The notes beneath the pieces are model-generated. The model searched no databases. It was given only the letters and a program-made list of their open reading frames with translations, and was not told where the DNA came from. From Limnobacter litoralis (GTDB taxonomy: Bacteria; Pseudomonadota; Gammaproteobacteria; Burkholderiales; Burkholderiaceae_B), in NCBI RefSeq assembly GCF_030160455.1, contig NZ_BSOJ01000032.1, forward strand, positions 1 through 64,000: a stretch of DNA of 64,000 bases, in the 5' to 3' direction. Position numbers and translations under genes: made by a program. Positions 1 through 64,000 of this stretch are shown here, in pieces; positions within the stretch are counted from its first letter, which is position 1; each line of letters opens with the position of its first letter.

Positions 1-92
1 ATTCTCCTTGAACCAAAGTATAAAAACACTCCAGTTAACGAGTCCATCTTTCAGGGGCAAGGTCACTAGCCTCGGTTATCGGATATCTGCTG

Positions 93-1505
93 TTGTCTGT
101 GTTCATTGGCCTTTACGTGGCACGCAACGTGTCCACCACGGCTGACTATGCGGTTGCGGGCAGGCACCTCGCCCTGCCCGTGGTTACCGGCACGGTGTTT
201 GCCACCTGGTTCGGTTCCGAAACCGTTTTGGGTATTTCGTCGACCTTCGTCAATGAAGGGCTGCGCGGCATTGTGGCCGACCCCTTTGGTGCAGCGCTTT
301 GCCTGATCCTTGCGGGTCTGTTTTTTGCACGGAAACTCTACCGTTTGAACCTTTTGACAATCGGTTCGTACTATAAAATTCGATACAACCGCACGGTCGA
401 AGTGTTTTGCACCATTTGCATCATCGTGTCCTACCTGGGTTGGGTAGCCGCTCAAATTACCGCGTTGGGCCTGATTTTCGACATCATCACCAACCGCACC
501 ATTCCCACAGAGTGGGGCATGGTGTTCGGTGCCACCATTGTGCTGGTGTACACCCTGTTTGGCGGAATGTTGTCCGTGGCTGTTCTGGATTTCATTCAAA
601 TGTCGATCATTGGTTTGGGGCTGCTTTACATTGCATACCTGGTCAGCAACATGACCGGCGGCGCCTGGAATGTGATTGAACACGCCAGGGACGCGGGCAA
701 GCTTCAATTCTTTCCTGCTGAATTCAAATACGAACAATGGGTCCCATTTATCGGTGCAGGCATCACGATGATGCTTGGCTCCATTCCCCAGCAGGACGTC
801 TTTCAGCGCATTACGTCCGCACGCGACGAAAAAACCGCTGTGCGCGGCGCGGTATTGGGCGGTTCGCTTTACTTCTGCTTTGCCTTCATTCCTGTGTTTC
901 TTGCGTTTGCCGCCACCATGGTCGACCCTGCGTTGTTCAACAAAATTCTGGCTGAAGATTCGCAACTGGTGTTGCCCACACTGGTGATTCAGCACACGCC
1001 CATGTTTGCGCAAATCGTGTTTTTTGGGGCTTTGCTGTCAGCCATTATGAGTACGGCCAGTGCCACCCTGTTGGCACCCTCTGTGTCTTTCGCTGAGGAC
1101 ATCGTCAAGGCGTTTTTCCCGAACTGGACGGACAAAGGCGAGTTGTTGTTGATGCGTGGTTCAGTGCTGGGTTTTGCCATTTTGACCCTGACTTTCGCAT
1201 TGAACAGCCAGTGGTCCATCTTTGAAATGGTTGAGAACGCCTATCAAATCACGCTGGTTGCTGCATTTGTGCCGCTGGCATTTGGACTGTACTGGCAGCG
1301 CGCCACCACCCAGGGGGCCATTGTGTCCATTGTGTGTGGCGTATCCGCTTGGTTGGTGTCCACTTACCTCATTCCCAGCGAAGTCTGGCCAGCCCAACTG
1401 GTCGGTCTGCTGTTCAGTGCCGCAGGCATGATCGTGGGCTCCCTGATTCCGCAATGGATCGCGCACAAACCACTTTTGCGCGATGGGGTGATTCATCCGG
1501 AGTAA
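93..1505 (+). CDS. sodium:solute symporter family (SSS) transporter, N-terminus uncertain
   Basis: Multi-spanning inner-membrane transporter of the SSS family, expected to couple Na+ entry to solute uptake; the substrate cannot be read from the sequence. The frame encodes about a dozen hydrophobic segments and the family-like N-terminal stretch AGRHLALPVV followed by GSETVLGISS. The only available start nearby is TTG at 93, yet the frame stays open upstream to a TAA at 36-38, and residues encoded at 66-92 (LASVIGYLL) complete what looks like the first membrane helix. No ATG or GTG lies in that extension, so the true start is unclear and may be damaged. cysM follows 44 bp downstream on the same strand. 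Family call firm; start weak. Confidence 0.8.
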   Translation: MSVFIGLYVARNVSTTADYAVAGRHLALPVVTGTVFATWFGSETVLGISSTFVNEGLRGIVADPFGAALCLILAGLFFARKLYRLNLLTIGSYYKIRYNRTVEVFCTICIIVSYLGWVAAQITALGLIFDIITNRTIPTEWGMVFGATIVLVYTLFGGMLSVAVLDFIQMSIIGLGLLYIAYLVSNMTGGAWNVIEHARDAGKLQFFPAEFKYEQWVPFIGAGITMMLGSIPQQDVFQRITSARDEKTAVRGAVLGGSLYFCFAFIPVFLAFAATMVDPALFNKILAEDSQLVLPTLVIQHTPMFAQIVFFGALLSAIMSTASATLLAPSVSFAEDIVKAFFPNWTDKGELLLMRGSVLGFAILTLTFALNSQWSIFEMVENAYQITLVAAFVPLAFGLYWQRATTQGAIVSIVCGVSAWLVSTYLIPSEVWPAQLVGLLFSAAGMIVGSLIPQWIAHKPLLRDGVIHPE

Positions 1506-1549
1506 AATGGTGGGATGATTCTTTCAATTCATTCTAGAGCGGTACCATT

Positions 1550-2452
1550 TTGAAATACCTCACCATCGAAGACACCATCGGCAACACGCCGCTGGTGCAA
1601 CTGCAGCGCATTCCTGGCAAGGCCAATGCCGACCGGGGCAACGTCATTCTTGGCAAGCTCGAAGGCAATAATCCTGCTGGATCCGTCAAAGACCGCCCGG
1701 CCATTTCCATGATTCGCCGTGCAGAAGCCCGTGGCACCATCAAGCCGGGCGACACATTGATAGAGGCCACATCCGGCAACACCGGTATTGCCTTGGCCAT
1801 GGCGGCGGCACTGCGCGGCTACAAGATGGTGTTGATCATGCCGGAACACCTCAGCATTGAACGCCGCCAGACCATGCGTGCGTTCGGGGCCGAAATCATT
1901 CTGACACCTGAAAAAGGCGGGATGGAATACGCACGAGACTTGGCCGAGCAAATGCGCGATCAAGGCAAGGGCGTCATCCTTGATCAGTTTGGCAATGAAG
2001 ACAACCCCTTGGCTCACTTTGAAACCACCGGCCCGGAAATTTGGCGTGACACGGGCGGCGAGGTGACTCACTTTGTGAGTGCCATGGGCACCACAGGTTC
2101 CATCATGGGGGTGTCCCGTTATTTGAAGTCCCAAAATCCGGCGATTCAAATTGTCGGTGCTGAACCGAGCGAAGGTTCTCAGATTCCGGGCATTCGCAAA
2201 TGGCCCAAAGAATACCTGCCGAAAATATACAAACCCGAAGGCGTAGACCGCGTGGTGCAGGTTACTCAGGCCGAGGCTGAAAACATGGCGCGCCGCCTGG
2301 CCGCTGAAGAGGGTATTTTCTGTGGCATCTCGGCAGCGGGGGCCGCGCACATCGCCCTGAAAATTGCCGAAGAAGTGGAAAACGCCACGATTGTGTTTAT
2401 CGTGTGCGACCGCGGCGACCGTTATCTGTCAACAGGCGTCTTCCCCGCCTGA
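1550..2452 (+). CDS. cysM: cysteine synthase B
   Basis: PLP enzyme making L-cysteine from O-acetylserine and sulfide (CysM types can also use thiosulfate). It is a 300-residue fold-type II protein. Lys47 in NPAGSVKDRP is the expected PLP Schiff-base lysine, and EATSGNTGIA (residues 72-81) is the substrate-binding loop. The stretch around GAEIILTPEKGGMEYA and the short C-terminus ending after CDRGDRYLSTGVF fit CysM better than the longer CysK. The start is TTG at 1550; the upstream ribosome-binding site is weak. The gene ends base-to-base against the convergent mltB gene (TGA at 2450-2452, mltB stop from 2453), leaving no room for a separate terminator. Confidence 0.93.
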   Translation: MKYLTIEDTIGNTPLVQLQRIPGKANADRGNVILGKLEGNNPAGSVKDRPAISMIRRAEARGTIKPGDTLIEATSGNTGIALAMAAALRGYKMVLIMPEHLSIERRQTMRAFGAEIILTPEKGGMEYARDLAEQMRDQGKGVILDQFGNEDNPLAHFETTGPEIWRDTGGEVTHFVSAMGTTGSIMGVSRYLKSQNPAIQIVGAEPSEGSQIPGIRKWPKEYLPKIYKPEGVDRVVQVTQAEAENMARRLAAEEGIFCGISAAGAAHIALKIAEEVENATIVFIVCDRGDRYLSTGVFPA

Positions 2453-3532
2453 CTATTGCTTGACCGGTGTTTTCAGCCGGTTGAGCTCCAGCCTGCGGTG
2501 CAATGCAATGGCCTGCGCCAGCTCCAGCACAGAGGTGGCGTAAAAGGCCGAGCGGTTGTAGCGGGTGACCGTGTAGAAGTTTTGCCCGCCCACCACATAG
2601 CTGGGCTGCTTTTCACCCCTGACCAACTCCACCAAGGCCAGCTTTTCGTCCGGCTGGACGGGCTGCTCAAGCGTCAGCCCGAGCTGGTTCATCTGTTCAC
2701 CCGTGAAGGTGGGTTGAATGTCTGGCTTCAACAAGGTCTGAAGGTCGGCGTGGGGGCGAATGGTGACCGGCACCAGCGTGGCTGCACCCGGTTGCCAGCC
2801 ATGCACCTTTAAAAAGTTGGCCACACTGAAAATGGCGTCACTTTGGGTGTGGAACAGATCGATCTTGCTGTCACCATTGCCATCCACCGCGTAATTCAAC
2901 CAAGAGCTGGGCATGAACTGGCCCAAACCGATCGCACCGGCATACGAACCCTTCACCTCGGTGGCGTCCAGATTGCTTTGCTTGCAGAGCACCAAAAACT
3001 TGGCAAGTTCTGCCTTGAAGAAGTCGGACCGGTCACGTTGACCCTCTGGGTAGGCAAACGCCAATGTCGACAGGGCGTCGATGACCCGATAGTTGCCTGT
3101 GTGCCTTCCGTAAATGGTTTCAATCCCGATGATGGCCACAATGACTGACTGTGGCACGCCGTATTTTTCTTCTGCCATTTTCAGAACGTCGGCATTTTTT
3201 TGCCAAAATTCAAAGCCTTTCTTGATACGATAAGGTTCAACAAACCTGGATCGGTAAACGTCCCAGTTTTTGACTGTCGGATTCACAGGGGGCAAAACAG
3301 CCTTGACCACACTGGGCTGGAACTGGGCCTGATGCAACAGGTTCAAGGTGTCTTGCACGGCAATGCCGTGCTCGGCGTACAGGCTTTCTGCCATTTCAAT
3401 GGCTTTTGGATTGTTGGCAAAATCTGTTTTCGAGTCGTTGCCAGCCAACGAAGTGGCGGTGGTGCAGGCAGTCAGCAGCGCGATCAGGCTGGCCGTGCGG
3501 GCAAGATGCAATATGGGCTTTAACATGGACAA
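2453..3532 (-). CDS. mltB: lytic murein transglycosylase B (lipoprotein)
   Basis: Membrane-bound lytic transglycosylase that cleaves peptidoglycan glycan strands with formation of 1,6-anhydro-muropeptides. The 359-residue product has a lipoprotein signal peptide with lipobox LLTAC (Cys23), so the mature protein should be tethered in the periplasm. The SLT_2/MltB domain carries the catalytic glutamate in GIETIYGRHTG (about Glu138) and the typical GAIGLGQFMPSSW segment further on. A second ATG two codons in (3526) is an alternative start. It faces cysM convergently and is separated from the HDAC-like gene by a short divergent intergenic region. Confidence 0.93.
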   Translation of the reverse strand: MSMLKPILHLARTASLIALLTACTTATSLAGNDSKTDFANNPKAIEMAESLYAEHGIAVQDTLNLLHQAQFQPSVVKAVLPPVNPTVKNWDVYRSRFVEPYRIKKGFEFWQKNADVLKMAEEKYGVPQSVIVAIIGIETIYGRHTGNYRVIDALSTLAFAYPEGQRDRSDFFKAELAKFLVLCKQSNLDATEVKGSYAGAIGLGQFMPSSWLNYAVDGNGDSKIDLFHTQSDAIFSVANFLKVHGWQPGAATLVPVTIRPHADLQTLLKPDIQPTFTGEQMNQLGLTLEQPVQPDEKLALVELVRGEKQPSYVVGGQNFYTVTRYNRSAFYATSVLELAQAIALHRRLELNRLKTPVKQ

Positions 3533-3619
3533 GGCAGTGATAGTTCAATACGGAATCAATGCGATCACTATAGCGCAAGACCTGGCGCACAAACGCCAGT
3601 GCGTTGCCGGGTAGGGCCT

Positions 3620-4540
3620 ATGGTTACTGCTTACATCACCCACAATGACTGCGTGTTGCACAACACTGGGCTGGGGCATCCGGAGTCCATTCATCGCCTG
3701 AAGGCCATTCAGAGTCGCCTGGAAAAGGCGGAGTTCTGGCCTCAGCTGGTGCATTGCGAAGCACCCGTGGCCAGCTGGTCCAGTATTCAGGCTGTGCACT
3801 CCGCCGCCTACATTGCCGCTGTTCAGGCGCTTTTTCCGCTTCGTCGCGCTGCCATGCTGGATTCAGACACGGTGGTGTCCGAATTCTCGCTGGACGCAGC
3901 CCGCAGGGCTGCCGGGGCCAATACCCACGCCGTGAATCTGGTGATGGCCAATGCGGTCGAAAACGCATTTTGTGCCGTGCGCCCGCCGGGGCACCACGCC
4001 ACAAGGGCGCAGTCCATGGGGTTTTGCGTGTTCAACAACGCCGCCATCGCCGTGCAACACGCCATTGACGCCTATCGACTTGATCGTGTCTTGTTGGTGG
4101 ATTTCGACGTGCACCACGGCAATGGCTCGGAAGACATTTTTGCAAATGACCCGCGTGTGTTGATGTGCGGCATCTTTCAGGCGCCCCTGTACCCCTACAG
4201 CGGCGGTCTGGAAGGCGCACCCAACATGGTGAACGTGCCCCTGGACGCGGGTGCAGGGCGCGAGCAGCTTAAGCAGGCCATTGAAAACCACTGGATTGAT
4301 GCGATCGACGCATTTCGGCCGCAACTGGTCGTGGTGTCTGCCGGTTTTGACGCCCATGAAAGTGATCCGCTGGCCGATTTGAATTTCACCACAGCCGATT
4401 ACGGCTGGTTGGGCCGCTTTCTGGTTCAGGTCGCGCATGAGTATTGTGACGGCCGCTTGGTCAGCACCCTGGAAGGGGGCTACGAGGTGGACGCCTTGTC
4501 AGAATCGGTGCAGGCCTACCTCGAGGCCATGGTCGGCTAG
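3620..4540 (+). CDS. HDAC-fold deacetylase (class II-like / acetylpolyamine amidohydrolase family)
   Basis: Zinc-dependent deacetylase of the arginase/HDAC fold. In bacteria such proteins remove acetyl groups from acetylpolyamines or protein lysines; the substrate here is not determinable. With the start at ATG 3620 (RBS-like GTAGGG just upstream) the protein has 306 residues. Motifs in order: RPPGHHA with the His125-His126 catalytic pair, GFCVFNNAAIA, DFDVHHGNG (zinc ligands Asp163 and His165) and GFDAHESDPL (third zinc ligand Asp249), then LEGGY near the C-terminus. An in-frame GTG at 3599 would add seven residues but has a poorer context. All key residues are present. Confidence 0.9.
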   Translation: MVTAYITHNDCVLHNTGLGHPESIHRLKAIQSRLEKAEFWPQLVHCEAPVASWSSIQAVHSAAYIAAVQALFPLRRAAMLDSDTVVSEFSLDAARRAAGANTHAVNLVMANAVENAFCAVRPPGHHATRAQSMGFCVFNNAAIAVQHAIDAYRLDRVLLVDFDVHHGNGSEDIFANDPRVLMCGIFQAPLYPYSGGLEGAPNMVNVPLDAGAGREQLKQAIENHWIDAIDAFRPQLVVVSAGFDAHESDPLADLNFTTADYGWLGRFLVQVAHEYCDGRLVSTLEGGYEVDALSESVQAYLEAMVG

Positions 4541-4576
4541 CATCGACATTTCGGGCGTTAGAGTATAAAATCTACA

Positions 4577-4602
4577 AAAAATCGAACGATCGTGCGATTT
4601 TT
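4577..4602. promoter_or_regulatory. palindromic operator upstream of etfBA-ACAD operon
   Basis: Perfect 8-bp inverted repeat AAAAATCG / CGATTTTT flanking a core that itself contains the palindrome CGATCG (GAACGATCGTG). It sits immediately upstream of a TATAAT element. TetR-type repressors of fatty-acid degradation in betaproteobacteria bind related GAACGATCGTTC-like sites, so a repressor responding to acyl-CoA is inferred. The regulator itself is not in the window. Confidence 0.55.
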
Positions 4603-4616
4603 CGATTCCCGCTTCG

Positions 4617-4622
4617 TATAAT
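4617..4622 (+). promoter_or_regulatory. -10 element of etfB promoter
   Basis: Exact TATAAT, 36 bp before the etfB ATG. The matching -35 position (about 4593-4599) has no good TTGACA match and falls inside the right arm of the palindromic operator, which would place a bound repressor over the polymerase site. Confidence 0.5.
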
Positions 4623-4658
4623 CGAATTCATTACTTAATTCTCATAGGGATGACCTGC

Positions 4659-5408
4659 ATGAAAATCCTAGTACCCGTCAAGCGTGTGGTTGATTACAAC
4701 GTGAAGGTTCGCTGCAAAAGCGACGGCACCGGTGTGGACATCGCCAACGTCAAAATGTCGATGAATCCCTTTGATGAAATTGCAGTCGAAGAAGCCGTGC
4801 GCTTGAAAGAAGCGGGCGTGGCCACTGAAGTCATCGCCGTGTCATGTGGCGTGGCTCAATGTCAGGAAACATTGCGCACTGCCGCTGCCATCGGTGCTGA
4901 TCGCGGCATTCTGGTTGAAACCGATGCGGAATTGCAGCCCCTGGCTGTCGCCAAAATTTTGAAGGCTTTGGTCGAAAAAGAAGGCGTGAGCCTGGTGATC
5001 ATGGGCAAACAGGCCATCGACGACGACTGCAACCAAACCGGCCAGATGCTGGCTGCGCTGGGCAACATGCCACAAGGCACCTTTGCCTCCAAAGTGGTGG
5101 TTGCTGATGGCAAAGTCAATGTAACCCGTGAGGTCGACGGCGGTCTTGAAACCGTGTCTTTGACCATGCCTGCTGTGGTGACAACCGACCTGCGCTTGAA
5201 TGAGCCACGTTACGTCACACTGCCCAACATCATGAAGGCCAAGAAAAAGCCGATCGACACCATCAAGCCCGAAGAACTGGGCATCGATGTGTCCCCCCGC
5301 ATTAAAACCCTGAAAGTCAGTGATCCACCCACTCGTTCTGCCGGCATTACCGTGCCCGATGTCGCCACACTGGTCGACAAGCTCAAGAACGAAGCCAAAG
5401 TGATCTAA
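4659..5408 (+). CDS. etfB: electron transfer flavoprotein, beta subunit
   Basis: Beta subunit of the ETF heterodimer that accepts electrons from acyl-CoA and other flavin dehydrogenases and passes them to ETF-ubiquinone oxidoreductase. The protein begins [17 protein letters not shown], typical of EtfB, and is 249 residues, the usual length. ATG 4659 was chosen over the in-frame ATG at 4650 because AGGGA at 4646-4650 is correctly spaced only for the later codon. The ETF beta signature lies near the C-terminal third ([20 protein letters not shown]). First gene of a three-gene operon with etfA and an acyl-CoA dehydrogenase. Confidence 0.96.
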
Positions 5409-5432
5409 GCCGAACAGGACAGGAGAAAGACA

Positions 5433-6362
5433 ATGTCAGTACTCGTAATTGCCGAACACGACAATCAATCCATCAAGCCCGCTACGCTGAACACAGTAGC
5501 GGCGGCCGCCAAAATTGGTGGTGACGTCCATGTGTTTGTGGCCGGGCAGGGTTGCCAGGCTGCAGCCGATGCCGCTGCAAAAATTGCTGGTGTGTCCAAA
5601 GTGCTGCTGGCTGACTCAGCCGCGCTGGGCGACCAGCTGGCTGAAAACGTGGCAGAACAGTTGCTGGCAGTGGCTTCGGGTTACAGCCACATTCTGGCGC
5701 CCGCCACCAGCATCGGAAAAAACATTCTGCCCCGCGTGGCAGCCCGTCTGGACGTTGCCCAGATTTCCGACATCATTTCTGTTGAGTCTGCAGACACCTT
5801 CACACGCCCCATTTACGCAGGCAACGTGATTGCCACCGTGCAGTCCAGCGACGCCGTCAAGGTGATCACCGTGCGTACCACGGCATTCGATCCAGTGGCT
5901 GCCGAGGGTGGCTCCGCCGCGGTTGAAAACGTGTCTGCCGTTGCCGATTCAGGCAAGTCCACCTTTGTGAACCGTGAAGTCGCCAAGAGCGATCGCCCTG
6001 AGCTGACAGCGGCTTCAACCATCGTGTCTGGCGGTCGTGGCATGGGTTCTGCAGACAACTTCAGTATTTTGAATCCCCTGGCGGACAAGCTGAACGCGGC
6101 CATCGGCGCGTCACGCGCTGCCGTGGATGCAGGTTACGCACCCAACGACTGGCAGGTTGGTCAAACCGGCAAGATCGTGGCACCACAGCTTTACATTGCA
6201 CTGGGTATTTCAGGTGCCATTCAGCACTTGGCCGGCATGAAAGACAGCAAGGTGATTGTGGCTGTGAACAAAGACCCCGAAGCCCCCATTTTTGGCGTGG
6301 CCGACTATGGTTTGGTGGGCGACCTGTTTGAGGTTGTACCCCAGTTGACCGAAAAACTGTAA
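5433..6362 (+). CDS. etfA: electron transfer flavoprotein, alpha subunit
   Basis: FAD-binding alpha subunit of ETF, 309 residues. The C-terminal FAD domain is clear: GGRGMGS, then GQTGKIVAPQLYIALGISG and the motif VNKDPEAPIFGVADYGLVGD that closes nearly all EtfA proteins. A good ribosome-binding site (AGGAGA) precedes the ATG, 24 bp after etfB, so the two subunits are co-translated from one message. Function in beta-oxidation is supported by the acyl-CoA dehydrogenase directly downstream. Confidence 0.97.
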   Translation: MSVLVIAEHDNQSIKPATLNTVAAAAKIGGDVHVFVAGQGCQAAADAAAKIAGVSKVLLADSAALGDQLAENVAEQLLAVASGYSHILAPATSIGKNILPRVAARLDVAQISDIISVESADTFTRPIYAGNVIATVQSSDAVKVITVRTTAFDPVAAEGGSAAVENVSAVADSGKSTFVNREVAKSDRPELTAASTIVSGGRGMGSADNFSILNPLADKLNAAIGASRAAVDAGYAPNDWQVGQTGKIVAPQLYIALGISGAIQHLAGMKDSKVIVAVNKDPEAPIFGVADYGLVGDLFEVVPQLTEKL

Positions 6363-6390
6363 ATATTTGGTTGTATCAGGAGACAAGACA

Positions 6391-8196
6391 ATGAGTTACA
6401 ACGCCCCAGTCAAAGACATGATGTTCGTCTTGAAGGAATTGGCAGGTCTGGAGGCGGTTTCCAAGCTTCCCAATTGCGAAGACGCAACCGAGGAAACAGT
6501 GGAAGCCGTTCTGACCGAGAACGCCAAATTCACCAGTGAAGTGGTTGCGCCGCTGAACTGGTCTGGCGACGTCGAAGCCGCCACCTGGAAAGACGGCGTT
6601 GTAACCACGGCGTCTGGTTTCAAGGCGGCATTCAAGGCCTTCGGTGAGCAGGGTTGGCAAGGCCTGCAGCACCCGACTGAATTTGGTGGTCAGGGTTTGC
6701 CCAAGTTGGTCGCAACGCCTTGCATGGAAATGGTCAACGGCTCAAACCTGAGCTTCGCACTGTGCCCCTTGCTGACCGATGGCGCCATTGAGGCCCTGTT
6801 GGTGGCAGGCAGTCAGGAACAGCAGGAAACCTATATTCCCAAGATGATTTCGGGTGAATGGACTGGCACCATGAACCTGACTGAACCACAGGCAGGCTCC
6901 GATTTGTCATTGGTGCGCACCAAGGCGGTTCCCCAGAATGATGGCACCTACCGCATCAGCGGTCAGAAGATTTACATCACTTACGGTGAGCACGACATGG
7001 CCGAGAACATCGTTCATCTCGTGTTGGCTCGTACGCCTGATGCGCCCGAAGGCGTAAAAGGCATCAGCCTGTTCGTGGTGCCCAAGTTCCTGGTTAACGA
7101 AGACGGTTCACTGGGCAAGCGCAACGACGTGTACTGTGCCTCCATCGAACACAAGTTGGGCATCAAGGCTTCACCCACGGCTGTTCTGCTGTACGGCGAC
7201 AACAAAGGCGAAGTGGGTCAGGGTGCCATTGGTTATCTGGTTGGCGAAGAGAACAAAGGCCTGCAGTACATGTTCGTGATGATGAACGCAGCCCGCTTCC
7301 AGGTGGGTGTGCAGGGCATCGGCGTGGCCGAACGCGCTTATCAGCACGCTGTGCGCTATGCCAACGACCGCGTGCAGTCTCGTCCAGTAGACGGTTCAGC
7401 CAACGAAGCCGTGGCCATTATTCATCACCCCGACGTGAAGCGCATGTTGATGAGCATGCGCTCACAGGTGGAAGCCGCCCGCGCCATGGCGTGCGTGGCA
7501 GGTGCTGCTTACGATGCGGCGCACAACCATCCCGATGAGGCGACGCGCAAGCAGAATCAGGCGGTGTACGAATTCCTGGTGCCACTGGTCAAAGGTTGGT
7601 CCACCGAGATGAGCATTGAAGTGGCCTCCACAGGTGTGCAAGTGCACGGTGGCATGGGCTTCATTGAAGAGACCGGCGCTGCGCAATATTACCGAGACGC
7701 CAAGATCCTGACCATCTACGAAGGCACCACGGCCATTCAGGCCAACGACCTGGTGGGTCGCAAAACCGCTCGTGATGGCGGCGCAGTTGTGAAAGCATTG
7801 GCCGCTGAAATGGCACGCACCGTGGCGCAACTCAACGAGTCGTCCAGCACCCATGCCAAGGCAGTGGCCACAAGGCTGGATGCTGCCCGCACTTCTTTGC
7901 TGGAAGTGGCTGAGTTTGTGTGCAACAACCTCAAGAGCAACCCCAATGCTGTGTTTGCCGGATCAGTGCCTTATCTCAAACTGGCGGGTGTCACCGTTGC
8001 TGGTTGGCAAATGGCTCGCGCTTTGCTGGCCGCCGAAGGCAAGCTGAACGCAGGCGAAACAGACTCGTTCTACAAAGACAAGATTCTGACAGCCCGCTTC
8101 TTTGCAGACCACAGCCTGAGCACAGTGCCTGGCCTGCGCGACAGCATCCTGAGTGGTTACGACGCAGTCACAGAAATGGCAGTTGCCAACTTCTAA
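6391..8196 (+). CDS. acyl-CoA dehydrogenase (long form with C-terminal extra domain)
   Basis: Flavin enzyme that introduces the alpha-beta double bond into acyl-CoA and reduces ETF. ATG 6391 (MSYNAPVKDMMFVLKEL) follows AGGAGACAAGACA; the earlier TTG at 6367 lacks such a site. The protein is 601 residues, longer than classical 380-residue ACADs, with the extra C-terminal domain typical of the DmdC-like group. FAD contacts are in TEPQAGSDLS, and the catalytic base is Glu444 in the YEGTT motif. The chain-length preference cannot be inferred. Last gene of the etf operon; a hairpin terminator follows. Confidence 0.93.
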   Translation: MSYNAPVKDMMFVLKELAGLEAVSKLPNCEDATEETVEAVLTENAKFTSEVVAPLNWSGDVEAATWKDGVVTTASGFKAAFKAFGEQGWQGLQHPTEFGGQGLPKLVATPCMEMVNGSNLSFALCPLLTDGAIEALLVAGSQEQQETYIPKMISGEWTGTMNLTEPQAGSDLSLVRTKAVPQNDGTYRISGQKIYITYGEHDMAENIVHLVLARTPDAPEGVKGISLFVVPKFLVNEDGSLGKRNDVYCASIEHKLGIKASPTAVLLYGDNKGEVGQGAIGYLVGEENKGLQYMFVMMNAARFQVGVQGIGVAERAYQHAVRYANDRVQSRPVDGSANEAVAIIHHPDVKRMLMSMRSQVEAARAMACVAGAAYDAAHNHPDEATRKQNQAVYEFLVPLVKGWSTEMSIEVASTGVQVHGGMGFIEETGAAQYYRDAKILTIYEGTTAIQANDLVGRKTARDGGAVVKALAAEMARTVAQLNESSSTHAKAVATRLDAARTSLLEVAEFVCNNLKSNPNAVFAGSVPYLKLAGVTVAGWQMARALLAAEGKLNAGETDSFYKDKILTARFFADHSLSTVPGLRDSILSGYDAVTEMAVANF

Positions 8197-8217
8197 TTGT
8201 ATTGGTCTGATTGTTTG

Positions 8218-8255
8218 AAACCCCCGCCCGGCCTTGTGCTGGCCGGGGGTTTTCT
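8218..8255 (+). terminator. Rho-independent terminator after the etf/ACAD operon
   Basis: GC-rich hairpin with CCCCCG...CGGCC paired to GGCCGGGGG (a small bulge on the left arm), followed by GTTTTCT. It closes the etfB-etfA-ACAD transcription unit. Confidence 0.75.
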
Positions 8256-8306
8256 GTAAGTTGGGCCTGACGTGGCAGATTATTAACCAATTCGTGGAGC
8301 CTTTTA

Positions 8307-8501
8307 ATGCGCTTGTTATTGGCCATCTTTTTACCGTTCGTCGTTTTCTTCACCATTGGCCGGCCATTGACTGGTCTTTTCTGTTTGATCTTGCAAATCA
8401 CCCTGATCGGCTGGCTGCCTGCAGCAATTTGGGCTGTTTATACCTTAAGCCAGTACAACACCGACAAAAAAATTGAAAAGGCCTTGGGTGGTCGCTCCTG
8501 A
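8307..8501 (+). CDS. YqaE/Pmp3 family small membrane protein
   Basis: A 64-residue hydrophobic protein of the UPF0057/Pmp3 family, with two membrane helices (LLLAIFLPFVVFFTIG and FCLILQITLIGWLPAAIWAVY) and a short polar C-terminus. Family members in yeast and plants influence membrane potential and salt tolerance; in bacteria the role is unproven. The start ATG follows GTGGAGCC. Its last 29 bp overlap the next gene in another frame, suggesting coupled translation. Confidence 0.85.
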   Translation: MRLLLAIFLPFVVFFTIGRPLTGLFCLILQITLIGWLPAAIWAVYTLSQYNTDKKIEKALGGRS

Positions 8502-8874
8502 ACAGTCGCGCTGGGCGCTGGTGCTGACAGCGCTGTTTTTTCTGACGGGCGGCGTGTTGCATTTTGTGTTGATCGATTATTTCATCGCCATCATGCCCGC
8601 TTATCTTCCCTGGCACCGCGAGCTTGTGCAAGTCAGCGGTGTATTCGAGCTGATGGGTGCGTTGGGAATACTGATTCCAGCCACCCGCCAGTGGGCAGCT
8701 TGGAGTTTGATTGCCCTGTGCATTGCCGTGTTTCCGGCCAATCTCAACATGGCTTTGCACCCCGATCACTTTTCAAACATTCCCGTGGTGCTGCTGGTTG
8801 CGCGCCTGCCATTGCAATTGCTGATCATCTGGATTGTCGCGAAAGCGGGTGGTTTGCCAAACCGTTCGGTTTAA
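8473..8874 (+). CDS. DoxX-like four-helix membrane protein
   Basis: A 133-residue predicted membrane protein with four hydrophobic segments, in the DoxX/DoxD-like group by composition and by the pattern ALFFLTGGVLHF...ELMGALGILIP. The function is not known. The start used is TTG 8473, inside the yqaE-like gene; GTG 8488 is an equally plausible start that would shorten the N-terminus by five residues and the overlap to 14 bp. Confidence 0.7.
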   Translation: MKRPWVVAPEQSRWALVLTALFFLTGGVLHFVLIDYFIAIMPAYLPWHRELVQVSGVFELMGALGILIPATRQWAAWSLIALCIAVFPANLNMALHPDHFSNIPVVLLVARLPLQLLIIWIVAKAGGLPNRSV

Positions 8875-8939
8875 TCTGAAGGTTCATGTTGCTTAAGCAG
8901 TTATCATTGGCAAAAATTTGACATTGAGGTGGCTCGCAC

Positions 8940-9689
8940 ATGGAATTTCTCACAGACCCGAATGCCTGGATCGGCTTTTTCATCCTGACAGCGCTTGAAA
9001 TCGTTTTGGGTATCGACAACATCATCTTCATCACCGTGCTGGTGTCGAAGCTGCCCAAGCAGATTCAGGACACGGTGCGCCGGTTTGGTCTGGCATTTGC
9101 CATGATCACCCGAATTGGTCTGTTGTTCTCCCTGTCCTGGATCGTCGGTCTGACTGAGCCGCTGTTTACGCTCCTGGAAAAAGCCTTTTCTGGCCGCGAT
9201 CTCGTGCTGATGCTTGGTGGAGCCTTCCTGATCTGGAAAGCCTCGCAGGAAATTTATCTGGAGGTTGAGTACAAACAAGATCATCACGACCCCGAGGTGT
9301 CTGGTCCCAAGGTGGGCAAATCCATGAAGGCGCTCTTTTGGGGTTCGGTGATTCAAATCGGCATTCTGGACATCGTCTTCAGTCTGGATTCAGTCATCAC
9401 GGCGGTTGGCATGGTTGATCACCTGCCCGTCATGATTGCCGCGGTCATGGCTTCAGTGGGTGTCATGATGTTTGCGGCCAAACCGATTGGCGAATTTGTG
9501 GAAAAACACACATCGCTGAAGGTTTTGGCACTGGCCTTTTTGTTGATGGTTGGCTTTCTGTTGGTGGCTGAAAGTTTGGGCTCACACGTGCCAAAGGCTT
9601 ACCTGTACAGCGCCATGGGCTTCTCGGTGCTCGTTGAATTCCTGAACATTCGGGCCAAGGCCAAGCGAGAGAAAGCCCACGCGCATTGA
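8940..9689 (+). CDS. TerC family integral membrane protein
   Basis: A 249-residue polytopic membrane protein of the TerC/Alx superfamily. The signature ALEIVLGIDNIIFITVL near residue 20 and the matching repeat DIVFSLDSVITAVGM in the second half place conserved aspartates in the membrane, as in metal-ion exporters such as Alx and YceF. Manganese or other divalent-cation export is the likely role, by family. GAGGTGG lies before the ATG. The gene ends about 110 bp before carA, where a new promoter appears. Confidence 0.88.
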   Translation: MEFLTDPNAWIGFFILTALEIVLGIDNIIFITVLVSKLPKQIQDTVRRFGLAFAMITRIGLLFSLSWIVGLTEPLFTLLEKAFSGRDLVLMLGGAFLIWKASQEIYLEVEYKQDHHDPEVSGPKVGKSMKALFWGSVIQIGILDIVFSLDSVITAVGMVDHLPVMIAAVMASVGVMMFAAKPIGEFVEKHTSLKVLALAFLLMVGFLLVAESLGSHVPKAYLYSAMGFSVLVEFLNIRAKAKREKAHAH

Positions 9690-9721
9690 AGTCGGGTCTG
9701 TATTTTGGGTGACTTCACGGG

Positions 9722-9776
9722 TATAATGCTCGGTTAACTGAAGAATTCAAGGCAAACGGCCATCCCAGGGCCGTTT
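9722..9776 (+). promoter_or_regulatory. carA promoter -10 and leader hairpin
   Basis: TATAAT at 9722-9727 is a strong -10, though the -35 region is poor. Downstream, AAACGGCC (9754-9761) and GGCCGTTT (9769-9776) form a perfect 8-bp stem with a 7-nt loop that ends 24 bp before the carA start. It could affect message stability or translation; no U-tract follows, so it is not an evident terminator. Confidence 0.5.
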
Positions 9777-9800
9777 CGCCGTCATCAATTGGAGTTTCCC

Positions 9801-10976
9801 TTGTCGAAATTAGTTGCAAGCGCACTACCGCGCGCCTTGCTCGCGCTCGCAGACGGAACCGTGTTTGAAGGTGTGTCATTCGGTGCCCCGTCAACGCAGG
9901 TGGGTGAAGTGGTTTTCAACACCTCGCTGACCGGTTATCAAGAAATCGCGACCGACCCGTCTTACTGCCGTCAAATCGTCACCCTCACATACCCACACAT
10001 TGGGAACGTGGGCACCAACTCCCAAGACGAAGAATCAGGTGCGCTTCACCTCTCTGGCCTCGTCATCCGTGATCTGCCCAGCCTTGTTTCAAACTTCCGC
10101 TCGGCCTTGCCTTTGTCAGACTATCTGAAAAAGCACGGTGTGCCCGGCATTTGCAACCTTGACACGCGCAAGCTGACACGAATTCTGCGGGAAAAGGGCG
10201 CACAAAACGGCTGTATTCTGACTGAAGACAGCGGCGAAACCTTCACGGCAGAGCGCGCCATTGAGTTGGCACGTGCTTTCCCCGGCCTGGCAGGCATGGA
10301 CCTCGCAAAGGTGGTGTCCACTGAAAAGGTGTACCAGTGGGTTGAAGGTGAGTGGGCATTGGGCGTGGCCGCCGAGCAACCCCACTTCCAGATGGGCCCG
10401 CGCCCACTGAACGTGGTGGCTTACGATTTTGGTGCCAAGCGCAACATTCTGCGCATGCTGGCGCAGCGTGGTTGCAAGGTCACCGTGGTGCCTGCGCAAA
10501 CACCGATCGATCAGGTGCTGGCTCAAAATCCGGACGGTGTTTTCCTGTCCAACGGCCCTGGCGATCCCGAACCCTGCGACTACGCCATTTCTGCCATTGC
10601 CCATGTGCTCGATCAAACCACCATTCCAGTGTTTGGCATTTGTTTGGGGCATCAGTTGATGGCGCTGGCCAGTGGTGCCAAAACCATGAAAATGAAGTTC
10701 GGCCACCACGGTGCCAATCACCCCGTTCAAGACCTGAAAACTGGCCGTGTGGCCATCACCAGCCAAAACCATGGCTTTGCAGTGGATCCTGACACCTTGC
10801 CAGGCAACTTGCGTGTTACGCATGTGTCTCTCTTCGATGGCTCCATTCAGGGCCTTGAGCGCACTGACCGTCCGGCATTCTGTTTCCAGGGGCACCCTGA
10901 AGCAAGCCCTGGTCCGCACGACCTGGCTGAACTGTTCGATCGCTTTGTGGCAGACATGCACGCCGCCAAGTCTTGA
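9801..10976 (+). CDS. carA: carbamoyl-phosphate synthase small (glutaminase) subunit
   Basis: Small subunit of carbamoyl-phosphate synthase: hydrolyses glutamine and passes ammonia to CarB for arginine and pyrimidine synthesis. The TTG start at 9801 is preferred over TTG 9789 because GGAG at 9791-9794 is spaced for it; this gives 391 residues. The N-terminal CarA domain contains [11 protein letters not shown]. The class I amidotransferase domain has the nucleophile Cys281 in GICLGHQ and the His-Glu pair in [10 protein letters not shown]. carB follows 39 bp downstream. Confidence 0.96.
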
Positions 10977-11015
10977 AACTGATTTTTAAACGAATTTTGA
11001 CAATTAAGGGAAGTT

Positions 11016-14000
11016 ATGCCAAAGCGTAACGATCTAAAAAGCATCCTCATCATCGGCGCTGGCCCCATCGTGATTGGCCAGGCCTGTGAGTTTGACTACT
11101 CGGGCGCTCAGGCTTGCAAGGCCCTGCGCGAAGAAGGTTACAGGGTTATTCTGGTTAACAGTAACCCGGCCACCATCATGACCGACCCGGAAATGGCCGA
11201 TGTCACCTACATCGAGCCCATCACCTGGCAGGTGGTTGAGCGAATCATCGAGAAAGAGCGTCCAGACGCCGTATTGCCCACCATGGGTGGTCAAACTGCG
11301 CTGAACTGCGCGCTGGATCTCTCCCGCCATGGCGTGCTCGAAAAGTTCGGTGTTGAACTGATTGGCGCCAAAGAGGCGGCTATCGAAAAGGCCGAAGACC
11401 GTCTGAAATTCAAAAATGCAATGACCAGCATTGGACTGGACTCCGCCAAATCGGGTGTTGCCCACTCCATGGAAGAAGCCTGGGCCATTCAACAAAACAT
11501 CGGTGAGCAACTGGGTACTAATGGTTTTCCGGTCATCATTCGCCCCAGCTTCACGCTGGGCGGCACAGGTGGCGGTATTGCCTACAACGCCGAAGAGTTC
11601 GAGACCATTTGCCGCCGCGGTCTGGAGGCCTCGCCCACCAATGAGCTTTTGATTGAAGAAAGCCTGATCGGTTGGAAAGAATATGAAATGGAAGTGGTGC
11701 GCGACACCGCCGACAATTGCATCATCATCTGCTCCATTGAAAACCTGGACCCGATGGGTGTGCACACGGGCGACTCCATCACAGTGGCCCCTGCCCAAAC
11801 ACTGACCGATCGCGAATATCAGATCATGCGCAATGCATCCATTGCCATTCTGCGCGAAATCGGCGTTGAAACGGGCGGCTCAAACGTGCAGTTCTCGATC
11901 AACCCCGAGAACGGCCGCATGATCGTCATTGAAATGAACCCACGGGTGTCCCGTTCTTCTGCACTGGCGTCCAAGGCAACCGGTTTTCCGATTGCCAAGG
12001 TGGCTGCCAAGCTGTCTGTGGGGTACACACTCGACGAACTCAAGAACGACATTACAGGTGGCTTGACGCCCGCCTCATTCGAGCCTTCCATCGACTACGT
12101 GGTCACGAAAATTCCACGATTCGCGTTCGAGAAGTTCCCGACTGCCGACGACCGTTTGACCACGCAGATGAAGTCTGTGGGTGAGGTCATGGCCATTGGT
12201 CGCACTTTCCAGGAAAGTTTCCAGAAGGCCCTGCGCGGCCTCGAAGTGGGCGTGGATGGACTGAATGAGAAAACAACCGATCGCGAAGTGATTGAGCGTG
12301 AACTGGGTGCCCCTGGCCCTGAACGCATTTTCTACGTCGGCGACGCATTTGCCCAAGGCTTCAGCCTGGAAGAAGTGCACCAGTTGACCAAAATCGATCG
12401 CTGGTTCCTGGTGCAAATTCAAGACATCGTTGACACTGAGCTTGAACTGGAAACCAAAACACTGGCCGATCTGACCGAGCCTGTGTTGCGTCTGCTCAAG
12501 CGCAAAGGGTTCTCGGACCGCCGTCTGGCCTACCTGCTGGACACTTCTGAAGCTGAAATCCGCAAGCTGCGCCACCAACACAACGTGCGCCCGGTGTACA
12601 AACGCGTAGACACCTGCGCAGCCGAATTCAAGACCGGTACGGCTTACATGTACTCCACCTATGAAGACGAGTGCGAGGCTGAGCCGACTGATCGCAAAAA
12701 GATCATTGTGCTGGGCGGTGGTCCAAACCGCATCGGGCAGGGCATCGAATTTGACTATTGCTGTGTGCACGCGGCCATGGCCCTGCGCGAAGACGGGTAC
12801 GAGACCATCATGGTCAACTGCAACCCCGAAACAGTGTCCACTGACTACGACACCTCTGACCGCCTGTACTTCGAGCCGTTGACGCTGGAAGACGTGCTGG
12901 AAATCGTTCAGCTGGAAAAGCCGATCGGCGTAATTGTGCAATACGGTGGCCAAACGCCCCTGAAGCTCGCGAAAAGCCTGGAAGCCAATGGCGTGCCCAT
13001 CATCGGCACCAGCCCTGAAAGCATTGACATCGCGGAAGACCGTGAGCGCTTCCAGAAGCTGCTGGCCAAGCTGAATTTGCGTCAGCCACCCAACCGCACC
13101 GCTCGCACCGAAACTGAAGCCCTTGCCCTGGCCCAGGAAATCGGATACCCCTTGGTGGTTCGCCCCAGCTACGTGCTGGGTGGTCGCGCCATGGAAATCG
13201 TGCATGAACAGAAAGACCTTGAACGCTACATGCGCGAGGCCGTGAAGGTCAGCAATGACAGCCCTGTGCTGCTTGACCGCTTCCTGAATGACGCCATTGA
13301 GGTGGACGTGGATGCGCTGTGCGACGGTGACCGCGTGCTGATTGGTGGCGTGATGGAACACATTGAGCAGGCGGGCGTTCACTCTGGTGACTCTGCCTGT
13401 TGCCTGCCGCCGTATTCGCTGAAGCCTGAAATGGTGGAGGAGTTAAAGCGCCAGTCTGCAGTCATGGCCAAGGCCCTGAATGTGATTGGCCTGATGAACG
13501 TGCAGTTCGCCATCCAGAACAACGACGTGTACGTTTTGGAAGTGAACCCGCGCGCATCGCGCACGGTGCCTTACGTGTCAAAGGCCACTGGCGTCCAGTT
13601 GGCCAAGGTGGCAGCACGCTGCATGGCTGGTCAAAGTCTGGAATCGCAAGGTGTGACCAATGAAGTGGTTCCCAAGTACTTCTCGGTCAAAGAGGCTGTG
13701 TTCCCGTTCGTGAAATTCCCGGGCGTAGACACCATTCTGGGCCCTGAGATGAAATCCACGGGTGAAGTCATGGGTGTGGGCCGCAGCTTTGGTGAAGCCT
13801 TTGTGAAGTCGCAGATTGCGGCCTCAGTGAAGCTGCCCAAAGACGGCGTGGCCTTTATCAGCGTCAAAAACGAAGACAAAAAGCGGGCCATCAAGCTGGC
13901 GGCCGGTCTGAAAGAGCTGGGCTTCAAACTGATTGCAACCCGCGGCACTGCGGCGGCCATCAGCGAGGCAGGCATTGAGTGCGGCGTGGTCAACAAGGTG

Positions 14001-14246
14001 CTTGAGGGCCGCCCGAACATCGTAGACATGCTGAAAAACGGCGAAGTCAGCCTGGTGATCAACACTGTGGAAGAGCGTCGCAATGCGATCAATGACAGCC
14101 GGTACATTCGCACCACCTCATTGAGTTCTCGTGTTACGATCTTCACAACGATGGCAGGCGCATTGGCTGCTGTTGAGGGCATGAAGCACCTCAACAACAT
14201 GGATGTGTACAGCGTTCAAAGTTTGCACGCCGAGCTGTCTGCCTGA
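11016..14246 (+). CDS. carB: carbamoyl-phosphate synthase large subunit
   Basis: Large subunit (1076 residues) carrying two homologous ATP-grasp halves. The first begins [18 protein letters not shown] and phosphorylates bicarbonate; the second begins [17 protein letters not shown] and phosphorylates carbamate. A C-terminal MGS-like allosteric domain ([18 protein letters not shown] onward) is the usual site for UMP and ornithine control. The length and the internal duplication are intact. AAGGGAAGTT precedes the ATG. The antisense frames over this gene are codon-bias shadows. Confidence 0.98.
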
Positions 14247-14258
14247 TTTTTTAGATTT

Positions 14259-14295
14259 AAAAGCCGTCTATTAGCGCTTGCTAACAGGCGGCTTT
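14259..14295 (+). terminator. hairpin between carB and greA
   Basis: AAAGCCG pairs with CGGCTTT around an inner TTAGC/GCTAA stem with a GCTT loop. No long U-run follows (GCATTTGTTGG), so it may be a weak terminator or a processing site that separates carAB from greA expression. Confidence 0.5.
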
Positions 14296-14316
14296 GCATT
14301 TGTTGGAACATGAACC

Positions 14317-14793
14317 ATGGCTACAATTCCCTTGACAGTACGCGGGGCCGAAAAACTGAAGGCGGAACTTCACCAGTTGAAGACAGTCGAAAGACCAGCC
14401 GTTATCAATGCAATTGCCGAGGCCCGCGCGCAGGGTGATCTTTCTGAGAATGCCGAGTACGACGCTGCCAAAGAAAAGCAGGGTTTTATCGAAGGCCGTA
14501 TTAAAGAAGTTGAAGGCAAGCTGTCCAATGCACAGATCATCGACCCCAAATCACTGGACGCCGAGGGGCGCGTGGTGTTTGGTGCAACCGTCAAACTTGA
14601 AGATCTGGAAAGCGGGGCCACTGTGACCTATCAAATCGTCGGCGACGACGAGGCGGACATCAAGCTTGGTCTGGTGTCAGTGTCCAGCCCGATTGCTCGC
14701 GCGCTGATTGGCAAATACGAAGGCGATGTGGCGGTGGTGCAGGCCCCTGGCGGCGAAAGGGAGTACGAAGTACTCGAAGTTCAATACATTTAA
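14317..14793 (+). CDS. greA: transcription elongation factor GreA
   Basis: Factor that rescues backtracked RNA polymerase by stimulating transcript cleavage. At 158 residues it has the standard length. The N-terminal coiled coil carries the acidic tip, with the signature [19 protein letters not shown] at about residues 35-53, and the C-terminal FKBP-like domain follows ([15 protein letters not shown], then [14 protein letters not shown]). The start ATG is typical ([18 protein letters not shown]). The position directly after carB is the usual Burkholderiales arrangement. Confidence 0.97.
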
Positions 14794-14805
14794 CAGGTAC
14801 GGCTT

Positions 14806-15273
14806 ATGAACTGGCGCGGCGCAAAACACATTGAACTGGCAATTTGGGCCATTTGGCTGGGTTCATTGTGGATGATGGCTGTGCTGGTTGCCCCTGGTCT
14901 GTTCAAGTGGCTGCCACGCCCAGAGGCGGGCTTGGTGGCAGGTCGGCTTTTTTACATGCTGAGCTGGTACACCGTGATCACGTCGGTATTTCTGTTGGCC
15001 ATTTCAACCTGGCTGGGTGCGGTTCAAGCCAGTGTCAGATTGAATATTCTGATGGGTGCCTTGCTGGTGCTCGCTGTGGTTGAACTGCTGTGGATGCACC
15101 CTACCATGTCGCAAATGCGTCAGGCCATGGCCGACGCAGCGCCCGACATGGTGCCAGTCATGAAATCGCGTTTTGGGCGTATGCACGCCATTTCCAGTGT
15201 GCTGTACGCCATCAAGATGATTGGCGGCCTGGCTTGGGGCCTTAGCCGATACTCAGTCAAGCCGGCCGACTGA
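14806..15273 (+). CDS. DUF4149 family membrane protein
   Basis: A 155-residue membrane protein with four predicted helices, matching the DUF4149 (TMEM205-like) pattern: WLGSLWMMAVLVAPGLF, then LFYMLSWYTVITSVFLLAI. No function is established. It starts 12 bp after greA and is convergent with yhbY, abutting it exactly (stop at 15271-15273, yhbY stop from 15274). A second DUF4149-like gene occurs at 37.3 kb. Confidence 0.8.
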   Translation: MNWRGAKHIELAIWAIWLGSLWMMAVLVAPGLFKWLPRPEAGLVAGRLFYMLSWYTVITSVFLLAISTWLGAVQASVRLNILMGALLVLAVVELLWMHPTMSQMRQAMADAAPDMVPVMKSRFGRMHAISSVLYAIKMIGGLAWGLSRYSVKPAD

Positions 15274-15642
15274 TCAGTCTTTGGACGCAAACTGGCGTTT
15301 GGTTTGGCGTGGTGGTTTGGGTTTGCGTTTTGGTGCTTTTTTGGCCAGTATTTCAGCAGGTTGTGGGCGGTACAGCACCAACAGCTTGCCGATGTGCTGC
15401 ACCAATGCGGCACCCAGGGTGTCGCAAAGAATTTGCGCGCATTCAATTCTGGCTTCCCGCTCGTCGCCCGTCACCCGAACCTTGATCAATCCATGCGCGT
15501 TCAGGCTGTGGTCCACTTCCTTGATGACCTGTTCAGTCAGGCCTTTGTCGCCAATCAGCACCACAGGGTTCAAGGCGTGGGCTTGCGCTTTCAGGGCCTT
15601 TTTCTCGGCGGGTGTCAGGTTTATTGTGGTGGTGTCCGTCAT
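15274..15642 (-). CDS. yhbY: YhbY family RNA-binding (CRM domain) protein
   Basis: A 122-residue CRM-domain protein associated with pre-50S ribosomal particles. The core LTPAEKKALKAQAHALNPVVLIG with GLTEQVIKEVDHSLNAHGLIKVRV is diagnostic. A lysine/arginine-rich tail (KKAPKRKPKPPRQTKRQ) follows the domain and probably contacts rRNA. It is transcribed away from rlmE, with the two starts only 28 bp apart, so their promoters must overlap the neighbouring coding ends. Confidence 0.93.
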   Translation of the reverse strand: MTDTTTINLTPAEKKALKAQAHALNPVVLIGDKGLTEQVIKEVDHSLNAHGLIKVRVTGDEREARIECAQILCDTLGAALVQHIGKLLVLYRPQPAEILAKKAPKRKPKPPRQTKRQFASKD

Positions 15643-15670
15643 ATTGATATTTCACTCGGTTGGGTAATCG

Positions 15671-16306
15671 GTGGCTAAAAAGAAGAAATTAAACAAAAAC
15701 TGGTTGCATGATCACATCAACGACCCGTACGTCAAAATGGCCAATCAGGCGGGTTATCGCGCCAGGGCTGCGTACAAGCTCATAGAGATCGCAGAACCAG
15801 AAGGCTTGATCAGGCCTGGAATCAAGGTGGTCGATCTGGGTAGCGCACCGGGCAGCTGGTCTCAAGTGCTGCGTGACGCCATGGTGGGTCCGGAGGGCGT
15901 CATCCAGGGACGTATTATCGCACTGGATATCCTGCCAATGGAACCGATTGCTGGTGTTGAATTCATTCAGGGCGATTTTCGGGAAGACTCTGTGCTTGCT
16001 GAGCTACAAAAGCGGCTGGAGGGGAGTAAGCTGGACATGGTGGTGTCTGACATGGCGCCCAATTTGTCGGGCGTGGCTTCGGCCGACGCTGCCCGAATGG
16101 AACATGTTTGCGAGCTGGCCATCGACTTTGCGGTTAATCACCTCAAGCCAAACGGTGTTCTGATCATGAAAATGTTTCACGGCTCGTCGTACAGCAACGT
16201 GATACACACCGCCAAGCAAGTGTTCAAATCGGTAACGCCTCGTAAACCGAAAGCCTCGCGTGACCGTTCAAGAGAAACCTTCATGCTGGCCAAAGGACTG
16301 AAGTGA
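15671..16306 (+). CDS. rlmE: 23S rRNA 2'-O-ribose U2552 methyltransferase
   Basis: SAM-dependent methyltransferase (FtsJ/RrmJ) that modifies U2552 in the A-loop of 23S rRNA. It has 211 residues and a GTG start. The catalytic K-D-K-E set is visible: Lys in [11 protein letters not shown], Asp in SDMAPNLSG, Lys in [11 protein letters not shown] and Glu near the end in [10 protein letters not shown]. The SAM loop is [11 protein letters not shown]. The pairing with ftsH downstream matches E. coli ftsJ-ftsH. Confidence 0.96.
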
Positions 16307-16429
16307 TTGGATTGTTCTATTTATTCGATCAATTAGTGTGATGGCGTATTTGCGGAACTGGGTTTAAAATGGAATTTTCGCCCTCATGTACTGGATGTTG
16401 GCCTAGCCACACATCAAGGAGAAGTAGCA

Positions 16430-18334
<1,905 letters not shown>

Positions 18335-18354
18335 TGCCTGTTTTGGCTTTGAAG

Positions 18355-18384
18355 AAAAACCGCTCTGATGAGCGGTTTTTTTTT
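18355..18384 (+). terminator. Rho-independent terminator after ftsH
   Basis: Textbook hairpin AAAAACCGCTC-TGAT-GAGCGGTTTTT continuing into a run of nine T residues. It ends the rlmE/ftsH transcript. Confidence 0.92.
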
Positions 18385-18402
18385 GCACTGCCGCCGGAGC
18401 GT

Positions 18403-18408
18403 TATAAT
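18403..18408 (+). promoter_or_regulatory. -10 element of folP-glmM promoter
   Basis: Exact TATAAT, 25 bp before the folP ATG and just past the ftsH terminator. The -35 would fall in the T-rich end of that terminator (TTTTGC at 18381-18386, 16-bp spacer), a modest match. Confidence 0.45.
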
Positions 18409-18433
18409 CACAGCACCTTGGTGCAGGAGCAAC

Positions 18434-19276
18434 ATGTTGACGCAGAATCAGTGGAAGGCAGGCCGGTTTGAATTGACCTGGCAAACGCAAAAGCCATTGC
18501 TGATGGGTATTGTCAACATCACGCCCGATTCGTTTTCTGATGGCGGCAAACACAACTCCACTTCGTCAGCCATTGCCCATGCGCAGCGCCTGCTGTCTGA
18601 GGGCGCTGACATTCTGGACATCGGTGGAGAGTCCACCCGCCCCGGCGCTGAATCGGTGGCGCTTGAAGCCGAGTGGGCCCGGTTGAAGCCCGTGCTGCAA
18701 GAGCTGGTGCGCTGGAATGTGCCCGTGTCGGTGGACACCATGAAAGCGGAGATTATGCGCAGAGCCATTGAGCTGGGTGTCGACATTTTGAATGATGTGT
18801 ACGCGTTTCGTGACAAGGATGCCGTGCAAGTTTTGGCTGAAAGCCAGGCTGGCGCAGTGGTTATGCACATGCAGGGTGAGCCGCGCAGCATGCAAAACAG
18901 GCCTGAATACGACGATGTGTGCACTGAGGTAAGCGATTTTTTGGCCGCCAGGTTGAATGTGCTTGCGCACGCCGGGGTGCCTTCCAGCCGTGTTTTGCTA
19001 GACCCCGGTTTTGGGTTTGGCAAGAATTTGCAGCACAACCTGGCGTTGATGAAGCGGACCAGCTGGTTTGCAGGGCAGGCCAGTGGCGTGCTGATCGGCG
19101 TGTCGCGCAAGCGCATGATCGGTGAACTGACCGGGCAGGAAAGCCCTGCAGACCGGGTCAGTGGGTCGGTGGCTGCTGCTTTGTATGCCGCGGGGCAGGG
19201 CGCAGCCGTGCTGCGAGTTCATGATGTACGGGCCACCCTGGATGCACTGAAGGTGTGGCAAGCCTTAGTCGATTGA
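18434..19276 (+). CDS. folP: dihydropteroate synthase
   Basis: Folate-pathway enzyme joining p-aminobenzoate to the pterin pyrophosphate; it is the sulfonamide target. ATG 18434 follows GCAGGAGCAAC and gives 280 residues; the open frame extends further upstream but has no supporting site. Signatures: [14 protein letters not shown] (pterin site), [11 protein letters not shown] (phosphate loop) and [10 protein letters not shown] (C-terminal Lys-Arg motif). The short gap to glmM fits a two-gene operon. Confidence 0.96.
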
Positions 19277-19295
19277 TTGTAGAAAAGAAGAATCC

Positions 19296-20636
19296 ATGAG
19301 CAGACAATATTTTGGCACAGACGGCATACGCGGCGAAGTGGGGCAGGCCCCCATGACGCCTGACTTCATTATGCGTTTAGGGCAGGCAGCCGGTACAGTG
19401 CTGGCTCGTCACGAGGCCGGTGCGCGCAGGCCACGCGTGTTGATTGGTAAAGACACACGCGTGAGTGGCTATTTGCTTGAAAGCTGCCTGGAGGCTGGCT
19501 TTACCTCTGTGGGCGTAGACGTTGTGATGGTGGGGCCCATGCCAACTGCCGGTGTGGCTTATTTGGCCCGTGCGCTCAAGATGTCTGCCGGGGTGGTGAT
19601 CAGCGCATCCCACAATCCGTTTCAGGACAATGGCATCAAGTTTTTCTCGGGGGCAGGCACCAAGTTGCCCGATTCCTGGGAGCTGGAAATTGAAGAACAG
19701 ATTCAACACGGCGCCGATTGCAAGTCGTCCGAAAACCTGGGCAAGGCACGCCGTTTAACCGACGCTGCGGGTCGCTACATTGAGTTTTGCAAAGCCACCT
19801 TCCCGCGTGAACTGGACTTGCACGGCTTAAAGCTGGTGCTGGATTGCGCCAATGGCGCTGCCTATCAAATTGCGCCTGCGGTGTTTCGCGAATTGGGTGC
19901 GGAGGTGGTGGTACTGGCTGATCAGCCCAATGGTTTGAACATCAACCTTGGTGTGGGGGCGACCCATCCTGAATTTGTGGCTGCGGCTGTGAAAGAACAC
20001 CGTGCCGACTACGGCTTTGCATTGGACGGCGATGCCGACCGACTGATCTGTGTGGATTCAACAGGGCGTATTTTCAACGGCGACGAGCTGTTGTACGCCT
20101 TGGTTGCTGAGCGCATGGCCGACGGCAAAACTGTGGCAGGCGTGGTGGGCACCTTGATGAGCAACTATGGCCTTGAAAGGGCCTTGGGGGCGTTGAGTGT
20201 GCCTTTTGAGCGTGCCAAGGTGGGCGACCGCTATGTGTTTGAAAAGTTGCAGCAGAAAGGCTGGCACCTGGGCGGTGAAAGCTCGGGTCATTTGCTGGTG
20301 CTGGATCAGCATTCAACCGGTGATGGCATCATCAGCGCCTTGCAGGTGCTGCGTGCCGTGCGCGCGCTGGGCAAGCCCCTGGCTGAGGTGCTGGCCCCTT
20401 TGGCGATGCTGCCACAGGTGCTTAAAAACGCCCGTACACCGCAGGGTTACGACTGGCAGGCAGACAAGGGCTTGGCCGCTGAATGCGAGCAGGTTCGCCA
20501 CGAGTTGGGCAACACCGGGCGCTTGCTGATACGCCCCTCTGGCACTGAGCCCTTGTTGCGTGTGATGGTGGAAGCGGAAGACAAACAACTGGCCAATACG
20601 CTGGTAGACAGAGTGTTGGCCAGACTGCCCGCCTGA
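19296..20636 (+). CDS. glmM: phosphoglucosamine mutase
   Basis: Converts glucosamine-6-phosphate to glucosamine-1-phosphate for UDP-GlcNAc and cell-wall synthesis. It has 446 residues, the usual length. The phospho-serine is Ser105 in [12 protein letters not shown]; the metal loop is DGDADR, the sugar-specificity loop is GGESSGH, and the C-terminal phosphate loop is [11 protein letters not shown]. It starts 20 bp after folP, the same gene order as in E. coli. Confidence 0.97.
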
Positions 20637-20672
20637 GACATTCACACCCGTGGCATTTTGACAATTTAGATG

Positions 20673-20701
20673 TTGACCTTCTGCGAGAGAGGCATTAAAA
20701 T
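20673..20701 (+). promoter_or_regulatory. promoter of the tRNA-Pro/Arg/His operon
   Basis: TTGACC (20673-20678), a 17-bp spacer, and TAAAAT (20696-20701), ending 13 bp before the mature 5' end of tRNA-Pro. Both hexamers are one base from consensus and the spacing is ideal. Confidence 0.75.
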
Positions 20702-20714
20702 CTCGCTTCTTTGT

Positions 20715-20791
<77 letters not shown>

Positions 20792-20821
20792 TCAAAGACA
20801 TCCTGTAATGGGACTACATTT

Positions 20822-20898
20822 CTGCCCGTAGCTCAGCTGGATAGAGCATCGGCCTTCTAAGCCGAGGGTCAGGGGTTCGAGTCCCTTCGGGCAGGCCA
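20822..20898 (+). tRNA. tRNA-Arg (anticodon TCT)
   Basis: Acceptor CTGCCCG pairs with CGGGCAG. The anticodon stem TCGGC/GCCGA encloses loop CTTCTAA, giving anticodon TCT for AGA/AGG codons. T-loop GGTTCGAGTCC is present and CCA is encoded. It lies 30 bp after tRNA-Pro. Confidence 0.97.
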
Positions 20899-20914
20899 AG
20901 AAATTTTCCCCAGT

Positions 20915-20991
20915 GGCGGGGTTAGCTCAGTTGGTAGAGCAACGGATTGTGATTCCGTGGGTCGTGGGTTCGAGCCCCATACCTCGCCCCA
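20915..20991 (+). tRNA. tRNA-His (anticodon GTG)
   Basis: The anticodon stem ACGGA/TCCGT encloses loop TTGTGAT, anticodon GTG. The acceptor GCGGGGT pairs with ACCTCGC (one G-T pair), and the histidine-specific extra G(-1) at 20915 pairs with C73. CCA is encoded at 20989-20991. Confidence 0.97.
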
Positions 20992-20998
20992 AGAATTC

Positions 20999-21035
20999 AA
21001 GGACTTAGCGTGCATTTGCCGCTAGGTCCTTTTTG
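20999..21035 (+). terminator. Rho-independent terminator of the tRNA operon
   Basis: AAGGACTTAGCG pairs over its full 12 bp (one G-T pair) with CGCTAGGTCCTT, followed by TTTTGTTTTT. Confidence 0.9.
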
Positions 21036-21131
21036 TTTTTGGGGTGCCGTTTTTATTTTCGATTGTGCGCAATAGTGGTTGCTCTGCCCGCAACCCGGTT
21101 TAAGCAAGCCTTGCAACCCCAAGCCTGTCCC

Positions 21132-22529
21132 TTACGCTTGTTCAGATTTTCTGGGCATGTGGCTTACCGTTTCAGCAATAATCTGCAGTGCATGTTCAAC
21201 ACGGTCTTCATTCAGGTTGCCACCCAAGCAAAGCCTGACTGAATTGGGCGTGGTCCCTTGCAGGCAGAACATTTCTGCGCTGGCAGTGGTGATGCCACGG
21301 CTTAAAAGGCGTGAACAAAATGCCGAATGTGTCCAATAAGAGGGTAGGTTGAGCCACAGGTGGAACCCCTCCGGATTTGTTTCGATGTTGAAGTCACCCA
21401 GAGTGCGTTTTGCAAGAAGCTGTCTTTTTTGGCTCATGGTTTGAATACTTTGCAGACACAGTTGAGCAGTGCCATCCAGAATCCATTGTGTGGCCACTGC
21501 AATGCACAAGGGGCTTGCCATGATTTCGCTGGCCCGCAAAGTGGAAGCCAATCTGTTGGTTTCATTTGCATTGGGGCAAACGAGAAAGCCGATACGGAGC
21601 CCTGCTCCGACTGTTTTCGAGAGTCCACTGACGTAGTAGGTCAGCTCTGGCACAATGTTGGCAAATGTTGGGGGCGGGCTTTTCATCAACTTGTTGTAAG
21701 GGTCGTCTTCAATGATTTTCAGTCCGAATTGCCTTGCAACTGCAGCGATCTCAAAGCGCCTGTTTTCGGAAATGGTTCGTGTGGTTGGGTTTTGAATGGT
21801 CGGGTTTAAATACAGGGCTTTGACGGTGTGGATGCGGCATTGCGCCTCTAAATCGTCTGGCAGAATGCCTTCATTGTCTGAGCGCAGTCCGATTGTCTTG
21901 ATACCAAAGTGTCTAGCCATGGTTTTAACGCCCGGGTAGGTTGTGCCCTCTGCGCACAGTGTGCCGCCAACACCAACCAAGGCCAGCATCAGGCTATTCA
22001 GGGTGGCTTGAATGCCAGGGGTAATCAACACAGTTTGACCAGTCTGAGCCGGGTAAAGTCCTTCCAGCCAGGTTGCGGCAGCAGCCCGAGCATCCTCATT
22101 TCCACCCAATTCCTGATAGCGGGTTAGTCTGTGGAAATTGCCTTGTTCTGTGACATGGCGAATGCCATGGCGCATGCGTCCGAGAATTTCAGGCTCCTGA
22201 GGTTCGGGAGCCACATTCATGGTCATCTCAATAAGGTCTGAACTTGGAACTGCGTCGGCCGTGTTTTCTACCTTGATGTAACTGCCTACACCCGATTTGG
22301 AAGCAATCAGGCCGCGATGTTGCAGCTCGTGATATGCGCGAGCGACGGTCGTGTAGTCAAGGTGCAGGGCGGCTGCCATGTCTCGTAGAGTGGGTAGTTG
22401 ATCATCTCGCTTGAGCATCCCTTCGCGAATTTTTTCTTCAATGAATTCGGCAATCAGCAAATAGGCAGGCTGGCTTCGATCCGCCAAGGCATTTTGCAAT
22501 TCTTCCAGTATTTCAGGATGCTTTTTCAT
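21132..22529 (-). CDS. MocR-type transcriptional regulator (GntR HTH fused to aminotransferase fold)
   Basis: A 465-residue protein with an N-terminal GntR-family winged helix (PTLRDMAAALHLDYTTVARAYHELQHRG, written here as the HTH core at residues 45-72) fused to a fold-type I aminotransferase domain that binds PLP, with the expected lysine in SGLSKTVGAGLR. MocR proteins sense PLP or amino compounds and activate or repress divergent genes. The start ATG 22529 was chosen because CAGG lies 8 bp upstream; an earlier in-frame start at 22571 has none. It is divergent from the Nit1C cluster across 281 bp, so it is the natural candidate regulator of that cluster. Its DNA site may be the tandem repeat at 22683. 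Confidence 0.9.
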   Translation of the reverse strand: MKKHPEILEELQNALADRSQPAYLLIAEFIEEKIREGMLKRDDQLPTLRDMAAALHLDYTTVARAYHELQHRGLIASKSGVGSYIKVENTADAVPSSDLIEMTMNVAPEPQEPEILGRMRHGIRHVTEQGNFHRLTRYQELGGNEDARAAAATWLEGLYPAQTGQTVLITPGIQATLNSLMLALVGVGGTLCAEGTTYPGVKTMARHFGIKTIGLRSDNEGILPDDLEAQCRIHTVKALYLNPTIQNPTTRTISENRRFEIAAVARQFGLKIIEDDPYNKLMKSPPPTFANIVPELTYYVSGLSKTVGAGLRIGFLVCPNANETNRLASTLRASEIMASPLCIAVATQWILDGTAQLCLQSIQTMSQKRQLLAKRTLGDFNIETNPEGFHLWLNLPSYWTHSAFCSRLLSRGITTASAEMFCLQGTTPNSVRLCLGGNLNEDRVEHALQIIAETVSHMPRKSEQA

Positions 22530-22682
22530 GCGCGTTACCTGTGCTTTTACATTCCATATGGGTGCAAGCAACTAACGCGCCTGAGCAAATGCCCACTTCG
22601 GGTGCGCAAAATTCTGCGGTCATCAATGGAATGGCGCTGACAAGTTTGATCTGCCGTTTGCTGCAAAGCGGCATGAATTCGT

Positions 22683-22704
22683 CTTGATTGGATCTTGATT
22701 GGAT
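22683..22704. promoter_or_regulatory. tandem 11-bp direct repeat, candidate MocR operator
   Basis: Two perfect, head-to-tail copies of CTTGATTGGAT lie between the divergent MocR-type gene and nitB. MocR/GabR/PdxR regulators commonly bind direct repeats, and an 11-bp period puts both half-sites on one face of the helix. The rest of the 281-bp intergenic region holds no convincing -35/-10 pair. Confidence 0.55.
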
Positions 22705-22810
22705 GAGATTCCGCTGAATGGGTACGCCCATTGCACCTTGTTGCCTGTGCTCCGACACAGTGCAAATCACGTCAGGATGCCAATTTCTAGTTGAATCAGG
22801 AGATCAGACA

Positions 22811-23293
22811 ATGCCTAAGGTAAATCATCCCGCCCATGTTGATGGCGATTATTTTGTGGATTACGAAGAGAAGGTTTTTGAGGATGTGAAGGCTGAGCCG
22901 GGACAAAAGGCTCTGGTGACTTTTCACACGGTTGCGTTCGAGGGATCAATTGGGTTTGTCAATATGTTGCAGGCCACCCGCTTACAGCGTAAAGGTTTCG
23001 ATACGTCCATTTTGTTGTATGGCCCTGGAGTCACCTTGGGTGTGCAACGTGGCTTCCCCACGCTGGGTAGTGAGGCGTTTCCAGGTCATTTAAACTTCAA
23101 CAACCAGCTTAAAAAATTCATGGGCGAGGGCGGGAAGGTGTATGCCTGCCGCTTTGCGCTGCAAGCCCTTTACGGCCATGGAGAGCCCTCATTGATCGAA
23201 GGCATTACCCCAATCAATCCATTGGATGTTCTGGACGTGGTTCTGCTCCACAAGCGAGATGGTGCAGTGATTATCGACACCTGGACTTTGTAA
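22811..23293 (+). CDS. nitB: Nit1C cluster protein NitB (MSMEG_0572/sll0783-like)
   Basis: First gene of the Nit1C cluster; a 160-residue soluble protein of the nitrogen-starvation family typified by MSMEG_0572. The ATG follows AGGAGATCAGACA; the reading frame extends 93 bp further upstream but without a better start. The central part, [21 protein letters not shown] and [16 protein letters not shown], resembles DsrE-like small alpha/beta folds, but no catalytic motif can be named. In cyanide-utilising bacteria this product is reported as strongly induced with the nitrilase. The gene precedes nitC by 58 bp. Biochemical function is unknown. Confidence 0.82.
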
Positions 23294-23351
23294 GCAGACT
23301 AGGAATTGGTCGCCCTTGGGCGACCGGTTCAAGCCGCTTGGAGATTAGACA

Positions 23352-24308
23352 ATGAATCAGGCAAAAATGGTTAGGGCAGCTGCCGTGCAGATTGCGCCCA
23401 ATCTGGTGGAGCCGGAAAAAACCATCGAAAAGGTGTGTCAGACCATGGCAGAGGCTGCTTCCAAGGGGGTGCAAATCATTGTCTTTCCGGAGACTTTCGT
23501 GCCGTATTACCCCTATTTTTCATTTGTTGAACCGCCAGTAAAGCAGGGAAAGGATCACCTGCGCCTCTACGAGTATTCAGTTTCCATTCCGGGAGCGGAA
23601 ACGGAAATGGTTGCTGCACTTGCAGCCCAGCACAATATGACGGTGGTGCTGGGGGTGAATGAACGTGATCACGGCACTTTGTATAACACTCAAATGATTT
23701 TCGACGGCGAGGGCCAGTTACTTCTGAAGCGTCGAAAAATCACGCCGACCTACCACGAGCGAATGATTTGGGGGCAGGGCGATGGCTCTGGTTTGAAAGT
23801 GGTGCAAACACCTATCGGCCGAGTGGGCGCCCTCGCTTGCTGGGAACATTACAACCCCCTGGCTCGCTATTGTTTGATGGCGCAGCACGAGGAAATTCAC
23901 TGTGCGCAGTTTCCAGGGTCATTGGTGGGGCAGATTTTTGCCGACCAGATGGAGGTCACCATTCGACACCACGCGCTCGAAGCGGGTTGCTTTGTGATCA
24001 ACAGCACTGCATGGCTGACTGAAGATCAGATCAATAGTATTTCGCAGGATGCAGACCTGCAAAAGGGGCTCCGTGGCGGCTGCTTTACAGCAATTGTCAG
24101 TCCGGAAGGCAAGTTGCTGGCTGAGCCCTTGCGAGAAGGTGAGGGCATGGTGATCGCCGATCTGGACATGTCTTTGGTAACCAAACGCAAGCGAATGATG
24201 GACTCGGTTGGGCATTACGCCCGGCCCGAATTGTTAAGTCTGCTTGTTCATGAGGAGTCAACCAGCCCCATGAAATCAGTGAAAGGAGATTGCCATGCTC
24301 AGTACTGA
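23352..24308 (+). CDS. nitC: nitrilase of the Nit1 subfamily (NitC)
   Basis: Carbon-nitrogen hydrolase that converts a nitrile to the acid and ammonia. The catalytic triad is intact: Glu47 in [13 protein letters not shown], Lys129 in [12 protein letters not shown] and Cys163 in [12 protein letters not shown]; the second active-site glutamate follows in TYHER. It has 318 residues, typical of Nit1 enzymes such as the Synechocystis nitrilase. GGAGATTAGACA precedes the ATG. Its stop overlaps the start of the radical-SAM gene by 14 bp, showing tight coupling. The natural substrate is unsettled; cyanide-derived nitriles are the favoured idea. Confidence 0.93.
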
Positions 24309-25371
24309 ACTTCAAACCCATGGGCTTCGCCTGGAAGACCCGCTGGCGGGCAGTCAAAGCAGGCGAGGCGGTGCAGGGCCGTCCGATCACAAGGCCGTAA
24401 CCATCGATGGTGAGACCGTGATGATTCCAGTTCACACTCACTCGGCCTGGCAGTCTCCTTACCTCGCTGCCAAGCCGGATGAAAACGGAAAAAGCCGCTT
24501 GTTGAAAAATGGAATTCCGATTGCTGTCATCGAATTTCCGCAAAAGCCACGGTTTTATTCCTTGAAAACTGCGGATGGCATTGCCTACGACAAGATTGCA
24601 ACACTGCATAGTAAAGACGTGTTGGCAACCACCGTGTTGCAAACCTGTATTCGCTATGAAAGCCGTGTAAAAACCTGCAAATTTTGCTCGATCGGGCAGT
24701 CACTTGCCGCCGGCCGAACCATCGAGCGCAAAACCCCGGAGCAGTTGGCTGAAGTGGCCAGGGCTGCTGTTGAATTGGATGGCGTGAAGCAGATGGTAAT
24801 GACCACAGGTACGCCACCAACGCCTGATCGCGGTGCTGCGTTGATGGTCGAGAGCGTGGCTGCTGTAAAAGCAGCAGTGGACATCCCCATTCAGGTTCAG
24901 ATTGAACCACCTGACACCTTTGAATGGTTTGTCAAATTGAAACAAGCAGGCGCGGACAGTTTGGGTATGCATTTGGAGGTTTTGTCCGAGCCATTGAGAA
25001 AGTGGTTGATGCCGGGCAAATCCAATGTGACTGTCAACGAATATCTGGCGGCGTTCGATGCCGCTGTAGCAGTGTTTGGCCGAGGGGAAGTAAGCACCTA
25101 CATCATTGCAGGTTTGGGCGACACCGAATCAGAAATAGTCGAAATGAGCCGCGTGTTGATTGATAGGGGTGTGTATCCCTTTGTGGTTCCCTTTGTACCG
25201 ATCAGTGGCACGCCTCTGGAAAGTCATCCGGTCCCCGATGCCGAGTTTATGCAACGCGTGTTACAGCCTATCGGGCAAATGCTGAAGGATGAAGGTCTGT
25301 TGTCAGCGGATACGAAGGCGGGGTGTGCCAAATGCGGTGCATGTTCCACGCTTAAATCTTTTGAGCAATGA
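24295..25371 (+). CDS. nitD: radical SAM protein of the Nit1C cluster (MSMEG_0568-like, NitD)
   Basis: A 358-residue radical SAM protein. Three cysteines positioned to hold the 4Fe-4S cluster are Cys118, Cys128 and Cys131, spaced CX9CX2C rather than the classical CX3CX2C. The partial TIM barrel follows ([15 protein letters not shown], then [14 protein letters not shown]). A second cysteine set, CX2CX2C, lies at the very C-terminus (344, 347, 350) and may bind an auxiliary cluster. AAAGGAG precedes the ATG, inside the nitC end. The reaction is unknown; position between a nitrilase and an acetyltransferase suggests it builds or modifies the nitrile-containing substrate. Confidence 0.9.
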
Positions 25372-25392
25372 GTTCACGGGGAGGCATGATTC

Positions 25393-25968
25393 ATGATGTT
25401 TGACGCCGTACCAGCCGATCCGTTTCAACACGGTGAATGCAGAATCAAGCTTGCTGACGGTGAGTGGGAGCTCAGGCAGGCTCAGTCCCTTCGCAAGCGT
25501 GTGTTTGTGGAGGAGCAGCAAGTGTTCCGGATCAGTGATTTTGACCATCTGGACCATGACGCTTACACCCTGATCGCCACCACTTCCATGCTGGGTATCC
25601 CTGATTCAGTGGTGGGTACCGTCAGAATCAATCAGACAGCCAGGGGAAAGTGGCAGGGTTCCAGATTGGCTGTTGACGCCATGTATCGGCACTCTAGCGG
25701 TATCGGGAAAGACTTGATCAAGATGGCGGTTGGTACTGCGCTGACGCTGGGATGTGAGTCTTTTTATGCCAATGTCCAATTGCAAAATCAGGCGTTCTTC
25801 GAGAGGCTTGGCTGGTGTGTACTCGGCCATGTACTTGTTGAAGGTTTGGATCATGTGTTCATGCAGGCCAACCTGAACCTTTACAGCCCTGCGCCTGATC
25901 CAAACCATGGCTGCTTTCATTTGTTCAGCAAGGCATTGCCACCTGAAAAGTCCAGGAATAAAGCATGA
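25393..25968 (+). CDS. nitE: GNAT N-acetyltransferase of the Nit1C cluster (MSMEG_0567/sll0786-like, NitE)
   Basis: A 191-residue GNAT-fold acyltransferase. The acetyl-CoA segment is visible as LAVDAMYRHSSGIGKDLIKMAV, followed by YANVQLQNQAFFERLGW, the standard motif A/B region. It also shows VRINQTARGKWQGSRLAV before the CoA loop. GGGGAGG lies before the ATG. Its stop overlaps the next start as ATGA. Substrate unknown; the gene always travels with the nitrilase and radical SAM genes in this cluster type. Confidence 0.87.
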   Translation: MMFDAVPADPFQHGECRIKLADGEWELRQAQSLRKRVFVEEQQVFRISDFDHLDHDAYTLIATTSMLGIPDSVVGTVRINQTARGKWQGSRLAVDAMYRHSSGIGKDLIKMAVGTALTLGCESFYANVQLQNQAFFERLGWCVLGHVLVEGLDHVFMQANLNLYSPAPDPNHGCFHLFSKALPPEKSRNKA

Positions 25969-26972
25969 ACGAGCTGGCCTCTATCGTCGAGATGGTGCGA
26001 CAAAGCAAAGGGATTGCCCACAAGCGGGACATCGAATTGGGTATGCGAGCCATTGCACAGACGCAATCTTGCGAGACCTCCGTTTTAGTCGGTGATGATT
26101 GCGCTGTGATTCCCTCGGGCGAGGGTTATCTCTTGTTCGCCATTGAGGGGTTCATGAATGAATTTGTTCAGGAGGACCCCTGGTTTGCAGGCTATTGCGG
26201 CGTCATGGTGAATGTCAGCGACATTGCGGCCATGGGTGGAAGGGCCACGGCTGTGGTGGATGCTCTGTGGTGCTCAAAGCCCGATCAATTGGCGCTTATT
26301 TTACAAGGCATGGCATGTGCCTCTGCCCGATACCGAGTGCCGATTGTTGGTGGTCACACCAATGCCCGCACTGACAGAAATCAACTTGCAGTGTCCATCT
26401 TGGGCTCGGCCAAATCAATCTTAAGCAGCTTTGAGGCGCAACCCGGAGACGCTTTGATGTGTGTGATTGATACGCGTGGCGAGTATCGCGGCAACCTCGG
26501 AAACAATTGGAATGCCAGCACGGACGCGCCTGCGGATCGCTTGCGAGGCGATCTTGAATTGTTGCCGCTGATTGCAGAATCAGGTTTGGCGAGCGCTTGT
26601 AAGGACATCAGTATGGCGGGGCCTTTGGGAACTCTTTTGATGCTTTTGGAATGTTCTGGATGCGGGGCTGAAATTGATCCAGAAGCGTTTCCGCGTCCCA
26701 AGCACATTGGACTGGAACGCTGGATGCAGACCTTTCCCAGTTATGGGTTTGTCTTCAGTGTGTCTCCTTCACGGGTGGAGGAGATGAAACATCTATTTGG
26801 CGCCAGAGAGTTGCAATGCTTGGTAGTCGGCCAGGTAACCGCCGGTTCCCAAGTGTGGCTTGCCAATTCAATCGAGCGCGAGTTGCTGTGGGATTTTTCA
26901 ACGACGGCTTTGTTGGGTTGCAGTGCTTTGAATTCTGCCGGCGAAATGCAGGGGGTGCGCAAATGCCAATGA
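25965..26972 (+). CDS. nitF: AIR synthase-related protein of the Nit1C cluster (sll0787-like, NitF)
   Basis: A 335-residue protein of the PurM/SelD/ThiL superfamily, whose members phosphorylate or activate carboxyls and amides with ATP. The N-terminal part has VGDDCAVIPSGEGYLLFAIEG, like the ATP-loop of PurM-type proteins, and VNVSDIAAMGGRATAVVDAL is the conserved nucleotide segment; PIVGGHTNARTD follows. Together these suggest ATP-dependent activation in the pathway. It overlaps nitE by 4 bp and nitG by 10 bp. Actual substrate not known. Confidence 0.87.
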   Translation: MNELASIVEMVRQSKGIAHKRDIELGMRAIAQTQSCETSVLVGDDCAVIPSGEGYLLFAIEGFMNEFVQEDPWFAGYCGVMVNVSDIAAMGGRATAVVDALWCSKPDQLALILQGMACASARYRVPIVGGHTNARTDRNQLAVSILGSAKSILSSFEAQPGDALMCVIDTRGEYRGNLGNNWNASTDAPADRLRGDLELLPLIAESGLASACKDISMAGPLGTLLMLLECSGCGAEIDPEAFPRPKHIGLERWMQTFPSYGFVFSVSPSRVEEMKHLFGARELQCLVVGQVTAGSQVWLANSIERELLWDFSTTALLGCSALNSAGEMQGVRKCQ

Positions 26973-27247
26973 CGCAGTTCGATCTTCAGTGGCCTGATGG
27001 TTCCGTCATGAAATGCCACTCTCCTTCAACGATCATTCGGGATTATTTGGTTGTGGGCAAGGAGTACACGCTGGCCGACTTTCTGGAGTGTGCAGAAAAA
27101 GGACTCGGTCATGCCAGTGAACGTGTGCGTGAGAAGTACGGATTTGCCTGCTCTATGGCGGCTGATCAATGGGATCTTATTCGCATTCAGAGCGATAGGT
27201 ATCAGGCTGTGCCAGCGGCCAAGGTGCAGATATTAAGAATCAAGTGA
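26963..27247 (+). CDS. nitG: small Nit1C cluster protein (MSMEG_0570-like, NitG)
   Basis: A 94-residue protein matching the MSMEG_0570 nitrogen-starvation family: FDLQWPDGSVMKCHSPSTII near the N-terminus and YLVVGKEYTLADFLECAEKG after it. ATG 26963 is preferred because GGGGG at 26950-26954 is spaced for it; the open frame reaches further back, but that part is a shadow of nitF. It overlaps nitF by 10 bp. No enzymatic motif is visible; a partner or chaperone role is possible but unproven. Confidence 0.82.
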   Translation: MPMTQFDLQWPDGSVMKCHSPSTIIRDYLVVGKEYTLADFLECAEKGLGHASERVREKYGFACSMAADQWDLIRIQSDRYQAVPAAKVQILRIK

Positions 27248-27257
27248 GGGGTTGAAT

Positions 27258-28538
27258 ATGAATGCTCAGGGAACAAAGTTAAAGGCGCATTACAAGGTGG
27301 TGGTAATTGGTGGAGGGCAGGCAGGTCTGTCAATGAGCTATCAATTGACGCAACGGAAAATTGACCACGTGGTGCTGGAAAAAGCCAGGATTGGCTTCAG
27401 TTGGCGGGAACAACGGTGGGATACGTTTTGCCTGGTGACGCCGAACTGGCAATGTAACTTGCCTGGATTTCCTTACGCTGGCATCGAGCCCCATGGCTTC
27501 ATGAAGAAAGATGAGATTGTTGCCTACATTGAGTCCTATGCGAGGTCATTCAGGGCGCCCGTCTTTGAAGGGGTGTCAGTCACCCGCTTGCGTAAAAGCG
27601 ATGACGGGCTGTTTGTACTGGAAAGCACAGCGGGCACAATTTCTGCCAATCAGGTTGTTGTGGCGATAGGTGGATATCACAAGCCTAGAATTCCGAGTCT
27701 GGCGAAAAAGTTGCCTGCGCACATTCGACAAATTCATTCTTCTGAATATCGAAGCCCTGAACAACTTCCCGATGGCAAAGTGTTGGTGATCGGGTCGGGT
27801 CAGAGTGGATGTCAAATTGCCGAAGACCTGCATTTGGCGGGTCGTAAGGTGCATTTGTGCGTGGGTAGCGCTCCGCGAGTGGCGCGTCGTTACCGGGGTC
27901 GGGACGTTGTGGATTGGCTGGCTGACATGGGTTATTACGACATGCCCGTGGACGAACATCCTTTGAAAGAAGGGGTACGTGCCAAGGCCAACCATTACGT
28001 CACTGGTCGCGATGGCGGCCGTGACATCGATCTGCGATTACGAGCTCTCGAAGGGATGTCTCTGCATGGCCGTTTGAAAGACTGCAACGAGGGAGTAATG
28101 CTTTTTGCCGATGATCTGGCGGCCAATTTGGACAATGCGGATCGAAGCAGCGAGAACATCAAAAATACGATTGACCAATACATTGCCGATCGTCGTCTGG
28201 ATGCACCACTGGAAAATCGCTACTTGCCGCTTTGGAAGCCCAATCCAGGCTGCTCTACGCTCGACCTCGTGGCTGAGCAGGTCTGCTCTATCGTTTGGTC
28301 GGTCGGCTTTGAAAGTTCATTTGACTGGATCGAATTGCCTGTTTTTGATGGCAGGGGGTATCCGATTCATTCGCGGGGTGTTAGCTGTGAGTCCGGCTTG
28401 TATTTTCTCGGCCTGCCTTGGATGTACACATGGGGATCTGGACGCTTTTCAGGCGTGGCCCGCGATTCCGCGTTTCTTTTGGAGAAAATTGAGCTGGAAT
28501 GTTTTACCAAAGCAGAGGAAATTGACTCTTCACTTTAG
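27258..28538 (+). CDS. nitH: flavin-dependent oxidoreductase of the Nit1C cluster (MSMEG_0569-like, NitH)
   Basis: A 426-residue flavoprotein resembling FAD-dependent N- or Baeyer-Villiger monooxygenases. The FAD Rossmann motif is VVIGGGQAGLSMSYQL near the N-terminus and a second NAD(P)H-type motif is VLVIGSGQSGCQIAEDL. GAGGGG at 27246-27251 is well placed for ATG 27258. It closes the cluster, and a perfect hairpin follows. An N-oxygenase would fit a pathway producing or consuming a nitrile or cyanide-related group, but this is inference. Confidence 0.88.
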   Translation: MNAQGTKLKAHYKVVVIGGGQAGLSMSYQLTQRKIDHVVLEKARIGFSWREQRWDTFCLVTPNWQCNLPGFPYAGIEPHGFMKKDEIVAYIESYARSFRAPVFEGVSVTRLRKSDDGLFVLESTAGTISANQVVVAIGGYHKPRIPSLAKKLPAHIRQIHSSEYRSPEQLPDGKVLVIGSGQSGCQIAEDLHLAGRKVHLCVGSAPRVARRYRGRDVVDWLADMGYYDMPVDEHPLKEGVRAKANHYVTGRDGGRDIDLRLRALEGMSLHGRLKDCNEGVMLFADDLAANLDNADRSSENIKNTIDQYIADRRLDAPLENRYLPLWKPNPGCSTLDLVAEQVCSIVWSVGFESSFDWIELPVFDGRGYPIHSRGVSCESGLYFLGLPWMYTWGSGRFSGVARDSAFLLEKIELECFTKAEEIDSSL

Positions 28539-28554
28539 ATTTGAATACAAAAGT

Positions 28555-28585
28555 CAGGGTTTGATTATCAAATCATCAAACCCTG
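28555..28585. terminator. perfect hairpin between nitH and infA (likely bidirectional terminator)
   Basis: CAGGGTTTGAT and ATCAAACCCTG form a perfect 11-bp stem with a 9-nt loop, located between two convergent genes. The U-tract is weak on both sides (CTTTT on the minus strand), so termination strength is uncertain. Confidence 0.65.
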
Positions 28586-28603
28586 CCCATTTGTCTGAAT
28601 CAA

Positions 28604-28867
28604 TCAGTAACGCCGAGCCCGATTGTTTGGGCCGCTGTTGCGTGGCGTATCGAGGTGACGGAAGGTGATTCGGCCTTTGCTGAGGTCATACGGCGACAGC
28701 TCGAGCGACACACGGTCACCCGCAATGATGCGGATGTGATTCTTGCGCATTTTGCCTGCGCTGTATGCAATCAGTTTGTGACCGTTTTCAAGGGTAACCT
28801 TGAAACGTGAATCTGGCAGAATTTCATCCACCATTCCGTTCATTTCCAACAATTCTTCTTTGGCCAT
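28604..28867 (-). CDS. infA: translation initiation factor IF-1
   Basis: An 87-residue S1-like OB-fold protein that blocks the ribosomal A site during initiation. The sequence [20 protein letters not shown] and [18 protein letters not shown] are characteristic. The C-terminal extension after FRHLDTP ([12 protein letters not shown]) is longer than in E. coli IF-1. Many betaproteobacteria carry a second infA in the ribosomal-protein region; this copy is the one linked to a cold-shock gene 11 bp upstream, which suggests co-expression on temperature downshift. Confidence 0.93.
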
Positions 28868-28878
28868 GTGTTGGCCTT

Positions 28879-29082
28879 TTACGCGTTGCGAATGTTGGAT
28901 GCCTGTGGGCCTTTGGCGCCCTGAGTGACGTCGAATGTCACTTGCTGTCCTTCGGACAGGCTTTTGAATTCAGAGCTTTGAATGGCTGAGAAATGGGCGA
29001 AAAGATCTTTGCTGCCATCGGATGGAGAAATGAAGCCGAAACCTTTTGAATCGTTAAACCACTTTACTGTACCTGTTGTCAT
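28879..29082 (-). CDS. CspA-family cold-shock protein
   Basis: A 67-residue single cold-shock domain. RNP1 is KGFGFI and RNP2 is [22 protein letters not shown] is the standard opening. The ATG at 29082 is preceded by AGGAGTGTCAAAA on the minus strand; the frame runs on upstream but without a site. It acts as an RNA chaperone or antiterminator. infA is the next gene on the same strand, so the two form an operon. Confidence 0.95.
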
Positions 29083-29114
29083 TTTTGACACTCCTGAAAT
29101 TAAACACAAATGGG

Positions 29115-29143
29115 GAGTTATGCCCCGGTGGGGCGACAGTCAA
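29115..29143 (-). promoter_or_regulatory. promoter of the cold-shock/infA operon
   Basis: Reading the minus strand: TTGACT (29143-29138), 17-bp spacer, TAACTC (29120-29115). The start codon lies about 32 bp beyond, so the leader is short, unlike the long leader of E. coli cspA. Confidence 0.55.
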
Positions 29144-29188
29144 GAAAAAGACAAACGGATGAAAGGAAAGATACCGCGCATGGCGGGT

Positions 29189-29212
29189 AAAAAACCCAGC
29201 AGCAAAAGCTGG
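29189..29212 (-). terminator. possible minus-strand terminator upstream of the cold-shock promoter
   Basis: On the minus strand CCAGC-TTTTGCT-GCTGG is followed by GTTTTTT. No gene is seen upstream on that strand, so it would only block antisense read-through toward the cold-shock operon. The rest of the 283-bp region between the cold-shock gene and the Sel1 gene shows no other feature. Confidence 0.35.
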
Positions 29213-29365
29213 TCTTGAAGATCGCTGAGGACACTATCCTCTGCTTTGCCAACAATTGCAAACGATATCGACATTAATTTGTTTGGGGGGGGCAGCGCAA
29301 AGCTGTGCTTGTATTCCCCTTCACTTTGATTCAAAGTCGAAATTATTGCCTATCGCTGATTGACC

Positions 29366-32073
<2,708 letters not shown>

Positions 32074-32093
32074 TTATAGCGCAGGTTTTGGTT

Positions 32094-32110
32094 TTGTGCA
32101 ACTGGTTGCA
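32094..32110. promoter_or_regulatory. operator repeat 2 between fadH and padR-like gene
   Basis: Second identical 17-bp copy, 39 bp from the first start to start (close to four helical turns), 57 bp before the PadR start. Twin identical dyads in a divergent region point to the adjacent regulator as binder. Confidence 0.6.
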
Positions 32111-32167
32111 TAAACAGCCACCTGCACATAAGATAGGGGCTCTATTTTTGATGGTTTGTAACGCACC

Positions 32168-32692
32168 GTGTCTTTGCCCCATGCCTTGTTGACCTCATTG
32201 CTGGAAAAGCCCAGCAGTGGCCTAGAGCTGGCCCAGCGCTTCAGCAAATCAATTGGCTATTTCTGGCAGGCTTCCCATCAGCAGATTTACCGTGAATTGG
32301 TTCGGCTTGAAAAAGCCGGCTGGGTGCAGTCCACAGCCAATGAGGGCGCGCGCGGTCGCAAGCGCACCTACGAGGTACTGCCCGAGGGCAAAGTTGAATT
32401 GAAGCGCTGGATCGCCTTGCCTTCGGAACACAAAAACCTGCGCGATGAAATGATGGTGCGTGTGCGCGCCGCCGCTGTGGTAGGCCCCAAGGGGTTGACC
32501 AAGGGCATCGAGGAGCGCCTTGAAAGCCATCGCAAGCAATTGGCGCTGTACAAAGCCATACGCAAGAAAGATTTTGAGGGCAAAAAGGAAACCAGAACTG
32601 TGGCCTTGCAACGGCGCATTCTGGAAGTGGGCATTGAATACGAGCGCCTGTATGTGGCGTTTTGTGAGGATGTGCTGAAAGAGTTGGCTTGA
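32168..32692 (+). CDS. PadR family transcriptional regulator
   Basis: A 174-residue protein with an N-terminal PadR winged helix (LLEKPSSGLELAQRFSKS with YRELVRLEKAGWV as recognition region) and a C-terminal helical dimerisation domain (VirA-activator-like). GTG start at 32168. PadR proteins are usually repressors released by a small aromatic or acyl ligand. Its neighbours are fadH, divergent, and an NADP-dependent oxidoreductase 28 bp downstream, so it probably controls both. Confidence 0.9.
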   Translation: MSLPHALLTSLLEKPSSGLELAQRFSKSIGYFWQASHQQIYRELVRLEKAGWVQSTANEGARGRKRTYEVLPEGKVELKRWIALPSEHKNLRDEMMVRVRAAAVVGPKGLTKGIEERLESHRKQLALYKAIRKKDFEGKKETRTVALQRRILEVGIEYERLYVAFCEDVLKELA

Positions 32693-32720
32693 ACCAAGCC
32701 GCTTCAACAGGAGAACAAGT

Positions 32721-33719
32721 ATGAGCACTTACACGACTATTAGTTTGATTGCACGCCCCAAGCCCGGGCCGATTACACCTGATCTTTTCAAGATTGAGCA
32801 CAAAGAGATTCCGGAACCCGCACAGGGGCAGGTGCTGATCAAGCAAACACACATGTCGCTCGACCCTGCCATGATCGGCTGGATGAGCCCTGATCAAGAA
32901 AGTTACATTCCTCCTGTTCAACTCGGGGAGGTCATGCGTTCTTCTGGCGTCGGTGAGGTGGTCAAGAGCAATCATCCGGATTTTGCCGTGGGAGACACCG
33001 TGCGGGGCATGCTGGGTTGGACTGAATATTTGCTGAGCGATGGCAAGGGCATCAGCAAACTTCCTCCCGGATTGGACGCTGAAACTGTTTTGGCCGTGTT
33101 CGCGCTGCCAGGCTTGACCGCCACTCAGGGCTTGTTCGGTTTTGGAGATCCGAAGGCCGGTGAAACGCTGGTGGTTAGTGGTGCCGCTGGCTCAGTGGGA
33201 TCGATTGTTGGGCAACTTGCGAAGGCCGAAGGGCTTCGGGTGATCGGTGTGGCTGGTGATCCGGAAAAATGCAATTGGTTGACTGAGGAATTGGGGTTTG
33301 ATGGCGCCATCAATTACAAAACGGACGACATTCCTGCTCGCCTCAAAGCGCTTGCACCCAATGGGGTCGATATTTATTTTGAAAACACGGGCGGCGCCAT
33401 CCAGCAGCATGTGTTTGATCGGATGAATGCCCATGGCCGAATTGTGGTGTGCGGAATGATTGCCGACTACACCGCCAAAACGCCATCTCCCGGTCCCAAT
33501 TGGGTGCCGTTGATCAAGAAGCGGATCACGATTCGCGGCTTTGCGATGCCGGATCACTTCAAGGACATCGGGGCGCTGACCCAGAAGCTGACGCCTTATG
33601 TTCTGGGTGGCAAAATCAAATTTCGCACGCATGTGCTTGAAGGTTTGGAGTCCTCCATTGATGGCCTGAACCTGTTTTTTACAGGCGGAAATCGGGGCAA
33701 GTTGATCGTGAAGCTTTGA
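32721..33719 (+). CDS. NADP-dependent medium-chain oxidoreductase (prostaglandin/leukotriene reductase-like)
   Basis: A 332-residue zinc-free MDR family enzyme reducing activated double bonds or aldehydes. The NADP Rossmann motif is SGAAGSVGSIVGQLAKAEG, with LPGLTATQGLFGFGDPKAGE before it, the standard arrangement for PTGR and CurA-like reductases; YFENTGG is also typical. No zinc-binding cysteines are present. AGGAGAACAAGT precedes the ATG. Probably in an operon with the padR-like gene. It ends 12 bp from a convergent gene. Confidence 0.9.
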   Translation: MSTYTTISLIARPKPGPITPDLFKIEHKEIPEPAQGQVLIKQTHMSLDPAMIGWMSPDQESYIPPVQLGEVMRSSGVGEVVKSNHPDFAVGDTVRGMLGWTEYLLSDGKGISKLPPGLDAETVLAVFALPGLTATQGLFGFGDPKAGETLVVSGAAGSVGSIVGQLAKAEGLRVIGVAGDPEKCNWLTEELGFDGAINYKTDDIPARLKALAPNGVDIYFENTGGAIQQHVFDRMNAHGRIVVCGMIADYTAKTPSPGPNWVPLIKKRITIRGFAMPDHFKDIGALTQKLTPYVLGGKIKFRTHVLEGLESSIDGLNLFFTGGNRGKLIVKL

Positions 33720-33731
33720 TCAAAGTACCGC

Positions 33732-34574
33732 TTAAGCCTGTAAACCCAGTTCCCTACGAAAAACGGCCAGGGTCATTTCGGGGCCCTGGTCATTCGGATG
33801 AAATCCGGGTTTGAAGTACTTGACCAATTCAGGAATGGCGGCGCTGAAAAAGCCGCCAGGGCTGAAGTAATCCTTCGCGAATTCTTTCCAGGCCTGCGTA
33901 TTACCCAGTTCTTTTTGCTGTCTCAGGCAATTGATCATGCCCAGCAACACCACTGGGCCTATGCCGGCTGAAACGACAGCCATGCCCAGTGCGCGTGTCA
34001 AGTAGCCGCGTGCAGCGTGCTGGTACAAGTCGAAGGCCACGGCGCGATGCTCCGTTTCTTCCATGGCGTGCCAAAGAATGAGCTGCCTGATCTTCGGGTC
34101 GGTCACGCTGTTCAGGAAATCGGGGTGGTGCGCAATTTGATGGGCAATCACACCGGTGTAATGCTCGGCGGCGGCTGTCATGGCCAGCCGCAGGCGTTTG
34201 GGCAGGTATCGGTTGGCACGCTTCCTGACCCACAGGGCGGCTTTGTCCAGCCCTTCTACGTGTATGCCCCGGGCTGCAAGCGCCTCGTTGGCGGTGCGGT
34301 GTTCTTTGCCGTGCATGGCCTCTTGACCAATGAAGGCACTGACATCGCGTTTCAATTGTTCGTCGGTGATCTGGCTTTTGAAGGTGCGTACCGAGTCAAC
34401 GAAGAATTGCTCGCCTTCCGGAAAGTAGGCCTGAAACGCAGTCCACAAAGCCGACGAAACAGGGTTGGATTTGATGAACACGGGGTTGATGTCATGGAAG
34501 TCGAAGTCCATGCGACGCACTGGAAAGGCAGCGCCTTTTTGATGGGTGGACACGGGTTGGAAGGTTAGGGGCAT
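33732..34574 (-). CDS. PF10118-type predicted metal-dependent hydrolase
   Basis: A 280-residue protein of the family annotated as predicted metal-dependent hydrolase. Conserved ligands appear in FIGQEAMHGKEHRTAN and WHAMEETEHRAVAFDLY, a ferritin-like two-helix carboxylate/histidine arrangement. In many proteobacteria the gene lies next to lipid desaturases, as here (3 bp from the desaturase gene, same strand), so a role in acyl or membrane-lipid metabolism is plausible but not shown. It has one or two hydrophobic stretches near residue 200. Confidence 0.85.
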   Translation of the reverse strand: MPLTFQPVSTHQKGAAFPVRRMDFDFHDINPVFIKSNPVSSALWTAFQAYFPEGEQFFVDSVRTFKSQITDEQLKRDVSAFIGQEAMHGKEHRTANEALAARGIHVEGLDKAALWVRKRANRYLPKRLRLAMTAAAEHYTGVIAHQIAHHPDFLNSVTDPKIRQLILWHAMEETEHRAVAFDLYQHAARGYLTRALGMAVVSAGIGPVVLLGMINCLRQQKELGNTQAWKEFAKDYFSPGGFFSAAIPELVKYFKPGFHPNDQGPEMTLAVFRRELGLQA

Positions 34575-34577
34575 GGC

Positions 34578-35624
34578 TTAGGCTCCTTCAGGTTGGTCTG
34601 CGTTTTTGGCTGGTGCAGAGGACACGAGTTTCAGCACATCCAGATAACTGGGTGGGCTGTCGACCAAGCCTTTGTGACGCAGAATGCGATGCAGGGCTGG
34701 CAGCTTCTGCCAGGGCACTGACGCCATGGCGTGGTGTTCGATGTGATAGTTCACGTTCAGCGGTGCCACCAGCGCACGGGCCAGAAAGCCTGCACGCGTG
34801 GTGCGCGTGTTTTTCAGCATGTCGGTGGTGCGTTCGGTTGCGGCGTGTTCTGCCATGGCCCGAATGCGAATGAACAAAGGGTAGGGGCTGAGGTAAGCCA
34901 GTACCCACACCCAATACAATTCGCCGTGGCCTGCCGTGTACAAGGCGGCAAACAATGCAATGTTGGTCAACAGAGTGGGGTAGGCGTTTTGGATAAAACG
35001 CAGCAGGTGGTGCCCAATGTTGTGGCGTGGCAACCATTCGTAGTGGCTGGCCACGGTCCACTTCAGGTATTCGGCGTCCATCAAAAAACGGCCAACTAAA
35101 AATTTCAAGCCAGTGACCCCGAATGCGTCGCGGGTCAATTTTCTGACCATGGACCGGCGTGTGGTTGGTAAACCTTGAATCAGCGACAGGTCGATGTCGT
35201 CGTTGGTGCCGGTGTGGGTGTGGTGTGTGAAATGGTGCTGCCGGTATTTGAAGAGGTCGAGGCCGATGGGCCGGCCACACAGCCAGTCTGTCAAATGGTC
35301 ATTTAATTGACGGGTCGCAAACAGGGTTCGGTGTGCGCCTTCGTGGGTGGCAATGGCCAGGGCCAGTTGCCGGCCACCCAACACAACAATGGCGAGCAGC
35401 CAGCACAGCGTACGCCACAAAGGCGGAAGTTGCATTGCCCAGGCTGAAAATGCGAATACGGCCACGATGGTTGCCCAAATGGATGCAACTGCCCACAAAC
35501 CCGCCAGGTTGGACCGTTCGGTCACCGCTTGCAGCTCAGCTTTTGACAGCAAAGCGCTCAACCTTTGACGGGTTGCTGATTGCGGTGTGTCATTGTCAGG
35601 GTGATTCATTGCAGTTGAACTCAA
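34578..35624 (-). CDS. fatty acid desaturase
   Basis: A 348-residue membrane di-iron desaturase. The three histidine boxes are HEGAH, HHFTHHTH and HIEHH (in VNYHIEHHAMASVPW), between four hydrophobic helices. It inserts a double bond into an acyl chain; the regiospecificity is not readable. The start at ATG 35624 is used; ATG 35609 is an alternative. It is followed 3 bp later by the predicted hydrolase gene. Upstream is an AT-rich divergent promoter region. Confidence 0.9.
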   Translation of the reverse strand: MSSTAMNHPDNDTPQSATRQRLSALLSKAELQAVTERSNLAGLWAVASIWATIVAVFAFSAWAMQLPPLWRTLCWLLAIVVLGGRQLALAIATHEGAHRTLFATRQLNDHLTDWLCGRPIGLDLFKYRQHHFTHHTHTGTNDDIDLSLIQGLPTTRRSMVRKLTRDAFGVTGLKFLVGRFLMDAEYLKWTVASHYEWLPRHNIGHHLLRFIQNAYPTLLTNIALFAALYTAGHGELYWVWVLAYLSPYPLFIRIRAMAEHAATERTTDMLKNTRTTRAGFLARALVAPLNVNYHIEHHAMASVPWQKLPALHRILRHKGLVDSPPSYLDVLKLVSSAPAKNADQPEGA

Positions 35625-35885
35625 TGGTTTGATTGTTCTAATTTAATTACTAAAAATGTCTTAAAAATATTATTATTGTAATCTTACATAAATTGTCAAT
35701 AAATTATTTATAAGTAATCTTTCAAGGGAATACTGGCACATTGCGCTCACTTGCGGGTCAGTGTCAATTTCTGCTTCGCCTGGTATCGGTTCTTTTTGCA
35801 CAGTGTGTGTTCATTTTCTGCGGTTTTCAGTGCTTTGGTGCACGCCTACACTGCAAGTCGTATCGACAAATCAAGGAGAAACTTC
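35625..35885. other. AT-rich divergent intergenic region
   Basis: This 261-bp stretch separates the desaturase (minus) from the SDR gene (plus). Positions 35640-35725 are strongly AT-rich with many TAA/ATT runs, unlike the surroundings. The open frame that extends the SDR upstream from 35751 contains no plausible start site and looks non-coding. No clear operator dyad was found. Confidence 0.5.
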
Positions 35886-36626
35886 GTGAATGCAGAGCGA
35901 AAAGTGGCAGTGGTAACTGGCGGTGGCACTGGGATTGGCCGGGCCACCTGCATCCGGCTGGCTCAGACGGGTTGCGATGTGGCATTGATCTATTCGCGCA
36001 GTGCGGAACAAGCGGATCAAACGATGCATGACGTGGTGCAGCTGGGGCGGCAGGCCATGGCCATACGTGCTGATGTGTCAGACAAAGCGCAGGTGAATGC
36101 CGCATTTGAACAGGTGATTTTGCAATGGGGGCAGTTGAACTACTTGGTGAACAATGCGGCGATTACTCGGCAATTGCCATTCAATGATCTGGATTTGGTG
36201 ACCGACGAGATCTGGGATGTGCTTCTGTCAGTCAACTTGAAGGGAAGCTTTAACTGCAGCCACGCGGCTGCACCACACCTGCGCAAACAGGCGGGCAGTG
36301 CCATCGTGAATGTGGGCAGCATTGCAGGTGAAACGGGTTTTGGATCTTCATTGCCGTATGCGGTTTCTAAAGCGGCGGTGCACGGTTTGACCCGTTCACT
36401 GGCGCGCGCATTGGCCCCATCAATACGCGTGAATTGCATTGCACCTGGCGCGGTGGACACGCGTTGGTGGGTGGGGCATGAAGACAAAATGAGGCAGATT
36501 TCAGGCACCTTGCCGCTTGAGCGGATTTCCACACCTGAGGACATTGCCGAGGCGATTTGTTTTTTATTGACGGCTCCTTCTTTAACAGGTCAGGTGATCA
36601 AAGCTGAAAACGGGCAAACGTTGTAA
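35886..36626 (+). CDS. short-chain dehydrogenase/reductase
   Basis: A 246-residue classical SDR. The cofactor motif is TGGGTGIGRATC, NNAAI is the structural motif, and the catalytic set is Ser in NVGSIAGE with Tyr and Lys in YAVSKAAV. The start is GTG 35886, chosen because AAGGAGAAACTTC lies immediately before it; an upstream extension to 35751 is not supported. The substrate is unknown; many such proteins reduce 3-oxoacyl groups. It ends 4 bp from the convergent SRAP gene. Confidence 0.9.
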   Translation: MNAERKVAVVTGGGTGIGRATCIRLAQTGCDVALIYSRSAEQADQTMHDVVQLGRQAMAIRADVSDKAQVNAAFEQVILQWGQLNYLVNNAAITRQLPFNDLDLVTDEIWDVLLSVNLKGSFNCSHAAAPHLRKQAGSAIVNVGSIAGETGFGSSLPYAVSKAAVHGLTRSLARALAPSIRVNCIAPGAVDTRWWVGHEDKMRQISGTLPLERISTPEDIAEAICFLLTAPSLTGQVIKAENGQTL

Positions 36627-36630
36627 GGCT

Positions 36631-37338
36631 TCAATTTTCTGGTGGCGCCTTGGGCTCAATCAGCCCAGGGTGGTCCACCCGGTTTTTGCCCACCCCACTG
36701 ACCTCAAAGCCCACGGTGTGGAATTGCACAGCGCTGCTGCTGGCGATGAATTTCAACAAATCGGCCACGTTCTGGTTCTTGGGATTCAGCCATGCTTCCC
36801 AATCGTCAGGTTGCAACATTACAGGCATGCGGTCGTGCACGGTTTGTAGTGCTTTGCAAGGGGGCGTCGTGATGATGGCGGTGCTAAGCACCAATTCACC
36901 GGTGTCGGGGTCTGTCCAGTGGTCGCACACGCCTGCCATGGCGAAGTAAGGTGCATCGGACGGGTGAATGTAGAAGGGCTGTTTGCGGGCCTTGCTGCCT
37001 TCAGGTGGGGCCTGCCATTCGTAGTAACCACTGGCGGGTATCAGGCATCGAAACTTTTTGAACCCGGTGCGAAACGACGGCTTTTCATGCACCGTTTCGC
37101 CGCGTGCGTTGTTGAGCTTGGCGCTGACGGTTTTGTCTTTCGCCCAGTGGGGTACCAGCCCCCACAGGTGGTTGAGAATGACGCGTTCACCTTCGCGATT
37201 GATGCGCACCACGGGCACCTGGGCGGTGGGGGCAATGTTGTAACGGTTGGTAAACAGGTCTTCCTGTTCAGTGTAGCGCGCGTCGAAATGGGCCGTCAGG
37301 CGTGAAACCGGGCCTTCAATGACGTAACGGCCGCACAT
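36631..37338 (-). CDS. SRAP domain protein (YedK/HMCES family)
   Basis: A 235-residue protein that forms a thiazolidine crosslink with abasic sites in single-stranded DNA to protect the genome. The nucleophile is Cys2 after Met removal (MCGRYVIE). Other active-site residues occur in NYNIAPT (written RYNIAPTA), the glutamate in GYYEWQ, and the histidine in HDRMPVML. All are conserved. Its ATG overlaps the stop of the DUF4149-like gene by one base (TAATG), implying translational coupling. Confidence 0.93.
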   Translation of the reverse strand: MCGRYVIEGPVSRLTAHFDARYTEQEDLFTNRYNIAPTAQVPVVRINREGERVILNHLWGLVPHWAKDKTVSAKLNNARGETVHEKPSFRTGFKKFRCLIPASGYYEWQAPPEGSKARKQPFYIHPSDAPYFAMAGVCDHWTDPDTGELVLSTAIITTPPCKALQTVHDRMPVMLQPDDWEAWLNPKNQNVADLLKFIASSSAVQFHTVGFEVSGVGKNRVDHPGLIEPKAPPEN

Positions 37339-37727
37339 TAAACAAAGCGCGCCAAAACCCAGGCTGCCAGCGCGATGTGAACCAGCGTGACAAGCACCGA
37401 CAAGCCATGCAGTTTTTTAAAGCGCGACTTGTTGCCGGCGTCGGTTGCCGCGTTGATGGCGGGCATCAGCACTTGCCGTGCGGGCACCGTGCTGACTGCA
37501 ATGGTTGCGAGCAGCATGGCCGACACGGGGTTGGCAACCCACAACAAGGCTGCACCAAGCGCCGCAGTCACGATGACAAACAAATAAAAGTGCGGAAACA
37601 CGCGTCGCAAAGTGCTACCCGCCTGGTCGGCCGGCAGGGTGGAAAACAATGCTGCCGCAAAGCCGAATGAATACAATACAGACCCGCCAAACAGCAGTGC
37701 AACAAGGAGAAGGGCCAGGGTGGTCAT
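37338..37727 (-). CDS. DUF4149-like small membrane protein
   Basis: A 129-residue protein with four hydrophobic segments (MTTLALLLVALLFGGSVLYS first). Start ATG 37727 with GAGG a few bases upstream on the minus strand; the frame runs 96 bp further but without a site. It resembles the 155-residue protein at 14.8 kb in layout (GxxLYxxGFAAALFSTLP region). Function unknown. It is coupled to the SRAP gene by a TAATG junction. Confidence 0.75.
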   Translation of the reverse strand: MTTLALLLVALLFGGSVLYSFGFAAALFSTLPADQAGSTLRRVFPHFYLFVIVTAALGAALLWVANPVSAMLLATIAVSTVPARQVLMPAINAATDAGNKSRFKKLHGLSVLVTLVHIALAAWVLARFV

Positions 37728-37951
37728 GATGCCTCGAACCGCGATGATGGTTACAACGGCCTTCAATTTACCACATGGCCCGGTTTTGCCAACGGCTGGT
37801 AATGTGCCGAGGGGTGGGTTCAAAATGTAAATTGTTAATTAGCTTTTTGCACTTAAATTTAACCGAGTTTAGTGGACCTACTCACCCAATTGGCTTGACC
37901 TGTCGTTGGCTAAGCTTTTGTGTAATTTCAAACTTCACTGAGGTTCGCGCC

Positions 37952-38230
37952 ATGTCCGCCGCATCTGTTTCAATGAGACATTCCATTCGCAGCAAGTTTC
38001 TGATGTTGGGCGCATTGTTCGTTTTGCTGGTGGCTTTTTTGACTTGGGACATCGTGGGTCAGAATTTGTCCAATTCACGCACCACTTCGAACATGCTGGC
38101 GGGTCTGGATGAAATAGCCAAGATGACTGAAGGCAACAACCATTCAACTCGCAGACTGGACACACTCGTGAATGACCTCACGGACATTTCGAAATCGATG
38201 AGCAGTCATCTTTCGTGTTATGTGGTGTGA
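37952..38230 (+). pseudogene. internally deleted methyl-accepting chemotaxis protein
   Basis: The ORF encodes 92 residues. It starts with a basic segment and one membrane helix (RSKFLMLGALFVLLVAFLTW), like TM1 of a chemoreceptor, then runs directly into a stretch resembling the C-terminal methylation helix of receptors (LDEIAKMTEGNNHSTRRLD, then LVNDLTDISKSMSSHL). The ligand domain, second helix, HAMP domain and signalling tip are absent, so several hundred residues appear to have been deleted in frame. An RBS-like CTGAGG precedes the ATG. It cannot signal as a normal receptor. A genuine small protein is the less likely alternative. Confidence 0.55.
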
Positions 38231-38296
38231 TCATTTGCTAGTTACCGTGCAGGACTTCGTGTAGAGTAATTACTCTAATTCCCGCAGGAGACGCAT

Positions 38297-39427
38297 GTGC
38301 TGCAACATTCAGAGGCCGATCGTTCGTCGGTGTTGGGGTTCATCCGAAAAGTCAGTGATGCCTTTGCGTTCCCGTTGCGGGTCTCGCATTACATCGAACT
38401 GGTCAACCCGCTGTGGGCTGACCACAGCATGCAGGCCCGCATTGAAAAGGTGTGGGACGAGACATCCACAGCCCGCACCCTGACTTTAAGGCCCGGCGCA
38501 AACTGGCGCACATTCAAGCCTGGGCAGCACGTTCGGGTTGGTATTCCAATTGGCGGACGTCACTTTACGCGTACTTATTCCATCAGTTCGGGTGCTGAAT
38601 CGCCCGACGGCTGTTTTTCCATCACTGTGAAAGCCATACCAGGCGGTTTTGTATCGAACCACATTGTGCGCAAACTCAAGGTGGGCGACTACATTCCTGT
38701 GGGCATTGCGCAGGGGGACTTTTACTTGCCTGATGCGCAGCCGGTGGAGCCCCTGTTCATCACTGCGGGCAGTGGAATTACACCGATCATGAGCATGCTG
38801 CGCACGCTGGACCGTGAAGACCGAATGCCCGATGTGCGCCACATTCACTATGCGCCCCATGTGCATGACGTTATTTTCGGGCAGGCCTTGACTGATCTTC
38901 AGGCCCGCTACAATCGCTATCACTTGCAACGCATCTACACCCGAGAACCTGGTCAGGCGGAGTCGGCAGCAGGCAGCGCGGGTAGCCAACACTTTTCACC
39001 GGCGCAGCTTGAGCAGTTCTGCCCCGATTGGCGCAGTCGCGATGTGTACGCCTGCGGTCCTCAATCCTTGCTGGATGCGCTGGAGTCGTTTTGGGAATCG
39101 CAGGGCCTGCGCAGGCAGTTGCACACTGAGCGTTTCAGGGCGCCACTGGCGGTGTCTGCCCAGCCTGGGCAAGCCGGGCGTGTCACCTTTGCAAAAAGCG
39201 ACGCCGTGGTGGATTCAGACGGGCAAACCAACCTGTTGCGTGTGGCTGAGGACAATGGCCTGAACCCCGAACATGGCTGTCGAATGGGCATTTGCCACGG
39301 CTGCGATGTGAAGTTGGTGTCGGGTTGTGTGCGCGACTTGCGCACCGACGAGCTGCTGCAAGAAGCCGGGCAGGTGATTCAAATTTGCGTGTGTGCCGCC
39401 GTGGGCGACGCCGTAATTGACGTATAA
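38297..39427 (+). CDS. ferredoxin reductase-type flavoprotein with C-terminal 2Fe-2S domain
   Basis: A 376-residue electron-transfer protein. It has an FAD domain (RTYSISSGAES), an NAD(P)-binding domain (LFITAGSGITPIMSML and YACGPQSLLDAL), and a C-terminal plant-type 2Fe-2S ferredoxin with cysteines in CRMGICHGC and a fourth further on. GTG start with GCAGGAG upstream. It lies 11 bp before a fatty acid desaturase gene, so it almost certainly supplies electrons to that desaturase, as in known oxygen-dependent acyl desaturase pairs. Confidence 0.93.
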   Translation: MLQHSEADRSSVLGFIRKVSDAFAFPLRVSHYIELVNPLWADHSMQARIEKVWDETSTARTLTLRPGANWRTFKPGQHVRVGIPIGGRHFTRTYSISSGAESPDGCFSITVKAIPGGFVSNHIVRKLKVGDYIPVGIAQGDFYLPDAQPVEPLFITAGSGITPIMSMLRTLDREDRMPDVRHIHYAPHVHDVIFGQALTDLQARYNRYHLQRIYTREPGQAESAAGSAGSQHFSPAQLEQFCPDWRSRDVYACGPQSLLDALESFWESQGLRRQLHTERFRAPLAVSAQPGQAGRVTFAKSDAVVDSDGQTNLLRVAEDNGLNPEHGCRMGICHGCDVKLVSGCVRDLRTDELLQEAGQVIQICVCAAVGDAVIDV

Positions 39428-39438
39428 GGGGTGTAGCG

Positions 39439-40596
39439 ATGGGAATGCCAACACATTTAACTGCCGGCGACATTGAAGAATTTGGGCGTGAGATGGACGC
39501 CATTCGCAATGAGGTAATGGACTCGCGTGGGGAACGCGACCGCCGCTACATTTTGAACATCATCCGACTGCAGCGTTCCATGGCGCTGCTGGGCCGCATT
39601 GTGCTGTTTTTAAGCCTGATTGTGTCGCCTTACGGGCACTTGGCAATTGGCGGCTGGCTGGCGTTTGGCTTGGCCGTCCTGCTGGGTGCAGGTTTGCTGG
39701 GCGTGGCCAAAATCATCGAGAACATGGAAATTGGTCACAATGTGATGCATGCCCAATGGGATTGGATGCGCGACCCCAACATTCAAAGCAACACTTGGGA
39801 ATGGGACAACGTGTGCCCCTCCGACCAGTGGAAGCACAGCCACAACGTGGTGCACCACACCTGGACCAACGTGTTTGGCAAAGACCCGGACATCGGCTAC
39901 GGCGTATTGCGCGTGTCTGAAGAACAGAAGTGGCACCCCAAGTTTTTGCTGAATCCGCTGATCAACTTGATATTGATGTTCTATTTTCAGTGGGGTGTGG
40001 CCGTACACGACGTTGAGCTGGACAAAGTGCTGGAGGGCAAAAAGAAGTTGTCGGACGCGCGGCCCATGCTGAAGCGCATTTGGTGGAAGGCCCAGCGCCA
40101 GTTGCTGAAAGACTATGTGCTGTGGCCATTGCTGGGTGTGGCGTTCACCGTGCCTGTTACGGTGGCCATGGGCTTGCCCGTGCTGTCGGTGGCTTGGTCA
40201 GCATTCTGGACGGTGGTTGTGGGCAATTTGATCGCCAATGGCATTCGCAATGTGTGGTCAAACATGATTATTTTTTGCGGGCACTTTCCCGAAGGTGTGC
40301 AGCATTTCACGCAGGCCGAGGTGGCGGGGGAGACCCGCGCGCACTGGTACATTCGGCAATTGCTCGGCAGTGCCAACATTGGCGGCGGCAAGGTGTTTCA
40401 CATTTTGTCGGGCAATTTGAGCCATCAGATCGAACACCACCTGTTTCCGGATTTGCCCAGCAACCGGTATCCGGAAATTGCGCCGCGCGTTCAGGCACTG
40501 GCCACCCGCTATGGTTTGCCGTACAACACCGGGTCGTTCAGGCGGCAGTTTGGCACCACCACCGGTAAAATCTGGAAGTTGGCAGTTCCAGCCTAA
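39439..40596 (+). CDS. acyl-lipid / acyl-CoA fatty acid desaturase
   Basis: A 385-residue membrane di-iron desaturase. Histidine boxes: HNVMH, HSHNVVHH and HQIEHH (in LSHQIEHHLFPDLPSNRYPE). Hydrophobic helices lie before and after the second box. The spacing of the third box, QIEHH, matches front-end or DesA3-type desaturases. Its electron donor is the upstream reductase, 11 bp away. It differs clearly from the other desaturase at 34.6 kb, so the organism carries two distinct systems. Confidence 0.92.
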   Translation: MGMPTHLTAGDIEEFGREMDAIRNEVMDSRGERDRRYILNIIRLQRSMALLGRIVLFLSLIVSPYGHLAIGGWLAFGLAVLLGAGLLGVAKIIENMEIGHNVMHAQWDWMRDPNIQSNTWEWDNVCPSDQWKHSHNVVHHTWTNVFGKDPDIGYGVLRVSEEQKWHPKFLLNPLINLILMFYFQWGVAVHDVELDKVLEGKKKLSDARPMLKRIWWKAQRQLLKDYVLWPLLGVAFTVPVTVAMGLPVLSVAWSAFWTVVVGNLIANGIRNVWSNMIIFCGHFPEGVQHFTQAEVAGETRAHWYIRQLLGSANIGGGKVFHILSGNLSHQIEHHLFPDLPSNRYPEIAPRVQALATRYGLPYNTGSFRRQFGTTTGKIWKLAVPA

Positions 40597-40618
40597 ATAG
40601 GCCAAGCATTTTTCGCGT

Positions 40619-40969
40619 TTATCTCTTGAGTGGCTGCTTGAACGGTAGCGACTCAAATTCGTCATCGGTATTTCTGGCGGTGGTGGACAGCTTGCCGTCT
40701 TTCTTGTTGACCCGAATGAAGAAGATGGTGGGTGAGGTCTCGGGATCTCCACCACATTTTTCATTGTGCTTTTCACGAACGCGAATCAGGTATTTGGTTT
40801 TTTCGTTTTCCGTGTCGAAATACAGGCATTCAAGCGCGAGTGTTGTCAGCTGGTATTTTTGAACTGCATTTGCAGCAAGATCGACTGCCTGATCGTCCGA
40901 TTTCACCGTGGCTGCACAAGCGCCCAAGCTGCAGGTTGCGATTGAAAGACTAACCAGGATTTTCTTCAT
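40619..40969 (-). CDS. small lipoprotein, candidate immunity protein
   Basis: A 116-residue protein with a signal peptide ending in a lipobox-like LGAC (MKKILVSLSIATCSLGAC). The mature part is hydrophilic with two further cysteines (LECLYF, KCGGD). No known domain is recognised. Its start overlaps the stop of the GH73 gene by 4 bp (ATGA), so the pair is co-translated. A secreted protein encoded right after a cell-wall hydrolase that has no signal peptide is the arrangement of peptidoglycan-hydrolase effector/immunity pairs. Function is inferred only. Confidence 0.7.
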   Translation of the reverse strand: MKKILVSLSIATCSLGACAATVKSDDQAVDLAANAVQKYQLTTLALECLYFDTENEKTKYLIRVREKHNEKCGGDPETSPTIFFIRVNKKDGKLSTTARNTDDEFESLPFKQPLKR

Positions 40970-41445
40970 TGATTGAGGTCCAGTGCGTGAAGATTGTGAT
41001 GCTGGATGATTGATTTGAGCTTTGCAATGTATTGCGGATCAGTTGCGTACCTTTGTAAATGTTCAACAAAACCGATGGGGTCATTTTTGTAGGGTAAGGC
41101 GTCAGCGAAGTTTCGACGAATCACCTGTGCATATTCTCTAGCTGCTTGCTTGTAAGTCGGATATCCTCGGAAGTTGGCCGCAAGGCGGTGGCTTTTTCCG
41201 TTGATAACTTCGTGGGTCACAAATCGAGTTGTCTTACCAGATCGGCTACTGCCTTTGACGCCGAAGAATGCATTGTCAATCACGTGGCTTCCCCAGCCAG
41301 TTTCCAAGGCGGACTGTGCAAGAATGACGCTAACGGGTACACCGAATCCCTTGCTTACTAAAACGGCGTCCTTCAGGTGGTGATCAATGAAAATTTGAAC
41401 GTGACTGGTAGGGTGTTTGACCGCTTGTAGATATCGATGAGGCAT
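40966..41445 (-). CDS. GH73 N-acetylglucosaminidase, no signal peptide (candidate secreted effector)
   Basis: A 159-residue glucosaminidase domain protein resembling the FlgJ C-terminal domain. The catalytic Glu48 lies in AQSALETGWG, followed by NAFFGVKG and the FRGYPTYKQAAREYAQVI segment, all typical of GH73. The protein is just the enzyme domain: no signal peptide, no cell-wall-binding repeats, no flagellar N-domain. It starts 119 bp from the divergent photolyase gene. It could be a type VI secretion effector (the Tge2 group is GH73), or a stray phage-type lysin; no phage genes are nearby. Confidence 0.85.
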   Translation of the reverse strand: MPHRYLQAVKHPTSHVQIFIDHHLKDAVLVSKGFGVPVSVILAQSALETGWGSHVIDNAFFGVKGSSRSGKTTRFVTHEVINGKSHRLAANFRGYPTYKQAAREYAQVIRRNFADALPYKNDPIGFVEHLQRYATDPQYIAKLKSIIQHHNLHALDLNQ

Positions 41446-41564
41446 TGTGTAGAAGAGTTCTTAATCTCAACGATAGAATAGGCACACCTTTTTGCTGAAG
41501 CAAACACCAGCTCGGGCACTTGCCTACTATTGATTCATTTTTCAGCTTTCCATAAAAAATTACC

Positions 41565-43022
41565 ATGGCAGTACAGGTACTTTGGTTTAAAAGAGATTTG
41601 CGTGTCACCGACCACCTGCCACTGTTCGAGGCCGCCAAAGGCGTGAAGCAGTTTGGCCGTGTTTTACCCCTTTACATCCACGAAAACTTGATGATTCAAA
41701 GCCCTTACAGTGCCCGGCAGCATCAGGCTTTTGTGTGGGAATGCCTGGATTCACTGAACGCAGACTTGCAGGGCATGGGCGGTGTGCTGGGCGAAGTGCA
41801 TGGCGATGCGGTAGAGCAGTTGGATCGTCTGCATGCCGTGTATGGCATTTCTCGCATTCTGGCCCATCAGGAAAGCAGCACCCGTGCCGAATACACCCGC
41901 GACAAGGCTGTGCGTGCTTGGTGTAAGGCGGCGGGTGTGGCCTTAGTTGAATTGCCGCAAGACAATGTGCTGCGCAAGCCTGCCAAAGCCAAATTGAGCT
42001 TTCAGGATTATCTGAATGCCGCTGTAGACACCCCTTTGAAAAACCCTTTGGGCAAACCACTGCACCACTTGTTTGTGGAACAGGTGCCCACCTTAAACCG
42101 CGCCACTTTGCCCCTGTCTGTGGGCACAGACAAACCCCAACGTGTGAAGGGCGGGCGCTTGGCAGCTGTGGCGCTGGCCAAGCGGTTTTTTACGATCAAT
42201 CGCCTGAAGCAATACCCGTATGGCATATCCAGCCCGAACAAGGCTGTGGATGCGTGTTCGCGCCTGTCGGCCTACCTGGCGCACGGTGTGGTGTCAGACC
42301 GGCATGTGCTGGTGCGCTTGAATGAACTGGTGTCTGAGGCAAGCCAAACCCTTCCGGCGGCTGAGTTTGAAAAGCTGCAAAGTGGCGCGCAGTTTTTTGT
42401 GGAACGCCTGATTTGGAGGCACGGTTACTTTCAGCAGTTTGAAGACCACCTGGAACTGGAGGACACCGAGTTTTTTGATGCGCTGAAAGGCGTGCGCGAG
42501 GCCGAGTTCAACCCCGCCCATTTTGATGCCTGGGTGGCAGGCAAAACCGGTGTGCCGTATGTGGACGCCATTCAACGTTGCCTGGATCAAACCGGCTGGA
42601 TCAACATGCGTGCGCGGGCCACCTTGGCGTCGTTTGCCACCATGCAGTTGTGGCTGCCGTGGCCCATGGTGGCGCGGCATTTGGCGCATCAGTTCACCGA
42701 CTTTTGCCCGGCCATTCATTTTGGGCAGGTTCGCATTGCCTCGGGCAGCAGCCACTTTGGCCAATTGTTGATTTACGACCCGCTGAAGCAGGCGAGGGAC
42801 CACGACCCCAAGGGGGTGTTTGTGCGCAAGTGGGTGCCTGAACTGGCTGGCCTTTCGGCAGAGATCATTCACACCCCCTGGTTGGTGCCTGGCGCTTTGC
42901 CCGCCGACTACCCCGCGCCTGTTGTTCAGCCTGAGGAGGCTTTGAGAACTTCGAAGGCGCGGATATATGCGTTGCGTTTACAGACGGAAAGCCTTAGTCA
43001 ACCTGGCTTGCACATCGGCTGA
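41565..43022 (+). CDS. photolyase/cryptochrome family protein
   Basis: A 485-residue flavoprotein. The N-terminal antenna domain begins VLWFKRDLRVTDHLPL; the C-terminal FAD domain contains SRLSAYLAHGVVSDR, LIWRHGYFQQF, TGVPYVDAIQRCLDQTGWINMR (partial quote: GVPYVDA) and HLAHQFTDFCPAIHFGQVR. It may be a CPD photolyase or a cryptochrome-like protein; the C-terminal half differs from E. coli PhrB enough to leave this open. It ends 25 bp inside the convergent hipA gene. Confidence 0.88.
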   Translation: MAVQVLWFKRDLRVTDHLPLFEAAKGVKQFGRVLPLYIHENLMIQSPYSARQHQAFVWECLDSLNADLQGMGGVLGEVHGDAVEQLDRLHAVYGISRILAHQESSTRAEYTRDKAVRAWCKAAGVALVELPQDNVLRKPAKAKLSFQDYLNAAVDTPLKNPLGKPLHHLFVEQVPTLNRATLPLSVGTDKPQRVKGGRLAAVALAKRFFTINRLKQYPYGISSPNKAVDACSRLSAYLAHGVVSDRHVLVRLNELVSEASQTLPAAEFEKLQSGAQFFVERLIWRHGYFQQFEDHLELEDTEFFDALKGVREAEFNPAHFDAWVAGKTGVPYVDAIQRCLDQTGWINMRARATLASFATMQLWLPWPMVARHLAHQFTDFCPAIHFGQVRIASGSSHFGQLLIYDPLKQARDHDPKGVFVRKWVPELAGLSAEIIHTPWLVPGALPADYPAPVVQPEEALRTSKARIYALRLQTESLSQPGLHIG

Positions 43023-44302
43023 ATAACCGAGTGAATAATGGCGCGCAAGCATCTCAGTTCGCCTGCAAACGTGGCGGCCAATTCAGGTCGTGTGGCCATC
43101 AAGGTTTGGTTTTCCTGTTCAACTTCTTTGTAAATGCTGTGCGCTTGATCAAGCAGTTGTTGGCGCATGGTTCGCAAGATACGCGTCGTGGTGTTTGCGC
43201 TTAATCCCAAAGTTTCACCAGCCTGGGTCAGTGTGGCAGGCGTGGCTTGCGCAAACCTTGAAGCACCTTTAATGGGCCATGCCAGCTCGGTTAGGTCGGG
43301 CCATCGGTTTTTGTCAAAGGCAGGGCTGTCGTATACGCCGATGCTCAGCAGGTCGTAAAACGGGGCCAATTGCACGCCGCCTGGCGACACCAAAAAGCTG
43401 ATGTTTTTCAGGTGGGCGTCGCTGTTGCCAACCAGCACATTGAACACAAGCCATGAAAACAGCCGGGTGCGCGCAACAGCGGGTGAACGGCATTGCCCGG
43501 CCAGTTTCATAAGTGCATCTACGCTGCCTTGTGAGTACTTAAAAACCCGGTCGATGCCCAGCAACTGGCAGGCGTCAATGGCGTGCCTGCGCTGCACTTT
43601 TCCGCCTTTTTGCAGCCGATCAAAACGATTGACCAGATAAACCGGTGCTGGCACGTACAAACGGTGAACGTCTGGAACATCGAGACCGACACGCTTGGCC
43701 AGGCGCATGGTGAACCATTCATTGATGACTGAATGTGGATATTCCGCGTCAACGTGGTTGGGTTTCAAGATGTGGGTAGACGGGGTTTCGCCCACGGGCT
43801 CGAACAATTCGCCCGCCTGTAAAACCACAGCCAGTTTGTGTTGCGCACCCGCCAGTGACATTTTTTTGGTGGCCCCGTGGGCAAGTGGAATGTTCGGCAA
43901 CTTTTTGATGCGTGCTTGCAATGCATCAAATGGCAAAGGCTTCAATACGCCGGGTGTGTCAGGCTTGGTTGCTTGGGGCAGCAGGGTAAGCGAACCAGCC
44001 GATTCAGCCCCATAGTGCTGAAGCAAGGCAAATGCATCTGCCCCATCCACCTTGGCGTCTTTGGCCAGCAACTGGCGTGCCCCTTCTTCGGGCAAAAGGT
44101 TGTCGAAAAACCATTGCACCGGGCGCTTGCTGGATCCGTCTTTGATGGCAATTTGCACGCGTGGTAGCGCTGGGCTTAAATCAAAGCCCTTGGGATTGTT
44201 CAGCCAACCTTGCGAGTACTCAAACTGCCAAACGGCACCTTGCTCTGAAAGTGTACCTACCTCAACCGTGTCGACAAATGCGCGAAGTGAACGTGATTTC
44301 AT
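42998..44302 (-). CDS. hipA: HipA-type serine/threonine kinase toxin
   Basis: A 434-residue HipA family kinase; E. coli HipA phosphorylates GltX and causes persistence. The N-terminal HipA domain (residues 1-100) is followed by the kinase core: the glycine/Ser-rich loop KKMSLAGAQHKLAV, the catalytic GNSDAHLKN with its Asp, and the metal motif FYDLLS. The length is normal and the motifs intact. It starts inside the antitoxin gene by 4 bp. Its 3' end overlaps the photolyase gene end by 25 bp. Confidence 0.93.
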   Translation of the reverse strand: MKSRSLRAFVDTVEVGTLSEQGAVWQFEYSQGWLNNPKGFDLSPALPRVQIAIKDGSSKRPVQWFFDNLLPEEGARQLLAKDAKVDGADAFALLQHYGAESAGSLTLLPQATKPDTPGVLKPLPFDALQARIKKLPNIPLAHGATKKMSLAGAQHKLAVVLQAGELFEPVGETPSTHILKPNHVDAEYPHSVINEWFTMRLAKRVGLDVPDVHRLYVPAPVYLVNRFDRLQKGGKVQRRHAIDACQLLGIDRVFKYSQGSVDALMKLAGQCRSPAVARTRLFSWLVFNVLVGNSDAHLKNISFLVSPGGVQLAPFYDLLSIGVYDSPAFDKNRWPDLTELAWPIKGASRFAQATPATLTQAGETLGLSANTTTRILRTMRQQLLDQAHSIYKEVEQENQTLMATRPELAATFAGELRCLRAIIHSVIQPMCKPG

Positions 44303-44532
44303 TCGGTGGTGTCATCCTCTGGCACATCGAGAATGACATAAATACCAAGCCCGTGAAGCACCTGAAAAAGCTTTCCCCACTGAACGGCATCTGATCCTCT
44401 TTCAACTTTACCAAGAAAGTTTTCGCTGACACCGATGCTGTCTGCCGCGTCGTCCTGTCGCATTTTTTGCGCTTTGCGATACGCCCGCACAATGGGCCCG
44501 AGGGCGCTGGGGTCGTCAATTTTGATTTGCAT
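44299..44532 (-). CDS. hipB: HipB-type antitoxin (XRE helix-turn-helix)
   Basis: A 77-residue DNA-binding protein: RKAQKMRQDDAADSIGVSEN is the helix-turn-helix, followed by FLGKVERG. It binds HipA and represses the operon. The ATG at 44532 lies 2 bp from a perfect palindrome and a second copy sits 50 bp further upstream; both are likely HipB operators. The order antitoxin-toxin with a 4-bp overlap is standard for this module. Confidence 0.92.
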   Translation of the reverse strand: MQIKIDDPSALGPIVRAYRKAQKMRQDDAADSIGVSENFLGKVERGSDAVQWGKLFQVLHGLGIYVILDVPEDDTTE

Positions 44533-44534
44533 AA

Positions 44535-44556
44535 AATCCTCACGTTTGTAAGGATT
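44535..44556. promoter_or_regulatory. hipBA operator O1
   Basis: A 22-bp inverted repeat with outer arms AATCCT and AGGATT and inner AC/GT, directly before the hipB start. One arm base differs from O2 (C instead of T). Confidence 0.7.
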
Positions 44557-44584
44557 ATGGGTTTAAAATACGATTTTAGCAAGA

Positions 44585-44606
44585 AATCCTTACGGCCATA
44601 AGGATT
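44585..44606. promoter_or_regulatory. hipBA operator O2
   Basis: A 22-bp palindrome with perfect arms AATCCTTA and TAAGGATT around six bases. Its centre is 50 bp from that of O1, close to five helical turns, suiting cooperative HipB binding. Confidence 0.7.
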
Positions 44607-44763
44607 TTTAATTTTTCACGCATCATTCACTCAAATTCCGCACGATCGGAAGGATTCAAGCGCCCGCTGAAACTCCGTTCAGTTATATGCATATTGCCGA
44701 TCTGTTGTTCAGCAGCACCGGCTTCGGTGGTAGTCTTTAAGCCTGTCTTTTTAGGAGAAAACC

Positions 44764-45417
44764 ATGGGATTGAGAATCAATGACGTTGTGCCCAACCTGG
44801 ACCTGACAACCGACCAGGGCAGCTTTAAGTTGCACGACTTTATCGGCGACAAGTGGACCATTCTGTTCAGCCACCCCAAGGATTTCACGCCTGTGTGCAC
44901 CACCGAGTTTGGTGCTGTGGCCCAACTGGCAGACGAATGGAAAAAGCGCAACACACAGGTGATCGGCCTGTCCGTGGATGGTGTGGAAGAGCACACCAAG
45001 TGGAAGGGCGACATTGAAAGCTATTCAGGCGCCAAAGCCACTTTCCCGATTATTGCCGACAAAGACCTGGCGGTTGCCAAGGCATTGGACATGCTGCCGG
45101 CCAACGCGTACCTGCCCGATGGCCGCACTGCCAATGACACGGCGACTGTGCGCGTGGTGTTCATTTTCAGCCCCGACAAAAAACTGCAGTTGCAACTGAC
45201 TTATCCCATGTCGATTGGCCGCAATTTTGCTGAGGTGCTGCGCGCACTCGATGCCTTGCAGGCCACCTATGGCAAGCCAATTGCCACGCCCGCCAACTGG
45301 ACCCACGGTCAGGACGTGATTGTGGCGCTGTCGCTGGACAACGAGGCGGCCAAGGCCAAGTTTGGCAGCATCGACATCAAATTGCCTTACCTGCGCACCA
45401 CCAAGTTCCCGGGCTGA
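44764..45417 (+). CDS. 1-Cys peroxiredoxin (Prx6 type)
   Basis: A 217-residue thiol peroxidase that reduces hydrogen peroxide and organic hydroperoxides. The peroxidatic Cys45 is in HPKDFTPVCTTEFG, and no other cysteine occurs, which defines the 1-Cys type. The long C-terminal domain after NWTHGQDVIV is typical of Prx6. TTAGGAGAAAACC precedes the ATG. It is followed after one base by a cobalamin-binding-like protein and then by NDH-2, likely one operon linked to redox stress. Confidence 0.95.
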   Translation: MGLRINDVVPNLDLTTDQGSFKLHDFIGDKWTILFSHPKDFTPVCTTEFGAVAQLADEWKKRNTQVIGLSVDGVEEHTKWKGDIESYSGAKATFPIIADKDLAVAKALDMLPANAYLPDGRTANDTATVRVVFIFSPDKKLQLQLTYPMSIGRNFAEVLRALDALQATYGKPIATPANWTHGQDVIVALSLDNEAAKAKFGSIDIKLPYLRTTKFPG

Positions 45418-45418
45418 C

Positions 45419-46240
45419 ATGCGCGGCCCGAGGCGGATCGTATGCCTGACTGAAGAAACCACCGAGTGGCTTTACCTGCTCGGTGAGGATCACCGGATTG
45501 TCGGCATTTCGGGCTACACGGTTCGCCCCCGCAAGGCACGGCTTGAAAAGCCCAAGGTCAGTGCCTTTCTGTCTGCAAAAATTGATCAAATTCTCGACCT
45601 GAAGCCAGACTGCGTGTTTGGCTTTTCTGATTTGCAGGCCGACATTGCTGCTGAACTGGTGCGCCGTGGCGTGCAAGTCACTGTGTTCAACCAGCGCAGC
45701 ATCGCTGAAATTCTGGACATGATGTTTCAAGTCGCGTCCATGGTGGACGCGCAGGCCAAAGGGCTTGAACTGTTGGGCAACATTCAACGCGGGCTGGATG
45801 ACGTTCGCAATGCTTCCGAGACCTTGCCCCGCCATCCGAAAGTCTATTTTGAAGAATGGGACACCCCCGCCATCAGCGCCATTCAATGGGTGTCTGAATT
45901 GATCGGCGTGGCAGGTGGGCACGACGTGTTTCCCGAGCTGGCTACCCAAAGCCTGGGTAAAAACCGAATCATCGCCAACACGGATGAAATCATTGCCCGC
46001 AACCCCGATCTCATCATCGGTTCATGGTGTGGCAAGAAATTCAGGCCCGACACCGTGGCTGCAAGGGCAGGCTGGCTAAGGGTAAACGCGGTTCGAAACG
46101 GGCACATTTACGAGATAAAATCGCCGCTTATTTTGCAGCCCGGCCCAGCTGCCCTGACGGATGGTTTGCAGGCCCTGCGGGATCTGGTCCACAATTGGGC
46201 TGAGGGCACACTGCCGTCGAACTTGATCAAAGGTGAATAA
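45419..46240 (+). CDS. BtuF/TroA-fold substrate-binding-like protein without signal peptide
   Basis: A 273-residue periplasmic-binding-protein fold (PF01497-like): IVCLTEETTEWLYLLGEDHRIVGISGYTV opens it, with KVSAFLSAKIDQILDLKPD and the EIIARNPDLIIGS segment later. Such proteins bind corrinoids or ferric siderophores. It starts at ATG 45419, one base after the peroxiredoxin stop, and has no signal peptide, so it should be cytoplasmic, unlike BtuF. No transporter genes are near. It may sense or carry a cobalamin-like ligand; the role is unclear. Confidence 0.8.
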   Translation: MRGPRRIVCLTEETTEWLYLLGEDHRIVGISGYTVRPRKARLEKPKVSAFLSAKIDQILDLKPDCVFGFSDLQADIAAELVRRGVQVTVFNQRSIAEILDMMFQVASMVDAQAKGLELLGNIQRGLDDVRNASETLPRHPKVYFEEWDTPAISAIQWVSELIGVAGGHDVFPELATQSLGKNRIIANTDEIIARNPDLIIGSWCGKKFRPDTVAARAGWLRVNAVRNGHIYEIKSPLILQPGPAALTDGLQALRDLVHNWAEGTLPSNLIKGE

Positions 46241-47545
46241 ATGACATTGCCAAGCGTGGTGATCGTGGGTGGTGGCGCAGGTGGCCTTGAACTGGCTTGC
46301 AAACTGGGCCGCAAGTTTGGTCCGCAAAGCGTTACCTTGGTGGACGCCAAAACCTATCACATCTGGAAGCCCTCGTTGCACGAGGTGGCGGCCGGTACGC
46401 TGGACATTCATCAAGAAGGTTTGTCCTATTCCATGCTGGCCTACAACAGCGGCTTCACTTTTGTGTTGGGCAGCATGGAAGGCTTGAATGCCGAAGACAA
46501 AACGATCGCTTTGTCGCCCGTGCTGGATGATGCGGGCGACGAAGTATTGCCCCGCCGCACCCTGAGCTACAGCCGCCTGGTGATTGCCGTGGGCAGCCAG
46601 TGCAATTACTTTGGTGTGAAGGGCGCTGCGGAGCACACCATTTCACTGGACGGGCCGCAGCAGGCTGAGGGTTTCCGTTTGAAAATGCTGAAACAACTGG
46701 CCATGCTGGACCTGCGCAAGCGCGACAACCCGGCCGCTAACCTGAACATTGTGATCATTGGGGCGGGTGCAACGGGGGTTGAACTGGCTGCTGAATTGCG
46801 TGAGGCCAGCCAAGTGCACAGCCGCTTTGGTTTTCGAAACATTGACGCTGCGCGCGATGTAAACATCACCATTCTGGAAGGTGCAGACCGCATATTGCCG
46901 GTGCTGCCGAAGAATGTGTCTGAGGCGGCGGCTGACCTGTTAAAGGCCCGGCACGTCAAGATCATTAACCACTGCAAAGTGGTCGACATTTCGCCCAAGC
47001 TGGTGGTGGACGCCGCTGGCAATGAGTACAAGGCCGATTTGTGTGTGTGGGCAGCAGGCATCAAGGCACCTGCCTTGTTGGCCACACTGGGTTTGCCGGT
47101 GAACCGCAACAATCAGCTTGAAGTGGAGGGCACCCTGCAGGTGAAGGGCTTCCCCAATATTTATTCCCTGGGCGATTGTGCCGCTTGTGCCCAGCCCGAT
47201 GGCACCTGGGTGCCACCCCGCGCCCAGTCTGCCCACCAGCAAGCGGATTATCTGATGGCGCGCTTGCTTGCTGAAAGCAGGGGTCGTTTGCCTTCGTCAA
47301 AACCTTATTTGTACAAAGACCATGGATCGCTGGTGTCTCTCGGTACGCGCAGTTCTGTGGGCAGCCTGATGGGCAATCTGTTTAAGGCAAGCAATGTGTT
47401 TGTGGAGGGTTTTTTTGCCAGGTCCATGTACGCCAGCCTGCACCTGATGCACCATTACGCGGTGCTCGGCCCGGTCAAAACCTTCCTGTTGGCCATGGCG
47501 CGCTTTCTGACCAAGCGGGCCACGCCTTTGGTGAAGTTGCACTGA
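46241..47545 (+). CDS. type II NADH dehydrogenase (NDH-2)
   Basis: A 434-residue FAD-dependent NADH:quinone oxidoreductase. Two Rossmann motifs are present: VIVGGGAGGLELACKLG (FAD) and IVIIGAGATGVELAAEL (NADH), then IYSLGDCAACAQPDG as the C-terminal FAD contact and RAQSAHQQADYL. A hydrophobic C-terminal segment probably anchors it to the membrane. It starts right after the preceding gene with no gap. It oxidises NADH without pumping protons. Confidence 0.93.
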   Translation: MTLPSVVIVGGGAGGLELACKLGRKFGPQSVTLVDAKTYHIWKPSLHEVAAGTLDIHQEGLSYSMLAYNSGFTFVLGSMEGLNAEDKTIALSPVLDDAGDEVLPRRTLSYSRLVIAVGSQCNYFGVKGAAEHTISLDGPQQAEGFRLKMLKQLAMLDLRKRDNPAANLNIVIIGAGATGVELAAELREASQVHSRFGFRNIDAARDVNITILEGADRILPVLPKNVSEAAADLLKARHVKIINHCKVVDISPKLVVDAAGNEYKADLCVWAAGIKAPALLATLGLPVNRNNQLEVEGTLQVKGFPNIYSLGDCAACAQPDGTWVPPRAQSAHQQADYLMARLLAESRGRLPSSKPYLYKDHGSLVSLGTRSSVGSLMGNLFKASNVFVEGFFARSMYASLHLMHHYAVLGPVKTFLLAMARFLTKRATPLVKLH

Positions 47546-47556
47546 AGCCCCATCAC

Positions 47557-48336
47557 CTAGATTCCGCCAAACCAGTTGTAACCCTGATCTTCCCAATAGC
47601 CGCCCGTGTAGGCGTTGGCCACAAAAATGGTGGTGATGTGTTTGGGGTTTTTGTAGCCCAGTTTGGTGGGCATGCGCAGCTTCATTGGGAAGCCGTACTT
47701 GGGCGGTAGTACCTCACCGTCGTAGGTCAATGTAAGAAGCGTTTGCGGGTGCAGCGCCGTGGGCATGTCGATGCTGGTGTAGTAGTCGTCTGCACATTTG
47801 AAGCCCACGTACTTGGCGGTGGTGTCCGCCCCTATCGTCTTCAGGAATGTTGAGAAACGCACGCCACCCCAGCGGCCAATGGCACTCCACCCCTCGACGC
47901 AAACGTGGCGTGTAATCTGCTCTTCCTGTGGCAGTGCGCGCAGCGAATCCAGTGTCCAGGCGGACTTGTTGCCAATCAGTCCGGCCAGCTCCAATTTGTA
48001 ACTCGATTCGTCCACCTCTACCACCTCGTCTTCGTCGTAATAGGCGTTGAAAGGGAAGGGGCGGGTCATGTCGGCAGGCGTGTAGGTGGGGGCCAGCGCC
48101 GTGGGCGAGAAAAGTGCCGCTTGCACCTTGTCGTTGAATCTTGAAATGGTCATCAGTGCCTTTTCAATACTGGGTTCGTCGCTGATGGTGCAACCAGACA
48201 GCAGGCCCAGTGTACCGAGCCCCGAGGCGGTCAGAAAGCCACGCCTTTGCAGGTTGGGGGCCAGTTTGACCAATTCACGATTGGCCTCCTGTTGGACATC
48301 GCTGTCGATTTGCAGCAGTCGTTTTTTGTAAACCAT
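47557..48336 (-). CDS. periplasmic molybdopterin-dependent oxidoreductase (sulfite oxidase-like), Tat-exported
   Basis: A 259-residue molybdopterin enzyme. The twin-arginine signal QRRGFLTASGLGTLGLLSGC starts at residue 30 and ends in a lipobox cysteine (Cys49), so the mature protein may be a periplasmic lipoprotein. The Mo ligand cysteine is in RHVCVEGWSAIGRWGG. The sulfite-oxidase fold core is intact (YVGFKCADDYYTSIDM, then RMPTKLGYKNPK). It overlaps the cytochrome gene by one base (TAATG). The substrate is unknown; MsrP or sulfite-type reactions are possible. Confidence 0.92.
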   Translation of the reverse strand: MVYKKRLLQIDSDVQQEANRELVKLAPNLQRRGFLTASGLGTLGLLSGCTISDEPSIEKALMTISRFNDKVQAALFSPTALAPTYTPADMTRPFPFNAYYDEDEVVEVDESSYKLELAGLIGNKSAWTLDSLRALPQEEQITRHVCVEGWSAIGRWGGVRFSTFLKTIGADTTAKYVGFKCADDYYTSIDMPTALHPQTLLTLTYDGEVLPPKYGFPMKLRMPTKLGYKNPKHITTIFVANAYTGGYWEDQGYNWFGGI

Positions 48337-48950
48337 TATTGACCCCTTGTTGTGGTGGAGACGCCGATCATGGTCAGCAGGCTGCGTGGCACCAAAGCCA
48401 CCATGGCCAGGTGTATGGCCACAAAGGCAACAATGCCGGTCATGGCGCCGAAGTGAATCCAGCGCGCAGCTTCGTAGCCGCCCAACAGCTCGCGAAGCGT
48501 GCCGAATTGCACCGATTTCCAGAGCACCAGCCCACTGAGGATGACCAGCACAATCAATGCGAGAACCCCGAGGTAGGCGAGCTTTTGAATGGCGTTGTAG
48601 TGCAGTGGATGGGTGTGTTCGAGCCGACCTTTTAGCAGCAGTGGTACGTCGGCTCGAAGCCCGCTGACAAGGCCCTTGGACAGGGTGCGGTAAAGCCTGC
48701 CGCCAACAGCACTTCGAATGGCATACAGGCTGAAATTGATCACCAGCAGCCACATGGCTGCAAAATGCCACTGCAGTGCACCGCCCAGCCAGCCACCTAG
48801 GGTGATGGTGTTGGGGAAATACCAGTCAAACAGCGGTGAAGCGTCGAATATTTTCCAGCCGCTGGTGACCATGATGACAATGGCCAGTGCATTGGTCCAG
48901 TGCCAGGCGCGAACCCAGCGGGGGTGTGTGGTTGGAGTAGGGTTTGCCAT
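48336..48950 (-). CDS. cytochrome b561-type membrane subunit
   Basis: A 204-residue four-helix membrane protein of the cytochrome b/b6 (NapC/YedZ-like or b561) group with haem-ligand candidates: WHWTNALAIVIMV in helix 1, WHFAAMWLL in helix 2, and HFGAMTGIVAFVAIHLAMV near the end. It should link the molybdopterin protein to the quinone pool. The two genes are translationally coupled by a TAATG junction. Confidence 0.9.
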   Translation of the reverse strand: MANPTPTTHPRWVRAWHWTNALAIVIMVTSGWKIFDASPLFDWYFPNTITLGGWLGGALQWHFAAMWLLVINFSLYAIRSAVGGRLYRTLSKGLVSGLRADVPLLLKGRLEHTHPLHYNAIQKLAYLGVLALIVLVILSGLVLWKSVQFGTLRELLGGYEAARWIHFGAMTGIVAFVAIHLAMVALVPRSLLTMIGVSTTTRGQ

Positions 48951-49008
48951 GCAGGGCCTCGCGAGTGATGTTGCTCATCAGTTCGTTGGCCCTTTGGACA
49001 AAGTTACA

Positions 49009-49695
49009 TCAAGTTTCAAAAGGGTAGTTGTTGACTGGCAGCCACACCGTGAAGCAAGTGCCCTGGCCGGGTACGCTGTCCACTGTGATTTTGCCATTGC
49101 TTTCGATGGCGTGCGCCGCATTGACCAGCAAGTTCATGAACACCTGGTTCAGTTGCGACGCGATGCAATAAATCGGTGGAATGTTGCCGTATTTTTTCTC
49201 GACTGTGGCTTTGTATTTCAGCTCGTTGTTGACGATGTTCAAAGTGCTGTCCAGCCCCTGGTGCAGGTTGGCCAGTACCCATTCGCCATGGTCCACATGC
49301 GAAAAATCCTTGAGGTCTTGCACGATGCGTTTGACGCGACCTATGCCGTCCAGGTTTTCTGTCAGCAGGTTTTTGATGTCAAGCCGCAGGAAATCAAGAT
49401 CCAGACTTTTGGCCAATGCGTCGGTTTTGGGTGTGGCGGTGTAGGTCAACAATTCTGCGCGATAGGCGTCGATCAGAATGAAAAGGTCGTTGATGTAGTG
49501 CTCAAGGTTTCCGGTGTTGGACGCTACAAAGCCGATCGGATTGTTGATTTCGTGCGCAACGCCTGCCGCCAGCGAACCAATGGATGCCATTTTTTCAGAT
49601 TGCAGCAACTGGTGATGCGCTTCTTCCAGCTTTTTAATCAGCTCGGCTTGCTCGGCTTTTTCTTTTTGCAGCTGGACATGTAAGTCGTCAGTCAT
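49009..49695 (-). CDS. sensor histidine kinase with deleted ATP-binding G boxes
   Basis: A 228-residue cytoplasmic histidine kinase with no sensor domain. A coiled coil leads to the H box ASIGSLAAGVAHEINNPIG (His48), a dimerisation helix and the N box NLLVNAAHAIE. Immediately after NGKITV the sequence jumps to DSVPGQGTCFTVWLP, which is the last strand of the domain. The D-box (DxGxG), F-box and GLGL loop, about 60 residues, are missing, in frame. The protein can still dimerise and be phosphorylated in trans but should not bind ATP normally. The deletion seems to join two similar GKI-V segments. Confidence 0.75.
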   Translation of the reverse strand: MTDDLHVQLQKEKAEQAELIKKLEEAHHQLLQSEKMASIGSLAAGVAHEINNPIGFVASNTGNLEHYINDLFILIDAYRAELLTYTATPKTDALAKSLDLDFLRLDIKNLLTENLDGIGRVKRIVQDLKDFSHVDHGEWVLANLHQGLDSTLNIVNNELKYKATVEKKYGNIPPIYCIASQLNQVFMNLLVNAAHAIESNGKITVDSVPGQGTCFTVWLPVNNYPFET

Positions 49696-49805
49696 GGTCT
49701 GTCTCCTTCCGGGTCTGCAATTCGTATAACGGAAGGTTTAATCCGTTTCTTGATGCGTTTAACCAGATTTAACAATGGTTGTGTCTTTAAATCGATTTTT
49801 GTAAT

Positions 49806-50055
49806 TAACTTTTTGGGAGATCTGCCGTTAACTCAATCAGGGGGTCCCGGTTTGTCAGGACGATCGATGTCTGTGAGGCCATTGGGCTGCAGTATGCAGC
49901 TCAGCCAGCGTCTGATGCCATGGCCGAAGTGCTGGGCTGGGCCCACCAGTTGAGGTTCAGGCCAGCACTCTGCCAACTTGCCCGTCGATGAGGCACTACA
50001 GGCTCGAATTTTGGCACTGGCCCAAGGTTGGATTGAATTGGCAGGGGAGGTTTGA
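49806..50055 (+). pseudogene. frameshifted remnant upstream of the response regulator
   Basis: Between the divergent kinase and the regulator no intact gene exists across about 360 bp. Two partial frames look coding: one reads IDVCEAIGLQYAAQPASD and on to ALCQLARR then stops at about 49989-49991; shifted by one base, the other reads LPVDEALQARILALAQGW and stops at 50053. Together they look like the end of one protein broken by a frameshift. No start and no family were recognised. Confidence 0.3.
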
Positions 50056-50056
50056 C

Positions 50057-50891
50057 ATACAAAACAACGCAGTCCCCGTCGTGTTGATTCTGGACGATGA
50101 ACCCAATGTGGTCAGCGCCATCAAGCGCACTTTGCGTTCTGAGGCTTACGTTGTGCACACCAGCACAGACCCGGTTGAGGCGCTCGAAATGGTCAAGCAA
50201 CTCAGGCCGATTGCGGTGCTCAGTGACATGCGGATGCCCGGCATGGATGGCCGGGCACAGCCGCCGTGTGGCCGAACTGGCCCGTGCGCTGGCGCTGGAG
50301 TTGAAGTTACCCGAGGCGGAAGCCCAAGACATCTACGTGGCGGGCCTTTTGCACGACATCGGCAAAATCGGTTTGAGTGAACGCGTGTTGGCGACACCCT
50401 ACGCGCAGCTGGATGGTGCCAGCCGGCACGCCATGATGAAGCATTGTCAGAAGGGGCAGATTGCGCTGATGGCCCTGTCTGAGCTTCACCACGTGGCGCA
50501 GTATGTAGCCAGTCATCACGAGCGGATGGACGGCATGGGCTACCCTGACGGACTGATTGCCGGCGACATTGCGCGAGGTGCCCGGGTGTTGGCGGTGGCA
50601 GAAGATGTAGACGAGTTGCAGATGGGTTTACTGACTGGTCAGAAAATGGACATTCAGCAGGCCATTCCCCAGAGCGACGAGGTGTTGCTGGACAGCCAGC
50701 GGGTGGTGACCGGGCAGGTGGTCAGTCGTGATTTGTACAGCCCTGAGGGCCTTTTGCTGCTGGCCAAGGGTGGGCAGATCAGCTCGCGGCTTGTGCAGCA
50801 CCTTCGTGGCCTGCATGAACGCGAAAAGGTCACATTCAAGGTGTATTGTGAGGCTAGGCATACATCTGTTAATCCCGCTGTGTCGTTATAA
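50057..50891 (+). pseudogene. response regulator / HD-GYP c-di-GMP phosphodiesterase, frameshifted by internal deletion
   Basis: The receiver half is read in one frame: VVLILDDEPNVVSAIKRTLR with the phosphoacceptor Asp in VLSDMRMPGMDG. At about 50245-50255 the sequence passes straight to GHSRRVAELARALALEL, the start of an HD-GYP domain, in a different frame. The second half of the receiver and the linker, around 100 residues, are absent. The HD-GYP part keeps LLHDIGKIG and HHERMDGMGYPDGL. The expected start codon after the ribosome site GGGGAGG (50044-50050) reads ATA, not ATG. An internal ATG at 50247 could still start an HD-GYP-only product. Likely a recent pseudogene. Confidence 0.7.
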
Positions 50892-50929
50892 GATCAGAGG
50901 CACTTACTCCAAAACATGAAGTTTTTCGA

Positions 50930-51451
50930 ATGAACCCACCTGACAATGCAAGCATCGAACAACGCGGCTGGTTTTCCCGACGGGCTGCGCACGTGCGTGC
51001 ATGGCTGGGGCAGGGGCCTGCATTGATTGAAAAGACGCCCGGTTTGCGCTGGCTGGGGCCCAAGCTCAGTCACCCCGATTTCTGGAAAATGAGCCGCACC
51101 AACCTGGCCAAAGGGGCCGCAGTGGGTGTGTTTTTCGGGTTGACGCTGCCTTTTGGACACACGCCTTTTGTGATGCTGGCCTGCGCCGCGTTGCGAGCCT
51201 ACATTCCTGCAGCGGTATTGGCTACCTTTGTGAATACGCCCCTGACTTTGCCCCTGATTTATTGGGCTTCTTTCAAGTGTGGTGACGCCTTGTTTGTGGC
51301 CAGCGCGCTGCCCGTTCCGGATGGCATTTCATCGGTGCTGGCACTCACCTTTTGCGGCTCTTTCGTGTTGGGTGTGGGTTTTGCCTTGCTGACCTACTTG
51401 GCCTGTTACTTTGGGTACAAGCATGTGTCTGGGGCGCTCTCAAAGCCCTAA
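50930..51451 (+). CDS. DUF2062 membrane protein
   Basis: A 173-residue membrane protein of the DUF2062 family: SRTNLAKGAAVGVFFGLTLPFGHTP is characteristic, with three hydrophobic helices after it and NTPLTLPLIYW between. Function unknown; in proteobacteria the gene is widespread and often near envelope or DNA-uptake genes. The start ATG follows the HD-GYP stop by about 40 bp. The gene is intact, in contrast to its upstream neighbours. Confidence 0.87.
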   Translation: MNPPDNASIEQRGWFSRRAAHVRAWLGQGPALIEKTPGLRWLGPKLSHPDFWKMSRTNLAKGAAVGVFFGLTLPFGHTPFVMLACAALRAYIPAAVLATFVNTPLTLPLIYWASFKCGDALFVASALPVPDGISSVLALTFCGSFVLGVGFALLTYLACYFGYKHVSGALSKP

Positions 51452-51550
51452 TTTTTGCCGATCGCGCTCCTGCTTGTTGCGTGCAGACACGCAGTACCTG
51501 ACTCAGCGGCTCGGGATCACCAGAACAAGAGGTTTGATTTGGGATTTCAT
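51440..51550 (-). pseudogene. tiny ORF interrupted by an in-frame TGA
   Basis: From ATG 51550 the minus strand encodes MKSQIKPLVLVIPSR, TGA at 51505-51503, then in the same frame VRYCVSARNKQERDRQKLGL and a final TGA. Both halves have plausible codon use and the upstream CAGG is spaced like a ribosome site. This may be a broken 36-residue gene. It overlaps the DUF2062 3' end. No family recognised; support is weak. Confidence 0.25.
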
Positions 51551-51579
51551 GATTTGTTACCTGTTCGGACGCTCGAAGA

Positions 51580-51795
51580 CTAACTGCCTTCTATGTATAA
51601 GCCCGTTAAGAGGCCCGAATTTTGCGCCTGATGGAACTGTTTAAGCAGACCGAACATAGTCTGCAGGTAACACTGCCGTTGTGGCACTGACCAGTTTTGA
51701 GTATCCAGCATTTCCATGAATTGCATGGCGGTGGCTGACACCATGAACTGAAGGTCGGCTTGCGCATTTCCAAATATCCACTGTGCGGTTCGCAT
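51580..51795 (-). CDS. hypothetical 71-residue protein
   Basis: From ATG 51795 with a strong GAGGGGGGAAA upstream the ORF encodes a small helical, glutamine- and methionine-rich protein (MRTAQWIFGNAQADLQFMVS start). It has no signal peptide and no membrane helix. The pattern is somewhat phasin-like, and the region upstream on the same strand contains repeated TTTGCAAA elements, but neither is enough to assign polyhydroxyalkanoate binding. The reading frame extends to 51990 without a site. Confidence 0.5.
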   Translation of the reverse strand: MRTAQWIFGNAQADLQFMVSATAMQFMEMLDTQNWSVPQRQCYLQTMFGLLKQFHQAQNSGLLTGLYIEGS

Positions 51796-51976
51796 GGCGA
51801 TTTCCCCCCTCGATCGGACTGGCGTATTGCGATGCTTGAAGGTAAGGGCAGGGCTGGAAATCAGGCGGATTTTGTAACAAACTGCAATCTCTTTGCAAAA
51901 TGTAAAATTTAACAATTTGCAAAACAATTTTGTGACGTCACTGGAATAATGAACGCTCAGCCCCGTGGAGCATGCG

Positions 51977-52256
51977 ATGAGCGAGTCCAAATACTCTTTT
52001 TTCCCCGAGACCGGTTTGCCTGTCCGGTTTAAAAAGACTTTTGATCTGGCCCATGGCTTTGCAGTTCAACGTCGATGGCAAGCTGCATCAGGAATACATC
52101 GATCACTTGGACAAACCCTTGATTGAGGTGCTGCACCCGCAGGGCAGCCCCTTAAAAACCCGGGCGCAGTACATCTGCAAATGGGCCAGCCGAGTGCTGT
52201 ACGAGCGCCAGGTTAACCACTACGGTTTGATGCCAGCGTCCGCTGAAATGTTGTAA
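51977..52256 (+). pseudogene. split ORF with probable one-base frameshift
   Basis: ATG 51977 opens a 49-codon frame (MSESKYSFFPETGLPVRFKK start) that ends at 52126. From about 52053 a second frame reads ALQFNVDGKLHQEYIDHLDK and continues to 52256. A single-base shift near GCAGTTCAAC would join them into a roughly 93-residue protein. No family was recognised. The end overlaps the convergent dehydrogenase by 37 bp. Confidence 0.35.
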
Positions 52257-53104
52257 GCGGCACCCGTCCAGTCCCACTCACCACGGCCATTGGCCACCGC
52301 GGTTTGAAACCGTGCCTGCATCAACTGGGCCAGTGGCATGGCCATGCCGGCCTCGGCAGCCGTTTGCAACACGAGGTTGGCGTCTTTCAATCCCAATTCG
52401 AGCTTGAAGCGGGCAGGCTCGTACCCTTGCTCGGCGATTTGCTTGCCGTAGTTGGCCACAATCGGTGCCGGAAAAATGGACTGGCTGAGAATGTCAATGA
52501 ACAACTGCCGGGGCATCCCGTTTTTCTCGCACAGGGTGAGCGCCTCGCCCATGCTTTCGATCAAGCCCATGATCATGAAATTGCCGCACAGCTTGATCAC
52601 ATTGGCCAATCGTGGCTCGTCGCCCAGCTCGAACGTTTTTTGCCCCATGGCTGCCAGATAAGGCGCTGCCAGTTCTCGCGCTGCAGCAGGGCCTGCACTC
52701 AATATAAACAGCATTTTTGCAGCAGCGGCATCGGGCCGACCAAACACGGGTGCCGCCAGGTAATGGGCGCCCCTAGCCTGGTGAGCTGCGCGAAGTTTTT
52801 CGCTGGTTTCAGCGGCAACCGTGCTCATGGACACATGGACTGCGTCGTTGCTCAAAACACTGGCAAATCCGTGTTCACCCAGGGTGACCTCTTCAAGCAC
52901 ACTGTCTTTCGACACCATCGTAATAACGATTTGCTGGCCCTGTGCTGCTTGTGAGGGGCTGTCTGCCCAGCGTGCACCTTGGGCGATCAAGCCATCGGCG
53001 CGTGATTTTGTGCGGTTCCAGACGGTTAGATCAACCCCTGCTTTCAAGAGGTTTTCTGCCATGGGCAAACCCATGCTGCCCAATCCGATAAATGCTGCTT
53101 TCAT
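52220..53104 (-). CDS. 3-hydroxyisobutyrate dehydrogenase-family NAD(P)-dependent oxidoreductase
   Basis: A 294-residue beta-hydroxyacid dehydrogenase. The N-terminal NAD(P) motif is FIGLGSMGLPMAENLLKAG with NRTKSRADGL after it, where the Arg-Thr-Lys suggests NADPH preference as in GLYR1/succinic semialdehyde reductases. The catalytic lysine region is KLCGNFMIMGLIESMGEA (Lys in VIKLCGN). The substrate is unknown: 3-hydroxyisobutyrate, tartronate semialdehyde and glyoxylate are all possible. All motifs are intact. Confidence 0.92.
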   Translation of the reverse strand: MKAAFIGLGSMGLPMAENLLKAGVDLTVWNRTKSRADGLIAQGARWADSPSQAAQGQQIVITMVSKDSVLEEVTLGEHGFASVLSNDAVHVSMSTVAAETSEKLRAAHQARGAHYLAAPVFGRPDAAAAKMLFILSAGPAAARELAAPYLAAMGQKTFELGDEPRLANVIKLCGNFMIMGLIESMGEALTLCEKNGMPRQLFIDILSQSIFPAPIVANYGKQIAEQGYEPARFKLELGLKDANLVLQTAAEAGMAMPLAQLMQARFQTAVANGRGEWDWTGAAYNISADAGIKP

Positions 53105-53122
53105 GGTGGTACTGCTCCTTGA

Positions 53123-54211
53123 TTATTCACCGAGGTAATGTTTCAGAACATCTTGCCAGTCATCCTGGCCGATGGTCTGAAGCAATTCTAGATTCAAACG
53201 CTCTCTCAATTTGCTGCCTGCGGGCAATGCAACGCCATAGTCTTCACGGCGGAGAATATCGGGCAGCACCTGCACTTGGCCTTTGAACGCTGTGTTGCCC
53301 AGGTATTGCATCAGCGGTGCATCGTAGACCACTGCGTCGGTCTTGTTGTTCACCAGGGCCTGCATGGCCTCGTTCAAATTGTCGGTGGGCTTGAAGCGAA
53401 TGGATTCATGGGTCAAAAATTCGGAGGCTGACGAGTGTTTGACCGCCATGACCCGAACGTGTTGCAGGTCATCCAGCCCATGCACTTTGGTGGACAATTG
53501 ATTCACGGTCAGGCTGGTGGCAATGGCCGCTGTAAAGCTTGAAATCAGGATGATGGCCGCAAACATCCAGATCAAACCGATGATTCGCCCCAGCAACGTA
53601 ACGGGTGCCTTGTCACCGTAGCCCACGGTGGTCATGGTGACGGCGGCCCACCAAAAACTGGCGCCCAAGCCTTGCGCGGGCGTGCCACCAAATTGCTCCG
53701 CATTTTTCTTTCTTTCCGCCAACCACAACAACAGGCCCACCAGCAACAACAGCGCAGCCAGCCCTGAAATGGCGTACAGGAACTCGCTGGAAAACAGGCG
53801 GCGAATGGTGGCCCACAGGCCTGTTTGCGCGCTGGTGGTGGCAATCGCCAGGCCAGTGGTGTAGTAGGGATGACTAAAATCAATGACCTTTTCGCGTTTG
53901 GGCGTAATGGTCAGTGCGGCGATGGACGCATCCAGTGAGCCATCTTGAAGCCCGGTGATCAGACCCGCCAGGTCGCGCTTCTCGAAGCGGTATTGCAGAC
54001 CCATGTCTTTGGCCATTTTTTTCCAAAGGTCGATGCTGATGCCCGTTAATTCGCCGTCGGCATTTTGCATTACAAAGGGTGGGGCTATTTTGGTGCCGAT
54101 GACCATGGTGTTGTTTTGGGCCTGGCTGGTGCTGCAAAACAGCAGAAGGAGGGATGTGAGGGCTGAAATAAACAGGCTGCGGGGGGTGTTGTATGACTTT
54201 GCGAAGGTCAC
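53123..54211 (-). CDS. GluR0-like prokaryotic ionotropic glutamate receptor (ligand-gated K+ channel)
   Basis: A 362-residue protein with a signal peptide (cut near SQAQ, residue 31), then a periplasmic ligand-binding lobe S1 (MVIGTKIAPPFVMQ to about 130), a membrane helix (about 144-164), a pore loop with the K+ filter TVGYGD at 195-200, a second membrane helix (about 207-228) and lobe S2 (VHGLDDLQHVRV onward). The second helix ends in SSFTAAIATSLT (224-235), which resembles the SYTANLAAF motif of animal glutamate receptors. This is the S1-M1-P-M2-S2 layout of Synechocystis GluR0. Ligand is not identifiable; likely an amino acid. It stands alone. Confidence 0.9.
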   Translation of the reverse strand: MTFAKSYNTPRSLFISALTSLLLLFCSTSQAQNNTMVIGTKIAPPFVMQNADGELTGISIDLWKKMAKDMGLQYRFEKRDLAGLITGLQDGSLDASIAALTITPKREKVIDFSHPYYTTGLAIATTSAQTGLWATIRRLFSSEFLYAISGLAALLLLVGLLLWLAERKKNAEQFGGTPAQGLGASFWWAAVTMTTVGYGDKAPVTLLGRIIGLIWMFAAIILISSFTAAIATSLTVNQLSTKVHGLDDLQHVRVMAVKHSSASEFLTHESIRFKPTDNLNEAMQALVNNKTDAVVYDAPLMQYLGNTAFKGQVQVLPDILRREDYGVALPAGSKLRERLNLELLQTIGQDDWQDVLKHYLGE

Positions 54212-54263
54212 GCGGGCTCCTTGTAAAAAACGATGAAATAGGCCCCAGCATACCGCGTGCAGC

Positions 54264-55103
54264 TCAGATGGCCAAAACCTCGCCCATTTTCAGGGGTGAT
54301 CCAAGGGCCAAGCCGCCCCCTAATTGAAGTGGCTTTTCGCTGATGACAATGACGGTGGACCCATGTTCAAACCAGCCAATTTCCTGGCCCGCTTCCACCT
54401 GGGTATTCAGCGCAATGTGTTTGTCACCCGTGTAGTTCTGGCTGAAAGTGCAGCCCGCAGCGTGCAGTTGGATACCGCCCACAAGGACGGCCGCCACTGG
54501 AATGATCAACAGCTTGTCACCGTTGGTGTGCACGGCTTGAATGACCAGCCGTTCATTGCGGCAGAACAGACCGGCAATTCGTTTTAAGGCGGGTGGGTTG
54601 ATGTTGAACTGATCGCCGTGCAGCCAGTGAACCTGTTGCAACTGCCCCGTGTGTGGCGCATGCAAGCGATGGTACTGGTGGGGTTTGATGCGAATGGTGG
54701 CGTAACAGCCCCCTTCGAATTGGGCGGCCAACGTGCGGTTTTGCAGCAATTCAGACAGGGCATAGCTGGAGCCTTTGATCTGCAGTGCAAACCCCTGCCG
54801 AACATACCCAAACGCGCCCAACGTGCCATCGCAAGGGCTGACCAGTGTGGCCTTGGCAACGGGGCGGCTGCCTGGCCTCAAGCCACGAGTGAAGCAGTCG
54901 TGTATCGACTTGAATTTTGCTTGTTCACTGTCGGAGAGGTCCATGCGCGACGTCTTTTTCCACACCCACAGGGCAGGGTGAACAAACCAGGGGTGCTCAA
55001 TGCGGCTGATGCTTCTCATCAAGCGGCTTGCGGCCAGTCTGGGCAAGCGGTTGCAAATTGCGAAATTCAGTGTTTCGGCCAAGCTCAAAGTGCGCAAGTT
55101 CAT
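54264..55103 (-). CDS. psd: phosphatidylserine decarboxylase
   Basis: A 279-residue proenzyme making phosphatidylethanolamine. The self-cleavage site is in WFEHGSTVIV, where the serine of GST becomes the pyruvoyl group. Other conserved blocks are VSPCDGTLG, with the Asp of the catalytic triad, and RIKPHQYHRLHAP with its histidine. The N-terminal 60 residues are amphipathic and probably associate with the membrane. It is divergent from the anchored aminotransferase gene 54 bp away. No phosphatidylserine synthase gene is in the window. Confidence 0.93.
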   Translation of the reverse strand: MNLRTLSLAETLNFAICNRLPRLAASRLMRSISRIEHPWFVHPALWVWKKTSRMDLSDSEQAKFKSIHDCFTRGLRPGSRPVAKATLVSPCDGTLGAFGYVRQGFALQIKGSSYALSELLQNRTLAAQFEGGCYATIRIKPHQYHRLHAPHTGQLQQVHWLHGDQFNINPPALKRIAGLFCRNERLVIQAVHTNGDKLLIIPVAAVLVGGIQLHAAGCTFSQNYTGDKHIALNTQVEAGQEIGWFEHGSTVIVISEKPLQLGGGLALGSPLKMGEVLAI

Positions 55104-55157
55104 AGCCCTGTCATGTCAATGTTGCAATCTTAGGGTTTTGATTTTTCACTTTTGTGT

Positions 55158-56891
55158 ATGAGCAACATGTGGCTTGGCTTGGCTTGGGCTTTGGGTTTGA
55201 GTGTCTCTTTTTGGCTGGTCTGGAAGGGGGCGTGGCGTTTGCAGTTGTCCATGGCCAAACAGCCGGTTGCCGCTGGTCACGCCAAAATGGCCCGCCTGTT
55301 CTCGCGGTGGGTGCCCATGTACCAATTGGAGGGCGAGCAATTTTTTACCGCCGACAAACCCGCTGACGCGGTCAAGTTGCGTCGCCAGCAAGGTTTTCGT
55401 CGACTTGCGGATCAGCTTGCGCAAATGCACCCCAACGGTCAGATCAGCGAGCAGGCTCAAGCTGCCCGTGAATTGGTGTCTGACGTGGAGTTTGTCAGCC
55501 TGTATCGGGTGCCTTTTCAGTATCGCAATCAGATCGCTTCCAGTTTCAAACTGCCGTATGGGGTCAGCAAGACGGCGGGTAACACACTGTGGGACGCGCA
55601 GGGCAATGCGTTTATGGATTTGACTGGCGCATACGGGTGCAACGTATTGGGCTACGACGCCTACAAAGGCATGATTCGCGACGCGGTTGAGAAGGCCGAT
55701 GCCATTGGGCCGGTTTTAGGGCCCTACAGCAACGCGGTGGTGGACAACGCCCGCAGGCTTTGTGAGATCTCGCACATGGATGAGGTGTCGTTTCACATGA
55801 GCGGCACCGAGGCCGTCATGCAGGCGGTTCGCCTGGCCCAATACCACACTGGAAAGCGCAAAATTGTGCGGTTCGCCGGTGCTTATCACGGTTGGTGGGG
55901 TGAGGTACAACCCGGTGTTGGCAACCCGGTGGGCGCGCGCCATACACTGACCCTCAAAGAGATGGGCGAACAAAGCCTTCGCGTGTTGGCACACCGCCGC
56001 GATGTGGCCTGCGTGCTGGTCAACCCCTTGCAGGCGCTGCACCCCAATTCCAACGCCCCGGGTGATGGTTCCTTGCTCAGTGCAGCATCCAGAAAGGCGG
56101 GTTACGACAAAGTGGCCTACACGCAGTGGCTGAAGCGCCTTCGCGAGGTGTGCAACAAAAAGGGCATCGTGCTTATATTTGACGAGGTGTTTTTGGGCTT
56201 CCGCCTGGCACGCGGCGGAGCCCAGGCCTACTTTGGCGTTCAGGCCGACATGGTGACGTATGGCAAAACGCTGGGCGGCGGCTTGCCTGTGGGGGTGCTG
56301 TGTGGCAAGCGGGCATTCATGAAGCGTTACAAGGCCAATCAGCCTGCCAACATCTGCTTTGCACGCGGCACGTTCAATGCGCACCCCTACGTCATGCAAA
56401 GCATGAACTGCTTTCTCAATGAAATTGAAAAGCCCCACCATGACGAAATGTACCGTCACATCGATGAGGTCTGGAATGCGCGGGCCGAACGCTTGAATGC
56501 CATGTTAAGCCGTGCCAGTTTGCCGGTCCAGGTTCGCAACATGACGTCAGTCTGGACAATTTTGTACACCGCACCCTCACGTTTTCACTGGATGTTTCAG
56601 TTTTACCTGATCACGCAGGGCCTCATGCTGGGTTGGGTCGGCTCCGGCAGGCTGATTTTCAGCCACACTTTTAGCGATGCAGACATGGACGTTTTTTACG
56701 GGAAATTCATGGATGCCGCCCGCCGCATGAAACAGGATGGTTGGTGGGACCAAGGTGCACAATCCACCTCAGACCAGGCCATTCGCAACAGCCTGGTGAG
56801 GGAATTGATGATTGCCAAGTGGGGTCGGTGGTTGATCAAGTGGCCTGACGCGCCTTCACGTCGTCCATGGGGTCGATCAACTGGCCTTTAA
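55158..56891 (+). CDS. membrane-anchored class III aminotransferase (glutamate-1-semialdehyde aminotransferase-like)
   Basis: A 577-residue protein with one N-terminal membrane helix (WLGLAWALGLSVSFWLVW), a spacer of about 90 residues and a fold-type I PLP domain. Lys370 in TYGKTLGGGLPVG is the PLP lysine; DEVFLGFRLA holds the PLP-ring aspartate. The membrane anchor is unusual for this family, suggesting a lipid or membrane-bound substrate. ATG 55158 is used although no clear ribosome site is seen. Its 3' end overlaps the convergent gene by 56 bp. Substrate unknown. Confidence 0.87.
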   Translation: MSNMWLGLAWALGLSVSFWLVWKGAWRLQLSMAKQPVAAGHAKMARLFSRWVPMYQLEGEQFFTADKPADAVKLRRQQGFRRLADQLAQMHPNGQISEQAQAARELVSDVEFVSLYRVPFQYRNQIASSFKLPYGVSKTAGNTLWDAQGNAFMDLTGAYGCNVLGYDAYKGMIRDAVEKADAIGPVLGPYSNAVVDNARRLCEISHMDEVSFHMSGTEAVMQAVRLAQYHTGKRKIVRFAGAYHGWWGEVQPGVGNPVGARHTLTLKEMGEQSLRVLAHRRDVACVLVNPLQALHPNSNAPGDGSLLSAASRKAGYDKVAYTQWLKRLREVCNKKGIVLIFDEVFLGFRLARGGAQAYFGVQADMVTYGKTLGGGLPVGVLCGKRAFMKRYKANQPANICFARGTFNAHPYVMQSMNCFLNEIEKPHHDEMYRHIDEVWNARAERLNAMLSRASLPVQVRNMTSVWTILYTAPSRFHWMFQFYLITQGLMLGWVGSGRLIFSHTFSDADMDVFYGKFMDAARRMKQDGWWDQGAQSTSDQAIRNSLVRELMIAKWGRWLIKWPDAPSRRPWGRSTGL

Positions 56892-57426
56892 GCAGGTAGA
56901 GGGGCGACTTGTAGTAAAGCAGCACGTCGTGAATGGGGTCAGTCACGATCTTGACCAGCCAGGTCAGCCCGGTTTGAATGTCGCGAATGAAAAAAAGCTG
57001 CAAGGTGCGAAAGGCCAGCCCCCCGAAGCCCAGATACAGCCAGAATTGACCCGCCTTGCGCAGCAATCCATCCGCACCGGGCTCCAGCAACCACAGCGCG
57101 ATGGGAATAGCCACCCAAATGCTGAGCAACACAAGCTTGCGCTTCAGGTTGTAGCCTACCTTGATTTCCTCTTTGTGTTCATGCGTGGCGCGATTCACCT
57201 CGTCGTACGTTTTCGGTTCAAAGAAAAAGTGCCCCATCTGCCGACTGGTCATGGACACCAGCCAGGCCACCAGTGCTGCAGCCACCGGGTCGACCAGCAA
57301 GAGGTAATAGGCGTACAAAAAGGACAGCGCACTGAACAAGTGCAAGCTCTGGTTGATGCGGCTGTGGTGGTAGTAGCGGTGGTCGTCCCAGCGCTGTTCG
57401 TTCAGCTTCAAAAATGAAATTTTCAT
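56836..57426 (-). CDS. Mpo1-like multi-spanning membrane protein
   Basis: A 196-residue protein with four hydrophobic segments. Residues WDDHRYYHHSRINQSLHLFS and MGHFFFEP resemble the H-x-N...H and GHxxFE patterns of the DUF962/Mpo1 family, whose yeast member is a 2-hydroxy fatty acid dioxygenase. The match is partial. ATG 57426 is the most likely start; the open frame continues to 57681 without a site. It lies among lipid-related genes, so acyl-chain chemistry is plausible. Confidence 0.65.
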   Translation of the reverse strand: MKISFLKLNEQRWDDHRYYHHSRINQSLHLFSALSFLYAYYLLLVDPVAAALVAWLVSMTSRQMGHFFFEPKTYDEVNRATHEHKEEIKVGYNLKRKLVLLSIWVAIPIALWLLEPGADGLLRKAGQFWLYLGFGGLAFRTLQLFFIRDIQTGLTWLVKIVTDPIHDVLLYYKSPLYLLKGQLIDPMDDVKARQAT

Positions 57427-57616
57427 GTTGGATGAATAAAAAATGAAGGTTGGAAGCAACCACCCAAGTTGCCACGGCAATATTTCCCGGATATGACGAT
57501 GCGGAATTGTCCCAATGAAATAGAGCCGCTTGTCAGCGTCACGCAAGCGGGCTTTGGCAACAATTAATGATATTTTGGTTTTTATTCTTTTTATGTAACC
57601 TTCTACAGGTGCCGAA

Positions 57617-58633
57617 TTGCCTGAATCCATCAAAAACAAGCGCACCCGGCGCCGCACAGTGGTAGAGCGAGAAGGGGCCAAGCTGGTTGACCAATATTTT
57701 GATCACGTGGGTGAAGGTTACCTGCGCCATGCACCGCACCCCGACATGGACAAGGTGGCCAACTGGCGCCCGAAAATCTGGAGCCTGAACACCCTGAACC
57801 CCTGGTACGGTGGTTTGATGGGGGTGCATCGCAGGCGCAGCGGCGTAGGCAAAGACAAAATTGTGTGGTTGGAGATGGGCAGTGTGGCCAATCCGACCCT
57901 GTTGCTGTTGCATGGTTTTGCAGCCGCCAAAGAGCACTGGCTTCCGCTGATGCCTTTTTTGGCGGGCCATTTCCGTTTGCTGATTCCCGATTTGCCGGGC
58001 TGGGGTGAAAGCGGGTTCAACGCTGAGCGCCATTACGGGCTTGAGGAGCAGACCGAGCGCCTTGCGCACTGGCTGGCCGAGCTGGGTGCAAGCCGGGTGA
58101 ATGTGGTTGGCAATTCCATGGGGGGCGCCATTGCCGGCTTGTTGACAGCCAGACACCCTGAAATCATCAGCAGCCTGGTGCTGATGGACGCCTTGGGTTT
58201 GCCTGGTGAACGTCACACCGATTTTGTGGACGATTTGCTGATGGGCAAAAACCGGCTGGTGCCCAGAGACCCCGCCGGGGTGTTGCGTCTGACGGACGTG
58301 GTGTTCTACAACCGCGCGTTGGCGGCATCGGCTGCCTTTTTTTCGGCCACCGAACTAATTCACCGCCGCGATGTGAACGCCTTTTTGTTTGGTGAAATGG
58401 TCAGTCGCAGGCCCGATTATCACAAGTCCACCTTTGAAGACATCAAGACCCCGGTGCTGGTGATGTGGGGCGAGGAAGACGAGGTGCTACACCCCAGTTG
58501 CGCCTACACCTTCGCACGGCTCATCAAGCGCGCTGAAATGCACATGATCCCTGGGGTTGGCCATCTGCCAATGATCGAAAGCCCCTACGTGTGTGCCAAC
58601 TCCATCAAGGAGTTCGTGCACCGGCACCTCTGA
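57617..58633 (+). CDS. alpha/beta hydrolase
   Basis: A 338-residue alpha/beta hydrolase with an 80-residue N-terminal extension. The oxyanion motif is LLLLHGFAAAKEHW, the nucleophile is Ser167 in GNSMGG, the acid lies in VMWGEEDEVL and the histidine in GVGHLPMIESP. The family includes esterases, lipases and dehalogenases; the substrate is open. TTG start at 57617. It ends just inside the convergent fatty acid hydroxylase gene (29 bp overlap). Confidence 0.9.
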   Translation: MPESIKNKRTRRRTVVEREGAKLVDQYFDHVGEGYLRHAPHPDMDKVANWRPKIWSLNTLNPWYGGLMGVHRRRSGVGKDKIVWLEMGSVANPTLLLLHGFAAAKEHWLPLMPFLAGHFRLLIPDLPGWGESGFNAERHYGLEEQTERLAHWLAELGASRVNVVGNSMGGAIAGLLTARHPEIISSLVLMDALGLPGERHTDFVDDLLMGKNRLVPRDPAGVLRLTDVVFYNRALAASAAFFSATELIHRRDVNAFLFGEMVSRRPDYHKSTFEDIKTPVLVMWGEEDEVLHPSCAYTFARLIKRAEMHMIPGVGHLPMIESPYVCANSIKEFVHRHL

Positions 58634-59183
58634 GTGGCTTTTTCAGTTTGACGGGCACTGCGAAGGCTTTTTGCAGTGCCTTGGGCAGTGTGCGCAGGCC
58701 CAGTACGTTCGTCTCAGGCGGGGTCAGGCCGCTGAACTCACGTGTGCCCATGAGGTAATCAAACCAGGGCTTGGTGACGCACCAGTTGGCCCCGGGGTTG
58801 TTGCCCATGTGGTGGTCGTAGTGCCAGGGCACATTGGCCGCGCCCCATTCAGGGTCCATGTGTGAGCGTTTGTGCACCAGGTAATAGTTGAGCGCGCAGT
58901 ACCACAGTGTGCCCACGTAAAAAGGCATGACCGGAAACAACGGGCTGATCAACACGCTGCTTGCAATCAGCGACCAGGTCTCTTTGCCTTGTGCATGCAG
59001 ACCCAGCGGGAATTTCTCATAGTTGGGGTCGTAGTACCCATGCTGGCGCACCTCACGATGGTGTTCGTGAAAGTGAAAGGACCAAAACGAGCTGCGTTTT
59101 TTGCCCATTTGGTGAAGGACGTACTTGTGCATGGCCCATTCGACCCCGTTTGCGGTCAATAACCCCAGAGGAATTCCGAGCAT
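58605..59183 (-). CDS. fatty acid hydroxylase / sterol desaturase family protein
   Basis: A 192-residue membrane di-iron hydroxylase. Histidine clusters: HKYVLH, HFHEHHRE, HKRSH and HYDHHMG, the full set of the superfamily. It has two or three membrane helices between them (SLIASSVLISPLFPVMPF). The enzyme adds a hydroxyl group to an acyl or related lipid. It lies next to an alpha/beta hydrolase, an Mpo1-like protein and psd, consistent with lipid modification. Substrate not determinable. Confidence 0.88.
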   Translation of the reverse strand: MLGIPLGLLTANGVEWAMHKYVLHQMGKKRSSFWSFHFHEHHREVRQHGYYDPNYEKFPLGLHAQGKETWSLIASSVLISPLFPVMPFYVGTLWYCALNYYLVHKRSHMDPEWGAANVPWHYDHHMGNNPGANWCVTKPWFDYLMGTREFSGLTPPETNVLGLRTLPKALQKAFAVPVKLKKPLRGAGARTP

Positions 59184-59228
59184 TTCATTATCCCGTTAAA
59201 AGTAATATTTCTTGTAATGTATCACCAA

Positions 59229-59241
59229 GTGGAAATTCCAC
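59229..59241. promoter_or_regulatory. inverted repeat upstream of arnT
   Basis: GTGGAAATTCCAC: 6-bp perfect arms around one central A, 122 bp before the arnT start in the 179-bp gap. A regulatory site is possible; no PmrA-type CTTAA repeat pair was found with confidence. Confidence 0.3.
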
Positions 59242-59362
59242 AAACCATGGTCATCTCACATTCAGATGTCATCAAAAGCTGTCAAAATGCCGTGCTAACT
59301 TATTCCTAAGAATCTTGGGTTATTTTGGCGGGTTTGCAATTCGCCAGAAAACGGGAGACGCC

Positions 59363-61012
59363 TTGAACAAAGACTCTGCAGCTTTCAAACTTGAGCCAAT
59401 TCATTGGGCGCTGATTGCCGTATTCACCTTGGTCTGGTTTGTGTCGCTTGATGTGCGGGCGCTCATCACGCCGGACGAAGGTCGCTACGCAACGCTCTCC
59501 CTGTTCATGGCGAAAACAGGCGATTGGATCACGCCCCGCCTCAATGGCATTTTGTATTTCGAGAAGCCCATCATGCAGTACTGGATGGGGGCCATGGCCT
59601 TCAATGTGCTGGGTGTGAATGAATTTGCAGCCCGGTTCTGGCCGGGGTTGACCGGGTTTGCAACCGTGTTCCTGACCGGCTGGTTTGCGACGCGTTTGTG
59701 GAATGCCCGCATCGGCTTTTACGCCTTCTGCGTGGCCGGCAGTTCTCTTTTTATTTTGGGCAACAGCCACTTTCTAACGCTGGACATGGGGTTGACCTTT
59801 TTCCTGACCCTCGCGCTGGGCGCGTTTCTGCTGGCACAAACCGCGGAAAGTCAGGCTTGGCGTACCCGATTCAACTGGCTGGCCTGGGCGGCCATCTCGG
59901 GTGCCATGTTGTCCAAAGGTTTGGTGGCTTTGGTCATTCCTGGCATGAGCGCCATTATTTACATGGTGATCAAGCGCGACTGGACGCTGCTGGCACGAAT
60001 GAACATGGTCAGCGGTTTGCTGATTTTTGCGCTGTTGGCCGGCCCCTGGTTTGTTGTGGTGTCCCTGCGGAACCCGGGCTTCGCCGACTTCTTTTTCATT
60101 CACGAGCATTTTCAGCGTTTTCTGACCGATGAGGCACGCCGCGAAGGCCCAATTTGGTACTTTCTACCCATGCTGATTGCAGGCATGTTGCCCTGGACGA
60201 CCTGGCTTCCCGGTCTGTTCAAAGCGTCGGCGGCCCCTGCCAGTAAGCGGTTCGATTCCCGCCTGTTCCTGATCATCTGGTCTGTGTTCACACTGGTGTT
60301 TTTCAGCGTGTCCAAGTCCAAGCTGCCCTCTTATATTTTGCCCATGTTTCCGGCTTTGGCCATGTTGGTGGCGGCCAGAATAGAGCGGATGTCCGCCAGG
60401 GACTGGTGCTGGAACCTGGTTTTGCCGGGCGCACTTTGGGCTGTTTCAATTCCCCTGTTTTTGCTGTCCACCCGAATCGCAGAGCGCAGCAAGAACAGCT
60501 ACGACGTGGTTCACTACGCCCTAAACCTTGTGTCTGTCGGTGGGTTGCTGGGTTTCATCGGTGTGTTGTTGAGCGCTCGCTATGCCTTGAAAGGCGACAG
60601 GCCCAAGGCGGTGTTGACTTTGGCCATGGGCGGCTTTTTGGCCATTACCCTGCTGCTGGCAGGTCATGAACGATACGGTCACGAAAAAAGCGCGGTGGAC
60701 ATTGCCCCGTTGTTCAAAAAAGACCTGGCTGCTGACGCGCCGGTGTTTTCAGTGGCCTACTACGATCAAACCCTGCCTTATTACCTTGGAAGAACAGTCA
60801 CGCTGGTAAACTATTCCGATGAGTTTTCGTTTGGTTTGCAGCACGAACCTGAAAAAGGAATGACGCTGGACCAATTCAAGCAAAAGTGGGCCACATTGAA
60901 CCAAGGCGGCGCACTGATGCTCAAATACACCTACGAGCAATTGCAAAAAGAAGGGGTGGCCATGAAGCCAGTGTATGAAGACAGTTATCGCGTGGCCGTG
61001 ATCAAGCCATGA
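59363..61012 (+). CDS. arnT: ArnT-like lipid A aminoarabinose/glycosyl transferase (GT39/GT83 fold)
   Basis: A 549-residue polytopic glycosyltransferase that moves 4-amino-4-deoxy-L-arabinose from undecaprenyl phosphate to lipid A. The catalytic Asp-Glu pair is at residues 38-39 in ITPDEGRYA on the first periplasmic loop; YFEKPIMQYW follows, as in ArnT. At least ten hydrophobic helices follow. TTG 59363 with GGGAG just upstream is chosen; the open frame back to 58961 crosses the neighbouring gene and is not real. Seven bases separate it from arnB, so the cluster is an operon. Confidence 0.9.
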   Translation: MNKDSAAFKLEPIHWALIAVFTLVWFVSLDVRALITPDEGRYATLSLFMAKTGDWITPRLNGILYFEKPIMQYWMGAMAFNVLGVNEFAARFWPGLTGFATVFLTGWFATRLWNARIGFYAFCVAGSSLFILGNSHFLTLDMGLTFFLTLALGAFLLAQTAESQAWRTRFNWLAWAAISGAMLSKGLVALVIPGMSAIIYMVIKRDWTLLARMNMVSGLLIFALLAGPWFVVVSLRNPGFADFFFIHEHFQRFLTDEARREGPIWYFLPMLIAGMLPWTTWLPGLFKASAAPASKRFDSRLFLIIWSVFTLVFFSVSKSKLPSYILPMFPALAMLVAARIERMSARDWCWNLVLPGALWAVSIPLFLLSTRIAERSKNSYDVVHYALNLVSVGGLLGFIGVLLSARYALKGDRPKAVLTLAMGGFLAITLLLAGHERYGHEKSAVDIAPLFKKDLAADAPVFSVAYYDQTLPYYLGRTVTLVNYSDEFSFGLQHEPEKGMTLDQFKQKWATLNQGGALMLKYTYEQLQKEGVAMKPVYEDSYRVAVIKP

Positions 61013-61019
61013 ACAAGCC

Positions 61020-62150
61020 ATGAGCCAACTCGAATTTTTGCCATTCACCAAGCCCACGCTGGATGAAGAAACCATCCAGAGCGTTGCCAATGTGTTGCGC
61101 AGTGGCTGGATCACCTCTGGCCCCAAGGTGCAGGAATTCGAGGCTGCACTGAGCGAGCATTTTGGCGGTCGCCCGGTTCGCGTCGCCAATTCGGCCACCG
61201 CAGCGCTGGAGATCGGGCTTCGCTTGATGGGCATTGGCCCCGGCGATGAGGTCATTACCACGCCGCTGACCTGGGTGGCCACCGTCAACGTCATTCTGAA
61301 AGTGGGCGCAACGCCAGTGCTGGTCGACATCGACCCAGCGACACGCAACATTGATCTCGACTTGCTTGAAAAGGCGATTACCCCGAACACCCGCGCCTTG
61401 TTGCCAGTGGATCTGGCAGGGCTGCCAGTGGACCGCAGGCGGCTTTACGAAATTGCCGGTGCCCACAATTTGCGGGTACTGGAAGACGCCGCCCAGTCAC
61501 AGGGTGCAACCAGTCATGGCGAACGCATCGGTACGAAAGGTGATCTGTGTTCGGTGTCTTTCCACCCCAACAAAAACATCACCTCCATTGAAGGGGGTGC
61601 CCTTGTCATGAACACACTCGATGAGGCCCGTGAATTCGAGAAGTGGCGCTTGCAAGGGGTTGAACGTCTGCCAGACGGCACGATGGACGTCACTTTGCCG
61701 GGTGGCAAATGCAACCTGACCGATGTGGCCGCGGCGGTCGGCCTTGGTCAGCTCAAGCGCATTGTTGAATTCAACACCAAGCGCACACGACTGGCGCACC
61801 GTTACTTTGATCGCTTAAACCGCGATCTGGGTCTGGAGTTGCCAGTGTGGTCAGATGACAGCAACTGGCACATGTTTCAGCCACTTTTGCCGCTTGAACG
61901 GATGAAATTCGGCCGAGGCGAATTCATTGCCAAAATGAAAGACAAAGGCATTGGCGTCGGTGTGCATTACCCGGCCTTGCATCTGTTCACCCTGTTCCGG
62001 GCCATGGGCTACAGCGAAGGTCAGTACCCGGTGGCTGAACGGGTCGGTGCCAGCACGGTCAGCCTGCCTCTGTTTCCCGGCATGTCGCCCGAAGACGTCG
62101 ACCGTGTCTGTGAAGCCCTTGAACAAGTAATGAAGGAAGCCCTTGCATGA
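61020..62150 (+). CDS. arnB: UDP-4-amino-4-deoxy-L-arabinose aminotransferase
   Basis: A 376-residue DegT/DnrJ/EryC1 aminotransferase that converts UDP-4-keto-arabinose to UDP-4-amino-4-deoxy-L-arabinose. The PLP lysine is Lys185 in SFHPNKNITSIEGG; VRVANSATAALEIGL and EDAAQSQGA are the cofactor loops. The length and motifs match ArnB. It overlaps arnC by 4 bp (ATGA). Confidence 0.93.
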   Translation: MSQLEFLPFTKPTLDEETIQSVANVLRSGWITSGPKVQEFEAALSEHFGGRPVRVANSATAALEIGLRLMGIGPGDEVITTPLTWVATVNVILKVGATPVLVDIDPATRNIDLDLLEKAITPNTRALLPVDLAGLPVDRRRLYEIAGAHNLRVLEDAAQSQGATSHGERIGTKGDLCSVSFHPNKNITSIEGGALVMNTLDEAREFEKWRLQGVERLPDGTMDVTLPGGKCNLTDVAAAVGLGQLKRIVEFNTKRTRLAHRYFDRLNRDLGLELPVWSDDSNWHMFQPLLPLERMKFGRGEFIAKMKDKGIGVGVHYPALHLFTLFRAMGYSEGQYPVAERVGASTVSLPLFPGMSPEDVDRVCEALEQVMKEALA

Positions 62151-63106
62151 GCATGGACCCCATGATTGAAACGGCAGTTGAACTGTCGGTGGTCATTCCC
62201 GTCTACAACGAAGAACTGGTGCTGAAGGCGCTGTTTGATCGACTGTACCCCGCACTGGATGCGTTGGACGTACGCTACGAGGTGGTGTTTGTCAACGACG
62301 GCAGCAAAGACAAATCTGCGGCCTTGCTGGCGGAGCAGTTTCGCCATCGTCCCGACGAGACCCGCGTCATTCTGTTCAACGGCAATTACGGCCAGCACAG
62401 GGCCATTCTGGCTGGCTTTGCCCACACCCGTGGTGCGCGTGTGGTTACCCTGGACGCCGACCTGCAAAACCCGCCCGAAGACATCGCCTTGTTGTTGGCC
62501 GAAATGGACAAGGGGCACGATTACGTCGGTTCCATTCGCCGCCAGGCCAACCACGCCCTGTGGCGCACGGTGGCCAGCAAGGCCATGAACCGCCTGCGGG
62601 AAAAGATCACCAAGATCAAGATGACTGACCAGGGCTGCATGATGCGCGCCTACAGCCGTGCCATCATTGATTCCATCAATGCCTGCAACGAGGCCAGCAC
62701 CTACATTCCTGCACTGGCGTATTCGTTTTCCCAAAACCCGACCGAGGTGGTGGTCGGGCATGCGGATCGCGAAGCGGGTGAATCCAAGTATTCCCTGTAC
62801 AGCCTGATCCGCCTGAACTTCGACCTGATGACCGGCTTTTCCATCTTGCCGCTGCAAGCGTTTTCAATGCTGGGCATGGCCGTGTCGTTTTTCTCGGGTT
62901 TGCTGGTGGTTTATCTGGCCCTGCGCCGCCTCATTGTTGGCCCTGAAGAGGGCGGTGTGTTTACTCTGTTTGGCATTGCGTTTTTCCTGATCGGCTTGTG
63001 TCTGTTTGGCATTGGCCTGTTGGGTGAATACATTGGTCGCATCTACGTCGACGTGCGCCAGCGCCCCCGTTACATGATCGCTGAAGTGCTGGAAAAGCGC
63101 CCATGA
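62147..63106 (+). CDS. arnC: undecaprenyl-phosphate 4-deoxy-4-formamido-L-arabinose transferase
   Basis: A 319-residue GT2 glycosyltransferase with two C-terminal membrane helices. The GT2 core is VVIPVYNEELVLKALFDRL, then FVNDGSKDKSAALL and the DXD-like TLDADLQNPPEDI; QRPRYMIAE lies near the end. It attaches the formylated sugar to undecaprenyl phosphate. An ATG at 62153 is an alternative start. Its stop overlaps the arnA start by 4 bp. Confidence 0.93.
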   Translation: MSMDPMIETAVELSVVIPVYNEELVLKALFDRLYPALDALDVRYEVVFVNDGSKDKSAALLAEQFRHRPDETRVILFNGNYGQHRAILAGFAHTRGARVVTLDADLQNPPEDIALLLAEMDKGHDYVGSIRRQANHALWRTVASKAMNRLREKITKIKMTDQGCMMRAYSRAIIDSINACNEASTYIPALAYSFSQNPTEVVVGHADREAGESKYSLYSLIRLNFDLMTGFSILPLQAFSMLGMAVSFFSGLLVVYLALRRLIVGPEEGGVFTLFGIAFFLIGLCLFGIGLLGEYIGRIYVDVRQRPRYMIAEVLEKRP

Positions 63107-64000
63107 GCAGCGCGATCGTTTTTGCCTATCACAACGTAGGCGTGCGGTGCCTGAAAGTGCTGATGGCCGCTGGCGTTGACATACGCCTGGTGGTGACCCA
63201 CAAAGCAGACCCGAATGAGAACATCTGGTTTCAGAGTGTTGAGCAGGTTTGCGTGGATTACGATTTGCCGCATCTCATCGCCGAGGATGTGTCACTGCCT
63301 GTTCTTCAAGAAAAGGCGGCCGCTTGCACCCCCGATTTTTTGTTCAGCTTTTACTACCGCAACATGCTGGGTGCTGATTTTCTGGCGATTCCCGCCAAAG
63401 GCGCCTACAACATGCACGGCTCCCTTCTGCCGGCTTTCCGAGGCCGCGCCCCCGTCAATTGGGCCGTCTTGAAAGGGGCCACCGAAACCGGTGCCAGTCT
63501 GCATGCCATGGAGGTCAAGCCCGACAAAGGCGCTGTGGTGGCTCAGGTGCCAGTGCCCATTCTGCCCGACGACACTGCGGCCGAGGTGTTTGACAAAGTG
63601 GCGGTGGCCGCTGAGTTGTGCTTACATGGCGTTTTACCCGCCTTGCTGGCTGGCAAGGCCCCCCACGTCGAGCAGGACCACACCAAAGCCAGTTATTACG
63701 GCCGGCGAACGCCAGCCGATGGCGCGGTCAATTGGTCTGACAACGCGCAAACCATTCACAATATGGTGCGTGCGTTAACCCATCCTTACCCCGGCGCGTT
63801 TACTGACACCGTTCACGGCAAGTTGTTTTTGTGGCGCACCCGTGTGCTTACGCAGACGATGAATATTAAGCCGGGTGTGATGCAGGTGGATGCCATGCAC
63901 CGCGTGGTTTGCAACCCCGGCGGGGGCGGTACACTGCAGGTGTTGAATGCGCAGTTGAATGGCGAAACGCTGGATGCAGCGGCCTTGATGGCACGGTTTC
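63103..64000 (+). CDS. arnA: ArnA formyltransferase (3' end beyond window)
   Basis: The frame is open from ATG 63103 to the window edge (299 complete codons). It matches the N-terminal formyltransferase domain of ArnA: the catalytic triad is Asn103 and His105 in YNMHGSLLPAFRGRAP and Asp141 in KPDKGAVVAQ; YYGRRTPADG follows later. It transfers a formyl group from 10-formyltetrahydrofolate to UDP-aminoarabinose. Whether the C-terminal UDP-glucuronate decarboxylase domain is fused, as in E. coli, lies outside the window. Confidence 0.9.
   Translation, partial: MSSAIVFAYHNVGVRCLKVLMAAGVDIRLVVTHKADPNENIWFQSVEQVCVDYDLPHLIAEDVSLPVLQEKAAACTPDFLFSFYYRNMLGADFLAIPAKGAYNMHGSLLPAFRGRAPVNWAVLKGATETGASLHAMEVKPDKGAVVAQVPVPILPDDTAAEVFDKVAVAAELCLHGVLPALLAGKAPHVEQDHTKASYYGRRTPADGAVNWSDNAQTIHNMVRALTHPYPGAFTDTVHGKLFLWRTRVLTQTMNIKPGVMQVDAMHRVVCNPGGGGTLQVLNAQLNGETLDAAALMARF

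Follow-up and report, generated by a model that had tools for sequence, protein, structure and literature searches.

The Nit1C gene cluster has been known since 2005. The Nit1C loci of Burkholderia and Rubrivivax agree with the locus described here in all seven genes and in their order (Podar 2005, PMC1199592, section 5), and that study found no conserved binding sites upstream of Nit1C. According to the sections cited of PMC11049912, NitC hydrolyses a 2-hydroxynitrile formed from cyanide (section 1) and is essential for cyanide assimilation (section 2.5.2). The substrate of Pseudomonas NitC is the cyanohydrin of oxaloacetate. Homologous genes under nitrogen-starvation control make up the gpr cluster of M. 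smegmatis (MSMEG_0565-0572) and the sll0783 cluster of Synechocystis, and the NCBIfam model names derive from genes of these two clusters. The link of Nit1C to nitrogen starvation and cyanide, which an earlier note on this DNA had drawn, is borne out by print. Two MocR-type regulators have been tied to cyanide responses, as far as the parts of the papers cited go. MpaR of P. aeruginosa mediates cyanide induction and acts positively (PMC10790758), and a MocR was proposed as repressor of the cio/nit4 cluster of CECT5344 (PMC8567248).

A Nit1C cluster beside a divergent MocR-type gene

We analysed a 64,000-nucleotide stretch of Limnobacter DNA (the window). The Nit1C identity proposed in the earlier note was confirmed with NCBIfam models: all seven proteins, NitB to NitH, exceed the curated cut-offs, and their genes follow the order nitBCDEFGH on one strand (Table 1). 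By the seven-gene definition the cluster is complete, as claimed, but it lacks the gene that intervenes between nitF and nitG at some loci. A gap of >900 bp separates nitF and nitG at 48 of the 102 loci with both genes detected, which points to an extra gene there; in the one case tested this encodes a Pfam Glycos_transf_1 protein. The genes had also been called tightly overlapped. With corrected starts, nitC and nitD overlap by 14 nt, nitE/nitF and nitF/nitG by 4 each, and gaps of 58, 21 and 4 nt separate nitB-nitC, nitD-nitE and nitG-nitH, so the genes are mostly overlapped or close. A single operon is likely, as the note held. Likely starts were placed from homologue starts for nitB (rather than ORF start 22718), nitG (inside an ORF beginning at 26816) and mocR (ORF 21132-22571).

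Table 1. Features of the nit1C locus and its control region in the window
Feature	Position	Strand	Description	NCBIfam model, bits (cut-off)
mocR	21132..22529	-	GntR/MocR-type with PLP-type domain; divergent from nitB; 465 aa; likely start ATG 22529	
NtrC-like palindrome	22590..22606		degenerate; 9/12 consensus positions	
Tandem direct repeat	22684..22704	+	TTGATTGGAT x2, 11 bp apart; proposed MocR operator	
Repeat core units	22685-22692, 22696-22703	+	within the TTGATTGGAT tandem repeat	
Sigma-54-like promoter	22720..22734	+	GGGTACGCCCATTGC; two mismatches to TGGCAC-N5-TTGC	
nitB	22811..23293	+	DsrE-like protein, single invariant Cys (C113); likely start ATG 22811	TIGR04044, 283.3 (109.85)
nitC	23352..24308	+	Nit6803-family nitrilase, Cys163 invariant	TIGR04048, 569.5 (502.6)
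nitD	24295..25371	+	radical SAM; CX9CX2C and C-terminal CX2CX2C	TIGR04043, 580.5 (303.7)
nitE	25393..25968	+	GNAT acyltransferase-like	TIGR04045, 172.1 (68.45)
nitF	25965..26972	+	AIR-synthase/PurM-like protein	TIGR04049, 432.9 (321.3)
nitG	26969..27247	+	MSMEG_0570-family small protein, Cys61 invariant; likely start ATG 26969	TIGR04042, 107.8 (79.85)
nitH	27252..28538	+	MSMEG_0569-family flavin-dependent oxidoreductase; start TTG 27252 or ATG 27258	TIGR04046, 654.3 (498.35)

Of 98 NitC sequences, at least 97% keep Glu47, Lys129 and Cys163, which we take to be the catalytic residues. Both cysteine motifs of NitD are invariant in 99 sequences, and the single Cys of NitB is invariant in 101. Based on sequence alone, NitB has weak matches (DsrE in Pfam, E 0.049, below the Pfam cut-off; 3mc3, E 1.1), so a structural model was needed. 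The top six Foldseek matches of the predicted model (pLDDT 70) are all DsrE/F-like, among them YchN, which we assign to that group. With this predicted fold and its conserved Cys, NitB would be a DsrE-family protein, a kinship already in print. NitG gave a confident model (pLDDT 94) and no convincing match in the PDB (best E 1.5), and we therefore gave it no functional assignment.

The regulator matches GntR (PF00392) over the cut-off and, among the 25 of 49 families listed, gives near full-length matches to MocR-type models, none of them over its cut-off (best EhuR, 379.6 bits against 480). It combines a GntR-type HTH with an aminotransferase-like domain in which K305 is conserved. These matches place it among the MocR-type proteins, though with none of the regulators after which the models are named. 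Across 94 nit-linked homologues, N247, D275, Y278, K305, R312 and R432 are each conserved to at least 97%. We assign their roles by analogy with fold-type-I aminotransferases, K305 presumably being the PLP Lys and R432 the carboxylate-binding Arg of that fold. No AAA+ domain was found with NCBIfam or Pfam. A protein without this domain cannot itself open the sigma-54 complex, and therefore neither can this one. In the sampled genomes the mocR gene lies upstream of and divergent from nit1C at 28 of 30 loci, and the earlier proposal that it regulates the cluster is likely.

We searched the surroundings of nit1C (~10 kb) in five other Limnobacter genomes for seven genes that flank the cluster in the window, which itself served as positive control, and none had a match. 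We therefore rejected a common insertion site across the genus.

Conserved modules of the control region

The protein families, the conserved sequence modules and the geometry of these modules are what this analysis establishes. Three modules form the new part, absent from the earlier reading: a sigma-54 promoter, an NtrC-like site and direct-repeat boxes. They were counted at 92 non-redundant loci with a divergent nit-MocR gene (tblastn identity at least 34%), after 10 of 111 upstream regions were left out as near-duplicates. Geometry was counted at 89 loci; the remaining three were dropped because the promoter pattern had no match within the set interval.

The sigma-54 core consensus is TGGCAC-N5-TTGC. 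A strict match occurs at 73 of the 92 loci against 0.26 in shuffles, counts to be read knowing that the motifs were first spotted by eye in the same sequences and that related loci have site positions in common. The match persists at 29 of 41 loci after thinning to <80% NitC identity, and two loci outside the motif derivation agree with the arrangement. On these counts the module qualifies as a putative sigma-54 promoter. The copy in the window fits the relaxed pattern only; other Limnobacter versions read TGGTACAGGCATTGC or TGGTACAGGCGTTGC.

TTGATYGSAT boxes lie in tandem, 11 bp apart, ~25 and ~36 bp upstream of the promoter. The core TGATYGSA has 254 matches in 81 of 92 loci against 14.2 in shuffles. 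Slightly relaxed units occur 24-26 bp upstream of the promoter at 55 of 89 loci and 35-37 bp upstream at 36 of 89 (background ~1.1 loci per slot). A box is found at either register at 61 loci. The other 28 of 89 have none at the two registers; among the 27 of these that are listed, at least 13 are named Alphaproteobacteria, and several carry variant or shifted repeats. Of 30 genomes, 12 contain the exact box pair, each a single time; 11 of these matches are at nit1C and one lies elsewhere. The pair was not found in the other 18, and the reversed pattern was found in none of the 30. In the genome of the window the exact core pair occurs once. MocR operators consist of repeats one or more helical turns apart (PMC5320631, section 9), a spacing shared by the tandem repeats upstream of nitB, and we infer that MocR binds these boxes.

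NtrC sites have the consensus TGCACY-N5-RGTGCA. Palindromes with at least 10 of 12 positions occur at 37 of 89 loci against 2.6 in shuffles. Five other Limnobacter loci reach 11-12 of 12 at a distance matching that of the poorer site in the window. The sites keep in phase with the turn of the DNA helix, with a period of 10.6-10.75 bp and an R of 0.86, and the phasing of 18 unique distances lies above all 2000 uniform simulations. The host genome offers a positive control, in that a PF09694 gene, a P-II gene and an amt gene follow a sigma-54 site that has the same palindrome 111 bp upstream of it. This genome has rpoN and ntrC (696 bits vs 558.6), and NtrC may be the enhancer protein.

Loci with other regulator arrangements were also compared. 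Six loci scored as without MocR have no match to the relaxed promoter pattern, and the strict box is missing at five of six loci without a detected nit-MocR. At three Methylobacter loci without nit-MocR, neither a promoter match nor a strict box is present. L135 was scored as lacking MocR yet has boxes; it lies on a 3.9-kb contig that includes no more than 453 bp upstream of nitB. At L066, a PAS/sigma-54-activator/Fis protein is encoded divergently, with a sigma-54-like site (TCGC at -12) and no box. Where mocR lies downstream (L110, L113) the boxes are kept and the relaxed promoter has no match; where it is codirectional (L055) promoter and palindrome are present and the box is not.

Proposed regulation and competing explanations

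Taken as a whole, the locus is probably an NtrC/RpoN-activated, MocR-gated Nit1C operon for nitrogen scavenging, as its sequence modules suggest. The operon would be transcribed from the sigma-54 promoter. Under nitrogen starvation, NtrC~P at the upstream enhancer would activate it, and the divergently encoded MocR, seated on two boxes that are spaced by one helical turn and immediately precede the promoter, would most likely block productive NtrC-RNAP contact. This block would last until a PLP-bound signal changes MocR; the signal would be either a cyano-amino acid or cyanide that reacts with the PLP. NtrC activation combined with MocR gating would therefore make an AND gate of nitrogen hunger plus cyanide or nitrile. 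NitC would convert the nitrile to a carboxylate and ammonia, and NitB (DsrE-type Cys), NitD (radical SAM, second Cys3 motif), NitE, NitF, NitG and NitH may carry out supporting steps. The repressing sign of MocR action, its signal and the physiology in Limnobacter are our inference. An amino compound as signal, suggested in the earlier note, is possible given the conserved R432, but cyanide acting on PLP is no weaker a candidate, given the MpaR precedent (in the part cited of PMC10790758). A bolder version, in which nit1C MocR senses cyanide directly, its PLP taking up cyanide and so releasing or licensing the NtrC-driven promoter, would make a chemical AND gate the usual form of the cluster among the loci of Pseudomonadota that we examined, some of which have NitA in its place; this we offer tentatively, as more doubtful than probable.

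MocR might instead be a ligand-bound co-activator that bends DNA or recruits. The boxes do keep a constant distance from the promoter, a short way upstream of it, and MpaR acts positively. The nearest cyanide-cluster case, the CECT5344 MocR, is however described as a putative repressor in the part cited of PMC8567248, and the missing AAA+ domain also argues against co-activation, which we regard as possible but doubtful. An activator other than NtrC on the phased palindrome is unlikely. The genome encodes five strong sigma-54 activators (the NCBIfam results cover three of them), and a good palindrome is missing at 52 of 89 loci (<10/12). Against this, the host genome has three perfect copies of the palindrome, and two of them belong to ammonium-transporter loci, of which one also carries a P-II gene. 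A dedicated activator within the 64-kb window was rejected, as none was found there; the sole match on the contig is at position 130730.

The main task of the cluster could also be redox or NADPH balance under nitrogen starvation, with nitrile hydrolysis as a side role. In the parts cited, NADPH/NADP measurements show the Synechocystis sll0783 (NitB) mutant to be more oxidised (PMC3901256), and expression of the gpr cluster, which is GlnR-dependent, restores peroxide resistance of a glnR mutant (PMC6039565). Both homologous clusters give redox phenotypes without added cyanide, and the predicted DsrE-like fold of NitB and the flavoprotein NitH would fit. We hold this to be rather unlikely, since NitC is described as indispensable for assimilating cyanide and the nitrilase was detected at all 110 loci surveyed with its three residues conserved as above. 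Less probable still is a pathway that makes its own nitrile, as the earlier note proposed, in which NitF would dehydrate an amide and NitC hydrolyse the product. NitF is PurM-like, and HypE is a superfamily precedent. A HypE-type amide-to-nitrile step requires a C-terminal carbamoyl-accepting Cys. Among 95 NitF sequences Cys334 is present in 1% and the nearest other Cys (position 319) in 37%, and because a conserved C-terminal Cys is missing we rejected this route. No nitrile-forming enzyme is named among the listed family matches of the seven proteins.

Comparison with known systems

We found no description of the Nit1C control-region modules in the open-access literature; the operator may appear in the supplementary tables of PMC5320631 (86 MocR groups). 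Within the same literature we found no report of a regulatory arrangement in which a sigma-54 promoter incorporates a MocR operator, as proposed here, nor of a chemical AND gate of cyanide-PLP and NtrC for any MocR protein. The analysis gives a promoter model, with sigma factor, enhancer protein and operator, for the most frequent Nit1C form of our sample.

Pseudomonas oleovorans (pseudoalcaligenes) CECT 5344 has a nit1C cluster that shares the nitBCDEFGH order, the nitrilase family and a divergent regulator gene with the window. Its regulator is NitA, a Fis-type sigma-54 activator (in the cited section 1 of PMC11049912), whereas the regulator here is a MocR, and the control region combines an NtrC-like site with repeats that precede the promoter. 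The Burkholderia and Rubrivivax clusters have a glycosyltransferase between ORFs 5 and 6 (PMC1199592) that is absent here. MpaR-ccoN4 and MocR-cio/nit4 are alike in regulator type, but the MpaR motif is palindromic, in the part of the source cited, and the boxes here are direct repeats; the available parts of the literature on both make no mention of a sigma-54 promoter. The present locus offers a further place where cyanide sensing by PLP proteins can be tested. The cynFABDS cyanate cluster of CECT5344 also combines a nitrogen source, a sigma-54 promoter and ammonium control, but it has its own Fis-type activator, CynF, and a cyanase instead of a nitrilase (in the part cited of PMC6627978). 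In the parts cited, the Synechocystis sll0783 cluster is upregulated on nitrogen starvation (PMC3901256), and the gpr cluster of M. smegmatis is controlled by GlnR (PMC6039565, PMC4222082), whereas we propose NtrC/RpoN and MocR here. This suggests how one cluster may keep nitrogen control across phyla, through GlnR in mycobacteria and through NtrC/RpoN in loci such as this one.

The nit1C genes and their divergent regulator

The earlier note described a complete Nit1C cluster under a divergent MocR-type regulator, and this is correct as an observation: in a profile search of the window proteins, seven of seven Nit proteins were above curated NCBIfam cut-offs, and the regulator gene is divergent from nitB. 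The regulator matched PF00392, with MocR-type models aligned over almost its full length; among the 25 matches listed, it was above the cut-off of no NCBIfam family. Start codons were reset by comparison with homologues.

Nit1C genes and regulator in the window
Feature	Position	Strand	Basis
nitBCDEFGH	22811-28538	+	profile matches, starts set by homologues
GntR/MocR gene, divergent from nitB	21132-22529	-	PF00392 and MocR-type models

A tRNA-Pro/Arg/His cluster at 20715-20991 precedes nit1C. The G+C content dips at 21000-29000 (about 0.50-0.54, against 0.57-0.61 in most flanks), and in five other genomes of Limnobacter none of seven window flanking genes is found close to nit1C; together these suggest separate acquisition or movement of nit1C. 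The NitB family is present in 5 of 15 other genomes examined from the genus. Matches above the cut-off occur in 14 of 399 genomes from the order, 16 of 398 from the phylum and 4 of 369 from the class (the latter three counts include the window's own genome). In a plasmid collection, 515 plasmids carry a NitB homologue, and Klebsiella accounts for 374 of these; 438 of the 515 are 80-90% identical to window NitB. One Klebsiella plasmid with a Nit1C cluster was already named by Podar 2005.

MocR is upstream and divergent in 28 of 30 stretches sampled from genus, order and phylum searches, at a distance of 2 kb in locus L050; the exceptions are L055, where it is codirectional, and L066, without MocR. 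Of 110 loci, which partly overlap and include the best 80 of >572 NitB matches in named genomes, 100 have a divergent MocR and 4 have it at another place; in 6 it was undetected at 34% identity. Thus, we conclude that a divergent MocR is the common form of nit1C in this sample. In a midpoint-rooted tree that also holds nine other MocR-like proteins, the nit-linked MocRs cluster together (94 sequences, support 0.85), except that one other MocR, from L092, is placed inside the nit-linked group. Residues that we take to contact PLP or a carboxylate are conserved in the nit-MocR alignment. The gap between nitF and nitG exceeds 900 bp in 48 of 102 loci and encodes a glycosyltransferase in the locus tested, a variation already described by Podar (PMC1199592, section 5).

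Conserved elements upstream of nitB

Podar (PMC1199592) did not find conserved binding sites upstream of Nit1C. We analyzed the sequence preceding nitB, 450 bp at most, at 111 places (the window and 110 loci). Ten near-duplicates were dropped; in the remainder, nit-MocR is divergent at 92 places, lies elsewhere at 3 and was not detected at 6. The strict sigma-54 pattern TGG[CT]A[CT]-N5-TTGC occurs in 73 of the 92 divergent loci, against a mean of 0.26 and a maximum of 2 loci in 50 dinucleotide shuffles, and a relaxed form in 84, against 1.5. A wider pattern, searched within a fixed interval, matched 89 (the shuffle figures belong to the strict and relaxed forms); two of the three loci lacking it have TCGC at -12. 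The window's copy is matched only by the relaxed form. When thinned to 41 loci (<80% NitC identity), the set retained 29 strict and 39 relaxed promoters.

The core of the tandem TTGATYGSAT boxes matched 254 times, spread over 81 of the 92 loci; shuffles gave 14.2 matches. Counted with a slightly relaxed unit (background about 1.1 per slot), they are placed sharply at about 25 bp (55 of 89 loci) and about 36 bp (36 of 89) upstream of the promoter; both registers are filled in 30 of 89 and either one in 61. The 41 thinned loci hold 20 proximal and 15 distal boxes. Among 30 whole genomes (that of the window and 29 from the nit1C sample), the exact pair TGATYGSA-N3-TGATYGSA has one match each in 12 and is absent from 18; 11 matches are at nit1C and one (genome G534) elsewhere. 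The reversed pair has zero matches in these genomes.

An NtrC-like palindrome that agrees with the consensus at 10 or more of 12 positions is present in 37 of 89 loci, against 2.6 in shuffles, and in 16 of 39 thinned loci. It lies 106-195 bp from the promoter, at distances in phase with the helical repeat (R 0.86 at 10.6-10.75 bp). When each of the 18 unique distances was counted once, the observed value was reached by 0 of 2000 uniform simulations; in the 20 loci with weak matches, R was 0.41 at 10.5 bp. The window's own palindrome is weak (9/12), and those of five sister Limnobacter loci score 11 or 12. Perfect TGCACY-N5-RGTGCA occurs at 14 places in six Limnobacter genomes, two of them at nit1C (G008, G009); the reversed control occurs at one (in G015). 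The window's genome, which has both rpoN and ntrC, holds three: one is 111 bp upstream of a sigma-54 site followed by PF09694, P-II and amt genes, one about 80 bp before another gene for an ammonium transporter (above the Pfam cut-off, below that of TIGR00836), and one elsewhere. Perfect palindromes at ammonium-transporter and P-II loci support NtrC as the reader of this motif in Limnobacter.

Two more stretches are rich in alignment columns conserved among six Limnobacter loci. One, 22562-22583, surrounds GTGCAAGCAACTTGCGCGCCCG near the mocR start and is less conserved in the window; the other, 22750-22783, surrounds CGACACAGTGCAAATCAC within the leader of nitB.

Of six loci in which nit-MocR went undetected, none matches the relaxed promoter pattern and one has strict boxes. 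L066 has a sigma-54-like TGGCACAGCCTTCGC and no box. Promoter match and strict box are both absent from the Methylobacter loci L128, L129 and L137 and from the cyanobacterial L143; L129 has a single relaxed box unit on the opposite strand, and in L129 and L137 the gene divergent from nitB encodes another GntR-PLP regulator, distantly related at 22%. L135 has boxes, and its contig stops 453 bp upstream. Where mocR is downstream (L110, L113), boxes are kept and the relaxed promoter match is absent; L055 has promoter and palindrome without a box. Two loci from outside the set that yielded the motifs were also examined. In L170, which has MocR, there is a promoter with the proximal box in register; in L169, with no MocR match within the 1.5 kb examined, the promoter is strict and the box is absent.

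Features of the Nit proteins

The AlphaFold model of NitB (pLDDT 70, pTM 0.71) has DsrE/F-like proteins as its top six Foldseek matches in the PDB (best E 2.2e-4; two at E <=0.001), a kinship in print earlier for Sll0783 (PMC3901256) and MSMEG_0572 (PMC6039565); its sole Cys is invariant in 101 sequences. NitD has two motifs that are invariant in 99 sequences, CX9CX2C and, at the C-terminal end, CX2CX2C. The earlier note suggested a pathway that makes its own nitrile or scavenges cyanide; a HypE-type route to a nitrile via NitF is unsupported, because the NitF alignment has no conserved C-terminal Cys. The methanogenesis marker 2 model gave NitF, encoded at 25965-26972, a score of 241 bits, below its cut-off of 365, which hints at shared ancestry or chemistry with a methanogen protein. 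The model of NitG, encoded at 26969-27247, has pLDDT 94 and had zero PDB matches at E 0.001; NitG has two conserved Cys and may be a small fold not described before.

Proposed control and comparison with known systems

The control region can be read as an NtrC enhancer, MocR boxes and a sigma-54 promoter, in that order. The putative MocR boxes, one helical turn apart, would lie between enhancer and promoter, where a bound protein could impede looping or closed-complex contact. Since loss of MocR in Pseudomonas CECT5344 turns cio-cluster proteins including Nit4 constitutive (proteomics marked unpublished there; PMC8567248), we infer that MocR acts as a repressor of the nit promoter. Its signal may be cyanide: the MocR-type MpaR mediates cyanide induction in P. 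aeruginosa, with a PLP-cyanide effector proposed (PMC10790758). A cyano-amino acid is an alternative signal. In the published account, NitC carries out the end step by hydrolysing a 2-hydroxynitrile (PMC11049912, section 1). A redox role of the cluster, from Synechocystis and M. smegmatis, is a serious rival or a complement to the cyanide reading.

The gene cluster is the known part, ordinary in itself, and the control region is the new part: we found no description of it in the open-access literature searched. The regulator described for Pseudomonas nit1C is NitA (PMC11049912, sections 1 and 2.5.2), and the PAS/sigma-54-activator/Fis protein present at L066 has the same build; in this sample, by contrast, the commonest nit1C regulator is MocR.
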